Of a stretch of 45,931 bases of DNA, positions 1 to 45,931 are shown piece by piece. The stretch lies in NCBI GenBank assembly GCA_902810695.1, contig CADDYV010000026.1, positions 1 through 45,931 on the forward strand, given 5' to 3'. Made by a program: the position numbers and the translations under genes. Below the pieces are notes generated by a model that was not told the origin of the DNA, ran no database searches, and saw only the letters and a list, made by a program, of their open reading frames with translations. The stretch's first letter is position 1; each line of letters begins with the position of its first letter. Source of the DNA: Actinomycetota bacterium. Its GTDB lineage: Bacteria; Actinomycetota; Rubrobacteria; Rubrobacterales; Rubrobacteraceae.

Positions 1-493
1 CTTCGAAATCCACAACGGCGTAGTGATCTATGGGAATCCCGGTAAGATTCTCTACAGCACTCGCCGCCTGCGCTACCCCGCCGTACTCGTAGGCGGTGTT
101 GATCCGGTCCTTAACCCCCGGCTTTATCTGGACCAGGAGATCCCGCGGAATGGAGAGGAGCTTGATCTCTCCGGTGTCCGGGTACACCCGCGCAACCATC
201 ATCGTGTCCGTCCGGGTGCCGCCCCCCTCGGCAGCGCTATCCGGCCGCTTATCCACGCCCAGCACGAGCACATCGAACGGGCCACCACTATCCGCCGTGT
301 CAGAGAGCAGGTTCGGCTTCTGGTAGGTCTTTGTTCCGCCGTCTCCGGTTTTCGATGTCTGCCCGCTCAGATGCACCACGCCGACCAGTGCAAGCATGCC
401 AGCCGCTACCACAACGAGCACCGGTAACGATCCGACACGCAGCCAACGGGACTTCTTCCGGCGTGTTCTGGTCAGCTCTTGAAAACTATTCAT
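1..493 (-). CDS. LytR-CpsA-Psr (LCP) family protein, 3' end outside window
   Basis: The first 164 residues are visible, read from the ATG at 493; the rest lies beyond position 1. A basic N-terminus (KSRWLRVG) is followed by one membrane segment (about residues 18-35), then the start of an extracytoplasmic LCP domain. Its hallmarks are intact: VLVLGVDKRP, then GTRTDTMMVARV, then SIPRDLLV. LCP proteins move undecaprenyl-linked glycopolymers onto peptidoglycan, and the Arg/Asp residues of these motifs bind the pyrophosphate. A promoter-like pair lies at 501-529, with the -10 box ending only 7 nt before the ATG and no Shine-Dalgarno sequence, so the message is probably leaderless. The true substrate is unknown. 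It is a useful intact comparison for the divergent LCP protein at 5907-7100. Confidence 0.88.
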   Translation of the reverse strand, partial: MNSFQELTRTRRKKSRWLRVGSLPVLVVVAAGMLALVGVVHLSGQTSKTGDGGTKTYQKPNLLSDTADSGGPFDVLVLGVDKRPDSAAEGGGTRTDTMMVARVYPDTGEIKLLSIPRDLLVQIKPGVKDRINTAYEYGGVAQAASAVENLTGIPIDHYAVVDFE

Positions 494-500
494 CCCTGAC

Positions 501-529
501 AGTCTATTCTGCTGCAAATAACGAAGCAA
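501..529 (-). promoter_or_regulatory. Candidate promoter of the LCP gene
   Basis: Read on the minus strand, TTGCTT (524-529) and TAGACT (501-506) are separated by 17 bp. The expected transcription start falls at about 493-495, on the ATG itself. Confidence 0.5.
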
Positions 530-551
530 ACAGCCGGATGGATACCTGATC

Positions 552-1583
552 CTAGATCATCTTCTTGCGATACAGGTAGGTGAACATCCCTACCCCCAGG
601 AGCACCATAAATCCCGTAATAACGAACATGCCATACAGTAAGTGCTGCCCGAGAAAGTTCTCATGGCGGAAGTTCATTCCGTATACCCCGGTAATAAACG
701 TCAGCGGCAGGAAGACGGTCGAAATGGCCGTCAGGCGCTGCATGGTCTTGTTTATGCGCTGGGTTTGCTGGGTGGTGTAGATATCGAGAGAGCCCGTCAG
801 GTAGTCGCGCATGGTATCTATCATGTCCACCACCCGGAAGAGGTGGTCGCGCACGTCGTCGTAGTGCATTCGGCTCTCCTCGGGGATGAGACGGGTAGTG
901 GGCCTCAAGAGGATGCTGATAACGTCCCGCAGAGGAACGGCGAGCCGCCTGAGCGCCGTCAGCTCGTGCTTGAGGTGGAAGAGCGAGTCCAGAACGGTCT
1001 CCGAGGACTCCTCGCTCTCCTCATCGAGCAACCTGTCCTCAATACCGTCAACCATGGCGGAGAGGCGATTCATTATCGGGAGATACTCATCCACCACGGC
1101 GTCGAAGACCGTGTGGGCGACGTTGGCGGGCAGCGAGGAGACGAACTCGTCTCCATTGAGGAGCCGCCTCTTCACCCGATCCAGCTCCCTCAAGGGCCGC
1201 GGATGGATGCAGACCACGTAGTTGGGACCGACGTACATGTCCACCTCTACGGTCTGCACCCGCCGGGTCTTCTCCGAGAGGTGGAAGGAGAACAGGACGA
1301 TAAACAGGTAGTCGTCGTAGATGTCCACCTTGGGCAAGTGGCTTCTGGTGAAGCAGTCCTCTATGGTGAGGTCGTCGAACTCGAAGACCTCTCGCAATAG
1401 CTCACCGTAGCGACCGTTTTGTCCCCCCTCGGTGCTGTAGATGTCGCACCAGATCAGGGCCTCAGGGTCCGAGAGGTGGACGGGAAGCTCCTCCAGCCCG
1501 ACATCGGTGCGCAACTCGCCCGAACCGTCCAATACGAGGAGGTCCACGCCATCTGGAAGGTTTTTTGTCCTCGTAAACTCCAC
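552..1583 (-). CDS. corA: CorA-family magnesium/divalent cation transporter
   Basis: 343 aa, GTG start. CorA proteins form pentameric channels in the inner membrane that import Mg2+ or Co2+. The long cytoplasmic N-terminal part is followed by two C-terminal membrane segments, and the signature GMN tripeptide (YGMNF, residues about 302-304) lies in the loop between them. The protein ends in a basic tail (YLYRKKMI), as is usual for the family, and its length is typical. A TAGAAT hexamer (1593-1598) lies 9 nt before the GTG with no ribosome binding site, which suggests a leaderless message. It lies downstream of the permease gene on the same strand with a 214-bp gap, so it is probably its own unit. 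Substrate choice between Mg, Co and Ni cannot be read from the sequence. Confidence 0.92.
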   Translation of the reverse strand: MEFTRTKNLPDGVDLLVLDGSGELRTDVGLEELPVHLSDPEALIWCDIYSTEGGQNGRYGELLREVFEFDDLTIEDCFTRSHLPKVDIYDDYLFIVLFSFHLSEKTRRVQTVEVDMYVGPNYVVCIHPRPLRELDRVKRRLLNGDEFVSSLPANVAHTVFDAVVDEYLPIMNRLSAMVDGIEDRLLDEESEESSETVLDSLFHLKHELTALRRLAVPLRDVISILLRPTTRLIPEESRMHYDDVRDHLFRVVDMIDTMRDYLTGSLDIYTTQQTQRINKTMQRLTAISTVFLPLTFITGVYGMNFRHENFLGQHLLYGMFVITGFMVLLGVGMFTYLYRKKMI

Positions 1584-1797
1584 TATGAGCCTATTCTACC
1601 AACCCCGATTTTCTTACCCAGCCCGGAGGAGAGCGCCGGATAGACGCCAACCGGCAACTTCTACAAACCACAACTCTCCGATCAACAAGCGCCGCCGGAT
1701 ATCAGCAACCGAAAACGCATGCGAACGCGGCAATATTTTACTCTGGCTCCTCGCCGAGTACCATCCAGAAAACCCGGCTTATTTATCGCTAGAAGCT

Positions 1798-3276
1798 TTA
1801 TTCCAAAGGCGGCTCAGCAGTGGAAGCTACCAGGCTCTCTCCCTTTCGCGATGCTTTTCTGGAAGCCAGGGTGTAGACGACTATTGCGATCACGACCGAT
1901 ACCGCAGCCTGGAAGCTGGGCTGCAAAACCAGCGGTTGGCCGGGCACGACCAGCACGCTTGCCTCCAGCACCACGCCTATGATGATCGCAAGCACGGCTG
2001 CAACGAGTACATCGGGATGGCGCACGAGCCCGCGAGCCCAGGATGCCTCGCTGTGGCGAGGGCTGAACCTGGCGATCAGTGCTCCCACTCCGAGCACTCC
2101 GAACACAAGTACGACGCTCATGGAGCGTAAGAGCACCCCTATCTGCCAGCCCCCGAAGGTTGCTTCCACGAGGAATAAAGACCCCAGCAGGGCGCCCACG
2201 AAAAGAGCCATATCGGGAGCCTTGCTCTTCGAGGTGTGCAGGAAAGCTCCCGGAAGAAGGCCATCCTGCGCCCAGGCGAACATGTAGCGCGAGCAGTCGA
2301 GCAGCGCCGGGGCCACGGTCTTGCCCACGATTACCGCAACCAGCACGTTCAGGACAGCCCCGACGAACTTCGGGGCGATAAGGCCTATGAATCCTGGGAC
2401 CGTAGCCAGCGAGGAGTGTCCGGATCCAACCAGAGGATGAACCACCCACCACGGCACGGCGTGGAACAGCGAGAAGCTTATGAGGCTGTAGAGCACGAGC
2501 GCCACCGCCCACCCCAGAAGAACTCCGCGTGGCATCGTCCTCGTCGCATTTTCGGCCTCACCGCCGAGCGAGGTTGCCGCGGTTAGCCCGGCATAGGCGA
2601 AGACGAATACCGTTACAACCGAAAAGAAGGATCTGGCGGATGGAGAACCCGGCGAGGCGGGGGGCTCCGGCGTGCTACCAAGTTTCTGTCCCAGTGCGCC
2701 CAAGAACGTCTGTTGAGATGTAGCGAAGCCGTAGAAGATAGTAACCGCCGCCGCGATCAGGACCAGAACCAGAATAACTTTGACGAAAGCGCCGTAGTTA
2801 CCCACGCCCGAGTAGTGCAGCAGGAACAGAACCCAGATCAGAGCCAGCCCAAGCACGAGATGTCCCGCCGAGGTCGTAGCCCACCCGGATGGCAAACCTA
2901 GGCTGCTAAATGCTCCTCCCACGAATGTTCCGAACGCGAACGCCAGAAAACCCATAGCCCCGACCACCCCGATAAACCACACGAACGCCACGATGAATCC
3001 CACGGGCAGGTTTGTCGAGCGCGTAAGCCACACGTAGGTGGATCCCGCGCGCGGCATTACCTGCGAGAAGCGTGCAAACAGCGCCGTCTGTGGGGCGAGC
3101 AAAAGCCCCGCCACAACCATCGCCAGGGGAACCAGCCACTTCACCTCCGGGTACTGGCCCAGGCTGTCCACCAGCACCAGGTTTATGCCGCTGCCGTACT
3201 CCTGAGAAACAGCCGAGGCCAGTACGGCCACGACCCCGACGGCCTTCGCCAGCCTCCCCTCGCTTAAAGTGTCCAC
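1798..3276 (-). CDS. APC-superfamily amino acid/polyamine permease
   Basis: 492 aa, GTG start preceded by a purine-rich GAGGGAAGGGAC. It is strongly hydrophobic with about 12 predicted membrane helices. The first helix carries the small-residue kink SQEYGSGI, which matches the unwound substrate-binding helix of APC transporters. The segment AGSTYVWLTRS after helix 2 matches the usual conserved loop (GGxYxW). The family imports amino acids, polyamines or related amines, driven by protons, but the substrate cannot be assigned. It is a single-gene unit with its own promoter at 3334-3362. No neighbouring metabolic gene hints at the cargo. Confidence 0.85.
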   Translation of the reverse strand: MDTLSEGRLAKAVGVVAVLASAVSQEYGSGINLVLVDSLGQYPEVKWLVPLAMVVAGLLLAPQTALFARFSQVMPRAGSTYVWLTRSTNLPVGFIVAFVWFIGVVGAMGFLAFAFGTFVGGAFSSLGLPSGWATTSAGHLVLGLALIWVLFLLHYSGVGNYGAFVKVILVLVLIAAAVTIFYGFATSQQTFLGALGQKLGSTPEPPASPGSPSARSFFSVVTVFVFAYAGLTAATSLGGEAENATRTMPRGVLLGWAVALVLYSLISFSLFHAVPWWVVHPLVGSGHSSLATVPGFIGLIAPKFVGAVLNVLVAVIVGKTVAPALLDCSRYMFAWAQDGLLPGAFLHTSKSKAPDMALFVGALLGSLFLVEATFGGWQIGVLLRSMSVVLVFGVLGVGALIARFSPRHSEASWARGLVRHPDVLVAAVLAIIIGVVLEASVLVVPGQPLVLQPSFQAAVSVVIAIVVYTLASRKASRKGESLVASTAEPPLE

Positions 3277-3333
3277 GTCCCTTCCCTCTGTTCAGTGCGC
3301 CTCGTAGATGCTCTCTCAGCAGGAGATCACGGC

Positions 3334-3362
3334 ACATTAAATCTCTTCGGGCGTAATGTCAA
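3334..3362 (-). promoter_or_regulatory. Promoter of the APC permease
   Basis: A perfect -35 TTGACA (3357-3362) and a -10 TAATGT (3334-3339) are spaced by 17 bp on the minus strand. The predicted start is near 3327, giving a leader of about 50 nt before the GTG at 3276. Confidence 0.55.
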
Positions 3363-3415
3363 TCGGGCAAACTCGGGTAGCGCGGACTCTACAAGGATGC
3401 TGTTTTAGAGTGATT

Positions 3416-4462
3416 CTAACCGGGCATCGGGATGCCGAGGTGATCATAGGCCCGTCTCGTGGCGATCCTTCCGCGGCTGGTGCGCTGGATCAGGCCGCTC
3501 TGGAGCAGGTATGGCTCATAGACATCCTCGACTGTATCCCTTGCCTCGCCGAGCGCGACGGAGATGGTGCCCAACCCCACCGGCCCACCGTCGAACTTCT
3601 GGATGATGAGCTTGAGGTACTCCCGGTCCACATGGTCAAGGCCGAGATTGTCTACTCCTTGCATCGCGAGGGCGGCGTTTGCCGTCTCCTCGTCTATTTT
3701 GCCGTCACCGACTACCTCGGCGTAGTCTCTGACGCGCTTGAGCAGGCGATTGGCGACGCGCGGCGTGCCACGGCTGCGCCGGGCGAGTTGCTCCGCGCCG
3801 GGCTCGGTGATCGGGACTTTCAGGATGCTCGCGTTGCGGACCACTATCTTCTTCAAGTCCTCTGCGGAATAGTAGTCGAGCCGGCTGGAGAACCCGAACC
3901 GGTCGCGCAGGGGTGAGGTGATGAGCCCCGTGCGCGTAGTCGCACCGACGAGCGTGAAGTGCGGCACGTCCATCCGGATGGTGCGCGCCGACGGTCCCTG
4001 CCCGAGTACGATGTCCACCGCGAACTCCTCCATCGCCGGATAGAGGACCTCCTCGACGGCGCGGTTGAGGCGGTGGATCTCGTCTATGAACAGGAAATCC
4101 CCTTCTTCGAGGTTGGTGAGGATGGCCGCTATATCTCCCGCCCGCTCCAGAGTGGGACCGCTGGTCGGCCTGAGCCCGACCCCCATCTCGTGGGCGAGGA
4201 TCTGGCACAGCGAGGTCTTGCCCAGCCCCGGCGGTCCGGCCAGGAGCACGTGGTCCAACGGTTCGCCCCGCTTTTTGGCTGCCTCGACGAAGATGCGCAG
4301 GTTCTCCTTGAGCTTCTCCTGGCCCACGAACTCATCGAGGGTTCGTGGACGCAGGGTAGGCTCATCGTCGCCGGGAAGCTCCTCGGGATCCAGGGGATGC
4401 TCCGCCTGGGGCTCTTCTCCGTTTTCCTGCCCGCGTATCGTGAAGTCGTCGAACTCTTCCAT
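3416..4462 (-). CDS. ruvB: Holliday junction branch migration ATPase RuvB
   Basis: 348 aa. This AAA+ motor drives branch migration with RuvA at four-way DNA junctions in the cytoplasm. Visible motifs are Walker A GPPGLGKT (residues 76-83), Walker [10 protein letters not shown], and the RuvB signature [18 protein letters not shown] with its arginine finger region. A winged-helix DNA-binding domain forms the last 70 or so residues ([17 protein letters not shown]). An acidic N-terminal extension of about 35 residues precedes the conserved core ([12 protein letters not shown]). The start lies 2 nt after the ruvA stop, so the two are almost certainly translated from one ruvC-ruvA-ruvB mRNA. Confidence 0.97.
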
Positions 4463-4464
4463 CT

Positions 4465-5061
4465 CTAGCGCCCGCTCCCTATCCTCCGCAACGCCTCCTT
4501 AATATACGCCTCGACGGAATCCTGGGGCGGCACCTGGTTCAACGCCCTTTCCGCCTCATCCAGCGAGTACCCCAGTCCAGTCAGAGCCTCCCGCGCCTCC
4601 ATGTAAGGCCCCGGCGCCGGACGGCCGTTCCCACCCCCCACGTCAACGGGTTCAAACACGGCGAGGTTTTTGCCCTTGAGTTCCAGGACCAGCCGCTCGG
4701 CGGTCTTCTTGCCGAGCCCCGACACGCTCGAAAGCTTCAGCACGTCTCCCCGGGCTACGGCCTCTGCAATCTCCTGCGGAGAGAAAGCGGAGAGGATCGA
4801 GAGCGCCAGCTTCGGCCCTACCTTGCTCACGGCGGTCAGGGAGTCGAAAGCAAACCGTTCCTCCCTCGTTGCGAACCCGAACAGGAGCATCGCGTCTTCT
4901 CTTACGACCATCCGGGTGTGCAATACGCATTCCTCTCCCAGAGTCGGCAATGCCTTCAGCGTCGAGAGCGAGGTCGCGGCGCGGTATCCAACGCCGCCTG
5001 CCTCTATCACGACGCCCTCGTCGTCTTTCTCGATAAGCTGTCCGCGCAGGCGATATATCAT
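4465..5061 (-). CDS. ruvA: Holliday junction DNA-binding protein RuvA
   Basis: 198 aa if started at MIYRLRGQL (5061), which matches the start of the family. An ATG six codons upstream (5079) is possible but adds residues not seen in homologues. RuvA tetramers hold the Holliday junction and recruit RuvB. Visible parts are the N-terminal OB fold, tandem helix-hairpin-helix motifs ([13 protein letters not shown] and [14 protein letters not shown]) and a C-terminal RuvB-binding domain ([17 protein letters not shown]). It lies between ruvC and ruvB in one operon. Confidence 0.96.
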
Positions 5062-5085
5062 GGTCCAATTATCCTGCACAAAGTG

Positions 5086-5601
5086 CTATCTCCCCACCCC
5101 TACCTTATCCGACATTTTAGAGGAGAATGCGTGGCAGATGGCGATGGCGAGACCGTCGGCTGCGTCGTCGGGGCGGGGGATCTCACGCAGGTTCAAGAGC
5201 ATTCGGACCATCTCCTGCACCTGCCGCTTGTCTGCCCGCCCGTAGGAGGTGATGGTCTGCTTGACCTGCAGGGGCGTGTACTCGAAGATCGGCACCCCGG
5301 CTTTGTACGCCGCCAGCAGCGCCACCCCCCGTGCCTGCCCGACGGTAATCGCCGTCGTCGCGTTGGTGTTGAAAAACAGCTCCTCGACCACGACAGCCGC
5401 AGGGCGATAACCCCGGATGAGCTTCGTCAGGCTATCGAAGAGGTGCGCCAGCCGGCGCGGCATCTCCCATGAAGAAGGCGTGGTTATCGCTCCGTGCTGG
5501 ATGTAACGCAGACGGTTGCCGTCCTGCCGGATGACACCCCACCCCATAGTGGCCGTTCCGGGATCCACGCCGAGTATGATCTTGCCCCTGTTACCATCCA
5601 T
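5086..5601 (-). CDS. ruvC: Crossover junction endodeoxyribonuclease RuvC
   Basis: 171 aa, RNase H-fold nuclease that cuts Holliday junctions symmetrically. The catalytic acidic residues are visible: D13 in ILGVDPGTATMGWG, the glutamate of VVVEELFF (about 73-74), and the DD pair in RPDDAADGLAIAICH near the C-terminus. The GRADKRQVQEMV segment is also typical. It is the first gene of ruvCAB. In most actinobacteria yebC lies just upstream on the same strand; here a plus-strand gene lies between them. Confidence 0.96.
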   Translation of the reverse strand: MDGNRGKIILGVDPGTATMGWGVIRQDGNRLRYIQHGAITTPSSWEMPRRLAHLFDSLTKLIRGYRPAAVVVEELFFNTNATTAITVGQARGVALLAAYKAGVPIFEYTPLQVKQTITSYGRADKRQVQEMVRMLLNLREIPRPDDAADGLAIAICHAFSSKMSDKVGVGR

Positions 5602-5608
5602 AGCTACC

Positions 5609-5622
5609 AGTTAAGGTTAACT
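5609..5622. repeat. 14-bp palindrome upstream of ruvC
   Basis: AGTTAAGGTTAACT is a 6-bp inverted repeat with a GG centre. It lies 8 nt before the ruvC ATG, so it would fall in the ruvC promoter or leader. It could be an operator, but I see only this copy. Confidence 0.35.
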
Positions 5623-5683
5623 CGCCCTGCAACTCTCTGCATCAAGTCGCAGATGTGGTGCCCCGGATCCAACCTCCCACAAG

Positions 5684-5708
5684 TTTCACGGCAGTAATGG
5701 CCGTGAAA
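5684..5708. promoter_or_regulatory. Inverted repeat, candidate operator
   Basis: TTTCACGGC and GCCGTGAAA form a perfect 9-bp inverted repeat around a 7-nt centre (5693-5699). It lies 9 bp upstream of the plus-strand -35 box at 5718 and about 80 bp upstream of ruvC on the other strand, so a dimeric regulator bound here could act on either gene. There is no T-run, so it is not an intrinsic terminator. Confidence 0.5.
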
Positions 5709-5717
5709 GCAAAGTTA

Positions 5718-5746
5718 TTGCGTCTTCTGGAAGCCGTTGCTATAGT
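5718..5746 (+). promoter_or_regulatory. Promoter of the HTH-LCP gene
   Basis: TTGCGT (5718-5723) and TATAGT (5741-5746) are spaced by exactly 17 bp. Transcription would start near 5753, giving a leader of about 150 nt before the ATG at 5907. Confidence 0.6.
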
Positions 5747-5752
5747 TCCGTA

Positions 5753-5906
5753 TGTAACATAACTAACCCAGTAGAAGCGAAATAACCCGTACCCTCGAAA
5801 CTGGCGGGCACCTGGGTATGGGGGAGCTAGTGGTGCGACCGGCTACGAGGACTATAGAGACCTCGTGGCCGGGTTTTGTTTTTGAGAAGGCGGGGTTTAG
5901 ATAATC
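5753..5906 (+). ncRNA. Structured 5' leader, candidate cis-regulatory RNA or small RNA
   Basis: The leader contains competing pairings. CCCGTACCC (5786-5794) can pair with GGGTATGGG (5814-5822). ACCCAG (5766-5771) can pair with CTGGGT (5812-5817), and the two exclude each other. GCACC (5808-5812) can also pair with GGTGC (5832-5836). A strong intrinsic terminator follows at 5839-5883. Promoter, switchable helices, terminator and gene in this order are the layout of a riboswitch or attenuator. I do not recognise a known riboswitch class. A free-standing small RNA of about 130 nt is the alternative. Confidence 0.5.
5839..5883 (+). terminator. Intrinsic terminator inside the leader
   Basis: A 12-bp stem (5839-5850 with 5861-5872, one G-U pair) closes a 10-nt loop and is followed by TTTTGTTTTT. 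It ends 23 nt before the ATG at 5907, so it must be read through or prevented for the downstream gene to be expressed. Confidence 0.7.
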
Positions 5907-7100
5907 ATGAGCGGACAAACACAAAGAGCAACGGCGAGAAACCAGCAAGCGGAGCTTAGGGCGTTGGGCAGAAGGTTGGGAGAGATCCGCACGGAGCGCG
6001 GACTTTCTCTCGACGCTGTAGAACAGGCGGTCAAGATCCACGCCTGCTACCTTGAAGCTCTGGAGCGAGGGGAGCTGGATGTGGTACCCAACATCGCCTG
6101 GGCGCAAGGCTTTCTGACGACGTACGCTACATATCTGGGTCTGGACAGAAAGGCCATAGGCCTGGATGAGGAAACCCAGAAGACAAAGCCCCGACATTCT
6201 AAACTGAGGCGCTGGCGAAGGGTAATTCTCGGGCTGATCCTGGTAGCCATAGCAGGAATAATCGTCGTCGCCACCACCGTGGTTGCACCCTACAACGGGT
6301 TCACCAAGCGGATCACCGGCGCTCTTGGCGGGATCGCCCCGGGGATCTTCCTGGGCAGCGATACACAGCGGGTACTGATACTCGGTGACTTCGGAGATAG
6401 GGGCTCTGGCAAAGACAGCGTCGTGGTAGCCAAGGTGGCGAAGGGAAGCCTCGGGATGCTCTCGATTCCCCAGAACACCCAGACCAGGATACCGGGACAC
6501 GGAACTGGGGACATTGACCGGGCATTCTCCCTGGGAGGTCCAGGCCTGGTAAGCAAAACGACCGCCCAACTCATAGGCGCGAAAGTGCCCAACTATGTTT
6601 TGATCCAGGCCGACGGAGTTAGACAAGTTGTAGACGCCATGGGCGGCATACGCTTCGATGTGCCGGAGCAGATGAGCGGAAAGGCCACAGCAAATGGTCC
6701 CACGATAAACCTGAGCCCCGGAATGCAAACCCTGAGCGGGGACCAGTCGCTCGTGTACCTGCGAGGCAAAAACAACTGGAGTGACGCGGAACGCGCCAAG
6801 CGCCAGCAGGAATTCCTGTACGCGATGTTTAGCCAGGCGTTAAACTCTTCGAACCTGTTCTCTAATCCAACCACCCTGAGCGCCCTGATCGGAGACACCG
6901 AAACGAACATGAATAGCATCCAGATGATCCAGCTCGCAGGCCGGGCTAGATCGCTTGAAAACTCCGGAGTGAAGCTGCAGAGCGCCACTCTCCCCGGTAA
7001 GGAAAAAGCAGCAAATACGCAGCAGGGTGGCACGAGCGTGGGCTACTGGATACCGGACTCGCACAAGCTAAAGTCTGTGCTAAAGAAGACCGTGAGGTAG
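5907..7100 (+). CDS. RodZ-type HTH - membrane segment - LCP domain fusion protein
   Basis: 397 aa. Residues 17-80 match the RodZ/HTH_25 type of helix-turn-helix (LGRRLGEIRTERGLSL, YLEALERGELDVVP, GFLTTYATYLGLD). A basic stretch (98-105) precedes one membrane helix (106-128), and an extracytoplasmic LCP-like domain covers about 154-310. The domain keeps VLILGDFGD and the RGKNNWSDAERAKRQQEFL segment. The usual RTD and IPRD pyrophosphate-binding motifs read GKDS (168-171) and SIPQN (186-190), so catalysis may be altered or lost. A cytoplasmic RodZ-like head could tie it to the MreB cytoskeleton or to DNA. It is alone on the plus strand between yebC and ruvC, with its own promoter and a terminator-containing leader. 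Confidence 0.8.
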   Translation: MSGQTQRATARNQQAELRALGRRLGEIRTERGLSLDAVEQAVKIHACYLEALERGELDVVPNIAWAQGFLTTYATYLGLDRKAIGLDEETQKTKPRHSKLRRWRRVILGLILVAIAGIIVVATTVVAPYNGFTKRITGALGGIAPGIFLGSDTQRVLILGDFGDRGSGKDSVVVAKVAKGSLGMLSIPQNTQTRIPGHGTGDIDRAFSLGGPGLVSKTTAQLIGAKVPNYVLIQADGVRQVVDAMGGIRFDVPEQMSGKATANGPTINLSPGMQTLSGDQSLVYLRGKNNWSDAERAKRQQEFLYAMFSQALNSSNLFSNPTTLSALIGDTETNMNSIQMIQLAGRARSLENSGVKLQSATLPGKEKAANTQQGGTSVGYWIPDSHKLKSVLKKTVR

Positions 7101-7156
7101 CCGATCTTCCGATCTGTTCAACCCTTCTCGCTCGGAAACTCGCTTATGACCAGAAT

Positions 7157-7909
7157 TTAGCCAGCAACCTCCGCCATGACCTCGTCGGAGATGTCGAAGT
7201 TCGAGTAAACCTCTTGCACATCATCGTTTTCTTCGAGTGCATCTATCAGGCGCAGGGTCTGGCGGGCGGTTGACGAATCCAGCTCGATGGTGTTCTGCGG
7301 CTCCATGGTGATCTGAGCGCTCTCGTACTCGATGCCCGCCTCGCGCAGACCGTCGCGGACGGATGTGAAATCTTCCGGCGTGGTCAGGACGCGGTAGTCG
7401 TTCTCCTGAACTTCCACGTCTTCGGCACCAGCATCGAGCGCGGCCATCATCAGCTCGTCCTCGTCAACGCTGTCGGCGGGGACCAGGATCACGCCCTTCC
7501 TCTCGAAGAGGTACGCTACCGAGCCGCTGGTGCCGAGCTTACCGCCGTTTTTGGAGAAGATGTAGCGTACATCGGAGGCGGCGCGGTTGCGGTTGTCGGT
7601 AAGGACCTCGACCAGCACCGCGACCCCACCCGGCGCGTATCCCTCGTAGGTGATCCGCTCGAAAGTCTCGCCCTCGGAGCCTGCGCCCGTGCCCTTGTCT
7701 ATGGCCCGCTGGATGTTGTCGTTGGGCATATTGGCATCTTTCGCCTTCTGCACGGCCAGCCCCAGAGCTGGGTTCATCTCCGGGTCTCCACCCCCCTCGC
7801 GGGCCGCCACGGTTATCGCTCTGGAGAGCTTGCCGAAGAGCGCCCCGCGCCTGGCGTCCTGGGCGCCTTTCTTTCGTTTAATCGTTGACCACTTGGAATG
7901 ACCGCTCAT
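7157..7909 (-). CDS. yebC: YebC/TACO1-family protein
   Basis: 250 aa from the ATG that gives [15 protein letters not shown], the family start; an upstream in-frame start adds only three residues. YebC proteins are cytoplasmic; some bind DNA as regulators and some relieve ribosome stalling at proline stretches. The whole length is recognisable, including the central [10 protein letters not shown] and the acidic C-terminal domain. It follows pdxT with the start overlapping the pdxT stop by 4 nt, so pdxS-pdxT-yebC is one transcript. Confidence 0.95.
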
Positions 7910-8508
7910 ATGCCGCACACCTCCTTCAGAAAGTACTCGTGGAAGCGCAGATCGTCGGTGAGCTCCGGGTGGAAGGCAGTTACCAGAATGTTCTCTCCCC
8001 GCGCCGCAACGACCCGACCGTCTATTTCGGAGAGCACCTCCACTCCAGGCCCAACATCCTCAAAGAACGGCGCCCGGATGAACACCCCGGTAAACGGCTT
8101 CTCAAATCCCTGCACGTCGAGATCTCTCTCGAAAGAGAAGACCTGCCTCCCGAACCCGTTGCGCTCGACCAGGGCGTTCATGAGTCCCAACAGCGGCTGC
8201 GGCGGTCCTGTGGTCGCCGAAGCCGCGAGGATCATACCCGCGCACGTTCCCCATACGGCCCCTCCCTGGTAGAAGAAGCTCCGAATGGCATCGAGCAGCC
8301 CCGAGGACGCCATCATCCGGCCGATAGTCGTGGACTCCCCGCCGGGCACGATGATCCCGGCAAGCCCCTCTAGATCCTCTGGCTTCCTTACCTCGACCGG
8401 CTCGACGCCGAGCTTTTTCAGAATCTGGACGTGCTCCCGGAAGTCACCCTGAAGGGCGAGGACCCCGATCTTCTTTTTTCCGTTAGCCTTGCCGTTACTA
8501 CCAGCCAC
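7906..8508 (-). CDS. pdxT: Pyridoxal 5'-phosphate synthase glutaminase subunit PdxT
   Basis: About 200 aa from a GTG at 8508, overlapping the pdxS stop by 11 nt. An ATG at 8556 would add 16 residues and a 59-nt overlap and is less likely. PdxT hydrolyses glutamine and passes ammonia to PdxS for vitamin B6 synthesis. The class I amidotransferase triad is visible: nucleophile Cys in WGTCAGM, and His and Glu in [19 protein letters not shown] and [11 protein letters not shown] are family signatures. The lysine-rich start (KANGKKKIG) is slightly longer than usual. Confidence 0.95.
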
Positions 8509-9394
8509 GGGTAGCCAGCCGCTCTCCTTCCAGGATCTCTCCCATCTCCCTACCAACCATAGCTTCGCCCAGGCCCTGGCTCGCCTCAGCTATAGCCTTC
8601 GGGTCGTTGTAGTTGGTTGTGGCCTTTACTATCGCCTCTGCCCGCTTTACCGGATCCCCGCTCTTGAAGATCCCACTCCCCACAAATACTCCATCAGCCC
8701 CAAGCTGCATCATTAAAGCCGCATCCGCTGGCGTGGCTATCCCCCCAGCCGTAAACAGAACCACCGGAAGCCGCCCGTTTTCTGCAACCCACTTCACCAA
8801 CTCATAGGGCGCCCCTAAAGACTTGGCTTCGGCCATCAGCTCTTCAGGCCCGAGGGTGGTGAGCTTCCTTATTCCCCCCACAATGGAGCGCATGTGCCTT
8901 ACCGCCTCTACCACATTGCCGGTTCCGGCCTCGCCTTTGGAGCGGATCATGGCCGCCCCCTCTCCTATGCGCCTGAGAGCCTCACCGAGGTTGGTAGCCC
9001 CGCACACAAACGGAACGGTAAAGTCCCACTTGTTTATGTGGTTGGTCTCATCAGCGGGGGTGAGAACCTCTGATTCGTCCACATAATCAACCTCAAGGGC
9101 TTCCAGAACCTGCGCCTCGACGAAGTGGCCTATCCTCGCCTTGGCCATAACGGGGATGGTTACAGCCTGCTGGATCTCCAGGATCTTCTGTGGATCTGCC
9201 ATTCTCGCAACGCCTCCGTGGGCGCGGATGTCGGCGGGCACCCTTTCGAGAGCCATCACCGCGACGGCTCCTGCCTCCTCGGCGATTTTGGCCTGCTCGG
9301 CGTTTACCACATCCATGATGACCCCGCCTTTGAGCATCTGGGCCATCCCGCTCTTCACCCTGAAAGTTCCGGTTAGCTGTCCATTTTCTGCCAT
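8498..9394 (-). CDS. pdxS: Pyridoxal 5'-phosphate synthase lyase subunit PdxS
   Basis: 298 aa from the ATG giving [20 protein letters not shown], preceded by CGGGAGAAAAGC as ribosome binding site. This TIM-barrel enzyme builds pyridoxal phosphate from ribose 5-phosphate, glyceraldehyde 3-phosphate and ammonia from PdxT. Visible motifs are [32 protein letters not shown], the lysine segment [15 protein letters not shown] and GSGIFKS near the end. An upstream in-frame extension to 9463 is non-homologous and rejected. First gene of pdxS-pdxT-yebC. Confidence 0.97.
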
Positions 9395-9487
9395 GCTTTT
9401 CTCCCGATTATGCTTATAAGAACTCGCCCAAGTTATCTTACTACCAGCGCCTTCAAGCGCCAACGTAAAGCGGCAGTTCGCAGCAGG

Positions 9488-9697
9488 TCAATCTATTCTT
9501 ATGCGCTCTCTACGCCCGGCCTCTGAGGACTCTTGCGGCTTTCCGAACTTCGCAAGCGCCCCCACGCCTTTTAGGGCCTCGATCCCGGCCCGACGGAAGT
9601 GCCTACTCGAGCGATTGCGCCTCTCTCCGGGCACGAGCACGTACGCAACCACGCCCAGCAATGGATGACGCCTGCGCTGTGTCTCGTGATTATTCAT
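9488..9697 (-). CDS. Small basic hypothetical protein
   Basis: 69 aa, rich in Arg and His, with one short hydrophobic run (LLGVVAYVLVPG). The start overlaps the end of the ArsA-type ATPase gene by 8 nt, which suggests translational coupling. I do not recognise the family and cannot exclude a chance reading frame. If real, it would be the last gene of the protease-ATPase unit. Confidence 0.4.
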   Translation of the reverse strand: MNNHETQRRRHPLLGVVAYVLVPGERRNRSSRHFRRAGIEALKGVGALAKFGKPQESSEAGRRERIRID

Positions 9698-10856
9698 GCA
9701 ACCTCACCTTGAGTTGGTTTCCTTCGACTTTCGCCCCCGACGCCGACAGCCGTGCCATGGAGTCCGGCAGTAGGACATTCCTCTTGTAGCCTCCAATCCG
9801 CACCAGAAGCTCCGCGCCGCGCTTGGACAGATCCAGATTCGCCTTCTCGACAAACGGCAGATTGAGGATGACCTCGTAGCCGTCGCCGTTCTTGACGATG
9901 CTGTGCGCCTCTCCCTCGTAGAGCATCTCCAGGGGATCCACATCCCCGAATACATCCTCGCTCAAGGCCGAGAGGGCTTCCAGGCCGTACATCTCCCGGT
10001 CGAAGAGGCGTGCCTTGAGGATGGGAAGCGGCGAGAAAGACTCTTCTATCGTTTGCAGGTGCTCCGTTTGCGCCTCCAGCCAGCGGGAGAAGTACGGGTC
10101 TGAAACGGTCTCCGGCAGTAGCCGGTTTACGATTACCGCGTCTACCCCGTAGTCGTAGAGGTTGAGGTAGGTGTAGGCCCGTCTCGCCTCGGCGATCACC
10201 ATCTTCTCGGCGTTCGTAACCAGGCGGATCGAGGCGTTCTTGCGGTCCGTGAGGATGTCCTCGACCTCCGAGAGCGCGTCGTAGAAGCGCTGCCCGGCGG
10301 CGAAGACGCTGTCCTCGGGTAGCGGCGGCAGGGACCTCGTCCGGCGAGCGAGAGGGCGGGCGATGCTAGCGATCCGGCGTTGGATGGGCAGTATCTTGTC
10401 CACGTACCAGCTCATCTGGTCTGGCAGGCTCAGCAACTTCAGCGTCTCGCCGGTCGGCGCAGCGTCCAGGATCAGAGCGTCGTAGAGACCCTCGCGGCGG
10501 TGCCGGCGCACCGTGAGCAATCCGAAGAGTTCGTCCATGCCCGGCAGCATCGCCAGCTCGTCGGCGGCCACGTCGGTCGTCCCCTGCCACTCGAAGACCG
10601 CAGTGACGTAGTTCTGGATCTCGGCCCAGTACTCCTCCATCATGGACGACGGGTCCATCTCCTGGGCATAGAGTCCAGAAGCCATCTCTTTTGGCTCGGG
10701 CCCGACCTTCGCATCGAAAGCATCCGAGAGCGAGTGTGCCGGGTCGGTGCTCATCACCAGAACTTTCTTCCCGGACCTCGACGCCTTGAGCGCAGTAGCC
10801 GCCGCCACGCTCGTCTTGCCCACGCCCCCCTTGCCGGTATAGAGAATGATCCGCAT
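9690..10856 (-). CDS. ArsA/Get3-type ATPase with C-terminal HSP20-like domain
   Basis: 388 aa from the ATG at 10856. The deviant Walker A GKGGVGKTS is at residues 8-16, DPAHSLSDAF is the switch I region, and LDAAPTGETLKLLSLP matches the A-loop/DTAPTGHT region of ArsA and Get3. The last 65 or so residues (YEVILNLPFVEKANLDLSK onward) resemble the small HSP20-like domain fused to many bacterial ArsA homologues. Such proteins either energise arsenite efflux or, like Get3, handle membrane proteins. No arsB or arsR lies nearby and the gene sits 2 nt after a membrane protease gene, so I favour a membrane-protein role. The CxxC of Get3 is not seen. Confidence 0.85.
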   Translation of the reverse strand: MRIILYTGKGGVGKTSVAAATALKASRSGKKVLVMSTDPAHSLSDAFDAKVGPEPKEMASGLYAQEMDPSSMMEEYWAEIQNYVTAVFEWQGTTDVAADELAMLPGMDELFGLLTVRRHRREGLYDALILDAAPTGETLKLLSLPDQMSWYVDKILPIQRRIASIARPLARRTRSLPPLPEDSVFAAGQRFYDALSEVEDILTDRKNASIRLVTNAEKMVIAEARRAYTYLNLYDYGVDAVIVNRLLPETVSDPYFSRWLEAQTEHLQTIEESFSPLPILKARLFDREMYGLEALSALSEDVFGDVDPLEMLYEGEAHSIVKNGDGYEVILNLPFVEKANLDLSKRGAELLVRIGGYKRNVLLPDSMARLSASGAKVEGNQLKVRLHE

Positions 10857-10858
10857 AT

Positions 10859-11707
10859 CTAACTGAGCGTCGCCGGGTCGGGAACGTAGGTTGCCGCCAT
10901 CAAGAGGGCGAGAATGGCGATGAGTCCAAAGTACACCAGACCAACCATTACGCGGTGCCTGGGTGCGACCTGGTAATACGCCTTCCCCTCCGGCGTGTTG
11001 CGCGTCTTCCATCTCCGCCACAGCTCCGTCCCGCCGAGAAACGCGATCAGGATCAGAATGAAGTTTGGGTGCACGAAGAGCAGCGCAATCATCCCGGCTA
11101 TCCCCAAAACCCAGAACACGGGCGACATGGCCCCAACCGCCCGTCCCCCATCGAGCGGCAGCATGGGCAGCAGGTTGAAGAGGTTCAGGAAAAACCCTAT
11201 GTAGGCCAGCCCCAGAAACAACGGGTGGTGGGTGGCGGCGTAGATCCCCAGTGCTCCCAGAGAGCCGAGCGTTCCGAGCACTGGCCCGGCCAGACCGACC
11301 CGCGCCTCGGCGAGCGCGTTCTTGGGCATCTGCTTCATCGAGACGAAAGCGCCCAGAAACGGGATGAACATCGGGGCCGAAGCCCTGATTCCCTCTCGCC
11401 TGAGCTGCAACACATGCCCCATCTCGTGAACCCAGATCAAGACCACAAACCCCACGGCAAACCACGCGGGGAACAGCAGCATGTATGCCCCGACGCTCAC
11501 CAGCATGGTAAGAGCCGTGCCGAAGAACTTGACTTTCAGCAGCAAGAGCAGAAGGCTCTTGAACTTCGCCAACAGCCCTCCGAGAACGGCCAGCGGCGCC
11601 ACAAGACGTTTTATAAAACCTCTCCAGCCCCCGCTCTCCGGCCCCCGATGAGGAAGCGTTGCTGGCTCTGGGGTACCTTGCTCGATCCGAGTATCAAAAA
11701 GAGGCAT
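10859..11707 (-). CDS. M50-family (site-2 protease-like) membrane metalloprotease
   Basis: 282 aa from the ATG at 11707, chosen because AGGAGG lies 6 nt upstream; an in-frame ATG at 11749 lacks this. About six membrane segments are predicted. The zinc site HExxH reads WVHEMGHVLQ, and the second metal ligand lies in LLPMLPLDGGRAVG, the usual LDG motif. It belongs to the compact membrane M50 group without a PDZ domain. Substrates are unknown; anti-sigma factors or misfolded membrane proteins are family precedents. It is followed after 2 nt by the ArsA-type ATPase. Confidence 0.87.
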   Translation of the reverse strand: MPLFDTRIEQGTPEPATLPHRGPESGGWRGFIKRLVAPLAVLGGLLAKFKSLLLLLLKVKFFGTALTMLVSVGAYMLLFPAWFAVGFVVLIWVHEMGHVLQLRREGIRASAPMFIPFLGAFVSMKQMPKNALAEARVGLAGPVLGTLGSLGALGIYAATHHPLFLGLAYIGFFLNLFNLLPMLPLDGGRAVGAMSPVFWVLGIAGMIALLFVHPNFILILIAFLGGTELWRRWKTRNTPEGKAYYQVAPRHRVMVGLVYFGLIAILALLMAATYVPDPATLS

Positions 11708-11792
11708 CCTGGCCTCCTCTTTTCTATCCTGGTAGGAGTAGTGTTCCATGCACGAGAGTATACCCGTTCGAGGATGAAATCTGCCCAGAGAT

Positions 11793-12179
11793 TTATCGCC
11801 CCGGGCGACGCTCCCTGTCGAACCGTTCCTGAGCCTCGACTGTCCGGACCGCCTCCGGGATCGCCTCCAGCCTGCCCCTCGGGATAGGCTCTCCGGTATC
11901 GTCGCAGATGCCGTAGCTGCCTTCTTCTATTTTCTGCAGCGCACGCTCTACCTCCTCAAGACGCCGCTCGGCCTGCTCTCCGAGCGTGGCATCCATCTCG
12001 CGCGTGAACATCTGCTGACTCATGTCCCCCGCGTCGAACTGCGAGCCGCGCTCCTCATCGCTCCGGTCCTGCTCGTCCTCTTCCATACCACGCTGTATCC
12101 GGAGCAACTCTTCGCGCAACGCTTCGAGCCTCTCCCACTGTTCCTGAACAAATTTTTCGTCAAGTTCCTGATTCTGCAT
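11793..12179 (-). CDS. DksA/TraR-like protein lacking the zinc-finger cysteines
   Basis: 128 aa. The long acidic N-terminal coiled coil (residues about 5-88) is followed by a C-terminal globule. That globule follows the DksA/TraR pattern (YGICDDTGEPIPRGRLEAIPEA). The usual four cysteines read C92, T95, T113 and A116, so zinc cannot be bound in the normal way. DksA-family proteins enter the RNA polymerase secondary channel and alter rRNA promoter use. The gene lies just downstream of the rRNA operon on the same strand, which may be coincidence. Whether it still binds polymerase is unknown. Confidence 0.75.
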   Translation of the reverse strand: MQNQELDEKFVQEQWERLEALREELLRIQRGMEEDEQDRSDEERGSQFDAGDMSQQMFTREMDATLGEQAERRLEEVERALQKIEEGSYGICDDTGEPIPRGRLEAIPEAVRTVEAQERFDRERRPGR

Positions 12180-12314
12180 GGTTTTCTTCTTTCCCCTGTA
12201 ATCTGTTACATCTACAGCGTCTCATCTCTCCTTAACGAGTTCTTTCGCAACCCAAGATCGTACCGTGAAAGATAGGACGCTGCTGCGCCTCAAAAGAGAT
12301 CAAACAATAAAAAA

Positions 12315-12427
<113 letters not shown>

Positions 12428-12483
12428 TTTCTTAAAAAGCATATTCAGTTGTAGAGGCCCTGCAAAAGCAGGAGCCCGGTCCC

Positions 12484-12502
12484 TGAAAACTGCATAGTGC
12501 GA
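12484..12502. repeat. 23S rRNA processing stem, 3' arm
   Basis: This 19-nt sequence is the exact reverse complement of 15530-15548 just upstream of the 23S 5' end. The two arms would form the precursor helix cut by RNase III. Confidence 0.8.
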
Positions 12503-12510
12503 AAAAACCA

Positions 12511-15519
<3,009 letters not shown>

Positions 15520-15529
15520 GCATTCGGAT

Positions 15530-15548
15530 TCGCACTATGCAGTTTTCA
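15530..15548. repeat. 23S rRNA processing stem, 5' arm
   Basis: TCGCACTATGCAGTTTTCA pairs perfectly over 19 nt with 12484-12502, flanking the 23S gene. The rest of the 16S-23S spacer (15549-15776) holds no tRNA gene that I can fold. Confidence 0.8.
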
Positions 15549-15612
15549 AAGACCAGGCACCTACGCTCTCGCGGGCGCATAAAACTCCGCCAAACTCAGG
15601 ACTCAAAGGCCC

Positions 15613-15626
15613 TGAAAACTGAATAG
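15613..15626. repeat. 16S rRNA processing stem, 3' arm
   Basis: TGAAAACTGAATAG is the exact reverse complement of 17445-17458 upstream of 16S. Partial pairing continues outward (GAAAGACAAAACCC with GGGTTTTACCTGTCTTTC), so the precursor helix is longer with a bulge. Confidence 0.75.
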
Positions 15627-15776
15627 CAGCTACTCGAAAGACAAAACCCTACAGCCAGAACTGGTCGAAGTGTCCTAGGTCGGAATCGCTTTCCGGAGCG
15701 GCGAGCTTTGCTCCAGCCTGCCCCGCTATGTAGGCGATCCGTCCGGTCGAGCGTTACCGCTCTACCGCACTCCCTA

Positions 15777-17325
<1,549 letters not shown>

Positions 17326-17444
17326 AATTCAATCCAATGATTGAGGCGGGCCTGATACCCGCTCGGCGATCCTTATTAGACTCTCGGACCGCAGAGAGTC
17401 AGTCCCGGCTGTTTTGGTAGACGGGTTTTACCTGTCTTTCGCTA

Positions 17445-17458
17445 CTATTCAGTTTTCA
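17445..17458. repeat. 16S rRNA processing stem, 5' arm
   Basis: CTATTCAGTTTTCA pairs with 15613-15626. The stretch 17326-17696 contains only the rRNA leader and promoter: this arm, the hairpin at 17531-17548 and the promoter at 17631-17658. I see no gene in it. Confidence 0.75.
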
Positions 17459-17530
17459 AGGCCTCCAAGCCCCTCGCCTCTCGGCGGAGCAACCTGGACA
17501 GGGATCTAAACCTTTCAGAGCGACTGAAAC

Positions 17531-17548
17531 GCCCGCCTCTCGGCGGGC
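17531..17548 (-). other. GC-rich hairpin in the rRNA leader
   Basis: In the transcript GCCCGCC and GGCGGGC close a GAGA tetraloop (GNRA type). There is no T-run, so it is unlikely to terminate. It could be part of the antitermination or leader-folding signal of the rRNA operon. Confidence 0.45.
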
Positions 17549-17630
17549 CAGGGAAGACTCCCGCTTTTTGGGGACCTTACCCTGTTTGCTCCTTTTCGGT
17601 TGTCAAGTGGACCCCCGTCATGCTTTGCGG

Positions 17631-17658
17631 AGTATACCAACCCGCTCGGGGTTGTCAA
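17631..17658 (-). promoter_or_regulatory. rRNA operon promoter
   Basis: On the minus strand TTGACA (17653-17658) and TATACT (17631-17636) are spaced by 16 bp, an almost consensus promoter. Transcription would start near 17624, about 300 nt before 16S. It lies within 40 bp of the tyrS stop codon. Confidence 0.75.
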
Positions 17659-17696
17659 CTGGTTTTCCAGGAAATTTTTGTAGGAGAATTATGCCT

Positions 17697-18860
17697 CTAA
17701 TCCTCGATAGTGATGCGGGCGTAGCGCCGCTTTCCGACCTGCAAAACATCACCTTTTATGCTCTCTGGATCGAGGTTGATCTTCTCGTCCTGGATCACTT
17801 TTTCACCGAGCCGTACGGCGCCGCCGCGGATGAAGCGCCTGGCTTCACCGTTGGTCTTCGCAAACCCGGCGCGGGTTATGAGGTCCACGATCCATATCTC
17901 CTTCTCAGGAGGAAGCGCGACCTCCGGGACATCGTCCGGGACTTCCCGGCGGACTACCGTATCGAAGTGCTTCTCGGCTTCTGCGACCGCGCGCGCTCCG
18001 TGGAACTCCTTTACCAGCGAGCGAGCCAGCGTGCGTTTTTGTTCGACGGGCTCGGCTTCGGGCATCGGGCGTTCGAGAAGGAGCGAGTAGTAGTCTGGCA
18101 TGATCTCATCGGGGATGCTCATCACCTTGCCGAACATGTCCTCGGGCGGCTCGGTTATACCGATGTAGTTGCCGACGGATTTGCTCATCTTTATCTTCCC
18201 GTCGGTGCCGACGAGCAACGGTGTGGTGAGCACGCACTGGGGGCGTTTGCCGAAGTACTCCATGACGTGGCGGCCCATGAGCAGGTTGTAGAGCTGGTCT
18301 GTCCCGCCGAGTTCTACGCCGGCGTCTATGGCAACGGAGTCGTAAGCCTGCATCAGCGGGTAGAGTAGCTCGGTCAGGGAGATGGGGCTTCCCGAGGCGT
18401 AACGCTTGGCGAAGTCATCGCGCTCCAGGATGCGCGCCACGGTGGTAGCCCGTGTCAGGTTTATGATGTCGGCCATCGAGAGGGGGGCAAGCCACTCGGA
18501 GTTGTACCGGATCTCCGTGCGTTCCTTATCGAGTATGAGGTACGCTTGGTCGAGATAGGTACGGGTGTTCTCCCCGATCTGCTCCGGAGAGAGGATGGGA
18601 CGGGTTTTGGAGCGCCCCGAAGGGTCTCCGACGCGGGCGGTATAGTCGCCTATGACGAGGACTGCGGTGTGCCCGAGATCCTGGAACTCGCGCAGCTTTT
18701 TCAGCACGACAGCGAATCCCAGGTGTATGTCCGGAGCTGTGGGGTCTATGCCGAGTTTGACCCGAAGCTTCTCGTTGCGGAGACGGCGATCCAACTCCTC
18801 CTCGGTAACCACGTCCACGGCGTTTTTGCGGATTTTCTCTAGGGCTGAGTGGTCTGTCAT
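17697..18860 (-). CDS. tyrS: Tyrosyl-tRNA synthetase
   Basis: 387 aa from MTDHSALEKI at 18860; an ATG five codons upstream (18875) is equally possible, and neither has a clear ribosome binding site. The enzyme charges tRNA-Tyr. The class I HIGH-type motif reads APDIHLGF and the KMSKS loop reads KIKMSKSVGNY. GGTDQLYNLLMGR is the tyrosine/ATP site. The final 65 or so residues form an S4 RNA-binding domain (GFAKTNGEARRFIRGGAVRL). It belongs to the group with a plain KMSKS motif, unlike the E. coli form (KFGKT). The gene is divergent from the penicillin-binding protein gene, with under 70 bp between. Confidence 0.95.
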   Translation of the reverse strand: MTDHSALEKIRKNAVDVVTEEELDRRLRNEKLRVKLGIDPTAPDIHLGFAVVLKKLREFQDLGHTAVLVIGDYTARVGDPSGRSKTRPILSPEQIGENTRTYLDQAYLILDKERTEIRYNSEWLAPLSMADIINLTRATTVARILERDDFAKRYASGSPISLTELLYPLMQAYDSVAIDAGVELGGTDQLYNLLMGRHVMEYFGKRPQCVLTTPLLVGTDGKIKMSKSVGNYIGITEPPEDMFGKVMSIPDEIMPDYYSLLLERPMPEAEPVEQKRTLARSLVKEFHGARAVAEAEKHFDTVVRREVPDDVPEVALPPEKEIWIVDLITRAGFAKTNGEARRFIRGGAVRLGEKVIQDEKINLDPESIKGDVLQVGKRRYARITIED

Positions 18861-18924
18861 AGAAACATTATCCATCCCGGAGCGCGCTGTTTTGCAGTTT
18901 CGGTTGATGTAATATAGCAGGCCG

Positions 18925-21024
18925 ATGACCCGGACTAACCAGAAGAAGCGAACCGCTAGTCCCAAACGTCCGGCTTCCGGGAGCATTGGCTGGCTGCCGG
19001 AGAGCTTAAAAAAGAAACCCCGCGAGAGTGATACTCTACGGCTCAAAATTCTTCGTGGTGCGGGGATTTTCTTTCTGTGCGCCCTGGTTGCTGCCCTGGG
19101 ATTCGCAGCCGGAGGTTATCTCGGGCTCGTAAAGGCTGTAGACAAGCTCAAGAAACCAACCTACGTCTCCACGCAACCGACCTACATATATTCGGCTCCG
19201 CTGGGGAAGACCGAGGGTTCCAGACGAGTTATCGGAACCATATTCGAGGGCAAGAACCACCGCACTGCGTCTCTGAACGAGATGCCGCCGAATCTCTTGA
19301 ACGCACTGGTGGTCAAGGAGGACAAACGTTTCAGGGAGCACGGCGGCGTAGACCTGTGGGGCATAATGCGGGCGCTGTACGCCGATATCCGGGCAGGAAA
19401 GGCTGTCGAAGGCGCGTCCACTATCACGCAGCAGTTCGTAAGGAACGCCTATCTCACCCAGGCACCGACGATTACCCGCAAGATCAGGGAAGCTTTGATC
19501 TCTATCGAGATCGAACGTCGCTACAGTAAGGACCAGATCCTGGCCGACTGCCTGAATACGGTGTACTTTGGCAACAACGCCTACGGAGTCGAAGCCGCCT
19601 CGGAGACGTACTTCAACAAGTCGGTGCAGGATCTCACGACCGCCGAATCGGCCACGCTGGTCGGGTTACTCTGGTCTCCTTCATCTCTAGGCAAAGACGA
19701 GAAAGCGGCCAAAGCCCAACGTAACCTGGTGCTCAGGAAGATGTTCGACGCCGGGTACATCACCGAGCAGGACTACAAGAGCGCGCTGCACGAGCCGATG
19801 CCGAAAAAATGGCCGGAGAACCCGATGAATACGACCGGGCTTACCGGACCGTCTTCCACGAGGGACTTCACGGAGATGGTGGAACAGAGGCTCGTCGACA
19901 AGTATGGGGCCGCTACCGTACTGAGAGGCGGCCTGAGCGTCTACACCACGCTGAACCTCAAGGATCAGATCTACGCCCAGAACCTCCTCTACGGACCGAA
20001 CGGTTATCTCTCCAACCCGAACTATCCGGATGCCGCCCTCGTCTCCATAGACCCAAATACGGGGAACATAGAGGCGATGGTAGGAGGGCGAAACCAGAAC
20101 TCGGACTTCAACCTGGTAACCCAGGGACAGAGACAACCCGGCAGTTCGTTCAAACCCTTCGCCCTGATAGCCGCTTTGGAGCAGGGCATTAGCCCGAAGA
20201 GAAAGTTCGTCTCCGAGAAAAAGGTCTACCACATAAAGAGACCCGGCGGCAGTGCCGAGAAGTGGAAGGTCGAGAACTACGAGGGGATCGAGCGAGGTCG
20301 GATCACGCTTCAGGACGCGCTCTGGCAGTCGGATAACACCGTGTTCACGGACCTGGCAACGAACGCCAACGGGCGCGGGCTGAAAAACGGTCCCGAGAAG
20401 ATCGCCGAGGTAGCCAGAAAGCTCGGGATTCAAGCGGACTTCAAGAAACACCCCAACCCCTCGATAGTGCTCGGAACTCAGGTGGTCTCGCCGCTGGACA
20501 TGGCGAGAGCCTACGCCACGATAGCCAACGAGGGGAGGCGGGTCGAGCCGCGTGCGATAACCAGGGTCGTGCAGAACGAGGGACAGAGGAACCAGAAAGT
20601 TCTCTATTCGGCTCCAAAGCATCCGAAAGGCAAGCAGGTCATACCGAAGAAGATAGCCAGAGAAACCATCAGCCTCATGATGGGCGACATAAACCAGGGC
20701 ATAGCCAGCAAGGCCTCTCTGGGCGACAGACCGGCAGCGGGCAAGACCGGGACTTCGGAGAACTTCTTCGACTCCTGGTTCATCGGGTTCACGCCGCAGC
20801 TAACGACAGCCGTGTGGATGGGCTACAGCCAGGGCGGCAAGACCCTGGAGGGTTTGATCGGCCCGGAGGCCCAGCAGATCGGCAACGAACCTACCCCCAC
20901 CGTCATCTGGCACGATTATATGCAGCACTCCCTGCAGGGAGAACCCAAGAAACAGTTCAAAGGCGTTACCCCTACTCCGCCGGATGCCACCAACGGCTTC
21001 TACGGCCCAGCAGGGACTCAATAA
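18925..21024 (+). CDS. Class A penicillin-binding protein (transglycosylase-transpeptidase)
   Basis: 699 aa. The cytoplasmic tail is very basic (residues 1-45), followed by one membrane anchor (46-68). A GT51 glycosyltransferase domain follows, with the catalytic Glu132 in KEDKRFREHGGVD and the EGASTITQQ motif (162-170). The transpeptidase domain has the nucleophile Ser407 in SSFK (407-410), SDN (469-471) and KTGTS (607-611). It polymerises and cross-links peptidoglycan outside the membrane. The C-terminus is short, without PASTA or other added domains. A TAATAT hexamer (18910-18915) ends 9 nt before the ATG and no Shine-Dalgarno sequence is seen, which suggests a leaderless mRNA. Confidence 0.95.
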   Translation: MTRTNQKKRTASPKRPASGSIGWLPESLKKKPRESDTLRLKILRGAGIFFLCALVAALGFAAGGYLGLVKAVDKLKKPTYVSTQPTYIYSAPLGKTEGSRRVIGTIFEGKNHRTASLNEMPPNLLNALVVKEDKRFREHGGVDLWGIMRALYADIRAGKAVEGASTITQQFVRNAYLTQAPTITRKIREALISIEIERRYSKDQILADCLNTVYFGNNAYGVEAASETYFNKSVQDLTTAESATLVGLLWSPSSLGKDEKAAKAQRNLVLRKMFDAGYITEQDYKSALHEPMPKKWPENPMNTTGLTGPSSTRDFTEMVEQRLVDKYGAATVLRGGLSVYTTLNLKDQIYAQNLLYGPNGYLSNPNYPDAALVSIDPNTGNIEAMVGGRNQNSDFNLVTQGQRQPGSSFKPFALIAALEQGISPKRKFVSEKKVYHIKRPGGSAEKWKVENYEGIERGRITLQDALWQSDNTVFTDLATNANGRGLKNGPEKIAEVARKLGIQADFKKHPNPSIVLGTQVVSPLDMARAYATIANEGRRVEPRAITRVVQNEGQRNQKVLYSAPKHPKGKQVIPKKIARETISLMMGDINQGIASKASLGDRPAAGKTGTSENFFDSWFIGFTPQLTTAVWMGYSQGGKTLEGLIGPEAQQIGNEPTPTVIWHDYMQHSLQGEPKKQFKGVTPTPPDATNGFYGPAGTQ

Positions 21025-21045
21025 CCTGACAAACCAGGCTGTTGC

Positions 21046-21663
21046 CTATACCTTCGAGCGCCTCAACCCGCGCTCGAAAATCTCCCGCGGCTTTACGGAG
21101 ACATCGGAATCGCCGTAGAGCAGGTATCGCCACGGAAGGTCCGCTCCTCGCGTGATGCCGATACGGGTGGTGGAGATAATCTCCTCGTCTGGCAGCTCTC
21201 CGTAGGATATGGAAATCGCTCCATCAGTCATACTCTGTCCGTCCTGGAAAAGTTCGACGCCCAACGCCTGGGTAAGCCTGCCGGGACCGTCGCACAGGTG
21301 GATCTTCCGTCCGCGCCGCCTTTCCATGAGATTTCGTCCTTCCACCGGGCGCAGGGCGCGCAGAAGCACAGCGCTTCCCACTCCTTTTTTCTCGCAAACG
21401 ACGTTCAGCATCCGATGGGTGCCATAAGAGAGGTATACGTAAGCGAGCCCCGGCGCACCGAAGATCGTGCGGTTGCGCATGGTAGGCCCGTTGTAGGCGT
21501 GGCAGGCGGGATCTTCTGGCCGGTACGCCTCGGTCTCCACTATGATCCCGGAGGCTACCCCCTCGGGCGTGCGGTGCGAGAGCACGCATCCCAGAAGGTC
21601 CACGGCAACCTCGCGGGGATCACGGTCATAAAAGTCTACCCCGAGGATCTGCCCCGGCTTCAA
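21046..21663 (-). CDS. DNA-3-methyladenine glycosylase (AAG/MPG family)
   Basis: 205 aa. It removes alkylated purines such as 3-methyladenine from DNA, starting base excision repair. Family signatures include LLGCVLSHR, GIIVETEAYRPEDPACHA with the catalytic Glu, the NRTIFGAPGLAYVYLSYG intercalating-tyrosine region, and DGPGRLTQALGV. Length is typical. The start is 3 nt after the stop of the DUF370 gene, so the two are probably co-transcribed. Confidence 0.93.
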   Translation of the reverse strand: MKPGQILGVDFYDRDPREVAVDLLGCVLSHRTPEGVASGIIVETEAYRPEDPACHAYNGPTMRNRTIFGAPGLAYVYLSYGTHRMLNVVCEKKGVGSAVLLRALRPVEGRNLMERRRGRKIHLCDGPGRLTQALGVELFQDGQSMTDGAISISYGELPDEEIISTTRIGITRGADLPWRYLLYGDSDVSVKPREIFERGLRRSKV

Positions 21664-21666
21664 CTC

Positions 21667-22005
21667 CTACTCTCCGGTAAGCTCGGAGATGCGCCTGGAG
21701 AGCTTGTCAAGATCCAACCCGGCCTCGGAGCGAATGGAAGCCTTCAAAAGCGGGCGAACCTGCCCTATCTGCATCTGCAACTCGCGCAGTAGCTCAACGT
21801 ACCCGCTTTCCGGACCGATCATGTCGCGCAAGATGGTGCTCTCCGTGCGCCCGGCGACGAGTGGCTCGGGAAGGTTCTCTACGTAAACGAGGGTGCGACG
21901 CCCGCTCCCGCGATCTTCCTCGATCGGGACAAGAGCGATGATTCTGTCGGCCCTGACGAACTTCCCAAAACCAAGGGCTATGAGGCGATCCGGAACTACT
22001 TTCAT
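21667..22005 (-). CDS. RemA-like (DUF370) protein with C-terminal extension
   Basis: 112 aa from the ATG at 22005; a TTG three codons earlier is possible. The first 65 or so residues follow the RemA/DUF370 pattern: LIALGFGKFVRADRIIALVP, then GRRTLVYVENLPEPLVAGRT, then the STILRDM region. RemA is a ring-forming DNA-binding activator of biofilm and osmoprotection genes in Bacillus. Here about 45 extra helical residues follow (YVELLRELQMQIGQVRPLLK). DUF370 genes usually lie next to gmk; here the partner is a DNA glycosylase gene. TAAAAT (22015-22020) ends 9 nt before the ATG, supporting that start as leaderless. Confidence 0.65.
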   Translation of the reverse strand: MKVVPDRLIALGFGKFVRADRIIALVPIEEDRGSGRRTLVYVENLPEPLVAGRTESTILRDMIGPESGYVELLRELQMQIGQVRPLLKASIRSEAGLDLDKLSRRISELTGE

Positions 22006-22058
22006 ATTGAACAAATTTTAACATAGCACCTTTCCATCAAAACGGATATATTTTCGGC

Positions 22059-22619
22059 GTGCGACTGACTAGAAGAGCGAAGAAGCTCGTGGGGGAGCGC
22101 GTGGAGTTGCGGCGTCACTCGCGCAGGAACTATCCGCTCTACGCCAGGTGGTACGGGGACGAGGAGATCTGGCACCTCACAAGTTGGGCTGCCGCTCCCT
22201 TGAGTCGCCACGACGCCCAGAGGCTGTTCGAGAATCGGGAGTCTTCATCTACCGACGACTCCTTCGCTGTTCACCTGAAGGATCTAAGCGAACCCATCGG
22301 CATAATCAGCCTCATGAACATAAGCAAAGCGAACGCCGCTGCGGACTTATCCGTGATCCTGGGCCATCCAGAATACCGGGGGCACGGCTACGGTACAGAG
22401 GCTATCGAGCTGGTATTGCGCTACGGCTTCGAGGATATGCGATTGCACCGGATCGGCCTGACAGTCTTCGAGTTTAATGCCGCTGCCATCTCTGTTTACA
22501 GGAACCTCGGCTTCCGCGAGGAAGGACGCTTGCGGCAGGCGATCAAACGCGGCAATACCTTCTACGACGTCATCATGATGGGCATTCTCGAGAGCGAGTG
22601 GCGCAACGCCCGAAACTAA
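22059..22619 (+). CDS. GNAT-family N-acetyltransferase, RimJ/RimL-like
   Basis: 186 aa, GTG start. The acetyl-CoA-binding motif A reads GHPEYRGHGYGTEAIELVLRYG, and the later VFEFNAAAISVYRNLGF is the standard motif B. The N-terminus (ERVELRRHSRRNYPLYARW) fits acetylators of ribosomal proteins, aminoglycosides or spermidine (SpeG-like), so the substrate stays open. TATATT (22047-22052) lies 6 nt before the GTG, which points to a leaderless message. It runs convergent with pheT, sharing 4 bp at the stop codons. Confidence 0.85.
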   Translation: MRLTRRAKKLVGERVELRRHSRRNYPLYARWYGDEEIWHLTSWAAAPLSRHDAQRLFENRESSSTDDSFAVHLKDLSEPIGIISLMNISKANAAADLSVILGHPEYRGHGYGTEAIELVLRYGFEDMRLHRIGLTVFEFNAAAISVYRNLGFREEGRLRQAIKRGNTFYDVIMMGILESEWRNARN

Positions 22620-25066
22620 GAGCTTCTCACCCGCGCGCCGAACTCTTCTTCCAGACGCCGGGCGATGCGCTCGACCTCGCTGTTCACATCTTCGTCGGTG
22701 AGGGTTTCGCGCCCCTGGAAGGTGAAGTTGAAGGCTACGCTCTTCTTGCCCTCCGGCACCGGCGAACCCTCATAGAGGTCGAAGAGACGCATCCCGGCGA
22801 GTATAGGACTGTGGAGATCGCGGATGGCCGCGAGCATGTCGCCCGCCCGGATGTGGCTGTCCACGACGACCGCCAGGTCGCGCCCAACCGCCGGCACGTT
22901 GACGAAAGGCTTGAAACGCGGCTCCGGGTCCGGGTCGCAGAAAGCAACGTCCAACTCGAAAACGGCTACGGGCCAGCCCCCGAGCTCGAACTTCTCCGCT
23001 GTTTCGGGATGCAGCTCCCCAACCCATCCGGCTTCCGAACCCTGCGCCCGTATCACAGCGGACCGTCCGGGATGCAAAAACGGCTTCACTCCGGGCTCGA
23101 AAGAGGCTCCGGGCACGAGCCGTTCGACCAGGCCGCGAGCCTCAAAGAATCCGGCGCGCGTCTCGGGCGTGTTCCATTCTGCCGGCTGCACCGTTCCGAA
23201 AAGAACCGCACCAACCTTCAGCGTTTCACTCACTCCCATCAGAGAGGCGGCGTCGGGAACCTCGCCCCCGGTCTCCCCTGTCATCCTGAACCGGATGGCC
23301 GCCTCCCGAAACTCAGCAGACGGTGGGTCCGGCTCGAAAACCCGCGCCACCTCGAAGAGAGCGCCACCCTGCACTCCGAACGAGCGGTTGCGCGCCGCCG
23401 CGTCGAGCAGGCCCGGTAGCAACACCCGGCGCAGATTTCTTGCTTCCGCGCTTAGAGGGTTTTGCAGGCGGATGGGTTCCCGGCTGTCTCTTTCGTCGCC
23501 TGTCAGGTCACTTTCCCAGCGATCCGGCCCGAAGGGGTAGGTGATCGCCTCCGCAAGCCCGAGGTCGGCGAGCAGTTGCCGGAGCAGGCGAACTTTGCGC
23601 TGGTCCGCGCTCAGACCACCGGGAGAGAAGACGCCGGGAAGCTCTTCCGGCACCCGGTCGAGCCCGATGAGCCGCCCGACCTCTTCGATCAGGTCGGCCT
23701 CCCGGCGCAGATCCCGGCGGAAAGTCGGGACGGTCGTCTGGATTTTTCCGTCTTCAGGCCGGGTTTCGCAGCCCAGGGCTCGTAGCTTTTTCGCGGCCTC
23801 ATCCTCGCTCACCGGGGTTCCCAGGAGAAGCTCCGTCCGCTCTATACGTAGAGGAACTTCCCACGCTTTGACGGGTTTCGGGTAGTGGCTCAGGGTGTCG
23901 GATGCGGCGCGCCCGCCGCAGTGCTCGCAGAGCAACTGCGTCACCCGGTCCATCGCGTAGTCGACCATGTTCGGGTCGAGCCCGCGCTCGAAGCGTCCCG
24001 AGGCGTCCGTCCGCAATCCCAACCGCGCGGAGGTCTCCAGGACGTTGCGCCCGTCGAAGGTAGCAACCTCAAGGAGGGTTTCGGTTGTCTCATCACCGAC
24101 TTCGGTATCCTCGCCGCCCATCACGCCCGCCAGGGCGACGCCGCGCTCTTCGTCGGAGATCAGGAGCATCCTCTCGTCCAGCGTGCGGGTCCGGCCGTCG
24201 AGGAAGGTCATCCTCTCTTCTGGCCGGGCGCGGCGGACCACTATACCGCCGCGCACTTTTCCGGCATCGAAGGCGTGGATGGGCTGCCCGGTCTCGAGCA
24301 TCACGTAGTTGGTCGCGTCAACGATACCGCTCACGGGCCGCATCCCGGCTGCGTAAAGGCGGCGGCGCAACCAGATCGGCGAGGTCCCTGATCTCAGCGA
24401 GGACACCCTGCGCAGGTCGTAGCGCGGGCACAGGTCTTCTGCTTCGACCCTGAGTATGTAGTCGGAGGTCGGCTCGCCGCCGGTCTCGAACCTGGTTTCG
24501 GGGATGCGGAAATCCGTATCCAGGATAGCGGCCAGCTCGCGGGCAACCCCGATCATACCCCACAGGTCCGGGCGGTTGGGCATCACATCTATATCGAGTA
24601 CGGTCTCGCCGACGGGGAAGTATTCTTCGACAGGCTGGCCGGTTTCGTAATTATCATCCAGAAGCAAGATACCCTCGTGGTTATCCGAGATGCCGAGCTC
24701 CCTTTCACTCATCATCATCCCGTAGGACTCCAGGCCGCGGAGTCTGGCCCTTTTGATCTTCCCGATCCCCGCCAGCGTGCTGCCGGGGAGGACCACGGGG
24801 ATACGGGCTCCGGGATAGGGATTCGGGGCACCGGCGACGATCTGGACCACCTGACCGCCGATGTCTACCTTCGCCACGTGCAGCCGGTCGGCGTCGGGAT
24901 GTGGACCGAACTCCACGACCTCCCCCACGACTACCTCCCCATCGAGCACCCCGAATCGCTCGACGCCCTCGACCTCCTGGCTGTGGAGCGAGAGCAGATC
25001 CACCAACTCCTCAGCAGAGAGGTCGAAGTTTATGTAGTCACGCAGCCAACCAAGAGGAACGCGCAA
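22616..25066 (-). CDS. pheT: Phenylalanyl-tRNA synthetase beta subunit
   Basis: 816 aa, the normal size. It forms the alpha2-beta2 enzyme with PheS and provides tRNA binding and editing. Domains in order are the N-terminal B1 region, an OB-fold tRNA-binding domain (about 40-150), the B3/B4 editing domain (ending near FERGLDPNMVDYAMDRV), the B5 domain (LLGTPVSEDEAAKKLRALG), the catalytic-like core, and the anticodon-binding FDX-ACB domain (the last 95 residues, FVNVPAVGRDLAVVVD). Last gene of the infC to pheT operon, 20 bp after pheS. Confidence 0.96.
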   Translation of the reverse strand: MRVPLGWLRDYINFDLSAEELVDLLSLHSQEVEGVERFGVLDGEVVVGEVVEFGPHPDADRLHVAKVDIGGQVVQIVAGAPNPYPGARIPVVLPGSTLAGIGKIKRARLRGLESYGMMMSERELGISDNHEGILLLDDNYETGQPVEEYFPVGETVLDIDVMPNRPDLWGMIGVARELAAILDTDFRIPETRFETGGEPTSDYILRVEAEDLCPRYDLRRVSSLRSGTSPIWLRRRLYAAGMRPVSGIVDATNYVMLETGQPIHAFDAGKVRGGIVVRRARPEERMTFLDGRTRTLDERMLLISDEERGVALAGVMGGEDTEVGDETTETLLEVATFDGRNVLETSARLGLRTDASGRFERGLDPNMVDYAMDRVTQLLCEHCGGRAASDTLSHYPKPVKAWEVPLRIERTELLLGTPVSEDEAAKKLRALGCETRPEDGKIQTTVPTFRRDLRREADLIEEVGRLIGLDRVPEELPGVFSPGGLSADQRKVRLLRQLLADLGLAEAITYPFGPDRWESDLTGDERDSREPIRLQNPLSAEARNLRRVLLPGLLDAAARNRSFGVQGGALFEVARVFEPDPPSAEFREAAIRFRMTGETGGEVPDAASLMGVSETLKVGAVLFGTVQPAEWNTPETRAGFFEARGLVERLVPGASFEPGVKPFLHPGRSAVIRAQGSEAGWVGELHPETAEKFELGGWPVAVFELDVAFCDPDPEPRFKPFVNVPAVGRDLAVVVDSHIRAGDMLAAIRDLHSPILAGMRLFDLYEGSPVPEGKKSVAFNFTFQGRETLTDEDVNSEVERIARRLEEEFGARVRSS

Positions 25067-25086
25067 AGCTGCCTACCTTTCCAGAA

Positions 25087-26115
25087 CTAAAACTGCCGCA
25101 GAAAACGAAGGTCGCCCTCGAAGAAAAGCCTCAAGTCCGGGATGCCGTACCTGACCATCGCCATCCGGTCCGGCCCCATCCCGAACGCGAACCCGGTGTA
25201 CTCCTCCGGGTCGTAGCCGACCTCTTCGAGAACCGCTGGGTCCACCATCCCGGCGCCGAGCATCTCCAGCCACCCGGCCCCTTTACAGACCTTGCAGTTC
25301 GGGTCGGAACCGCCGCAGACGAAGCAGCTCACATCCATCTCGACGCTCGGCTCGGTGAACTGGAAGTAGCTCGGCCTGAACCTGGTTTTCGTCTTTTCGC
25401 CGAAGAAGCTGCGGGCCATCGCCGCGAGCGTCCCTTTCAGATGGGCCAGAGAGAGCCCCCTATCCACCGCGAGGCCCTCGATCTGGTTGAACATCGGGGT
25501 GTGCGTCGGGTCGGAGTCGCGTCGGTACACCCTGCCGGGAACGATAACGTAGACCGGCGGCTCCTGCGCGAGCATCGTTCTGACCTGCACCGGTGAGGTG
25601 TGGGTCCGCAAGACCAGCCCGTCGTCCAGGAAGAACGTCGCCTGCATCATCCGCGCCGGGTGGCCGGGCGGTATGTTTAGCGCCGTGAAGTTGTAGTAGT
25701 CGGTCTCGACCTCCGGCCCCTCGGCGACCCTGTAACCCAGCCCCACGAAGAAGTCCACCACCTCGTCTATCACCCTCTGGGTGGGATGCAGGTGCCCCTT
25801 CGGGTACGGGGTCCCCGGAAGGGTGATGTCCACAGCTTCGGCCTTGAGGCGGGCTTCTCTCTCCGCCGCCGTCAGCCGCGCGGCGTGCTCGCTCAAAGCT
25901 TCCTCTATCTCTCTCGTAGCCAGATTTGCGGCTCTGCCAACCTCCCGGCGCTGTTCGGCGGGAAGCCTGCCGATGGATTTCTTGGTGTTCGTTAGCTCGG
26001 CGGATCTCCCGAGATACTTTACGCGGACGTCCTCCAGCTCAGCCGTCGAACCCGCCCCGGCGACGGCTGAGAGGGCTTCGGTTTTGAGCTTTTCTATGCG
26101 CTCTGTCGCGTCCAT
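25087..26115 (-). CDS. pheS: Phenylalanyl-tRNA synthetase alpha subunit
   Basis: 342 aa from MDATERIEKLKTEAL at 26115; the longer reading frame to 26226 overlaps the upstream methyltransferase and is rejected. It is a class II synthetase with an N-terminal coiled coil for tRNA-Phe (residues 1-85) and a catalytic core. Motif 2 lies around VIVPGRVYRRDSDPTHTPMF, with EPSVEMDV and FGMGPDRMAMVRYGIPDLR (motif 3) behind. CFVCGGSDPNCKVCKGAGW is a common cysteine-rich insertion of the family. Confidence 0.96.
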   Translation of the reverse strand: MDATERIEKLKTEALSAVAGAGSTAELEDVRVKYLGRSAELTNTKKSIGRLPAEQRREVGRAANLATREIEEALSEHAARLTAAEREARLKAEAVDITLPGTPYPKGHLHPTQRVIDEVVDFFVGLGYRVAEGPEVETDYYNFTALNIPPGHPARMMQATFFLDDGLVLRTHTSPVQVRTMLAQEPPVYVIVPGRVYRRDSDPTHTPMFNQIEGLAVDRGLSLAHLKGTLAAMARSFFGEKTKTRFRPSYFQFTEPSVEMDVSCFVCGGSDPNCKVCKGAGWLEMLGAGMVDPAVLEEVGYDPEEYTGFAFGMGPDRMAMVRYGIPDLRLFFEGDLRFLRQF

Positions 26116-26123
26116 GTAAGGCG

Positions 26124-26804
26124 CTATGGTAGCACACGCATATACGCCTGGTAGAGCAGGATCGAGGCCGCCACTGCAGCGTTGAGCGAGGCCGCGCAAG
26201 AAGGGATCGTCACCTGGAGCTGGCAAGATCTGAACATCTCCTCGGGCAATCCCTTCCCCTCAGACCCGACCACAAACAGCAGCTTTTCGTCCGGTAGAGA
26301 GTCAGGCCGTTTGCCGCCGGATGGAGTTGTGGCAACCGTCGTATAGCCTGCCAGGTGTGCCTGTTCGATGAGTTCCAGAGAGTCCAGTTCCCGCGCAATG
26401 GGGATGTGGAAGATGGACCCCATCGTGGCCCGGACGGTCTTCGGGTTGTAGAGGTCTGCGCATCCTTTCGAGAGCGCGGCCCCGGCTTCGAAGGCGTGCG
26501 CGGCGCGGATGATCGTACCGACGTTCCCCGGGTCCTGGACGCCGTGCAGCAGCACGACCCGCTGCCTCGTCTCGATCAATCTCGATGCAGCCACGTCCAG
26601 AAAGCGGAAGAGGGCAACCGGGCCTGCCGGCGTCGTCAGGCTCGAAAGCCTCCGGATAGCTCCGGGCTCGTCGAAGATTTCGACCGGCGGCGACTTGGAC
26701 TCGCCGATCAGAGAGCTTCCCTCTGCGAGAAAGAGCCGGGCTTCCTCGCGATACTTTTTCTGTTTGAGCTTGGCGAGACGCTTGAGTCTGGACTGAGAGA
26801 TCAC
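26124..26804 (-). CDS. SpoU/TrmH-family RNA 2'-O-methyltransferase
   Basis: 226 aa. The knotted SPOUT catalytic domain is clear: motif 1 QDPGNVGTIIRAAHAF, motif 2 VVGSEGKGLP, and motif 3 IPSCAASLNAAVAASILLYQ, where IPM and SLN are usual. A small N-terminal substrate-binding domain (LKRLAKLKQKKYREEARLFLAEG) is of the RlmB/TsnR type. It uses S-adenosylmethionine to methylate ribose in rRNA or tRNA; the target cannot be read. Such a gene just before pheS is a widespread arrangement. Its start overlaps ktrA by 4 nt. Confidence 0.92.
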   Translation of the reverse strand: MISQSRLKRLAKLKQKKYREEARLFLAEGSSLIGESKSPPVEIFDEPGAIRRLSSLTTPAGPVALFRFLDVAASRLIETRQRVVLLHGVQDPGNVGTIIRAAHAFEAGAALSKGCADLYNPKTVRATMGSIFHIPIARELDSLELIEQAHLAGYTTVATTPSGGKRPDSLPDEKLLFVVGSEGKGLPEEMFRSCQLQVTIPSCAASLNAAVAASILLYQAYMRVLP

Positions 26805-27466
26805 TTCTCGCGCGAGAGATCCAGCTCGTCCAGCTTCTTCTTGGGACCGCCGACCACGAGCGTATCATCCTGCTGCAACGGAGATGAAGGGTCCGGCAGC
26901 CCCCACCGGCCACCATGGGGTTTTACGGCCATGATGATGATACCCGTCTTCTGGGGCAGTCCCAGATCCACCAGAGATTTTCCGGCCCACTTTTTGGGAA
27001 CTTTGATCTGCACCACCGCTTCGTCTTCTCCGAGATCCAGATAATCAAGAATGCCCGGAGAGGCTATTCTGTGGGCCAGGAACTCTCCGAACTCCCGTTC
27101 GGGTTCCACGACCTGATCCGCGCCCACCCGTTCCAGGACGCGGGCGTGAAGCGGGTTGTTCGCACGGGCGAGCACCATAGGTACTTCGAGATCTTTCAGG
27201 ATGAGCGTGATGAGGACGCTCGCCTGGATGCTCTCGCCGATCATCACCGCAGCCGCGTCGAAGCGGTCGAGTCCCAAACCTTCGAGCACCCCGCTTTCGG
27301 CGGCGTCGGCGGAGACGAGGTTCACGTTCGGCAGCTCGGAAGAGAGATCCTGCACAATCTCCCGGTCGTGGTCCACGCCCAGAACTTCGTGGCCCATCGA
27401 ATCGAGGGTCCGCGCCAGGGAGACGCCGACCCTGCCCAATCCGACCACCGCGAACTGCCGCTTCAT
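26801..27466 (-). CDS. ktrA: KtrA/TrkA-type potassium uptake regulatory subunit
   Basis: 221 aa with a single RCK unit, as in KtrA. The Rossmann fold starts VVGLGRVGVSLARTL, with the acidic ribose-binding end LGVDHDREIV. An RCK_C (TrkA_C) domain covers about residues 135-215 (AGKSLVDLGLPQKTGIIIMAV). It forms a cytosolic octameric ring that gates the membrane subunit in response to ATP/ADP or NAD. The start is 4 nt after the ktrB stop, so the pair is coupled. Confidence 0.92.
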   Translation of the reverse strand: MKRQFAVVGLGRVGVSLARTLDSMGHEVLGVDHDREIVQDLSSELPNVNLVSADAAESGVLEGLGLDRFDAAAVMIGESIQASVLITLILKDLEVPMVLARANNPLHARVLERVGADQVVEPEREFGEFLAHRIASPGILDYLDLGEDEAVVQIKVPKKWAGKSLVDLGLPQKTGIIIMAVKPHGGRWGLPDPSSPLQQDDTLVVGGPKKKLDELDLSREK

Positions 27467-27470
27467 CTCT

Positions 27471-28793
27471 TCATCCTATGGCTATATCCTCCTCCGGATA
27501 AGCGTACCCGCGCGGTTTCTGGCGGGCAGAGAGGGCCAGGATCAGCGTGATCGGACCTACCCGCCCGAGGAACATCACCACCGCGATGAGAAGTTTACCG
27601 AACGTCGAAAGATGCGGCGTTACACCCAGCGTCAGCCCTACCGTCCCGAACGCCGAAGTCACTTCGAATAGCGCCGGGAGAAGCCCCAGGTTATCGGAGA
27701 CCATGAGCGCCAGCGTGGCGACGAGTACCAGCAACGCCGACAACGAGAGCACGGCCAGGGCCTTGGCTATGAGCTGAGCCGGCAACCGGCGCCCGAAAGC
27801 AGAGACGTCCTCCTGGCCGCGAACCTGTGAGAGCACGACCAGAAACAACAGGGCAATCGTCGTTACCTTCACCCCACCACCGGTAGAGGTAGGAGCGGTC
27901 CCGATGAACATCAGCGCGATCTGTATCAACAGGGTCGTCCCGTGCATCGCGGGATAATCCACCGTCTGAAATCCCGCCGTCCGTGGCGTTACGCCCTGAA
28001 AGAGGGCCATGAGGAGCTTCGTCCCAAGAGGATGGCCGCCGAGCGTGGACGGATTGGTCCACTCCAGTATGCCGACGCTGACTGCTCCGGCGGCGATCAA
28101 AGCCGCCGTGGTGAGAAGCACGAGTTTGGAGTGCAGCGTCAGGCGCCGGACCTGCCGGTAGTGGTAGAGGTTGACGAGAACCGGGAATCCGAGCCCGCCG
28201 ACTACGATCAGGCAAGCCAGCGCCCCGACGACCACAGAATTCCCCGCGTACGGCGCGAGATCTCCATCCGGCAGCGTCGCGAATCCGGAGTTGCAGAAGG
28301 CCATAACCGCGTGAAAGACTCCCTGGAACGCGCCCTTACCGACACCGAGCCCGCCACGCACGAACCCGAAAGCAAGGAAGACTGCCCCGACCAGCTCTAC
28401 CAGAAAAGTGATGCTCGCTATCTGCCCTACGAGCCGCAGCGTGTTGCGCGGCGAGTCTATGCTGCCGAGTTCCTCGCGCACGGTAAGAAGCTCCCTGAAT
28501 CCAACCCGACGCCCGACCAGGAGCGCGCCCAGGGTGGCAAAGGTCATGATCCCCAGCCCTCCGACCTGGATGAGAACCATGATCACCGTCTCTCCGAAGT
28601 AGGTAAAGGTCTTCGGGAAATCTACCGTCGAGAGTCCGGTTACGCTCGATGCGCTTACGGACACGAAAAAAGCGTCCACCCAGGAAATACCACCCCTGGT
28701 GGACGCCGGTAACTTGAGAGCCAAGGTCCCGACAAGCATCAGCGCCGCAAAACCGACGGTTATCAGCCGGGAAGCGGAGAGCCTGCGGAACAA
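27471..28793 (-). CDS. ktrB: KtrB/TrkH-type potassium channel subunit
   Basis: 440 aa, the compact KtrB size. It carries the four MPM repeats of the SKT superfamily, each with its selectivity glycine: SSVTGLSTVD, FCNSGF, TPRTAGFQTVD and AFGTVGLT. About eight membrane helices plus pore loops are seen. It imports K+ or Na+ with KtrA. The operon position, 21 bp after rplT and inside a translation gene cluster, is unusual. The C-terminus ends soon after the last helix (RQKPRGYAYPEEDIAIG). Confidence 0.93.
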   Translation of the reverse strand: MFRRLSASRLITVGFAALMLVGTLALKLPASTRGGISWVDAFFVSVSASSVTGLSTVDFPKTFTYFGETVIMVLIQVGGLGIMTFATLGALLVGRRVGFRELLTVREELGSIDSPRNTLRLVGQIASITFLVELVGAVFLAFGFVRGGLGVGKGAFQGVFHAVMAFCNSGFATLPDGDLAPYAGNSVVVGALACLIVVGGLGFPVLVNLYHYRQVRRLTLHSKLVLLTTAALIAAGAVSVGILEWTNPSTLGGHPLGTKLLMALFQGVTPRTAGFQTVDYPAMHGTTLLIQIALMFIGTAPTSTGGGVKVTTIALLFLVVLSQVRGQEDVSAFGRRLPAQLIAKALAVLSLSALLVLVATLALMVSDNLGLLPALFEVTSAFGTVGLTLGVTPHLSTFGKLLIAVVMFLGRVGPITLILALSARQKPRGYAYPEEDIAIG

Positions 28794-28814
28794 CGTTTAG
28801 TGGTCGGGGGCTTT

Positions 28815-29402
28815 CTAGCTGCCCTCTTCCTCGTTATCCTCGCGAGCGGCCTTCTGCACGTCGCCGACCGTGATCCGCCCGCTGGCTCCGGTCCCTTCTA
28901 CGGATTCGATCTCTACACCCAGCTCTTTCGCCTTGCGCTCCGCAGCCTCTGTGGCATTGACCTCTTCGGAGCCGTCTTCCTCCTGGCCTGTGGTCTCTTG
29001 CCTCGTGGCAGTGCCTTCGACCTTGATCCGCTCTTGCACGGGCTTTCCGTCGAGGGCGTTTCTGGCCTGTTCGACGACTGCCGCGAACGCTTCGGGCTCG
29101 GTGGCGGCGAGATCTGCCAGAATCTTGCGGTCGAGGTCTATCTCCGCCAGGCGCAACCCGTGTATGAACTGCGAGTAGGAGAGACCGTGCTCGCGAGCCC
29201 CGGCGTTGATGCGCTGGATCCAGAGCGACCGGAAGTCTCTCTTCTTCTGCTTGCGCCCTTCGTAGGCGTAGACTCCGCTCTTCCAGACCTGCTCTTTGGC
29301 CTTCTTGTACGAGCTGTGCTTGGTCCCCTGATAGCCCCTGGCCTGCTTGAGGATCTTGCGGCGCTTCTTGCGGGCGTGGACGCTGCGTGCCGTACGCGCC
29401 AT
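28815..29402 (-). CDS. rplT: Ribosomal protein L20 with C-terminal peripheral-subunit-binding-like extension
   Basis: 195 aa, against about 117-120 in most bacteria. Residues 1-117 are standard L20, an early 50S assembly protein and operon autoregulator (RKKRRKILKQARGYQG, RSLWIQRINAGAREHGLSYS). A charged linker (118-148, rich in E, Q and T) leads to a segment at about 149-186. That segment resembles the E3/peripheral-subunit-binding domain of 2-oxoacid dehydrogenases: NATEAAERKAKELGVEIESV, then GTGASGRITVGDVQKAA. An acidic tail ends the protein. Start and stop leave no sign of frameshift, so the fusion looks real. The function of the extension is unknown. Confidence 0.93.
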   Translation of the reverse strand: MARTARSVHARKKRRKILKQARGYQGTKHSSYKKAKEQVWKSGVYAYEGRKQKKRDFRSLWIQRINAGAREHGLSYSQFIHGLRLAEIDLDRKILADLAATEPEAFAAVVEQARNALDGKPVQERIKVEGTATRQETTGQEEDGSEEVNATEAAERKAKELGVEIESVEGTGASGRITVGDVQKAAREDNEEEGS

Positions 29403-29403
29403 C

Positions 29404-29601
29404 TTACTTCAACCCCAGAAGGCGCCGGATTTCGTTTCTGTCCTTGGCGCTCACAGTAGTTTCTGTGTTCAGACGCCGCTTGCGCTTGGAACTCTTCTTC
29501 TGCAAGATGTGGTTGTGCCCGCTGCGTCGGCGCTGGATCTGGCCCTTCTTCCTCACCTCGAAGCGCCCGGCAGCGCCCTTGTGGGTCTTCATCTTCGGCA
29601 T
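29404..29601 (-). CDS. rpmI: Ribosomal protein L35
   Basis: 65 aa, typical. MPKMKTHKGAAGRFEV is the family start, and the basic HNHILQKKSSKRKRRL segment contacts 23S rRNA. It lies between infC and rplT, 1 nt before rplT, as in most bacteria. Confidence 0.97.
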   Translation of the reverse strand: MPKMKTHKGAAGRFEVRKKGQIQRRRSGHNHILQKKSSKRKRRLNTETTVSAKDRNEIRRLLGLK

Positions 29602-29709
29602 CTGTTTTCCTCCGCGTTTATCTACTCTTCCTCACACGGGGGCTCGCGGCACGGGAGTCGAAAGCCGGTTCGCCCCGGTAACAACGCGTTATTGTATCAA
29701 AGAGTTACG

Positions 29710-30243
29710 TTAGCTGCGCGCGGCGCTCTTTTTACGTTCGCCGGATGATGATTCCTTCTTCGGAGCCAGTACCATGACCATGTTGCGCCCGTCGAGGTTG
29801 GGCTGGCTCTCGATCTGGCCTATCTCTTCGAGGTCTTCGGCCAGCCTGCGGAGCAACTTCTCGCCCAGGTCCGGGTGCTGCACCTCACGGCCACGGAACA
29901 TGATCGTAACCTTTACCTTGTCGCCGCCGCGCAAGAAGCGTTCGACGTGAGAACGTTTGGTGTTGAAGTCGTGGTCCCCGATCTTGGGACGAAGCTTTAT
30001 CTCCCGCACGTTGATGTTGGTCTGCTTCTTGCGGGCGGCCTTCCTGGCCTGCTCTTTCTGGTACTTGTACTTGCCGTAGTCCATCGTGCGGACTACCGGC
30101 GGATTCGCGTTAGGTGCGACCTCTACCAGATCCAGGTCCATCCTGTCCGCGTAGTCCAGCGCTTCCCGGATATGCTTTATCCCGAGCTGCTCCCCGCTCT
30201 CGGAGATCAGACGCACCGACCGCGCCCGGATCTGGTTGTTTAT
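29710..30243 (-). CDS. infC: Translation initiation factor IF-3, probable AUA start
   Basis: 177 aa if begun at ATA 30243. The frame upstream of the first GTG (30216) continues with INNQIRARSVRLIS, which matches the conserved IF-3 N-terminus. An AAGGAG ribosome binding site (30252-30257) stands 8 nt before the ATA, and no ATG, GTG or TTG lies between. Rare start codons (AUU and relatives) are a known device by which IF-3 represses its own mRNA. The N-domain runs to about residue 85 and the C-domain has KIGDHDFNTKRSHVERFL. IF-3 keeps 30S subunits free and checks the start codon. First gene of the operon to pheT. Confidence 0.93.
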   Translation of the reverse strand: MNNQIRARSVRLISESGEQLGIKHIREALDYADRMDLDLVEVAPNANPPVVRTMDYGKYKYQKEQARKAARKKQTNINVREIKLRPKIGDHDFNTKRSHVERFLRGGDKVKVTIMFRGREVQHPDLGEKLLRRLAEDLEEIGQIESQPNLDGRNMVMVLAPKKESSSGERKKSAARS

Positions 30244-30251
30244 TCTCGGTT

Positions 30252-30257
30252 CTCCTT
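30252..30257 (-). promoter_or_regulatory. Ribosome binding site fixing the infC start
   Basis: AAGGAG on the minus strand lies 8 nt before the ATA codon. It is 35 nt from the first GTG, too far to serve it, so it decides for the AUA start. Confidence 0.75.
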
Positions 30258-30362
30258 CAGAGGCTACTGTGCACCACTCCTCTCAAAACTAGCTTTCCGG
30301 GCCCGAAAGTTACACTTCCTCAGCACTCAACTAGAGGTTTCGACGGACCCTTTCCAGAACTA

Positions 30363-30368
30363 ATTATA
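30363..30368 (-). promoter_or_regulatory. Candidate -10 box of the infC operon
   Basis: A perfect TATAAT on the minus strand overlaps the thrS stop codon. No good -35 is seen at 16-18 bp. The leader would be about 113 nt and contains AGAGG/CCTCT and CTTTC/GAAAG pairings that could be part of L20 or IF-3 autoregulation. Confidence 0.4.
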
Positions 30369-32310
30369 CCCCGCCTGCGCTACTATCGCTATTAGATCCA
30401 CGCGCAGCGGCAACTTCGGCGAGAACGCGCTCCGCAAACTCCTCGATCTTCTGTGTCTCCTGCTTTTTCGTACCCCTGGGACGCACGTTCACCGCTCCGG
30501 CTTCGGCCTCAGTATCCCCGACCACGAGGATGTAAGGCACTTTCTGGCGAGCGTTCTCCCGGATCTTCTTCTGCATGGTGTTGATCGAGTCATCTACCTC
30601 TACCCGCAGCCCGCGCCCAGCAAGTTCGCGCTCGACTTTCCGGGCATATTCGAGATGGCGGTCGGCCACGGGTACTATCGCGGCCTGCACCGGCGAGAGC
30701 CACGTCGGGAACGCACCGGCGTAGTGCTCGATCAGGACCGCCATGAACCTCTCCGTGGTTCCGGTAACCGCCCGGTGCAGCAGGACCGGCGTGTGCGCCT
30801 GCCCGTCCTCCCCGATATACTCGCACCCCAACCTGCCGGGCTGGATGAAATCTACCTGTATTGTAGAGAGCTGCCACTCCCTGCCCAGAACGTCTTTCGC
30901 CATAAAGTCCGCTTTCGGACCGTAGAATGCCGCCTCTCCCCTGACCGGCTCGTAGGGAATGCCCGCCGCGTCGAGCGCCGAGCGCAGGGCTTCCTCGGCG
31001 CGCTCCCACTTCTCCTCGTCGGAGATGTACTTCTTGCTGTCGGGGTCGCGCAGCGAGAGCCTGACCCTGTAGTCCGTGAACTCGTAGGTGCCCAGCACCT
31101 CGCGGATGATCTCCAGCGCCCGCGCGAACTCTTCCTGCACCTGATCTTCGGTACAGAAGATGTGTGCGTCATCCTGCGTCAGGCTCCGCACCCGCGTGAG
31201 GCCCGAGAGCTCACCGCTCTTCTCGTAACGGTAGAGGGTGGCGAACTCGGCGTAGCGGATCGGGAGGTCCCTGTAAGAGTGCGCCCGCGAGTTGAACAGC
31301 GTCATGTGGCTCGGGCAGTTCATCGGCTTGAGGCGGTAGCTCGTCTCCCCGTCCTTCATCGGCGGGAACATCGCATCCTCATAGTGTTCGAGGTGCCCGG
31401 ACTTGGCGTAGAGCCTCTCGTTTACCAGATGGCCGGTCCAGACGTGCTCATAGCCGTGCTTCGTCTGAACCTCGCGCACGAAGTCCTCCATGAGATGTCG
31501 CAGCATCTCGCCCTTCGGCAGGAAGAGCGGGATTCCCGCGCCGACATCGGGCGAGAAGGTGAACAGGTTGAGATCCTTGCCGAGCTTGCGGTGGTCGCGG
31601 GCCTTCGCCTCTTCCAGCCGCCGCAGGTAGCTTTTCAGCTCTTTTTCCGTGGGCCAGGCCGTCCCGTAGATGCGGGTAAGCATAGGGTTTTTCTCGTCGC
31701 CACGCCAGTAGGCTCCGGCGATGTTTTGCAGCTTGAACGCGCCGAGCTTGCCCGTGCTCTCCACGTGCGGACCGCGGCAGAGGTCGAAGAACTCGCCCTG
31801 GCGGTAGATGGAGACCTCGCCTTCCTTGAGGTCCCGGATCAACTCCAGCTTGTAGGGGTTGTCCCGGTAGAGGGCCTCCGCCTCGGCTTTAGAAACCTCC
31901 TCACGGTAGATGGGAAGATCACGCTTTACGATCTCGCGCATCCTCTCTTCGATGCGCGGCAGGTCCTCGTCGGTGACACGACCGGCCACCTCGATGTCGT
32001 AGTAGAAACCGCCCTCCACCGGCGGGCCGATGGTGAGCTTGCTGCCCGGATAAAGCTCCAGGATAGCCTGCGCCATCGCGTGCGCCGTCGAGTGTCTGAG
32101 AACGTAGAGCCCTTCGGGAGAATCTCGGGTTACGACCTCGAACTCCTCGCCATCCTCCACGGGAGCGTCGAGGTCGACCAGCTTCCCATCCAGCTTCGCC
32201 ACCACCGCGTCGCGCCGCAGGCGAGGTCCGATCCTCTCAGCGACATCCTTTGCTCTGTCTCCGGGCTCTATAGGTAACTCTTTGCCATCGGGCAGTTTGA
32301 CAGCAGACAC
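30364..32310 (-). CDS. thrS: Threonyl-tRNA synthetase
   Basis: 648 aa from the GTG at 32310, chosen because AAGGTG (32317-32322) lies 6 nt upstream; a GTG three codons earlier overlaps that site. Domains in order are TGS (VKLPDGKELPIEPG), the editing domain with HSTAHAMAQA, the SAD domain, the class II catalytic core (MNCPSHMTLFNSR, RYEKSGELSGLTRVRSLTQD, LHRAVTGTTERFMAVLIEHY), and the anticodon-binding domain (last 105 residues). No T-box leader is seen. It lies between the tRNA cluster and infC. Confidence 0.96.
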   Translation of the reverse strand: MSAVKLPDGKELPIEPGDRAKDVAERIGPRLRRDAVVAKLDGKLVDLDAPVEDGEEFEVVTRDSPEGLYVLRHSTAHAMAQAILELYPGSKLTIGPPVEGGFYYDIEVAGRVTDEDLPRIEERMREIVKRDLPIYREEVSKAEAEALYRDNPYKLELIRDLKEGEVSIYRQGEFFDLCRGPHVESTGKLGAFKLQNIAGAYWRGDEKNPMLTRIYGTAWPTEKELKSYLRRLEEAKARDHRKLGKDLNLFTFSPDVGAGIPLFLPKGEMLRHLMEDFVREVQTKHGYEHVWTGHLVNERLYAKSGHLEHYEDAMFPPMKDGETSYRLKPMNCPSHMTLFNSRAHSYRDLPIRYAEFATLYRYEKSGELSGLTRVRSLTQDDAHIFCTEDQVQEEFARALEIIREVLGTYEFTDYRVRLSLRDPDSKKYISDEEKWERAEEALRSALDAAGIPYEPVRGEAAFYGPKADFMAKDVLGREWQLSTIQVDFIQPGRLGCEYIGEDGQAHTPVLLHRAVTGTTERFMAVLIEHYAGAFPTWLSPVQAAIVPVADRHLEYARKVERELAGRGLRVEVDDSINTMQKKIRENARQKVPYILVVGDTEAEAGAVNVRPRGTKKQETQKIEEFAERVLAEVAAARGSNSDSSAGGV

Positions 32311-32402
32311 TTCGGACACCTTCTTTCGTTGGAGAGAACAAGAGATATGGAGTAAAAGAACCTCTAGGTAGTTCGGCAACACGCGCCGGAAAAGTAGGCG
32401 AG

Positions 32403-32474
32403 TGGGCGATAGTGGATTCGAACCACTGACCTCTTCCGCGTCAAGGAAGCGCTCTCCCCCTGAGCTAATCGCCC
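32403..32474 (-). tRNA. tRNA-Val (GAC)
   Basis: 72 nt. Acceptor GGGCGAT/ATCGCCC, D-stem GCTC/GAGC, anticodon stem CTTCC/GGAAG with loop TTGACGC (anticodon GAC), T-arm AGTGG-TTCGAAT-CCACT and discriminator A. The CCA end is not encoded. Confidence 0.95.
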
Positions 32475-32486
32475 GTCCACACCGGG

Positions 32487-32557
32487 AGGCGGCACCCGGA
32501 ATCGAACCGGGGTACAGGGTTTTGCAGACCCTTGCCTAACCACTCGGCCATGCCGCC
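32487..32557 (-). tRNA. tRNA-Cys (GCA)
   Basis: 71 nt. Acceptor GGCGGCA/TGCCGCC, anticodon stem AGGGT/ACCCT with loop CTGCAAA (anticodon GCA), T-arm with GGTTCGATTCC, and discriminator U, the tRNA-Cys identity base. The CCA end is not encoded. Confidence 0.95.
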
Positions 32558-32598
32558 AGAGCCGGCCGACACCGGTCGTTCCCCGGCTTTGCAGCCAG

Positions 32599-32671
32599 AG
32601 CGGACGACGGGATTCGAACCCGCGACCCTCACCATGGCAAGGTGATGCTCTACCAACTGAGCTACGTCCGC
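32599..32671 (-). tRNA. tRNA-Gly (GCC)
   Basis: 73 nt. Acceptor GCGGACG/CGTCCGC, D-stem GCTC/GAGC, anticodon stem TCACC/GGTGA with loop TTGCCAT (anticodon GCC), and T-arm GCGGG-TTCGAAT-CCCGT. First of the Gly-Cys-Val cluster. The CCA end is not encoded. Confidence 0.95.
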
Positions 32672-32690
32672 ACACCACGCTAGCCAGGGT

Positions 32691-32719
32691 AATTTAGCAC
32701 GCACGCCACGCTCTTACAA
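32691..32719 (-). promoter_or_regulatory. Candidate promoter of the tRNA cluster
   Basis: TTGTAA (32714-32719) and TAAATT (32691-32696) are 17 bp apart on the minus strand. The start would be about 13 nt before tRNA-Gly. The -35 overlaps the stop codon of the GtrA-family gene. Confidence 0.45.
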
Positions 32720-33178
32720 GCGCCTCCTGAAGCGGCGTTTTCGAGAGAAAACCAGGTGCCGCATGGCGAGGAAGCTGATCAGTGAAGCCGTAACGATGGA
32801 CACCGCTTTGGCGACATTTCCGGCGGCATAGGTAGACAGGCTCGTGTAGGCGAGGAGCGGATGAACCAGCAGCACGAACAGGCTGCTACCTACCCCCACG
32901 TTGAACAACGCCTGCAGGAAAAAGAGCGCGTTTTGCCTGAGGTCGTGCCTTGCCCGGTCCCTGAAGGTCCAGAGCGTATTCCAGAGGTAGCTGTTGGAGT
33001 TCGCGAGAAAGATGGCTACGCCGTTGAACAGCGCGAGCTTCAGCGGAACCCTCGTGGGGTCCAGCGCAAGCATGAGGTTGAGGGCCCCAACATCCACCGT
33101 GGCGTTGGAGACGCCCACCAGCGAGAACTTCGAGAAGCGTATACCTTTGCTCAGCAGTCGCGCCCGCTTGAAGTTCAT
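32714..33178 (-). CDS. GtrA-family membrane protein
   Basis: 154 aa with four membrane helices, the normal GtrA size. GtrA-like proteins are thought to help flip or present lipid-linked sugars for cell-envelope polysaccharides. Family patterns are KFSLVGVSNATVDVGALNL, NSNSYLWNTLWTFRDR and the final FLAMRHLVFSRKRRFRRRL. Its ATG overlaps the stop of the glycosyltransferase gene by 4 nt, so the two are coupled and likely act on the same lipid-linked sugar. Confidence 0.88.
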   Translation of the reverse strand: MNFKRARLLSKGIRFSKFSLVGVSNATVDVGALNLMLALDPTRVPLKLALFNGVAIFLANSNSYLWNTLWTFRDRARHDLRQNALFFLQALFNVGVGSSLFVLLVHPLLAYTSLSTYAAGNVAKAVSIVTASLISFLAMRHLVFSRKRRFRRRL

Positions 33179-34341
33179 CGTCCGTTCTTCGCCTCTTGGT
33201 AGTAGCCGCGCAACGTCTCGGTAGAGCTCTTCCAGTCACGCCTTTCAGCCACCGACCGTGCCTCGCGGCTGAGATGCTCATAGAGATCACTATCTGCGAA
33301 GAGCCTGTGAACAGTCTCTATGAGATCGTCTTTAGCGCCTGCTTCGTAGAGCAGGCCGTTCTTTCCGGCATCCACTACCTCGTGGGAAGCTCCGCTGCGT
33401 GCGGCCACGACCGGAAGTCCCGAGGCCATAGCCTCCAGCATCGCCATGCCCAGAGTATCAGTGGTGGAAGGGAACAGGAATGCGTCGGCGGAAGCATAGG
33501 CGCAAGCCAGTTCTTCGCCGTGCAAAAATCCGGTGAATACTGTCGGTGTGCCCTTGAACTCGCTTTCGAGTTCTTTACGTACCGGACCATCCCCCACTAT
33601 AGCCAGGCGCACACCCGGCACTCGCTCCACGATCACCTTCAAGCGTTCTATCCCCTTCTCCGGGGCCAAGCGCCCCACAAAGAGCAGAACCTTCTCTGCA
33701 GGATGTCCGCCCGAGAGCCTTATGCGCCACTCTTTCGAAGCCCTCTCCGGGTGGAAACGGCGGGCGTCAACCCCCTGGGGCCAGAGCCTCAGCCTCTCTA
33801 TACCTTCGCTCGAGAGGTACTTCCGCGTGGCCTCCGAGGTACAGAGGTTTATCTGGGCCTGATTGTGCATGAACCTCGTGGCGCTGCGGGTGAGACCTAT
33901 GAGGAAGCTGAGCCTGTAGTGCGGGGCGTAGGTTGCAATGTTCGTGTGGTAGGAAGCCACCAGCGGCACTTTCATCCGCCACGCGTAGTACACCCCACCC
34001 GGCCCCAGAACTGCCGGGTTGACCACGTGGATCACCTCCGGCCTGAAGCGCCTGAGATCCCTTCCGATTCCAGGGTGCGCCGGAGAGAGACGGACCTGGG
34101 GATACGGCGGGAAAGGGATACCGGGGACACCGCGGATTCTGGCCCCAGCGTACTCCTCTGGCCCGCCCGAGGGAGCAAAGACGAGCATCTCATCTCCCAA
34201 TCGGGAAAGCTCTTCTATGGTGTACCTAAGCCGGGTTACGACCCCGTCAGTCGAAGGCAAAAAGGTCTCGGTAAAAAACGCGATCCTCAAAACACCGTCC
34301 GGTTTGCTCTTATCCGCTGGAAGCAAGGACTCGCGTGGCAC
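33175..34341 (-). CDS. GT4-family glycosyltransferase
   Basis: Up to 388 aa; the conserved domain begins at LRIAFFTETFLPSTDGVV, so the first 16 or so residues may be over-called. It has a GT-B fold. The acceptor-domain start is followed by SYHTNIATYAPHY, the donor-domain FVGRLAPEKGIERL, and the catalytic EX7E-type segment in TDTLGMAMLEAMASGLPVVA. It resembles mannosyl- and sulfoquinovosyl-transferases acting on lipids (PimB, MgtA, SQD2 types), but the sugar and acceptor are not determinable. It is coupled with the GtrA gene downstream. Confidence 0.88.
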   Translation of the reverse strand: MPRESLLPADKSKPDGVLRIAFFTETFLPSTDGVVTRLRYTIEELSRLGDEMLVFAPSGGPEEYAGARIRGVPGIPFPPYPQVRLSPAHPGIGRDLRRFRPEVIHVVNPAVLGPGGVYYAWRMKVPLVASYHTNIATYAPHYRLSFLIGLTRSATRFMHNQAQINLCTSEATRKYLSSEGIERLRLWPQGVDARRFHPERASKEWRIRLSGGHPAEKVLLFVGRLAPEKGIERLKVIVERVPGVRLAIVGDGPVRKELESEFKGTPTVFTGFLHGEELACAYASADAFLFPSTTDTLGMAMLEAMASGLPVVAARSGASHEVVDAGKNGLLYEAGAKDDLIETVHRLFADSDLYEHLSREARSVAERRDWKSSTETLRGYYQEAKNGR

Positions 34342-34390
34342 ATCTGGATCTTCGCCCTACCCTTCGACATCCCGCTGTATTTACCCGTTT

Positions 34391-35395
34391 TTAGAGGTTC
34401 GATACTATGGCCTGCGTAAATTCTTTGGTTCCTGCGCTTCCGCCCAGGTCTTTGGTGCGGGTCTCGGGACTCTTGAGGGCCGCCTCGATGCCCGCCTGCA
34501 TCCGGTCAGCGGCCTCGTCGTAGCCGAGGTGGATGAGCATGTTCCTCGCGGATTGAAGCGTTGCGAGAGGATTGGCACGGTTCATGCCGGCGTACTTGGG
34601 CGTGGATCCATGCACCGGCTCGAAGACCGCCGTATCCTCACCGATATTCGCCCCCGGCGCCACGCCGAGCCCGCCGGTCAGTCCGGCGCAGAGGTCCGAG
34701 AGGATGTCGCCGTAGAGGTTCGGGCAGACGAGCACGTCGTAGAGGTGGGGCTTCATCACGAGCTGCATCGCCATGTTGTCCACGATGCGGTCGTCTATCT
34801 CCTCGAAGTCGTTCTCGTAATCCTTGGCGACCTCGAAGAACACATCGCGGAACAGCCCGTCGGTGTACTTCATGATGTTCGCTTTGTGCACGACGGTTAC
34901 GTGCTTGCGCCCCTGCTCTCTGGAACGCTCGAAGGCCAGCCGGCAGAAACGCTCGGTTCCCTCGCGGGTGATGATCTTGATGGACTCGGCGGCATGCTTG
35001 CCCACCCAGTGCTCCACACCCGCGTAGAGATCCTCGGTGTTCTCCCGGTAGAGGACGATATCTATATCCTTGTACGGCAGGTCCAGACCCGGCAGGCTCA
35101 GGGCGGGCCGGATGTTGGCGTAGAGGTCGAGCTCCTTGCGGAGCGCCACGTTCACCGAACGGAAACCGGTGCCTACCGGCGTCGTCAGGGGACCTTTGAG
35201 GGCCACCTTGTTGCGCCGTATTGACTCCAGCACCGAGTCGGGAAGCGGTGTCCCCTCCTTCTCCATCACGGTCTCGCCAGCCTCGGCGATCTCCCACTCG
35301 ATGTCCACCCCAAGCGCCCCGATGACCTCTTTTACCGAGTTCGTAAGCTCGGGACCAGTACCATCTCCTGGTATGAGCGTAACCGTTCGCGCCAC
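34391..35395 (-). CDS. Isocitrate/isopropylmalate dehydrogenase family, probably NAD-type isocitrate dehydrogenase
   Basis: 334 aa. The beta-decarboxylating dehydrogenase fold is plain: [12 protein letters not shown] at the start, [13 protein letters not shown], the Lys-containing [13 protein letters not shown], and the metal-binding [19 protein letters not shown]. The substrate loop [20 protein letters not shown] has the Ser and Asn typical of isocitrate dehydrogenases rather than the Leu of isopropylmalate enzymes. It oxidises isocitrate to 2-oxoglutarate in the TCA cycle. [19 protein letters not shown] is the cofactor region, pointing to NAD. Homoisocitrate dehydrogenase is a less likely alternative. 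Confidence 0.87.
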
Positions 35396-35452
35396 GCCTG
35401 AATCTCCCTCTTTCGCCTGAAAAACTGCGTTTAGTATAGCGGCCAGAGAAGG

Positions 35453-35490
35453 GGGTGGCTAACGCTGCGATCAGGCGCGAACAGCCACCC
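35453..35490 (-). terminator. Inverted repeat, possible terminator of the Yip1 gene
   Basis: GGGTGGCT (35453-35460) and AGCCACCC (35483-35490) pair over 8 bp around a 22-nt loop. It lies 30 bp after the stop at 35521 and is followed by CCTTCTCT, a poor T-run, so termination strength is uncertain. Confidence 0.4.
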
Positions 35491-35520
35491 GGAGAAATGG
35501 GAAATGATCTGGTACGCCTG

Positions 35521-36180
35521 CTATAAACCGGCCCCCTGCTGGCTACCGAAGAAGAGCACGGCTCCCACGAGGGCGACCAGGACCAGCAAGATCAGGAACA
35601 CTATAACGGCAGGTATCAGCACAACTGCTGCAGCACGACCCGTGGTCGTCGAGTGAACCTCACGAATACCTACTATGCTCAGGTAGATGCCGTACAGGCT
35701 GATTATCCACCCGATCACCGGGATCCAGCTCACGAGACTCGTAACCGTGGCGTAGGAGCCTACCCTGAAGGTGGCCTCGAAACCCGAGTTGGGCTTTACC
35801 AGGAGCATAACCAGAAGGTGGAGGATTCCAGCCCCTATAAAGAGGCCTATGGTCGCCCCAATCGGCGTGATAATCAGGGAAATTATGAAACTGCCGAAAC
35901 CGTTATTCCCGACGATCAGAGAGAGGATGCCGCCGAGGATCGCGGATATTTCATAGCAGATCAGCGCGAAGAGCAGCGGGTTCAGGTAATCTCCCCGGTG
36001 AACTATGCCGCGGAAGAAGCTCGCCGGGTGCGTAACGACGCTTCTTACGGCGTTTATATAGCTCTGTATGGGATCTGAGAGGTTGAATTCCTCTCCCGGT
36101 CCACCCGCCGTGGCACCCGGTATGCCACCCGGAGGATGCGAAGCCCCGCCCGAACCGCTAGTTCCCGTGTTGAAGTCCAT
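35521..36180 (-). CDS. Yip1-domain membrane protein
   Basis: 219 aa. A Gly/Pro-rich cytoplasmic N-terminus (1-35) leads into a Yip1-type core with about five membrane helices. The conserved entry IQSYINAVRSVVTHPASFFRGI and the later helix SYATVTSLVSWIPVIGWIISLYGI are typical of bacterial Yip1 proteins. The role in bacteria is unknown. The start ATG is preceded by AGGAGAG. It has its own promoter at 36212-36240. Confidence 0.82.
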   Translation of the reverse strand: MDFNTGTSGSGGASHPPGGIPGATAGGPGEEFNLSDPIQSYINAVRSVVTHPASFFRGIVHRGDYLNPLLFALICYEISAILGGILSLIVGNNGFGSFIISLIITPIGATIGLFIGAGILHLLVMLLVKPNSGFEATFRVGSYATVTSLVSWIPVIGWIISLYGIYLSIVGIREVHSTTTGRAAAVVLIPAVIVFLILLVLVALVGAVLFFGSQQGAGL

Positions 36181-36211
36181 GTAACTCTCCTTTTACATCG
36201 AGACTTTAGTA

Positions 36212-36240
36212 ACTATCAGTCTAACTGTTTTTTGTATCAA
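36212..36240 (-). promoter_or_regulatory. Candidate promoter of the Yip1 gene
   Basis: TTGATA (36235-36240) and GATAGT (36212-36217) are spaced by 17 bp on the minus strand, giving a leader of about 25 nt that contains the AGGAG ribosome binding site. Confidence 0.45.
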
Positions 36241-36343
36241 CCGCAACAGAATCATGAGAGAGGATACGAAAGCATGGCTGCGAGGTTTCGGGTTGCTGTA
36301 AAATTTCGTCAAAAGGGCGTGTTTGCAGGAGCGGGAAACTTTT

Positions 36344-37399
36344 ATGCCTTCAACGATAGAAACCCTTGAACGCGAGTTGGGCGAGGTCCAGCGGGAGAAG
36401 GAAGCATATCAACGGGCCGTCCTGCGGGCGGAGAACGCGCATGATGCGGCGTGCGCGGCGCGCGACGAGGCGTGGTCGGAAGGCTCCACGACCGACCCGG
36501 AGGTAGAGAGGCTCTCCGCGCTCGTCTATCAGAGACGGCGGGAACTCTATGAAGCGATAGACCGCCTGAAGGCGACCGAAGGCAAGGAACGCAGGATCAA
36601 GAGCCGACTAATGTACGTACTTCCGGCGGAGCGCCGCCGCTACCTGTCGGGCGAGGTAGACGAGGAGTTCGAGGAGTTCCTGTCGGCGGTGCGGGAGGCA
36701 TACGCGCAGGAGCTGCCACAGGCGGAGGTCGTGGTTGTCACCGGACGGCCGGGGCAACTGGATCTGAGAGGAGACGCCACGTGGCGGGCGCTTGAGCGCC
36801 TGTACGCTGGCAGCGAGAGGCGGTGGGTTGAGATCCGGACTCCCGAGCCATCTCCCGCAATCGGCAGGATGGCGCGCCAGATCTCCTACTACGCCGGCGG
36901 CCACGTGCCGCGCATCTTTATCGCCGGTGAAGAAGTCTCGGCAAGAGAGTTCCGGGGCGAGATGGAAAGGTGGCCGGAGCTTACAGCCTATAGCGACGAG
37001 GAAGGCCAGATGATACTGGCCAGGATCACCGTCCGTCGCTATCTGGACGAGAACGTCGTCGAGCGGCTGGGCAAACGTCCCCGGGCGCTGGTCGAGGTCG
37101 CCGAGATCGCACGCCTCTACCAGCGCATGAACCTCACGGGAGACGAAGTCCGCTGGCGCCTGGAGCAACTGGTTTCCTTGAGCACCGAAGTCCTCGAAGC
37201 GGTGAGATCCCTAACCGGAGAGCGCCGGAAGTTCTCCTTTTACGAGATAGCCCGCGCCGCCCGGCTCCTGGACACCCACTTCCCGGATTCCGGCGTCGCC
37301 GCAGAAGCTCTCAGGCGTGCCGTGGACCGCTCGCTGAAGACCGGCGTTCCCCTGGTAGATGTCGCCTACATAAGCGTAACGGCTGACGGAGATCTCTAG
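36344..37399 (+). CDS. Unrecognised coiled-coil protein
   Basis: 351 aa from the ATG at 36344, which follows AGGAGCGGG at good spacing. I do not recognise the family. Residues 1-90 form a charged coiled coil (ETLERELGEVQREKEAYQRA). The middle (about 105-215) looks alpha/beta (AEVVVVTGRPGQLDLRG, HVPRIFIAGEEVS), and the last 130 residues are helical and basic (VEVAEIARLYQRMNLTGDEV). No signal peptide or membrane segment is seen, so it is probably cytoplasmic. It has its own strand and leader between Yip1 and a small gene, with the stop codon overlapping the next gene tail-to-tail. A chromosome- or envelope-related role would be a guess. Confidence 0.8.
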   Translation: MPSTIETLERELGEVQREKEAYQRAVLRAENAHDAACAARDEAWSEGSTTDPEVERLSALVYQRRRELYEAIDRLKATEGKERRIKSRLMYVLPAERRRYLSGEVDEEFEEFLSAVREAYAQELPQAEVVVVTGRPGQLDLRGDATWRALERLYAGSERRWVEIRTPEPSPAIGRMARQISYYAGGHVPRIFIAGEEVSAREFRGEMERWPELTAYSDEEGQMILARITVRRYLDENVVERLGKRPRALVEVAEIARLYQRMNLTGDEVRWRLEQLVSLSTEVLEAVRSLTGERRKFSFYEIARAARLLDTHFPDSGVAAEALRRAVDRSLKTGVPLVDVAYISVTADGDL

Positions 37400-37596
37400 C
37401 GGTCCTCAAGGTCGTGCTCCGGGACGGAGAGGTTGTAGGGCCGGGCGGGCTTCTCGGCCAGAACCCTCACCTTGTAGACAAAGTCCGGGATAAACTCGGC
37501 CCGGCGCACGTCGAGTATTTCCACTGACTGGCCTGTAGCTTTGAGCGCGGCTTTGTCTCCTACCTTGTAGCGAGCCGGTCGGTTACGATCCACCAT
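37396..37596 (-). CDS. Small hypothetical protein, possible SH3-like barrel
   Basis: 66 aa from the ATG at 37596, preceded by AAAGGAGG. The text PARYKVGDKAALKATGQSVE and VEILDVRRAEFIPDFVYKVR alternates like a small beta barrel of the SH3/KOW kind. The acidic tail ends SVPEHDLEDR. No family is recognised. The strong ribosome binding site and -10 box (37629-37634) favour a real gene. Confidence 0.6.
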   Translation of the reverse strand: MVDRNRPARYKVGDKAALKATGQSVEILDVRRAEFIPDFVYKVRVLAEKPARPYNLSVPEHDLEDR

Positions 37597-37628
37597 TTTG
37601 CTAGCGCCTCCTTTCAAATCTCGGCCCA

Positions 37629-37636
37629 AGTATAAT
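37629..37636. promoter_or_regulatory. Overlapping divergent -10 boxes
   Basis: TATAAT on the plus strand (37631-37636) and TATACT on the minus strand (37629-37634) share four base pairs between the small gene and the flavoprotein gene. Neither has a clear -35, so the call is tentative. Confidence 0.4.
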
Positions 37637-37671
37637 GCGGGCGTATCCGTGAAAGCACCGGGAGGAGAAGG

Positions 37672-38919
37672 ATGGCTGAACGCTATGATATCGTAGTCGT
37701 CGGGGCGGGACCGGGCGGCTCGGCGACGGCCTATTACGCGGCAAGGAGCGGGCTCAAAGTCCTGCTGCTGGACCGTCAGGAGTTTCCCCGCGACAAGCCC
37801 TGCGGCGACGGGCTTATGCCCCATGCGGCCTCGGAGGTCTCGCTGATGGGCCTCGGCGACTGGCTGGAGGAACCCCGGCACGGCAAGTTCACGGGGTTCT
37901 CAATCTACACCCAGAACGCCTTCCTGCGCCAGAGCGTCCCGCCCACCCTCCACGGCACGCACGGCTACGTCTCGCGCCGCCAGGAGACGGACGCGAAGCT
38001 GCTCGAACGCGCAACCAGCGCCGGGGCCGAATTCAGGAGCAACACTCGCGCCACCGAACTCCTGCGCTCATCTGCGGGCAGCGTTACGGGGGTCGAGGCC
38101 GCAAACGGCGAGACCCTCCGCTTCGAAACCCCTCTCGTGGTAGCCGCCGACGGGGTGGGCGGCTTTGCGAGAGAGGGCATGAAAGCCCACCAGAACGCCG
38201 TGGCGCGCAGGCAATATTTCAGGGGCGTAAACGGTCCCGACAAAGACTACCTGCACGTCTTCGTCACGAAAGACATGAACAGCAGCGGGGCGGGCTACGG
38301 ATGGGTGTTCTATCTCGGCGACGGATACGCCAACGTCGGGGCCGGAGTCTCGACGGCGACGCTGGAGCGGTCCAGGCGCAACCTCAAGGGCTTCTACGAC
38401 CGCTTTCTGGAAGAGCCGGAACTCAGAGAGTGGCTGGAGAACGCGGAGCCTGAAGGGCCGCCAAAGAGCTGGTCGCTGAAGATGGGGATGTGGGGCGCGA
38501 AGCGTTACTCCCAGGGCCTGATGATGGTCGGAGATGCAGGGAGCATGGTCCACCCCATAAGCGGCGAGGGTGTCGGGTACGCCATCGAGTCGGGGCGTCT
38601 GGCCGCCGCCTGGGCGCACGAGGCTCACGCCAGAGGCGACTTCTCGGCAACCCTTCTCTCCGGCTACGAGCGGCAGCTCAGGCGTCAACGAGCCAAAGAA
38701 CACCTCTCCGGGTACGCGCTGGTCAATCTCGTCCCGAACCTCCAGCTTCTAGAGCCACTCTTCAAGGCGTGCGAGAAAGACCCCGCTGCCCGGAAGACCC
38801 TCGTCGAGGGGTTCATCGGGGACACCCCGATCTACAGTCTGCTCAAACACCCCAGGACGTTGGCCCGCGCCCTGCAAGGCATCATCTCCGAGCGCCAGGG
38901 AAGCTCAGCCCGTGCCTGA
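37672..38919 (+). CDS. Geranylgeranyl reductase family FAD-dependent oxidoreductase
   Basis: 415 aa, ribosome binding site GGAGGAG. The FAD-binding motif DIVVVGAGPGGSATAYYAA is at residues 6-24, and PCGDGLMP (43-50) is the geranylgeranyl-reductase signature. The second FAD motif MMVGDAGSMVHPISGEGVGY binds the ribityl part. These enzymes saturate isoprenoid double bonds, for example in menaquinone side chains (MenJ), archaeal-type lipids or chlorophyll phytol. In a non-photosynthetic actinobacterium menaquinone or another polyprenoid is the likely substrate. The next gene starts inside its 3' end. Confidence 0.88.
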   Translation: MAERYDIVVVGAGPGGSATAYYAARSGLKVLLLDRQEFPRDKPCGDGLMPHAASEVSLMGLGDWLEEPRHGKFTGFSIYTQNAFLRQSVPPTLHGTHGYVSRRQETDAKLLERATSAGAEFRSNTRATELLRSSAGSVTGVEAANGETLRFETPLVVAADGVGGFAREGMKAHQNAVARRQYFRGVNGPDKDYLHVFVTKDMNSSGAGYGWVFYLGDGYANVGAGVSTATLERSRRNLKGFYDRFLEEPELREWLENAEPEGPPKSWSLKMGMWGAKRYSQGLMMVGDAGSMVHPISGEGVGYAIESGRLAAAWAHEAHARGDFSATLLSGYERQLRRQRAKEHLSGYALVNLVPNLQLLEPLFKACEKDPAARKTLVEGFIGDTPIYSLLKHPRTLARALQGIISERQGSSARA

Positions 38920-39709
38920 GGCAACGCTGGACCTCGGCTCCGCGAAACTCTGGGTTCTGGAAGACGGCACCTTCATCACCGACGCGGGTACCTTCCTCGG
39001 TGGCTCGCGGCGAGCACGCATCAAGGGCGCGATGCACGCGGTCCTGGTCGAGACCGGGGATGAACTCGTCTTGCTGGACTCTGGCTTCGGGCTGGAAGTA
39101 CCGGAATCTCTCGCCGACAGCTACGAGTTGAGACGCGAAAAGAACCTGCTGGAGAGCATCGAGGAGACCGGCCACACGCCCGCAGACATTACGCGCGTCG
39201 TGCTCTCGCACCTGGACCCGGACCACGTCGGCTGGGCGCTCAACCCGCCGAGCTTCCCGAACGCCACCGTCTACGCGCAGCAGGATGCTTTGGAAGAGGC
39301 CCGCAATCTGCCTGAAGGAGAAGAGCGCCGCGAGGTGGTACCGGCGGCAGATCGGGGAGTCGAAGAGGGCTGGCTGGAGTTACAGAGCGGGAACGAGGAG
39401 ATCGTGCCTGGAATAAAGGTCGAGGTGAGGCCTGGACACACCGCCGGACACCAGATCGCCTGGATCGGGGAAGGAAATGACGCGGCTCTCTACACCGCGG
39501 ACCTAGCCCCGGCCAAGATCTGGCTGAACCCTGACCTGATCAGCGGCGCGGACACCGACCCTAGAGCTGCCCGCAAAAACCGCATCGAGGTTCTGAACGA
39601 AGCCGAGCGGCGCAACGCTCCCGTCATCCTCTACCACGAGCCCAGAGATTTTCTCGTCAGGGTACGCCGCACTGAGAAAGGTTTCGAAGGCGTACCGATT
39701 ACGGGATAA
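38912..39709 (+). CDS. Metallo-beta-lactamase-fold hydrolase
   Basis: 265 aa, GTG start overlapping the flavoprotein gene by 8 nt, so the two are coupled. The metal-binding motif reads SHLDPDHVGW, that is H-x-D-x-D-H rather than the usual H-x-H-x-D-H. VEVRPGHTAGHQI supplies a further His and LYTADLAPAKIW the bridging Asp. It resembles lactonase-like members of the fold. The substrate is unknown. The Asp in place of the second His may change metal content. Coupling with an isoprenoid reductase suggests a shared pathway. Confidence 0.83.
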   Translation: MPEATLDLGSAKLWVLEDGTFITDAGTFLGGSRRARIKGAMHAVLVETGDELVLLDSGFGLEVPESLADSYELRREKNLLESIEETGHTPADITRVVLSHLDPDHVGWALNPPSFPNATVYAQQDALEEARNLPEGEERREVVPAADRGVEEGWLELQSGNEEIVPGIKVEVRPGHTAGHQIAWIGEGNDAALYTADLAPAKIWLNPDLISGADTDPRAARKNRIEVLNEAERRNAPVILYHEPRDFLVRVRRTEKGFEGVPITG

Positions 39710-39726
39710 CGTTTGCGGTACGGAAC

Positions 39727-40302
39727 CTAGCCCTCGTGCCAGGTGGTCATCTGCTCGACGGGCTGGCGACGTCGGCGGGTTTCGGGCGCGTCCGGGTAGC
39801 CGATGTAGAGGTAGGCGACGATGCTGTCGTCGTCTTCGAGGTTGAAGAAGTTTCGCATATGCTTGTGGTAGGCGACCGGCCCGGTGCGCCACATGCATCC
39901 CAGACCTAAAGAGTGGGCGGTGAGCTGCATGTTCTGCACGGCGGCGCAGCAGGCGGCGTAGTTTTCGACGGTCTCCACCTCGTCGCGGCCGGCTTTGGAG
40001 ATCACCGCGATAACCACCGGCGCCCGGAAAGCCTTCTTGCGCTCGCGGCTGATCCTGCCCGCAACAAGCTCCTCGTCTTCACCTTCCGCTTCAGCCATCT
40101 GGCGGGCCATCTCCGCCCTGGCACGCGCCAGCTCGCCGCGTCCCCTACCGGTAAAGACGTGGAAGCGCCAGGGCTCGGTGATCTTGTGGTTCGGGGCGTG
40201 GATGGCGCTCCGGAGGATCTGCTCTACAAGCTCCTTCGGGATCTCATCGCGCTTCACCCGTCCGACGCTCCGGCGTGACTCTATGGCCTCGACGATCTCC
40301 AA
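39727..40302 (-). CDS. Nitroreductase-family flavoprotein
   Basis: 191 aa. The FMN-binding start IESRRSVGRVKRDEIPKELV matches the nitroreductase fold, NHKITEPWRFHVF is of the YdjA subtype, and SLGLGCMWRTGPVAYH lies in the second FMN region. Such enzymes use NAD(P)H to reduce nitro compounds, quinones or enones; the natural substrate is not known. It is downstream of the biotin-carrier gene on the same strand with a 90-bp gap and may be transcribed with it. Confidence 0.88.
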   Translation of the reverse strand: MEIVEAIESRRSVGRVKRDEIPKELVEQILRSAIHAPNHKITEPWRFHVFTGRGRGELARARAEMARQMAEAEGEDEELVAGRISRERKKAFRAPVVIAVISKAGRDEVETVENYAACCAAVQNMQLTAHSLGLGCMWRTGPVAYHKHMRNFFNLEDDDSIVAYLYIGYPDAPETRRRRQPVEQMTTWHEG

Positions 40303-40392
40303 TAAAACCTCCCGGCGGTAACGCTCTTCTTACTACGGATATATTTTATTCCGCCGCCGGGAAGGTATTACGGTAGATTTACACCATGGGAG

Positions 40393-40632
40393 TTATTCCA
40401 GCTCCAGGAGATCCTGGCCTGCGTCCACGGCCTCTTCACTCTCCACAAGGAATCTGGAGACAGTCCCCGCATCCTGGCTTTTTATCTCATGGAAGGACTT
40501 CATGACCTCGACCAGGCCGACGACATCTCCGGTGGAGATCTCATCTCCTTCGTCTACGTAAGGTTCGCTCTCCGGGTCGGGACGGCGGTAGAAGGTGCCG
40601 GGCATCGGGCTCTTTACGGTCTTGTTGGCCAA
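40393..40632 (-). CDS. Short biotin/lipoyl carrier protein (BCCP-like)
   Basis: 79 aa from a TTG at 40632, chosen because AAAAGGAG lies 8 nt upstream and the domain begins right after (TVKSPMPGTFYRRPDPES). Only the biotinyl domain is present, about half the size of AccB. The acceptor lysine is in GLVEVMKSFHEI, a variant of EAMKM. It is probably biotinylated by BirA and carboxylated by the biotin carboxylase encoded at 43446. It is the last gene of pxpB-pxpC-pxpA-carrier; its start is 17 nt after the pxpA stop. Confidence 0.88.
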   Translation of the reverse strand: MANKTVKSPMPGTFYRRPDPESEPYVDEGDEISTGDVVGLVEVMKSFHEIKSQDAGTVSRFLVESEEAVDAGQDLLELE

Positions 40633-40648
40633 TTTATTCGCTCCTTTT

Positions 40649-41422
40649 CTAAGAGATCTTCTGCTCCGCGCGTCCTGGAGGCTGTATCTCGATACCATTT
40701 TCCCCGAGCTTGCGGGCTATGGCCTCGGCGAGCCTTACCGCGCCGGGGGTATCGCCGTGTACGCACACCGAGTCAGCGTTTATGTCTATGTCCTTGCCAC
40801 TCTCGGTCTTTACCCTGCCCTGGGTGACAGCCCGGACGACCCTTTCGCCAACCTCCTCGGGGTCAAGTTCCTCCGCCACGCTGCGGGTAAAGACGATCTG
40901 GCCGTTATCGTTGTACTCGCGGTCGGCGTAGAACTCCACGGCAACCGGCTGGCCCATCTTCTGTGCAAGCTCGTGCGTTACCGAAGCCCTCATGCAGAAC
41001 AAGAGCAGGCCGGGGTCGACCTTCTGGATCGCCTCGATGATCGCGCGGGATAGCTCCTCGTCGCGGGCGGCAACCATGTACAGAGATCCATGAGGTTTTA
41101 CGTGCTGGACTTCCATACCGTAGTAGTGGGCAAACTCCCTTAAAGCTCCTAGCTGGTAGATAAGCTCGTCGCGCACCTCTTCCGGCGCCATGTTTATCTC
41201 CCGCCGCCCGAAGCCGGTAAGGTCCCGGTATCCGGGATGGACGCCGACCGCCACGCCGTGCTCTTTGGCGAGCGCGGCGGTCTTGCGCATCACGTGCGGG
41301 TCCCCCGCGTGGAACCCGCCCGCGATGTTGGCCGAGGAGATGTAGCGCATCATCTCCTCGTCGTTGCCCATCTTCCAGGCACCGAAGCTCTCTCCCATAT
41401 CGCAGTTTAGGTCTATCCGCAT
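40649..41422 (-). CDS. pxpA: 5-oxoprolinase subunit A (LamB/YcsF family)
   Basis: 257 aa from MRIDLNCDMGESFG at 41422. The family signature SSANIAGGFHAGDPHVMRK is present, though the usual Cys of NIACGFHAGD is Gly here. GVHPGYRDLTGFGRR and HVKPHGSLYMVAA are also standard. With PxpB and PxpC it opens 5-oxoproline (pyroglutamate) to glutamate using ATP. It follows pxpC with a 15-nt gap. Confidence 0.93.
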   Translation of the reverse strand: MRIDLNCDMGESFGAWKMGNDEEMMRYISSANIAGGFHAGDPHVMRKTAALAKEHGVAVGVHPGYRDLTGFGRREINMAPEEVRDELIYQLGALREFAHYYGMEVQHVKPHGSLYMVAARDEELSRAIIEAIQKVDPGLLLFCMRASVTHELAQKMGQPVAVEFYADREYNDNGQIVFTRSVAEELDPEEVGERVVRAVTQGRVKTESGKDIDINADSVCVHGDTPGAVRLAEAIARKLGENGIEIQPPGRAEQKIS

Positions 41423-41437
41423 CCTGCACACCTGCCT

Positions 41438-42415
41438 TTAGCCGAGGGATTCCCTGATCTCCGCCATCTGCCGCTGCCTCTCTTTGCGCGCCCTGAGGGC
41501 TTCTTCGAGGTCCACCTGGCGGAAGCGGGTTTTGTCGTTGGTCTTGCTCTGGGCGAGCCTGTCGCGGTCGGCGCTGATGACGGTCCCAATGGTCGCGTAC
41601 CCGCCGCCGGTTACGGCGTCGTTCATCAGCACGATGGGCTCGACCCCGCCGGGGACCTGGATGGAGCCTATGGGATAGCCGAAGTCCACGACGTTCGCCG
41701 GGTCGGCCCCCGCACCCGCCGGCTGCTCGCGCTCGACGAATTTGATCTCCCCGCCCCGGTAGCGGTAGCCGACGCGGTCGGCGTCGGTGGTAACGGTCCA
41801 CTCCGTACTCAGAAACTCCTCCATGCTCTCCGGCGTAACGCGGTAGCTCGCGAGCCCGATGATCACGCGCAGCTCCACCTCCCTGGAATACTCCGGGATA
41901 TGGGCCCCGTCAACCTTCTTCCCGACCTGCCCCGACGCCCGCGCTGGGGCTTCTCCCACCTTCAGCTCGTCGCCTTCCTTCAGAGCCCGTCCCTCGTGGC
42001 CGCCGAGCCCGATCAGGGTGTACGTCGAGCGGCTGTGCATGAACACCGGAACGTCTATCCCGCCCGCTACCGCGAGATACGACCGGGCGCCGCTCTTGAG
42101 GTAGTCGAAAGACAGTACATCTCCCTCCGCAACCCGCAGCGTCTCCCAGGTTGCTACCTCCTCGCCGTTGATTTTCGGCGGCATCTCCGCTCCGGTTACG
42201 GCGATCACAGCGTCCTCAGTAAACTCCAGCTCGGGCCCGAAGTACGTTATCTCCAGCCCCGCCGCACCCTCTTCATTTCCCACCAGATAGTTTCCGACCT
42301 GGTAGGAGAACACATCCATCGCGCCCGAAGGCGGCATCCCGATGGCGTACTCCCCGAAGCGTCCGGTGTCCTGCACGGTCGTCAACAGACCCGGCTGCCT
42401 GACTCTAATCGCCAT
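41438..42415 (-). CDS. pxpC: 5-oxoprolinase subunit C (KipA / AHS2, biotin-dependent carboxyltransferase family)
   Basis: 325 aa. The start IRVRQPGLLTTVQDTGRFG and PPSGAMDVFSYQVGNYLVGN are signatures of the KipA/AHS2 family, which is related to a domain of urea carboxylase. DRVGYRYRGGEIKF and the VLMNDAVTGGGYATIGTV segment are conserved. Cytoplasmic partner of PxpB; its start overlaps the pxpB stop by 11 nt. The family name carboxyltransferase rests on homology, and the genes around it encode real biotin proteins. Confidence 0.93.
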   Translation of the reverse strand: MAIRVRQPGLLTTVQDTGRFGEYAIGMPPSGAMDVFSYQVGNYLVGNEEGAAGLEITYFGPELEFTEDAVIAVTGAEMPPKINGEEVATWETLRVAEGDVLSFDYLKSGARSYLAVAGGIDVPVFMHSRSTYTLIGLGGHEGRALKEGDELKVGEAPARASGQVGKKVDGAHIPEYSREVELRVIIGLASYRVTPESMEEFLSTEWTVTTDADRVGYRYRGGEIKFVEREQPAGAGADPANVVDFGYPIGSIQVPGGVEPIVLMNDAVTGGGYATIGTVISADRDRLAQSKTNDKTRFRQVDLEEALRARKERQRQMAEIRESLG

Positions 42416-43310
42416 AGAGCACCCCCAGAATCTCCTCGTTGTAAGCGTGCGGGTCCTCCAGCGAGCGGTCCGGGTGAAAGACGAACTCCTTCTTCTTGTA
42501 TTCGAAGGTCCCTTCTTCGACCTCGGCCTCGATCCGGTTGTACTCTTCCCGGTCTATCCGGCGGTAGTTGAAGATGTCGCCGGGCCTGGGGAAGACGATG
42601 GAGTCCTGGAAGTCTTTGAGGCGCTGCTTCACGTCCAGAACCGGAGCCGGAGCGCGCCCGAAGAGCTGGTAGCCGCCCGCGCCCTCCACGGAGTAGACCA
42701 CCGCGAACCCGCCCCCGAAGCCGAAGGCCCGCTCGGGGGTGTAGGTGCGGGGCCTGACGTACTTGGGGACCTCTATCTGCTCCTCCGGCGGCACGAGCTG
42801 GTAGCACCAGGGAAGCCCTGGAACGAAGCCGATCATGGTGACCAGCCACGGAGAGCCGAGCAGCGCTTCTATGAACGCCTCCTTGGTGTCGTAGCCGTTT
42901 ATCCGGGCCGAGTATTCGAGGTCGGTGGCGTTCGGGTCCTGATGTCTGTCGCGGAAGCGCATCAGGGTCTCGTACGTCCAGGGGTCTTCGATCATGACGG
43001 GCACATCCACCACCCGCGTCTCCAGCTCGAAGCCGTGGACGTCTCCAACCTCCTCATCCAGCTCTTTGAGGCGTGATATCAGGTCGTCAGGGTGCAGCAC
43101 CTCGGGGTCTATGCGTACCATGTAGGAAGCGTTCGAGGGACAGATGTCCATGATACCCTCGATGTTCTCTTCCTGGAGCCCGTTGGTTATCGCCATCGCC
43201 CGGAAGTTGACCTTCAGGCTCATCGCTTCCGAAAGTTCGACGAAGACGTACTCATCGCCGCCGTAGCTGTACCGCGCCTGTGGTAGCCCGGTTTCGACTT
43301 CGCTGCTCAT
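42405..43310 (-). CDS. pxpB: 5-oxoprolinase subunit B (KipI / AHS1)
   Basis: 301 aa, longer than the 220-240 typical of KipI because of extra sequence at both ends. The AHS1 core is clear: VDVPVMIEDPW, MIGFVPGLPWCYQLVP, and RTYTPERAFGFGGGFAVVYS before the GGYQLFGRAP segment. It acts with PxpC in 5-oxoproline cleavage; in Bacillus KipI also inhibits a sporulation kinase. First gene of the operon, with a promoter at 43348-43377. Confidence 0.92.
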   Translation of the reverse strand: MSSEVETGLPQARYSYGGDEYVFVELSEAMSLKVNFRAMAITNGLQEENIEGIMDICPSNASYMVRIDPEVLHPDDLISRLKELDEEVGDVHGFELETRVVDVPVMIEDPWTYETLMRFRDRHQDPNATDLEYSARINGYDTKEAFIEALLGSPWLVTMIGFVPGLPWCYQLVPPEEQIEVPKYVRPRTYTPERAFGFGGGFAVVYSVEGAGGYQLFGRAPAPVLDVKQRLKDFQDSIVFPRPGDIFNYRRIDREEYNRIEAEVEEGTFEYKKKEFVFHPDRSLEDPHAYNEEILGVLYGD

Positions 43311-43347
43311 GACTCGTATCCTACCTCTCCCTCGGGTGTGCCCGAAT

Positions 43348-43377
43348 ACTATACTAGCTGCAGAAAATCCGGGTCAA
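43348..43377 (-). promoter_or_regulatory. Promoter of the pxp operon
   Basis: TTGACC (43372-43377) and TATAGT (43348-43353) are 18 bp apart on the minus strand. Just after it, TCGGG-TGTG-CCCGA (43332-43345) covers the expected start site and could be a small operator or a leader hairpin. Confidence 0.6.
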
Positions 43378-43445
43378 CGCTGGAATAATGCACCGGAAAA
43401 CCGGCTGAGGAAGGCAAGTCCTTGCGGCGGAGAGGAGGAAGGCGT

Positions 43446-44786
43446 TTGTTCGAGAAGGTTCTGGTGGCCAACCGGGGTGAGATCGCCTTGCGCATCATCC
43501 GCGCGTGCCAGGAGCTGGGAGTCTCTACGGTTGCGATCTACTCCGACGCCGACTCCGAAGCCCTCCACGTTCGCCACGCCGACGAATCCGTAAACATCGG
43601 CCCACCCCCCGCGGCGAAAAGCTACCTGAACATCCAGGCTATCCTGGATGCCGCAGAGCAAAGCGGTGCGGAGGCAGTACATCCCGGCTACGGTTTTCTG
43701 GCCGAGAACGCCGCTTTCGCGGCAGCCTGCAAGGAGGCTGGTCTGACCTTCATCGGCCCGCTAGCCAGCGCAATCGAGAGGATGGGCGACAAGGCGGTGG
43801 CCCGCACCCTGGCCGTTGAAGCGGATGTGCCGGTAGTCCCCGGCTCCGAAGCTCTCGCCTCCACGGAAGAGATCATGAAGTCCGCAGCAGAGGTCGGCTA
43901 TCCCGTCATGGTCAAAGCGGCAACCGGTGGCGGAGGCCGGGGCATCCGGGTAGCCGAGGACGAGGAGAGGCTCCGGGCTTCGGTGCGGGTAGCAAAGCAG
44001 GAAGCCGAAGCCGCCTTCGGGGATGGCTCGCTCTACCTTGAGAAGCTGCTCCTGCAACCGCGACACGTCGAGGTCCAGGTAATAGGCGACCGGGAAGGCA
44101 ACATCGTGCACCTCTACGAGCGGGAGTGCTCCATGCAGCGCCGCAGGCAAAAAGTGCTCGAAGAGGCGCCTTCGCCGGGGATAAGCCCCGGTACGCGGGA
44201 GCAGATGGCAGAGGCAGCGGTCCGGCTGGCCCGAGAGTCGGGCTACACGAACGCCGGGACGGTCGAGTTTCTGGTGGATAAAGACGAAAATTTCTACTTC
44301 ATCGAGATGAATACCCGCGTGCAGGTCGAGCATCCCATAACCGAGATGATAACCGGCGTGGATCTGGTGAAAGAGCAGGTCCGGGTGGCTTCGGGAGAGC
44401 CGCTGAGCATAGAGCAGGAGGATGTCGTCCCCAAAGGCTGGGCGATGGAGTTCCGCATCAACGCCGAAGACCCGGATCAGGACTTCATGCCCTGGCCGGG
44501 TGAGATCTCCTTTCTCGAACTACCGGGCGGTCCCGGCGTGCGGGTAGATTCCGCACTCTACCAGGGCTACAGGATACCGCCGTTCTACGACTCCCTGATC
44601 GGGAAGCTGATCGTGTGGGGCCTGACCCGCGAAGAGGCCATAGACCGCGCCCGCCGAGCACTGCGCGAGTACAAAATAGAAGGAGTCAAAACCACCATTC
44701 CCCTCCACCTGCGGCTCCTGGACGACGAGGCTTTCGCCTCCGGGAACTATCACACAGGCTACCTGGAAGAACTACTGGGCGATTAG
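43446..44786 (+). CDS. accC: Biotin carboxylase (AccC-like)
   Basis: 446 aa from a TTG at 43446; AGGAGG stands 7 nt upstream and the family text LFEKVLVANRGEIALRI begins exactly there. ATP-grasp enzyme that carboxylates biotin with bicarbonate. Visible are VMVKAATGGGGRGIRVA (glycine-rich ATP loop), ECSMQRRRQKVLEEAPSP, FYFIEMNTRVQVEHPITEM and the EFRINAEDP segment. It could serve acetyl-CoA carboxylase, but its divergent position next to pxpBCA and the short carrier suggests it works with them. It ends 15 bp before the ureohydrolase stop. Confidence 0.93.
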   Translation: MFEKVLVANRGEIALRIIRACQELGVSTVAIYSDADSEALHVRHADESVNIGPPPAAKSYLNIQAILDAAEQSGAEAVHPGYGFLAENAAFAAACKEAGLTFIGPLASAIERMGDKAVARTLAVEADVPVVPGSEALASTEEIMKSAAEVGYPVMVKAATGGGGRGIRVAEDEERLRASVRVAKQEAEAAFGDGSLYLEKLLLQPRHVEVQVIGDREGNIVHLYERECSMQRRRQKVLEEAPSPGISPGTREQMAEAAVRLARESGYTNAGTVEFLVDKDENFYFIEMNTRVQVEHPITEMITGVDLVKEQVRVASGEPLSIEQEDVVPKGWAMEFRINAEDPDQDFMPWPGEISFLELPGGPGVRVDSALYQGYRIPPFYDSLIGKLIVWGLTREEAIDRARRALREYKIEGVKTTIPLHLRLLDDEAFASGNYHTGYLEELLGD

Positions 44787-44801
44787 AGGCAAGGTAGGGC
44801 C

Positions 44802-45755
44802 TCAAGACGCTGCGGCTTTACGCGCGAGCGCCACAAGGCTCAAAAGCTCGTGGGCGATGTTGGCCGCGAGAAGAGCGGTGATCTGGGCCGGATCGTAGGC
44901 CGGGTAGACCTCCACCACGTCGCAGCCCACGATCTCGGCTCCAGCCAGTCCCCGCACTAACTCCTGCGCCTCGCGACTGGTGAAGCCCCCGATCTCCGGT
45001 GTACCGGTTCCCGGCGCATACGCCGGGTCTACGAAGTCCACATCAAAGGAGACGTAGACTTTGGAATCTCCTACCCTCTCCCGGATCCGCTCTATGGTTT
45101 TTGGTATGCCTAGCTCGCGCACTTCATCGGTGGAGAGGAGATCGAAGCCAAGCCTTCTGGCATCTTCCCAGTCGTTCTCGTCGTAGATCGAACCTCGCAT
45201 CCCGACCTGGATGGATCTCTCCGGCACCAGTAGATCTTCCTCGACGGCCCGCCTGAAGGGGGTGCCGTGGGTGTGCTTCTTTCCGAAGTATGAATCCCAG
45301 GTGTCGGGATGGGAGTCGAACTGCACCAGAGCCAGAGGACCGTGCACCGAGGCGGCGGCTCTTAGCTCTGGTAGGGCTATGGAGTGGTCCCCACCAAGCA
45401 CTATCGGGACCACTCCTGCCTCGTGGATCGGCCTTAACCCCTCTTCTATGCGGCGGTAGCTCTCCTCGATGTAACCGGGAACCACCGGCACATCCCCGTA
45501 GTCTATAACCGAGAGGTAATCGAAGATGGTTACACCCAGGCTCGGGTTGTGGCGTCTCAAGAGATGCGAGATGGCCCGGATCCCTTCGGGACCGAAGCGG
45601 GCACCTGCACGGAAGGTGGCCCCGGTGTCGAAGGGAGCGCCCACGATGGCAACATCGGCGTTATCGAGGCCCCGGACATTCGGCAACCTCATGAAGGTGC
45701 GCACATCCGAGAAGCGCGGGGTCTCGAAAGAGTCCGCTGGTTCGTAGCGGGTCAA
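44802..45755 (-). CDS. Agmatinase/arginase family ureohydrolase
   Basis: About 317 aa from the TTG at 45755, which follows an excellent AGGAGGAGG; a TTG at 45779 overlapping the upstream stop is possible. The dimanganese ligands are in place: GGDHS, FDSHPDTWD (D-x-H-x-D, with Ser for the usual Ala) and SFDVDFVDPAYAPGTGTPE. These enzymes release urea from agmatine, guanidinobutyrate, arginine or related guanidino compounds; agmatinase-like is the best fit. Downstream of alanine dehydrogenase on the same strand. Confidence 0.88.
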   Translation of the reverse strand: MTRYEPADSFETPRFSDVRTFMRLPNVRGLDNADVAIVGAPFDTGATFRAGARFGPEGIRAISHLLRRHNPSLGVTIFDYLSVIDYGDVPVVPGYIEESYRRIEEGLRPIHEAGVVPIVLGGDHSIALPELRAAASVHGPLALVQFDSHPDTWDSYFGKKHTHGTPFRRAVEEDLLVPERSIQVGMRGSIYDENDWEDARRLGFDLLSTDEVRELGIPKTIERIRERVGDSKVYVSFDVDFVDPAYAPGTGTPEIGGFTSREAQELVRGLAGAEIVGCDVVEVYPAYDPAQITALLAANIAHELLSLVALARKAAAS

Positions 45756-45771
45756 ATCCTCCTCCTGCGTC

Positions 45772-45931
45772 TCAGACAAGAACCTTTGCTACATCAGAGA
45801 AAGGAAGCTCATGGGCCCTCGCAACAGGCTCAGAAGTTAGCTTTCCTCTCAATGTGGAGAGCCCTCTTCTTAGGGATGCATCCGCCCTTGCCGCTCCTTC
45901 TATCCCTCTATCAGCTATCTTTATGAGGTAG
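45772..45931 (-). CDS. ald: Alanine dehydrogenase, C-terminal end (5' part outside window)
   Basis: Only the last 52 residues are present, read to the TGA at 45772-45774. The text YLIKIADRGIEGAARADASL, then RRGLSTLRGKLTSEPVARAH, matches the C-terminus of NAD-dependent L-alanine dehydrogenase, which interconverts alanine and pyruvate plus ammonia. The ureohydrolase gene follows at once, so both are likely in one nitrogen-metabolism transcript. The short length limits certainty. Confidence 0.72.
   Translation of the reverse strand, partial: YLIKIADRGIEGAARADASLRRGLSTLRGKLTSEPVARAHELPFSDVAKVLV

Follow-up and report, generated by a model that had tools for sequence, protein, structure and literature searches.

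A class II c-di-GMP riboswitch of the GAG form that probably switches on transcription of an HTH-LCP cell-wall gene in Rubrobacteraceae

The window analysed here is a stretch of 45,931 nucleotides from a member of the Rubrobacteraceae (Actinomycetota), and the leader of its HTH-LCP gene raises the question of what kind of RNA it forms and what this RNA does for the gene. A sequence-only reading had described the leader as a candidate new riboswitch or attenuator with a built-in terminator, or else as a stable small RNA. The parts from which that description was assembled, an inverted repeat (5684-5708), a promoter (5718-5746), a 12-bp stem followed by a U-tract ending at 5883, and an ATG at 5907, 23 nt after the U-tract, are all found in place. 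The analysis points, with a probability of about 80%, to a class II c-di-GMP riboswitch (clan CL00127, GAG form) that serves as a transcriptional ON switch for the HTH-LCP cell-wall gene.

The Rfam model search proposed in that reading, run with all Rfam families over the window, gave a single regulatory RNA. It lies at 5764-5853 on the + strand and matches c-di-GMP-II-GAG (RF03169) over the full model length with 46.1 bits (E 5.3e-6 for the whole window), the gathering score, or curated cut-off, of this family being 40 bits. The canonical family RF01786 scores the same copy at 41.6 bits, below its own cut-off of 53.5, and membership of clan CL00127, which holds both families, comes through RF03169. 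In alignments the copy has the conserved core GAGC and ACCG with A70 and G73, and its apical loop forms the pseudoknot of the clan with the 3' strand. On these sequence grounds the leader of the HTH-LCP gene is a member of the known class II c-di-GMP riboswitch family in its GAG-letter form. A new riboswitch class is ruled out by the Rfam match above cut-off, which also supplies the known class that the sequence-only reading had not been able to name; the element is a riboswitch that automatic annotation can find, a new member of an already known family.

The window copy has G69, A70, G73, the C at position 37, the helices and the pseudoknot in common with the RF03169 consensus. The consensus closes the pseudoknot with U40-A68, whereas the window copy has G40-C68, like the canonical class; as the score clears the curated cut-off without it, U40-A68 is taken as a trait of the RF03169 consensus and not as a defining feature. 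With RF01786 (Cac and C. difficile Cdi-2 types) the copy has the fold, the pseudoknot and the ON-switch terminator logic in common, but RF01786 carries U37-A69 and the window copy C37-G69. The c-di-GMP-I class (GEMM, RF01051), whose ligand is c-di-GMP and which controls surface and motility genes, has a fold unrelated to the window element, and the all-Rfam scan gave no RF01051 match within the window.

All parts of the aptamer (5764-5853, core 5771-5846) lie on the + strand. Helix P1 pairs GTAG (5771-5774) with CTAC (5843-5846) and is 95% paired over 80 copies, with three of its four pairs changed on both sides. A short second helix, AGC (5776-5778) with GCT (5826-5828), is 96% paired, and the long stem of CCCGTACCC (5786-5794) with GGGTATGGG (5814-5822), as RNA CCCGUACCC with GGGUAUGGG, has both-side changes at all nine pairs. 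The pseudoknot joins GCACC (5808-5812) to GGTGC (5832-5836) and is 98.4% paired over 80 copies, four of its five pairs being double-changed. Pocket position 37 (3Q3Z numbering) is at 5805; it is C here and U in canonical copies, and is a listed ligand contact (PMC7288161). Pocket residues 69-73, GACCG, occupy 5837-5841. When the consensus lines of the two Rfam families are read together with the ligand contacts listed for structure 3Q3Z (PMC7288161), the letters GAG appear to stand for residues 69, 70 and 73, that is G69 (5837), A70 (5838) and G73 (5841), where canonical copies have AAG.

The pairing segments of the long stem and the pseudoknot had been located correctly in the sequence-only reading, together with ACCCAG (5766-5771) and CTGGGT (5812-5817), and the pairings had been regarded as mutually exclusive. 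The long stem and GCACC/GGTGC coexist, because both belong to one pseudoknotted aptamer; an exclusive choice does exist in the leader, and it is that between P1 with the pocket and the terminator. The pairing ACCCAG/CTGGGT was rejected as a switching helix: of 48 testable relatives only the window copy has it, and it is taken as due to chance or private to this copy.

Conservation and covariation of the helices in relatives, on which the earlier proposal had been staked, are present and strong. A covariance model was built for this analysis and used to align 83 copies, 80 of them distinct. In the resulting alignment (A2), with relatedness uncorrected, 87% of the cells of helices and pseudoknot are paired, the score is 0.483 against 0.197 in shuffled and at most 0.147 in slid alignments, and 294 cells are double-changed against 98 in shuffles and 46-89 with partners slid. 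The helix pairs lean on the model in A2; the pseudoknot and the pair 37-69 lie outside it, and therefore the alignment could not force these pairs. A2 replaced a MAFFT alignment (A1), in which the long stem was misaligned and 58% paired.

The aptamer runs into an intrinsic terminator hairpin (5839-5872, + strand) with a 12-bp stem, the arms being 5839-5850 and 5861-5872. At -25.7 kcal/mol (z -5.4) the hairpin is far more stable than expected by chance, a value reached by none of 200 shuffles, and it is followed by the U-rich tract GTTTTGTTTTT (5873-5883, + strand; as RNA GUUUUGUUUUU). The 5' arm covers pocket residues 71-73 and the entire 3' strand of P1 (5843-5846), and therefore the ligand-bound aptamer and the terminator exclude each other. 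The sequence-only reading was right in seeing a transcriptional riboswitch that carries its own terminator ahead of the HTH-LCP gene. A terminator arm that overlaps the ligand-stabilised helix before a coding region is the layout of ON riboswitches; the real switch is P1 and the binding pocket against the terminator stem, and its direction is probably ON. C. difficile has four class II riboswitches, and these act as ON switches (PMC6366702). Of 55 Rubrobacteraceae copies, 37 have a terminator-like stem whose 5' arm lies inside, or at, the 3' end of the aptamer, including all six of the window's genome, and these stems typically have ACCGGCUACC within the aptamer and GGUGGCCGGUUUU 3' of it. In one copy (L024, G022:C53) CUGA stands in place of the normally invariant aptamer CCGG, and a change is seen in the 3' arm of the terminator too (CUGA); the changes give U-G and G-U pairs, a partial co-change of aptamer and terminator.

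The predicted promoter (5718-5746, + strand) consists of TTGCGT (5718-5723) and TATAGT (5741-5746) separated by 17 nt. The hexamers agree with the consensus at three and five of six positions, respectively, and an extended -10 TG is present at 5738-5739. The placement is supported by relatives, in which -10-like hexamers cluster 17-20 nt before the aptamer, and transcription is predicted to start near 5753. Just upstream of the -35 hexamer is the 9-bp inverted repeat with a 7-nt loop (TTTCACGGC, 5684-5692; GCCGTGAAA, 5700-5708), assigned to neither strand. Repeats of this kind (9 bp, loop 3-20) number 13 in the window and about 5 in shuffles, so that the one at 5684-5708 is by itself unremarkable, and its exact sequence is unique in the genome. 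On account of this near-chance frequency and unique sequence it was rejected as a part of the riboswitch; it is a possible operator.

The gene at 5907-7100 (+ strand) encodes a protein of 397 aa with an HTH_25 domain, a hydrophobic transmembrane segment (about residues 107-125) and a LytR_cpsA_psr domain, and is predicted to be a cell-wall glycopolymer ligase of the LytR-CpsA-Psr (LCP) type. LCP proteins are ligases that attach glycopolymers to peptidoglycan (PMC11481543). Within Rubrobacteraceae one clear full-length homologue was found, at G021:C102 (41% identity over 392 aa); the same riboswitch and terminator precede it directly, and it is the one homologous LCP gene found with the leader. 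Its neighbourhood differs, with a LuxR-type regulator upstream and no ruvC in the 4 kb read. The leader goes with the HTH-LCP gene, because the homologue keeps it despite differing neighbours. Such an arrangement would place a LytR-CpsA-Psr glycopolymer ligase of Rubrobacteraceae under c-di-GMP signalling, a connection of which the literature searches of this analysis found no description.

In the proposed mechanism RNA polymerase would start near 5753 and transcribe the aptamer first. With c-di-GMP bound, P1 and the pocket (C71, C72, G73) would hold CCGGCUAC, the terminator 5' arm would be unavailable, and transcription would run on into the LCP gene. With ligand absent, 5839-5850 would pair with 5861-5872 and transcription would end near 5883 with a product of about 130 nt. 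At high c-di-GMP there would then be more of the predicted ligase attaching glycopolymers to peptidoglycan.

The second reading offered from the sequence was a stable small RNA ending at 5883, and the strong terminator and the predicted promoter would indeed yield a discrete RNA of about 130 nt. That such an RNA has a function of its own in trans is most improbable, as its entire body is a riboswitch aptamer, the leader stays with the LCP gene across two genera in differing neighbourhoods, and the switch is expected to leave a short terminated RNA as a by-product; the small RNA would be at most this terminated transcript. An OFF signal, or an action of the ligand via translation rather than terminator read-through, is very unlikely at this locus, where the overlap of the terminator 5' arm with P1 and residues 71-73 sets terminator and aptamer against each other. 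The case for it comes from copies in G006 and G023 that have no terminator and in which GGTTGC adjoins AAGGAGG; these seem to act near the ribosome site.

For the transcriptional ON switch preferred here, the ligand deserves closer discussion. Rfam keeps the GAG form separate because ligand-contacting residues change, and Weinberg et al. reportedly suggested in 2017 that such variants might sense another signal, leaving the ligand open. Full-text literature searches found no ligand for the GAG variant. A C37-G69 pocket of the same fold could prefer another cyclic dinucleotide, or a linear product, to c-di-GMP. The separate Rfam family speaks for this, and so does the presence of both letter types in one genome, that of the window (G000), which has two DAC (c-di-AMP synthesis) domains; production of a mixed dinucleotide by a GGDEF enzyme is also possible in principle. 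Positions 37 and 69 are, moreover, both listed ligand contacts (PMC7288161). If this were true, the LCP gene would answer a different signal than the four canonical c-di-GMP-II copies in the genome, and a cell-wall ligase would be under a second cyclic-dinucleotide-like signal. Another ligand is nevertheless unlikely, since 37 and 69 change together as a base pair. Among 139 parsed copies this pair is U-A in 97, C-G in 36 and other in 6 (Fisher p ~2e-28, relatedness uncorrected), C-A and U-G intermediates occur among close relatives, and the neighbouring pair 40-68 varies independently of it, as G-C or U-A. Because 37-69 covaries and intermediates exist, G69 seems to be one side of a base pair exchanged with compensation and not the sign of a new signal.

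The two forms also swap before homologous genes. The pair 37-69 is C-G in the window and U-A in G021 before the HTH-LCP homologues, C-G in G021 and U-A in G020 before RTX calcium-binding homologues, and C-G in G172 and G293 and U-A in G302 before one further cluster of homologous genes; Ferritin_2 family genes have C-G and C-A forms. Because such swaps would rewire the genes if the signals differed, this pattern favours c-di-GMP as the ligand of both the U-A and the C-G form, and the covarying G69 together with both forms before homologous genes argues against GAG as a ligand change in this clade. The window's genome has 15 GGDEF and 9 EAL domains; a SMODS (DncV-like) nucleotidyltransferase was not found in it, which also speaks against another ligand. 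Elsewhere in this genome and its relatives the riboswitch stands before genes for surface and signalling proteins (Ig-like domains, PAS histidine kinase, SdrD/SpaA-like), the usual targets of c-di-GMP regulons.

The Rfam score was discarded as a guide to the pocket letters. L081 (1249-1334) and L005 (1501-1610) are called as RF03169 and read AAG, L140 (101-186) is called as RF01786 and reads GAG, and the pocket letters of Actinomycetota copies cannot be read off the name of the best-scoring Rfam family.

Matches were found in 118 of 396 genomes sampled from the phylum and, within the family, in 19 of 39, and the named matches with the exact GAG pattern are all from Rubrobacteraceae. The window's genome has six (five besides the window copy), five of them above cut-off, and two sister copies pass the RF01786 cut-off with 68.8 and 62.1 bits. 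Two canonical c-di-GMP-II riboswitches of this genome, at G000:C2:98547-98632 and 101558-101644 (L090), are 3 kb apart, and both precede large Ig-like (Big_13) proteins of one family. The sixth copy (L093, G000:C96:5632-5719) is weak (33 bits), has the pocket letters GGG (G70 besides G69) and precedes an AAA/NACHT-type protein; it is possibly degenerate or a further variant.

Elsewhere in the family, G021:C72 carries a divergent riboswitch pair on opposite strands (L072, 4209-4299 and 4523-4610) with about 220 bases between. Two identical riboswitch-gene units in G006:C583 (L087), inverted and 4 kb apart, may stem from recent duplication or from an artefact of assembly. A 2-kb segment common to G020:C292 and G021:C4, from two uncultured Rubrobacteraceae MAGs, has riboswitches and gene starts that are identical in both (L071/L089), which may reflect cross-binning or very recent transfer. 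The window itself also contains a complete rRNA operon (16S, 23S, 5S), which occupies 12313-17325 of the - strand; three tRNAs lie at 32403-32671.
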